In this document: positions 1 to 5,209 of the stretch, one piece after another
Layout of the letters: each line of letters opens with the position of its first letter
Numbering within the stretch: the stretch's first letter is position 1
Assembly (NCBI GenBank): GCA_903927685.1
Contig: CAIYOB010000107.1
Span: 1 to 5,209 of the forward strand
DNA: 5,209 nucleotides
Direction of reading: 5' to 3'
Origin: an uncultured Planctomycetaceae bacterium
GTDB lineage: Bacteria; Planctomycetota; Planctomycetia; Pirellulales; Pirellulaceae
Notes under the pieces: generated by a model
Databases searched by the model: none
Told to the model about the DNA's origin: nothing
What the model saw: only the letters and a program-made list of their open reading frames with translations
Made by a program: the position numbers and the translations under genes

Positions 1-369
1 CAGTGTCCACCGCGAGAGCACGCCGAGGATCGAGTCATGCAGCTCGGCGCACGCCTGATGAAACGCGCAGGTCTTGGCGAGATCCGGCGCTTCGTCGCAG
101 AAGTCGGCCAGGATCGTGCCTTGGCACGCCTCGACAATCGCCAGCAAGGTGATTGTCTCGGGGTTCCGGTTCAGAATCATCCCGCCCGCCACGCCGCGAT
201 GCGACTGGACAATTCCGGCCCGGACGAGATGCCCGGCCACCTTGGCCAAATAGGTAGGAGATTCCCCCAGTTGCTCGGCCAGGGCCCGCGGCGAAATGGG
301 CTCGCTGCTGCGGAGTTGCCCCAGGTAGGTGAGCAAGCGGATCGCGGATCGCGAGGTCTTGGTAAGCAT
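1..369 (-). CDS. Rrf2-family Fe-S transcriptional regulator, partial (C-terminus outside window)
   Basis: Reading the minus strand from the ATG at 369-367 gives 123 uninterrupted residues to the window edge, so the C-terminal end is missing (Rrf2 proteins are usually about 135-165 residues). Seen: an N-terminal winged helix (residues ~1-65) starting MLTKTSRSAIRLLTYLG, a helix-turn-helix at ~26-50 (ISPRALAEQLGESPTYLAKV) and the typical wing SHRGVAGGM at 57-64. After a dimerisation-helix region come three cysteines, C91, C101 and C107 (C-X9-C-X5-C). Family knowledge: in IscR, NsrR and relatives three cysteines in this place bind a [2Fe-2S] or [4Fe-4S] cluster that senses NO, redox state or Fe-S status. 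The X9 spacing is longer than the X4-X5 of NsrR and IscR. The gene is transcribed away from the cytochrome operon, which suggests local control of that operon (inference). Family call is firm; the signal sensed is unknown. Confidence 0.88.
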   Translation of the reverse strand, partial: MLTKTSRSAIRLLTYLGQLRSSEPISPRALAEQLGESPTYLAKVAGHLVRAGIVQSHRGVAGGMILNRNPETITLLAIVEACQGTILADFCDEAPDLAKTCAFHQACAELHDSILGVLSRWTL

Positions 370-415
370 GGCCGTTGGCGGACTCCCGGACGGAAAAACG
401 ACAAGCAATGCCAGG

Positions 416-443
416 ATTTTCCTAGCGGGGCCTGGAATGTCAA
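416..443 (-). promoter_or_regulatory. Candidate sigma70-type promoter for the Rrf2-family gene
   Basis: On the minus strand a perfect -35 TTGACA (443-438) is followed after 16 bases by GAAAAT (421-416), four of six matches to TATAAT. The predicted start near 409 would leave a leader of about 40 bases before the ATG at 369. The hexamers are seen; function is inferred from position. Confidence 0.4.
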
Positions 444-525
444 GCCGCGGAAGACGGAATCGAGCCTTGGCCGGCCGCGCTGGTCCAATCCCACTGCCTT
501 TGGAAACACGGGTGGCGTTCTTGTT

Positions 526-589
526 AGCGGAGCGGCGCGAGCCGCCCGGTTTTCGGACGGTGATATCGGACGGCTCGCGCCGTGCCGCT
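526..589. repeat. Large imperfect GC-rich inverted repeat (hairpin) in the divergent intergenic region
   Basis: A perfect 12-base arm CGGCGCGAGCCG (533-544) has its exact reverse complement CGGCTCGCGCCG at 571-582. The stem continues outward through a 2-base internal loop into AGCGG (526-530) paired with CCGCT (585-589), giving 17 Watson-Crick pairs plus one possible G-U around a 26-base loop. No T-run follows on either side, so it does not look like a simple intrinsic terminator. It could be a dispersed palindromic repeat, a protein site or an RNA structure. The pairing is seen; the role is unknown. Confidence 0.65.
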
Positions 590-710
590 GCCAAGCCAGC
601 GGCATTGACCGCTGGCCGGGCGAGCTGCAGCCAGTTTCAGCCTCCGCGGCGGCGCCGACATCAGCATGGGCGGCCTCGCAAGAAAGTCGCCTCCGGCCAG
701 CGTCCTCCCC

Positions 711-738
711 TTGACGCAAGACAACTAAGATATATGAT
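711..738 (+). promoter_or_regulatory. Candidate main sigma70-type promoter of the cytochrome operon
   Basis: TTGACG (711-716) and TATGAT (733-738) are separated by 16 bases; each hexamer matches the consensus at five of six positions. It sits in the only AT-rich patch of the gap, pointing toward the four-gene cluster. The predicted start near 745 gives a leader of about 190 bases to the chosen ATG at 936. Strength and use are inferred from sequence only. Confidence 0.5.
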
Positions 739-741
739 ATC
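729..741. promoter_or_regulatory. Candidate operator: inverted repeat over the -10 element
   Basis: GATAT (729-733), spacer ATG, ATATC (737-741) form a perfect 5-base inverted repeat that covers the -10 hexamer of the promoter at 711-738. A repressor bound here would block RNA polymerase. The nearby divergent Rrf2-family regulator is the obvious candidate ligand, but the arms are short and AT-rich, so chance is a real alternative. Confidence 0.3.
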
Positions 742-807
742 CGCTTTACGGAACGGGAGTTGAGGAAGGTCTCGGCCAGAGCGGCGCGTTGCCAGGGCGT
801 GCCGTGG

Positions 808-836
808 TTGACAACGACCGCTGGCAGCGGTAAAAG
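808..836 (+). promoter_or_regulatory. Second, weaker promoter candidate upstream of the tetraheme gene
   Basis: A perfect -35 TTGACA (808-813) is followed after 17 bases by TAAAAG (831-836), four of six matches to the -10 consensus. The spacer end contains a small hairpin, CCGCT (818-822) paired with AGCGG (826-830). It may be a secondary start for the operon or a chance match; the promoter at 711-738 has the better -10. Confidence 0.25.
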
Positions 837-935
837 TGAAAGTGCCACGCGGTTGATGGATCTGCAGCTCTGACAGTTCGATTGTCTGCTTACAGGCGGG
901 GCGGGCTGACCGATAGAAGGCAGCTCGTCGAAAGC

Positions 936-1628
936 ATGACAGCCAACACTGGGGTTTTAGGCACCGAGCGAGCGAGGGCGATGTGGGTCCCCGCGGCGCT
1001 GCTGGCGTTCGCGGCCGGGCTCGCGCTGCAGCCCTTTCCCTTCACCAGCCCGGTCTCCGACGCCACCCCGGTTCCTGCGTGGGCCACGGACACGACGCCG
1101 GTGCGCACGCCGCGACTGGAGCCCCTCTACACCCAAGCGGTCTATACGTACCGCTGCAACGACTGTCACAAGATCATCCCTTCTCCGGCCGAGACCAGTC
1201 GGACGCTGACCCAGCACCGGGAGATCGATCTCCAGCACGGCATCAATACGCGGTGCTTCAACTGTCATCACCGCACCAACCGCAACGCGTTCGTCGACGA
1301 CTATGGCGACGAGATTCCTTGGAATCAGCCGCAACTATTGTGCGCCAAGTGCCACGGTCCCGTATACCGGGATTGGCAGCACGGTTCACATGGCCGGACG
1401 AACGGCTACTGGGACGTCACCCGCGGCGAGCAGACTCGGCGGCGCTGCATCGAATGCCATGACCCGCATCACCCGCCGTTCCCGTCGCTGGCTCCCGCGC
1501 CGGGGCCGCACACCCTGCGGATGGGAGATCAGTCGCCCGGCGAGCATGGCGGCAGCCACGATCCTTTGCGGCTCAGCAGTCACCGGCATGGCGCAGGCTT
1601 GGCCACCGCGTCTCAGGAAAAGGATTGA
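936..1628 (+). CDS. Membrane-anchored tetraheme cytochrome c
   Basis: Predicted periplasmic electron carrier, 230 residues from the ATG at 936. An arginine-containing start (ERAR at ~11-14) precedes a hydrophobic stretch at ~17-34 (WVPAALLAFAAGLALQPF) that acts as a signal anchor or uncleaved signal. Four c-type heme motifs follow: CNDCH (74-78), CFNCH (107-111), CAKCH (136-140) and CIECH (171-175), with extra histidines (for example HH at 111-112) that could be second axial ligands. The tail has a Pro-rich PGPHTLRMG segment (~189-197). It is the first gene of the cluster and ends 3 bases before the Fe-S protein gene. By position it should link the Fe-S/NrfD module to the octaheme enzyme, as NrfB or DsrJ do in other systems (inference). 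The start is uncertain: the frame opens at a TTG at 882, and an ATG at 981 would remove all basic residues before the anchor. None has a well-spaced ribosome site; 936 gives the most sensible export signal. Confidence 0.85.
   Translation: MTANTGVLGTERARAMWVPAALLAFAAGLALQPFPFTSPVSDATPVPAWATDTTPVRTPRLEPLYTQAVYTYRCNDCHKIIPSPAETSRTLTQHREIDLQHGINTRCFNCHHRTNRNAFVDDYGDEIPWNQPQLLCAKCHGPVYRDWQHGSHGRTNGYWDVTRGEQTRRRCIECHDPHHPPFPSLAPAPGPHTLRMGDQSPGEHGGSHDPLRLSSHRHGAGLATASQEKD
1615..1624 (+). promoter_or_regulatory. Ribosome binding site of the Fe-S protein gene
   Basis: AGGAAAAGGA lies inside the last codons of the tetraheme cytochrome gene, with its AAGGA part ending 7 bases before the ATG at 1632. 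It supports that start and translation in step with the upstream gene. Confidence 0.6.
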
Positions 1629-1631
1629 CGT

Positions 1632-2678
1632 ATGGCCGATACCGATCCACGTTCCGCGCCCGAGTCATCCTCCGAAGCTCTCGCGACCGACGTCTCCCGG
1701 CGCGGGTTCCTGACGACAGGCCTGGCAGCTTTGGCTGGCGTCTCCGCCGTGGCGGCTGCCCTGTCGCCTTTGCGCAACCTGCCGTCGGGCGATCTGCCGT
1801 CGCTGGACGAGTTCTTGCAGAAGCATTACAAGGAGCTGACGCCGGAGGACAAGGAGCAGGTCTTCGCCCGCATTCGACAGCAAGTCGAGCAGCGGTTTCA
1901 TGTGCAGGCTCAAGTGTCGGATCCGCCGCCGCTGACCGGCGTGGAATTCGTCTACGGCTTGAACCTCAGCCGCTGCATCGGCTGCCGCCGCTGCGTTCAT
2001 GCCTGTGTCAAGGAAAACAACCAATCGCGGTCGCCCGAGATCCAGTACATTCGCGTGCTGGAGATGGAAAAGGGCAGCATCGATGTGGAGACCTCGGACC
2101 ACCACTACGATCCCGCGACGGTGCCGAACCCGGACAAGTATTACATGCCGGTTCAGTGCCACCAGTGCGTCAATCCGCCGTGCGTGAAAGTCTGCCCGGT
2201 CGAGGCCACTTGGCAGGAGCCGGACGGGATCACCGTCATCGATTACGATTGGTGCATCGGCTGCCGGTACTGCGAAGCGGCTTGCCCCTATTGGGCCCGC
2301 CGGTTCAATTTCGCCCAGCCGCAACTGCCCGATTCGGAACTCAATCCGAATATGGCTTACCTGTCCAATCGGCCGCGGGAGAAAGGCGTGATGGAGAAGT
2401 GCACCTACTGCCTGCACCGCACTCGCGTGGGCCGTTTGCCGGCCTGTCTGGAAGTCTGCCCGACGGGCTCACGCAAGTTCGGCAACGTCCTGGATCCGAA
2501 CAGCGAAGTGGCCTACATCCTGGCGCACAAGCGGGTCTACGTGTTCAAGGAGGACGTGGGCACGATTCCGCGGTTCTTCTACTACTTTGACGAACGCGGC
2601 AGCCGGTACCGCGAGCCGATTACGTCGGACTCGCCGGCTGCCGCGGACGCCGCCGCCGGGCCGGGAGACGCCGCATGA
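1632..2678 (+). CDS. Tat-exported NrfC/DsrO/HybA-like protein with four [4Fe-4S] clusters
   Basis: Predicted periplasmic electron-transfer subunit of 348 residues. A twin-arginine signal is visible: SRRGFLTTG at 22-30, then a hydrophobic stretch to ~45. Sixteen cysteines form four ferredoxin-type sets: C115/C118/C121/C125, C176/C179/C184/C188, C208/C211/C214/C218 and C257/C260/C272/C276 (the last as C-X2-C-X11-C-X3-C). This order is that of the NrfC, DsrO, HybA and DmsB beta-subunit family, in which the protein takes electrons to or from an NrfD-type membrane partner. There is no molybdopterin subunit next to it, so the partners are probably the flanking cytochromes. It is longer than NrfC (about 220 residues) because of a charged linker at ~55-105 after the signal and an Ala-rich tail from ~333, and is closer in size to HybA. 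It overlaps the next gene by 4 bases (ATGA), implying translational coupling. Confidence 0.9.
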   Translation: MADTDPRSAPESSSEALATDVSRRGFLTTGLAALAGVSAVAAALSPLRNLPSGDLPSLDEFLQKHYKELTPEDKEQVFARIRQQVEQRFHVQAQVSDPPPLTGVEFVYGLNLSRCIGCRRCVHACVKENNQSRSPEIQYIRVLEMEKGSIDVETSDHHYDPATVPNPDKYYMPVQCHQCVNPPCVKVCPVEATWQEPDGITVIDYDWCIGCRYCEAACPYWARRFNFAQPQLPDSELNPNMAYLSNRPREKGVMEKCTYCLHRTRVGRLPACLEVCPTGSRKFGNVLDPNSEVAYILAHKRVYVFKEDVGTIPRFFYYFDERGSRYREPITSDSPAAADAAAGPGDAA

Positions 2679-3919
2679 AGAAATACGCCACCTTCCTGTG
2701 GGACTGTTTCCGACTGAGCTTCGTCGGCGACTGGCGGTATCACCTGTGGATGCTCGTCCTGACGCTGGTTGCGTTGGGCGGCGTGTACGCCTACTGCCAA
2801 CAGCTCGTCAATGGCCTGGTCACGACCGGCATGACGGATCAGGTTTCCTGGGGACTGTATATTGCGAATTTCACGTACCTGGTCGGTTTGGCGGCGGCGG
2901 CCGCGATGCTGGTGATTCCGGTGTACGTCTACCGCAACCTGCATCTGCACGACGTGGTGATCTTCGGCGAATTGCTCGCCGTGGCGGTGATCGTCATGTG
3001 CCTGCTGTTCGTGACGGTGGACTTGGGGCGTCCGGACCGTTTCATGCACCTGCTGTGGCGATTCAATTTTCCCCTCTCGATGCTGACCTGGGACGTGATC
3101 GCCCTGAACGGCTACCTGCTGTTGAATCTGCACATCTGCGGGTACTTGATCTACTGCGCTTACCTCGGCCGGTCTCCCTCCAAGTTGTTCTACGTGCCGT
3201 TTGTGTTCATCGCCATCGTGTGGGCGATCAGCATCCACACGGTCACGGCGTTCCTGTATGTCGGCTTGGGCGGGCGGCCGTTCTGGAATTCGGCGATCAT
3301 CGCGCCGCGGTTCTTGGCCAGTGCCTTTGCCGCCGGTCCCGCGTTCATCATTTTGACCTTGCAGATCGTGCGGCGAGTCACCACGCACCAGGTCAGCGAC
3401 GACGCCTTGTTGACGCTTCGCCGGATCGTGCAAGTGGCGATGATCATCAACATGTTCCTGCTGGCCTGCGAGGTGTTCACCGAGTTCTATACGGGCTCGG
3501 CGCATGTGGCCTCGGCCCGCTATCTGTACTTCGGCCTGCACGGTCGGCAGGCCCTGGTTCCCTGGATCTGGACGGCGATCGGGATGAACATCGTGGCCAC
3601 CGCGCTGTGGGTTCTGCCCGCCTCGCGCAGCTTGCGTTGGCTGAACACGGCCTGTGTGCTGTCGATCGTGGCCATTTGGATCGAGAAGGGGATGGGCCTG
3701 ATCGTGCCCGCCTTTGTGCCCACGCCGCTGGGCGAGATTGTCGAGTATGTGCCCACGGCTCGCGAGATCGTGATCTGCCTGGGCATCTGGGCTGTGGGCT
3801 TGCTGCTGTACACCATTTTCGTCCGCATCTCCGTGCCGGTGCTCGCGGGCGAAGTCACCTACGAGAGACGTTTCGGCCAATCGCCGCCCGGGCACCAGGG
3901 CGGCCTAGCGAAAGAGTGA
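2675..3919 (+). CDS. nrfD: NrfD/PsrC-family integral membrane subunit (quinone-interacting)
   Basis: Predicted inner-membrane protein, 414 residues, expected to exchange electrons and protons with the quinone pool on behalf of the Fe-S subunit encoded just upstream. I count about ten hydrophobic segments (roughly 22-41, 57-86, 96-116, 134-163, 171-196, 205-232, 249-272, 293-314, 321-347, 364-388). Family-like marks include SWGLYIANFTYLVG (58-71), DLGRPDR (116-122), PRFLASAFAAGPA (211-223) and buried acidic residues E266, E270 and E337. Ten helices and this length match the DsrP/HybB/ActC branch better than the eight-helix, ~320-residue E. coli NrfD. The symbol is used here in the family sense only. 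The start overlaps the upstream stop by 4 bases, with GGGAG (2663-2667) 7 bases ahead of the ATG as ribosome site. The family call is firm; the direction of electron flow is not shown. Confidence 0.92.
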   Translation: MKKYATFLWDCFRLSFVGDWRYHLWMLVLTLVALGGVYAYCQQLVNGLVTTGMTDQVSWGLYIANFTYLVGLAAAAAMLVIPVYVYRNLHLHDVVIFGELLAVAVIVMCLLFVTVDLGRPDRFMHLLWRFNFPLSMLTWDVIALNGYLLLNLHICGYLIYCAYLGRSPSKLFYVPFVFIAIVWAISIHTVTAFLYVGLGGRPFWNSAIIAPRFLASAFAAGPAFIILTLQIVRRVTTHQVSDDALLTLRRIVQVAMIINMFLLACEVFTEFYTGSAHVASARYLYFGLHGRQALVPWIWTAIGMNIVATALWVLPASRSLRWLNTACVLSIVAIWIEKGMGLIVPAFVPTPLGEIVEYVPTAREIVICLGIWAVGLLLYTIFVRISVPVLAGEVTYERRFGQSPPGHQGGLAKE

Positions 3920-3926
3920 GACTGCC

Positions 3927-5209
3927 ATGATCCGACGTTCCGCGATCAACACCTGTTGTGGGCTGATCTCCGCCTTGCTGCTCAGTTCGGTCGGCGGCCT
4001 TGCCTCCGAGGTCCGTGCGCAAGCGTGGGGTCTGCCGGCGATGTCCCCGGAAACCAAGGCTTGCGTCGACTGCCACAAGACGGAGAACACGCCGATCTTC
4101 CAGCAGTGGGGCAACAGCAAACACTACCGGGCCAACGTCGGCTGCTACGAATGCCACATGGCCCAGGAAGGTGAACCGGATGCCTTCCTGCACGAAGGGG
4201 CGTGGATCGCCACGATCGTGTCCCCCAAGGACTGTACCCGCTGCCATGCCGCGGAAGGAGCCGAGTTTGCCCAGTCGCACCACTCGAAAGGCGCTCGGAT
4301 CCTCGGCTCGCTAGACAACACGCTGGCCGAGGTGATTGAAGGCAACCGGGGCATGGTCACGACGGCGTTTCCCAAGGGCGTCAGTTCGGCGGCGGTCAGC
4401 GGCTGCTGGCAGTGCCACGGCAGCGAGGTCAAGGTCTTGCCGGGCGGCAAACTGGATCCGGCCACTTGGCCCAATACGGGGATCGGCCGCATCAACCCGG
4501 ACGGTTCCGAGGGCTCCTGCTCCGCCTGCCACAGCCGGCACTCGTTTTCGGCCGAGCAGGCCCGGCATCCCGACAACTGCGGCAAATGCCACATGGGGCC
4601 CGACCATCCGCAAATGGAGATCTACTACGAGTCGAAACACGGCATCGCGTTCCGGGCGTTCCACGACAAGCTGAACATGGATTCGGCGAAGTGGGTGGTG
4701 GGCGAGGACTATCATTTGGCGCCGACCTGTGCCACGTGCCATATGAGCGCCACGCCGGATCGGCCCGCCACCAAGGACCGGGCCGCCAAGCCGGGCTTGC
4801 GGGTCACCCATGACGTCGGCCTGCGCATCAGCTGGAACAACCGCCCCGAGATCTCGGTCCGGCCGGAAGTCAGCGACAAGAAGATGGGCCTGCCGGGCGC
4901 GGAGGTCAATTGGGAGACGCGGCGGAACAACATGAAAATGGTCTGCCTGAACTGCCACGGCCAGCAGTGGGTGGACAACTTCTACGTCCAGTACGACAGC
5001 CTGCTGGAGCAATACCACACCAAGTTCGCCAGTCCCGGCAAGGAACTGTACGACTTGGCCAAGCCGCTGATGAAGCCGGTTCAGTTCAGCAACGACCTGG
5101 ATTGGATCTGGTACGAGTTGTGGCACCACGAAGGCCGCCGCGCGCGGCATGGCGCATCCATGATGGGCCCCGATTACACCCATTGGCACGGGACCTATGA
5201 AGTGGCCAA
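3927..5209 (+). CDS. Octaheme c-type cytochrome of the hydroxylamine oxidoreductase (HAO) family, partial at 3' end
   Basis: 427 residues are in the window and the frame is still open at the right edge (HAO precursors are about 500-570). A Sec-type signal (MIRR, then a hydrophobic core to ~24, probable cleavage near AQA at 31-33) sends it to the periplasm. Eight CXXCH motifs are seen: 46-50, 73-77, 103-107, 160-164, 198-202, 218-222, 268-272 and 340-344; none is CXXCK, which argues against ONR or tetrathionate reductase types. Order and flanks match Nitrosomonas europaea HAO as I recall it: VGC..CH at heme 2, CHSRHSFSAEQAR at heme 5, CHMGPDH then SKHG at heme 6, APTCATCHM at heme 7. D226-H227 correspond to the HAO active-site Asp267-His268. 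Heme 4 (CWQCH) should be the catalytic heme. The gene starts 7 bases after the NrfD gene with only a weak AAAGAG ribosome site. The likely substrate is nitrite, NO, hydroxylamine or hydrazine; the direction is undecided. Confidence 0.88.
   Translation, partial: MIRRSAINTCCGLISALLLSSVGGLASEVRAQAWGLPAMSPETKACVDCHKTENTPIFQQWGNSKHYRANVGCYECHMAQEGEPDAFLHEGAWIATIVSPKDCTRCHAAEGAEFAQSHHSKGARILGSLDNTLAEVIEGNRGMVTTAFPKGVSSAAVSGCWQCHGSEVKVLPGGKLDPATWPNTGIGRINPDGSEGSCSACHSRHSFSAEQARHPDNCGKCHMGPDHPQMEIYYESKHGIAFRAFHDKLNMDSAKWVVGEDYHLAPTCATCHMSATPDRPATKDRAAKPGLRVTHDVGLRISWNNRPEISVRPEVSDKKMGLPGAEVNWETRRNNMKMVCLNCHGQQWVDNFYVQYDSLLEQYHTKFASPGKELYDLAKPLMKPVQFSNDLDWIWYELWHHEGRRARHGASMMGPDYTHWHGTYEVA

Follow-up and report, generated by a model that had tools for sequence, protein, structure and literature searches.

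The four-gene operon in the window (the whole 5,209-nucleotide stretch analysed here, from an uncultured Planctomycetaceae bacterium) probably encodes a DsrJOP-like quinol dehydrogenase that feeds a reductive octaheme cytochrome c, which would most likely convert nitrite to hydroxylamine and/or ammonium; we give this reading a probability of about 60%. The four proteins would function as a single respiratory unit, in which the DsrP-like membrane protein would oxidise (mena)quinol and the DsrO-like protein, with its Fe-S clusters, and the tetraheme cytochrome would relay the electrons to the periplasmic octaheme protein. Such a unit would follow the epsilon-Hao (reverse-HURM) route in a modified form, with the DsrJOP-like module in place of the NapC-type cytochrome CycB (cM552). 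Completion of the reduction, or detoxification of its product, would in the window's own clade fall to the cytoplasmic hybrid cluster protein (Hcp), and in many relatives outside that clade nitrite would come from a neighbouring NapA. The reading is supported by conserved synteny, Mantel correlations, the Met412/Trp420 signature, the proximity of NapA, the rarity of PF03264 proteins, the distribution of Hcp, FNR-type boxes and the pairing of a Desulfosarcina homologue. We infer the electron path and its direction, nitrite as the substrate, the product and the energy coupling.

The four genes and their conservation

Reading the window sequence confirmed the gene set of the original prediction (tetraheme cytochrome c, Tat Fe-S protein with 16 Cys, NrfD-family protein and octaheme HAO-family protein) and its +3, -4 and +7 base junctions: the tetraheme and Fe-S genes are separated by 3 bases, the Fe-S and NrfD-family genes overlap by 4 (ATGA), and a gap of 7 bases precedes the octaheme gene (Table 1).

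Table 1. Features of the window, in nucleotide positions
Feature	Position	Strand	Size	Remarks
Rrf2-family transcriptional regulator	1-369, 3' end cut by window	-		Divergent from operon; PF02082 E 7e-26
Candidate operon promoter/operator	711-738 (sigma-70-like match), overlapping 729-741 (inverted repeat GATAT-ATG-ATATC)	+		Lead only
Tetraheme cytochrome c, membrane-anchored or secreted, DsrJ position	936-1628	+	230 aa	PF14522 E 9.7e-7; 4 CxxCH
Tat-exported Fe-S protein, DsrO-like	1632-2678	+	348 aa	16 Cys; DsrO NF045797 158 of 200 bits
NrfD-superfamily quinone-interacting membrane subunit, DsrP-like	2675-3919	+	414 aa	PF03916 1.3e-38; DsrP NF045798 412 bits
Octaheme cytochrome c, HAO family, putatively reductive, epsilon-Hao-like	3927-5209, runs past window end	+	427 aa visible	8 CxxCH
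Asp226-His227 of octaheme	4602-4607	+		Pair also present in HAO and 6h5l alignments
Met412...Trp420 of octaheme	5160-5186 (codons 5160-5162, 5184-5186)	+		epsilon-Hao signature

The operon is not a chance grouping, given the Pfam matches of the membrane subunit (NrfD, 1.3e-38) and the octaheme protein (Multi-haem_cyto, 1e-18) and the recovery of the complete four-gene set at 49 of the best 80 (of 460) GTDB loci. As these loci span four phyla, the set is an old unit, and it is widespread in planctomycete-like bacteria; the gene-neighbourhood search proposed with the original prediction found the synteny to be conserved. The NrfD-family and octaheme genes occur together in 59 of the same best 80 (of 460) loci. 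Over 40 loci the Mantel r was 0.72 for the NrfD-family and octaheme proteins and 0.89 for the Fe-S and NrfD-family proteins, the highest of 999 permutations reaching 0.28 and 0.36, respectively.

The tetraheme cytochrome has its CxxCH motifs at residues 74, 107, 136 and 171, and four hemes were counted in 48 of the 49 homologues read. The Fe-S protein bears an SRRGFL (Tat-type) motif, and its Cys residues fall into four groups of four, by which count it is predicted to carry four 4Fe-4S clusters. In the membrane subunit, visual inspection of 13 overlapping hydropathy windows suggested about ten segments. This subunit exceeds the DsrP cut-off of 350 bits, and the Fe-S protein does not reach the DsrO cut-off (Table 1). 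What had been called an NrfCD module is, judged by profile scores, DsrOP-like instead, since the cut-offs for NrfC (TIGR03149, 98 of 377.6 bits) and NrfD (24 of 347.6 bits) were missed by far. NrfABCD was rejected as an identity on these scores and on the absence of an NrfA (PF02335) match among the window proteins. Nor does the operon fit a DsrMKJOP system: its cytochrome is tetraheme, not triheme, DsrM and DsrK are absent among the five window genes, and dsrA is present in 5 of the 50 genomes of relatives, 4 of them of the window type.

Nitrogen and sulfur genes around the module

The 50 genomes with the module comprise 24 of the window type (G001-G023 and G026) and 26 others, a split counted by hand. 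Counts were taken from incomplete MAGs of related species and do not represent independent events; the significance suggested by the Fisher and Poisson values for Hcp adjacency and napA proximity is therefore overstated.

The module is shared with Nap. Among 294 Planctomycetota genomes, the NapA model (TIGR01706, E ≤ 1e-60) was matched in 10 of the 17 with a close octaheme homologue (at least 550 bits) versus 49 of the 277 others. In 9 of the 17 genomes, no more than 10 kb separates napA from the close octaheme gene, and the same distance holds at 20 of the 53 DsrP-family places not adjoining such a gene. At this threshold there were 12 matches among the 50 module genomes, one of them (G029) of just 211 bits; the model's own cut-off was passed in 0 of the 50 and in 11 of the 294, and four neighbour proteins passed another NapA model, NF010055. 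Flammeovirga kamogawensis also has the module and NapA genes. Within the window type, NapA was matched at E ≤ 1e-60 in 0 of 24 genomes and NarG was present in 4, so that no canonical nitrite source (NapA, NarG) was found in 20 of the 24, which counts against the preferred reading.

Recognisable NapC-type proteins are nearly absent from module genomes: a NapC/NirT/NrfH-type protein (PF03264, E ≤ 1e-15) was found in just 1 of the 50, and none among the window genes, where the NapC/NrfH/cM552-type quinol partner of reverse-HURM is missing from the operon. This rarity and the synteny across phyla support the proposal that the octaheme protein has an Fe-S/NrfD-family quinone module as its direct partner and not a NapC/cM552-type cytochrome. 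On a Desulfosarcina plasmid, an octaheme homologue of ~41% identity is partnered by a NapC/NirT cytochrome; norR and an NO reductase gene lie nearby, and a hemerythrin-domain protein adjoins it too. NrfA (E ≤ 1e-30) occurs in 8 of the 50 module genomes versus 78 of the 294 background Planctomycetota (at E ≤ 0.001 in 37 of the 50, the additional matches being 33 bits or less), and the unit therefore does not clearly replace NrfA. Hcp is associated with the window's clade, being present in 23 of 24 window-type genomes compared with 58 of 294 Planctomycetota, 75 of 194 Verrucomicrobiota and 5 of the 26 other module genomes. Its association with octaheme-DsrP adjacency across the 294 genomes is weak (5 of 12 versus 53 of 282, p 0.06), which also counts against the preferred reading.

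The divergent Rrf2-family gene upstream had gone unmentioned in the original prediction. Its product has three Cys near the visible end (C-x9-C-x5-C), a pattern compatible with an Fe-S sensor, and scored 36 of 182 bits against the NsrR model, far under the cut-off; Rrf2 genes were found in the examined flanks of 6 of the best 80 (of 460) related loci. Promoter-like sites number 2 in the window, with 0.8 expected, and positions 711-741 are a possible operon promoter/operator; in the 21 relatives examined, its inverted repeat did not turn up in the upstream region. FNR-type boxes ahead of the operon number 18 (0.23 expected) and are spread over 17 of 48 loci, the window itself having none.

The same wiring could instead relieve nitrosative stress, with the octaheme protein reducing NO (or free hydroxylamine) in place of respiring nitrite, Hcp serving as the cytoplasmic arm and the Rrf2 or an FNR-type regulator sensing NO. 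The prevalence of Hcp in window-type genomes (23 of 24) while NapA was found in 0 of 24, the divergent three-Cys regulator, the FNR/DNR-type boxes, and the norR, NO reductase and hemerythrin-domain genes adjoining a homologue all fit this explanation. However, a four-gene respiratory module would be a costly detoxifier, the Rrf2 protein is far from NsrR, and the proximity of napA in 9 of the 17 genomes and at 20 of the 53 module-only places points to nitrate/nitrite respiration; we consider stress relief unlikely, though likelier than the other alternatives. A sulfur-compound reductase (for sulfite, tetrathionate or polysulfide) is very unlikely with dsrA in just 5 of 50 module genomes and NapA-model matches near 20 of 53 module-only places, even though the module resembles DsrP/DsrO, the excerpts of PMC5276818 show its authors weighing this alternative for the Thermosulfurimonas locus, and the nrfD operons of Deferrivibrio, likened here by description only, are nitrate-repressed and assigned to sulfur in the excerpted PMC11896075.

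Direction of the octaheme protein

In the full-length relative P0001, the octaheme protein has 501 aa and is 99% identical to that of the window, of which 427 aa are seen; ~74 C-terminal residues therefore lie beyond the window, with all eight heme motifs inside. Its eight CxxCH motifs and its homology to HAO structures place it in the HAO family (profile A2 E-values of 1.4e-103 for 4qo5, the closest solved structure, 1.3e-37 for 6h5l and 1.1e-34 for 1fgj). A structure prediction gave a pLDDT of 49.5, too low for use. The Asp226-His227 pair, to which we would assign a catalytic role, is common to HAO in sequence alignments, and the C-terminal motif is near-invariant.

In the epsilon-Hao signature, a Trp replaces the cross-link Tyr and a Met lies eight residues before it (PMC8940962). 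In the window protein, Trp420 occupies the site reported for the cross-link Tyr of nitrifiers, with Met412 eight residues earlier, both assigned by motif; Met412 is present in 16 of 16 rows of alignment A2 and Trp420 in 15 of 16. The conservation of Trp420 among the GTDB loci L001-L080 is partly built in, because these were found by the patterns W[YF]E[IL]WHH and HWHGTYE; A2 adds subfamilies found by profile. By motif, the protein is probably of the reductive, epsilon-Hao-like type, and it is predicted to reduce, probably, nitrite or a related nitrogen oxide.

The original prediction had also allowed the opposite direction, in which hydroxylamine or hydrazine is oxidised and the electrons enter the quinone pool via the module. 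HAO-family membership, the shared Asp-His pair and the source names of some homologues (hydroxylamine dehydrogenase or oxidoreductase) would agree with this, but the Trp420/Met412 signature speaks against a Tyr-cross-linked P460 heme of the kind in oxidative HAO and hydrazine dehydrogenase, the hydrazine dehydrogenase model NF052343 gave 54 of 900 bits, and ammonia monooxygenase and hydrazine synthase genes are absent among the five window genes. Oxidation by this protein thus appears unlikely, and the oxidative branch as a whole has a slim chance. Least probable is an outlet to an outer-membrane or extracellular acceptor with the octaheme protein as a conduit: it barely passes the Pfam model of MtrC/MtrF domains II/IV (30.4 of 30 bits) and Alginate-export-type porin genes flank 12 of the best 80 (of 460) loci, but HAO-family homology is far stronger, the Asp-His pair and C-terminal motif are kept, and no MtrB/PioB-type barrel was present among the 20 neighbour proteins scanned.

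For nitrite reduction through the DsrJOP-like module, a further step may be considered. Excerpts of PMC8076601 propose ion translocation for the NrfD/DsrP family, to which the membrane subunit belongs, and octaheme nitrite reduction would therefore couple to proton movement, in contrast to the single-cytochrome NapC/NrfH/CycB route. An energy-conserving, proton-coupled quinol:nitrite oxidoreductase that forms, with Hcp in the window's clade, a full two-step nitrite-to-ammonium pathway without Nap, Nar or NrfA is a tentative and rather doubtful extension.

Comparison with known systems

The cytochrome c, DsrO-like Fe-S protein and DsrP-like membrane subunit follow the same order as in DsrMKJOP or DsrJOP; the window differs in having four hemes, not three, and in lacking DsrM/DsrK among its genes, and just 5 of the 50 genomes carry dsrA. 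As in enterobacterial NrfABCD, an Fe-S and NrfD-family module would feed a multiheme N-oxide reductase, but here an octaheme HAO homologue takes the terminal position instead of NrfA, and the NrfC and NrfD models remain far under cut-off. 4qo5, which we take to be the octaheme of Ignicoccus hospitalis, is likewise an HAO-family octaheme; it carries Asp-Val at the site of the window protein's Asp-His, its aligned stretch lacks an H-W-H-G motif, and one locus (L070) also holds a separate paralogue of this kind.

Within the same phylum, the NrfD-type cluster of Planctomycetota MAGs (Suarez 2023, PMC10732223) shares an NrfD subunit, an Fe-S protein, a multiheme cytochrome and an N-cycle context. 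It is, however, a cluster of six genes that resembles ACIII, includes ActD and CcoP and has a cytochrome that is mostly pentaheme, and the excerpted text names no HAO-type octaheme. Epsilon-Hao with CycB (reverse-HURM) in Nautilia profundicola and relatives, as described in part of PMC3701875, also has an octaheme HAO homologue without the cross-link Tyr, quinol as the driver and Hcp for the second step; there, a single NapC/NrfH-type tetraheme cytochrome serves as the quinol partner, compared with a three-protein DsrJOP-like module here, and the window-type genomes tested are, by contrast, without NapA.

The nearest counterpart by composition is the four-gene locus of Thermosulfurimonas and Dissulfuribacter, proposed for nitrite reduction in the excerpts of PMC4911364 and PMC5276818. 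According to the latter text, it joins an HaoA-homologous multiheme cytochrome, an NrfD-family protein, a 4Fe-4S protein and a cytochrome c, as in the window; unlike the window, it forms one 11-gene cluster with napMADGH, and it belongs to other phyla. Sulfur metabolism is left open by its authors (PMC5276818). In the parts drawn on, the 2017 paper of the pair reports NrfA, NapC and CycB absent, and the 2016 paper mentions an NrfH at another site in the same genome. The system thus remains little-described, as originally suggested, but not undescribed.

Several electron supply routes are left open for the octaheme Hao-type reductase of Caldithrix in the excerpted PMC5317091, and the present operon offers an answer to how such enzymes may be supplied in bacteria without NapC or CycB. 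Planctomycete and verrucomicrobial 'hydroxylamine dehydrogenase' genes may be a sign of N-oxide reduction and nitrogen retention instead of nitrification. Novipirellula artificiosorum (named by the source; P0082), compared by its octaheme protein alone (81% identity across 94% of the query), may make the system testable. A locus of similar composition is already known; the membrane partner of the four-gene set appears to differ from the textbook one.

Composition and naming of the operon

Our re-reading of the sequence agrees with the original prediction on the reading frames and gene junctions as well as on the heme motifs and cysteines. Its assignment of the genes ahead of the octaheme gene to an NrfCD module had to be revised: with 412 bits the membrane protein exceeds the cut-off of the curated DsrP model (350), and its 24 bits against the NrfD model are far under 347.6; the Fe-S protein most resembles DsrO (158 bits, under the cut-off of 200), and the first cytochrome has four hemes, whereas DsrJ has three according to a table in PMC8076601. 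'DsrJOP-like module' is therefore the better name, and the three proteins appear from their sequences to be DsrJOP-like yet no member of DsrMKJOP.

Coordinates of features in the window and at one related locus (L070)
Feature	Position	Strand	Remarks
Rrf2-family regulator	1-369	minus	divergent from operon; cut by window edge
Four-gene operon	936-5209		final gene cut by window end
Second octaheme, L070	19246-20745	+	Ignicoccus-type; 34% identity to P0001 (full-length near-identical relative of the window octaheme); ~8 kb from operon; without Asp-His pair or Trp motif

Conservation and exchange of partners

A profile (A1) built from 22 octahemes and searched against 84,980 species genomes met 460 relatives, the best 80 of which were kept for locus analysis. 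The predicted pairing is syntenic across phyla among these best 80: the complete four-gene set occurs in 49 loci (Planctomycetota, Verrucomicrobiota, Hydrogenedentota and Myxococcota), an NrfD-family gene adjoins the octaheme in 59 (median gap 8 bases; one Omnitrophota locus, cut upstream, included), and gene order deviates in L064 only. Among the other 21, three extend <150 bases upstream, too little to judge, and tblastn detected no NrfD-family homologue in the remaining 18. Three loci where this gene was not detected (L039, L061, L065) carry a Nar/Nxr-like (DMSO reductase type II) beta-subunit homologue in the flank; the two scanned fell under the models' cut-offs. Alginate-export-type porin genes flank 12 of the best 80 loci (e.g. 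L022, L047, L065).

Across 40 loci the pairwise distances of the four operon proteins are correlated (Mantel r 0.72-0.89). Planctomycete rows are the window's nearest neighbours in a tree of 90 octahemes, where it lies inside a 27-row clade (SH-aLRT 95, quick method); the module is present in all 26 labelled rows, the window included, and the stretch of the 27th ends too near the gene to judge. An HAO-family match (E<=1e-30) is present in 87 of 294 genomes sampled from Planctomycetota and a close one (>=550 bits) in 17, of which 13 have it adjacent to a DsrP-family gene (12 by hit coordinates, and G128 by its fetched stretch L084). The module was not detected beside seven fetched octahemes of other subfamilies (L102-L108).

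Of the 67 DsrP places in the same sample, 14 have a close octaheme at a distance of up to 2 kb and 53 do not. A NapA-model match lies within 10 kb at 20 of these 53, in agreement with twelve places hand-picked for having no adjacent octaheme (L089-L100, 11 genomes), where napA adjoins seven (one genome accounts for two of these). Flammeovirga kamogawensis has a gene order of NapD, Mo-enzyme, cytochrome c3, hypothetical protein, 4Fe-4S protein and DsrP. NapA lies within 10 kb of the octaheme in 9 of the 17 close-octaheme genomes and anywhere in 10, compared with 49 of the 277 others; napA was also found in the fetched flank of 6 of the best 80 of 460 octaheme loci, four model-confirmed. These counts, together with the synteny, associate the module with both nitrate reductase and octaheme. 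For other Planctomycetota octaheme subfamilies, a NapA-model match lies within 10 kb at 9 among the 47 places listed (named examples: L107, L102-L103, G066:C125, G092:C17, G252:C24); at L107 the octaheme adjoins napA. At L098, L099 and L100, DsrP-family modules stand amid many open frames for multiheme cytochromes, bearing 9 to 21 CxxCH, and neither NapA nor a close octaheme was found within these stretches.

The converse swap exists on plasmids of Desulfosarcina ovata (L109) and Desulfobaculum bizertense (L110), where a NapC/NirT cytochrome gene precedes an octaheme of ~41% identity bearing the Met/Trp signature; norR, NO reductase and a hemerythrin-domain protein are nearby on L109. Among 50 module-bearing genomes, drawn from the 59 loci (of the best 80 of 460) that have the NrfD-family gene, PF03264 (E<=1e-15) was found in one, so that the other 49 show no recognisable quinol link of these kinds apart from the module.

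Associated genes, regulation and direction

Genomes with nitrogen and sulfur genes (window-type, the window's own clade)
Gene (threshold)	Module-bearing (50)	Window-type (24)	Other module-bearing (26)	Planctomycetota (294)	Verrucomicrobiota (194)
NrfA (E<=1e-30)	8	4	4	78	
NapA (E<=1e-60)	12	0	12	59	
NarG (E<=1e-60)	10	4	6		
Hcp (over cut-off)	28	23	5	58	75
dsrA	5	4	1		

Only in the window's clade is the association with Hcp strong; in the random Planctomycetota sample it is weak (5/12 genomes with octaheme-DsrP adjacency vs 53/282 others). Two loci, L006 and L023, have an Hcp gene in the operon flank.

Boxes matching TTGAYNNNNRTCAA, the FNR-type consensus, are strongly over-represented ahead of the operon: 17 of 48 loci have one in the 500 bases that precede the first gene (18 sites vs 0.23 expected from the remaining sequence of the same loci), as do 2 of 18 octaheme genes without the module. 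Examples include L004, L005, L006, L024, L049 and L075. No such box was found upstream of the window operon, and the window has the Rrf2 gene, whose product shows the cysteine pattern C-x9-C-x5-C; the spacing in NsrR/IscR is narrower. Control of the operon by oxygen or NO may be inferred.

In epsilon-Hao, Trp replaces the cross-link Tyr of nitrifier HAO, with Met eight residues earlier (as reported in PMC8940962, citing Haase 2017). The window octaheme has Met412 and Trp420 within MMGPDYTHWHG, the Trp420/Tyr correspondence being by motif and not by direct alignment to the Nitrosomonas Tyr region; Met412 is kept in 16/16 rows of a diverse octaheme alignment and Trp420 in 15/16. The predicted octaheme structure (pLDDT 49.5) was unusable. 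According to PMC12758564, the reductive version was predicted for the large majority of species outside anammox bacteria.

The simplest path employing every part would run from quinol through the DsrP-like subunit, Fe-S protein, tetraheme cytochrome and octaheme to nitrite. Nitrite fits as substrate because relatives keep Nap company, and a hydroxylamine product would account for Hcp. Where nitrite would come from in the window's clade is the weakness of this scheme, as neither NapA nor NarG (E<=1e-60) was found in 20 of its 24 genomes; reduction of NO or free hydroxylamine instead is a serious alternative.

Relation to known systems

Within the literature searched, in which subscription journals are little covered, we found neither this operon described for Planctomycetota or Verrucomicrobiota nor any account of the module being shared between Nap and octaheme or being associated with Hcp and FNR boxes. 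A four-gene locus of like composition, with nitrite reduction proposed, is already listed in the Thermosulfurimonas and Dissulfuribacter papers (PMC5276818, PMC4911364). Nitrite reduction by the window octaheme would follow the same hydroxylamine-then-Hcp logic as the reverse-HURM route of Nautilia (PMC3701875).
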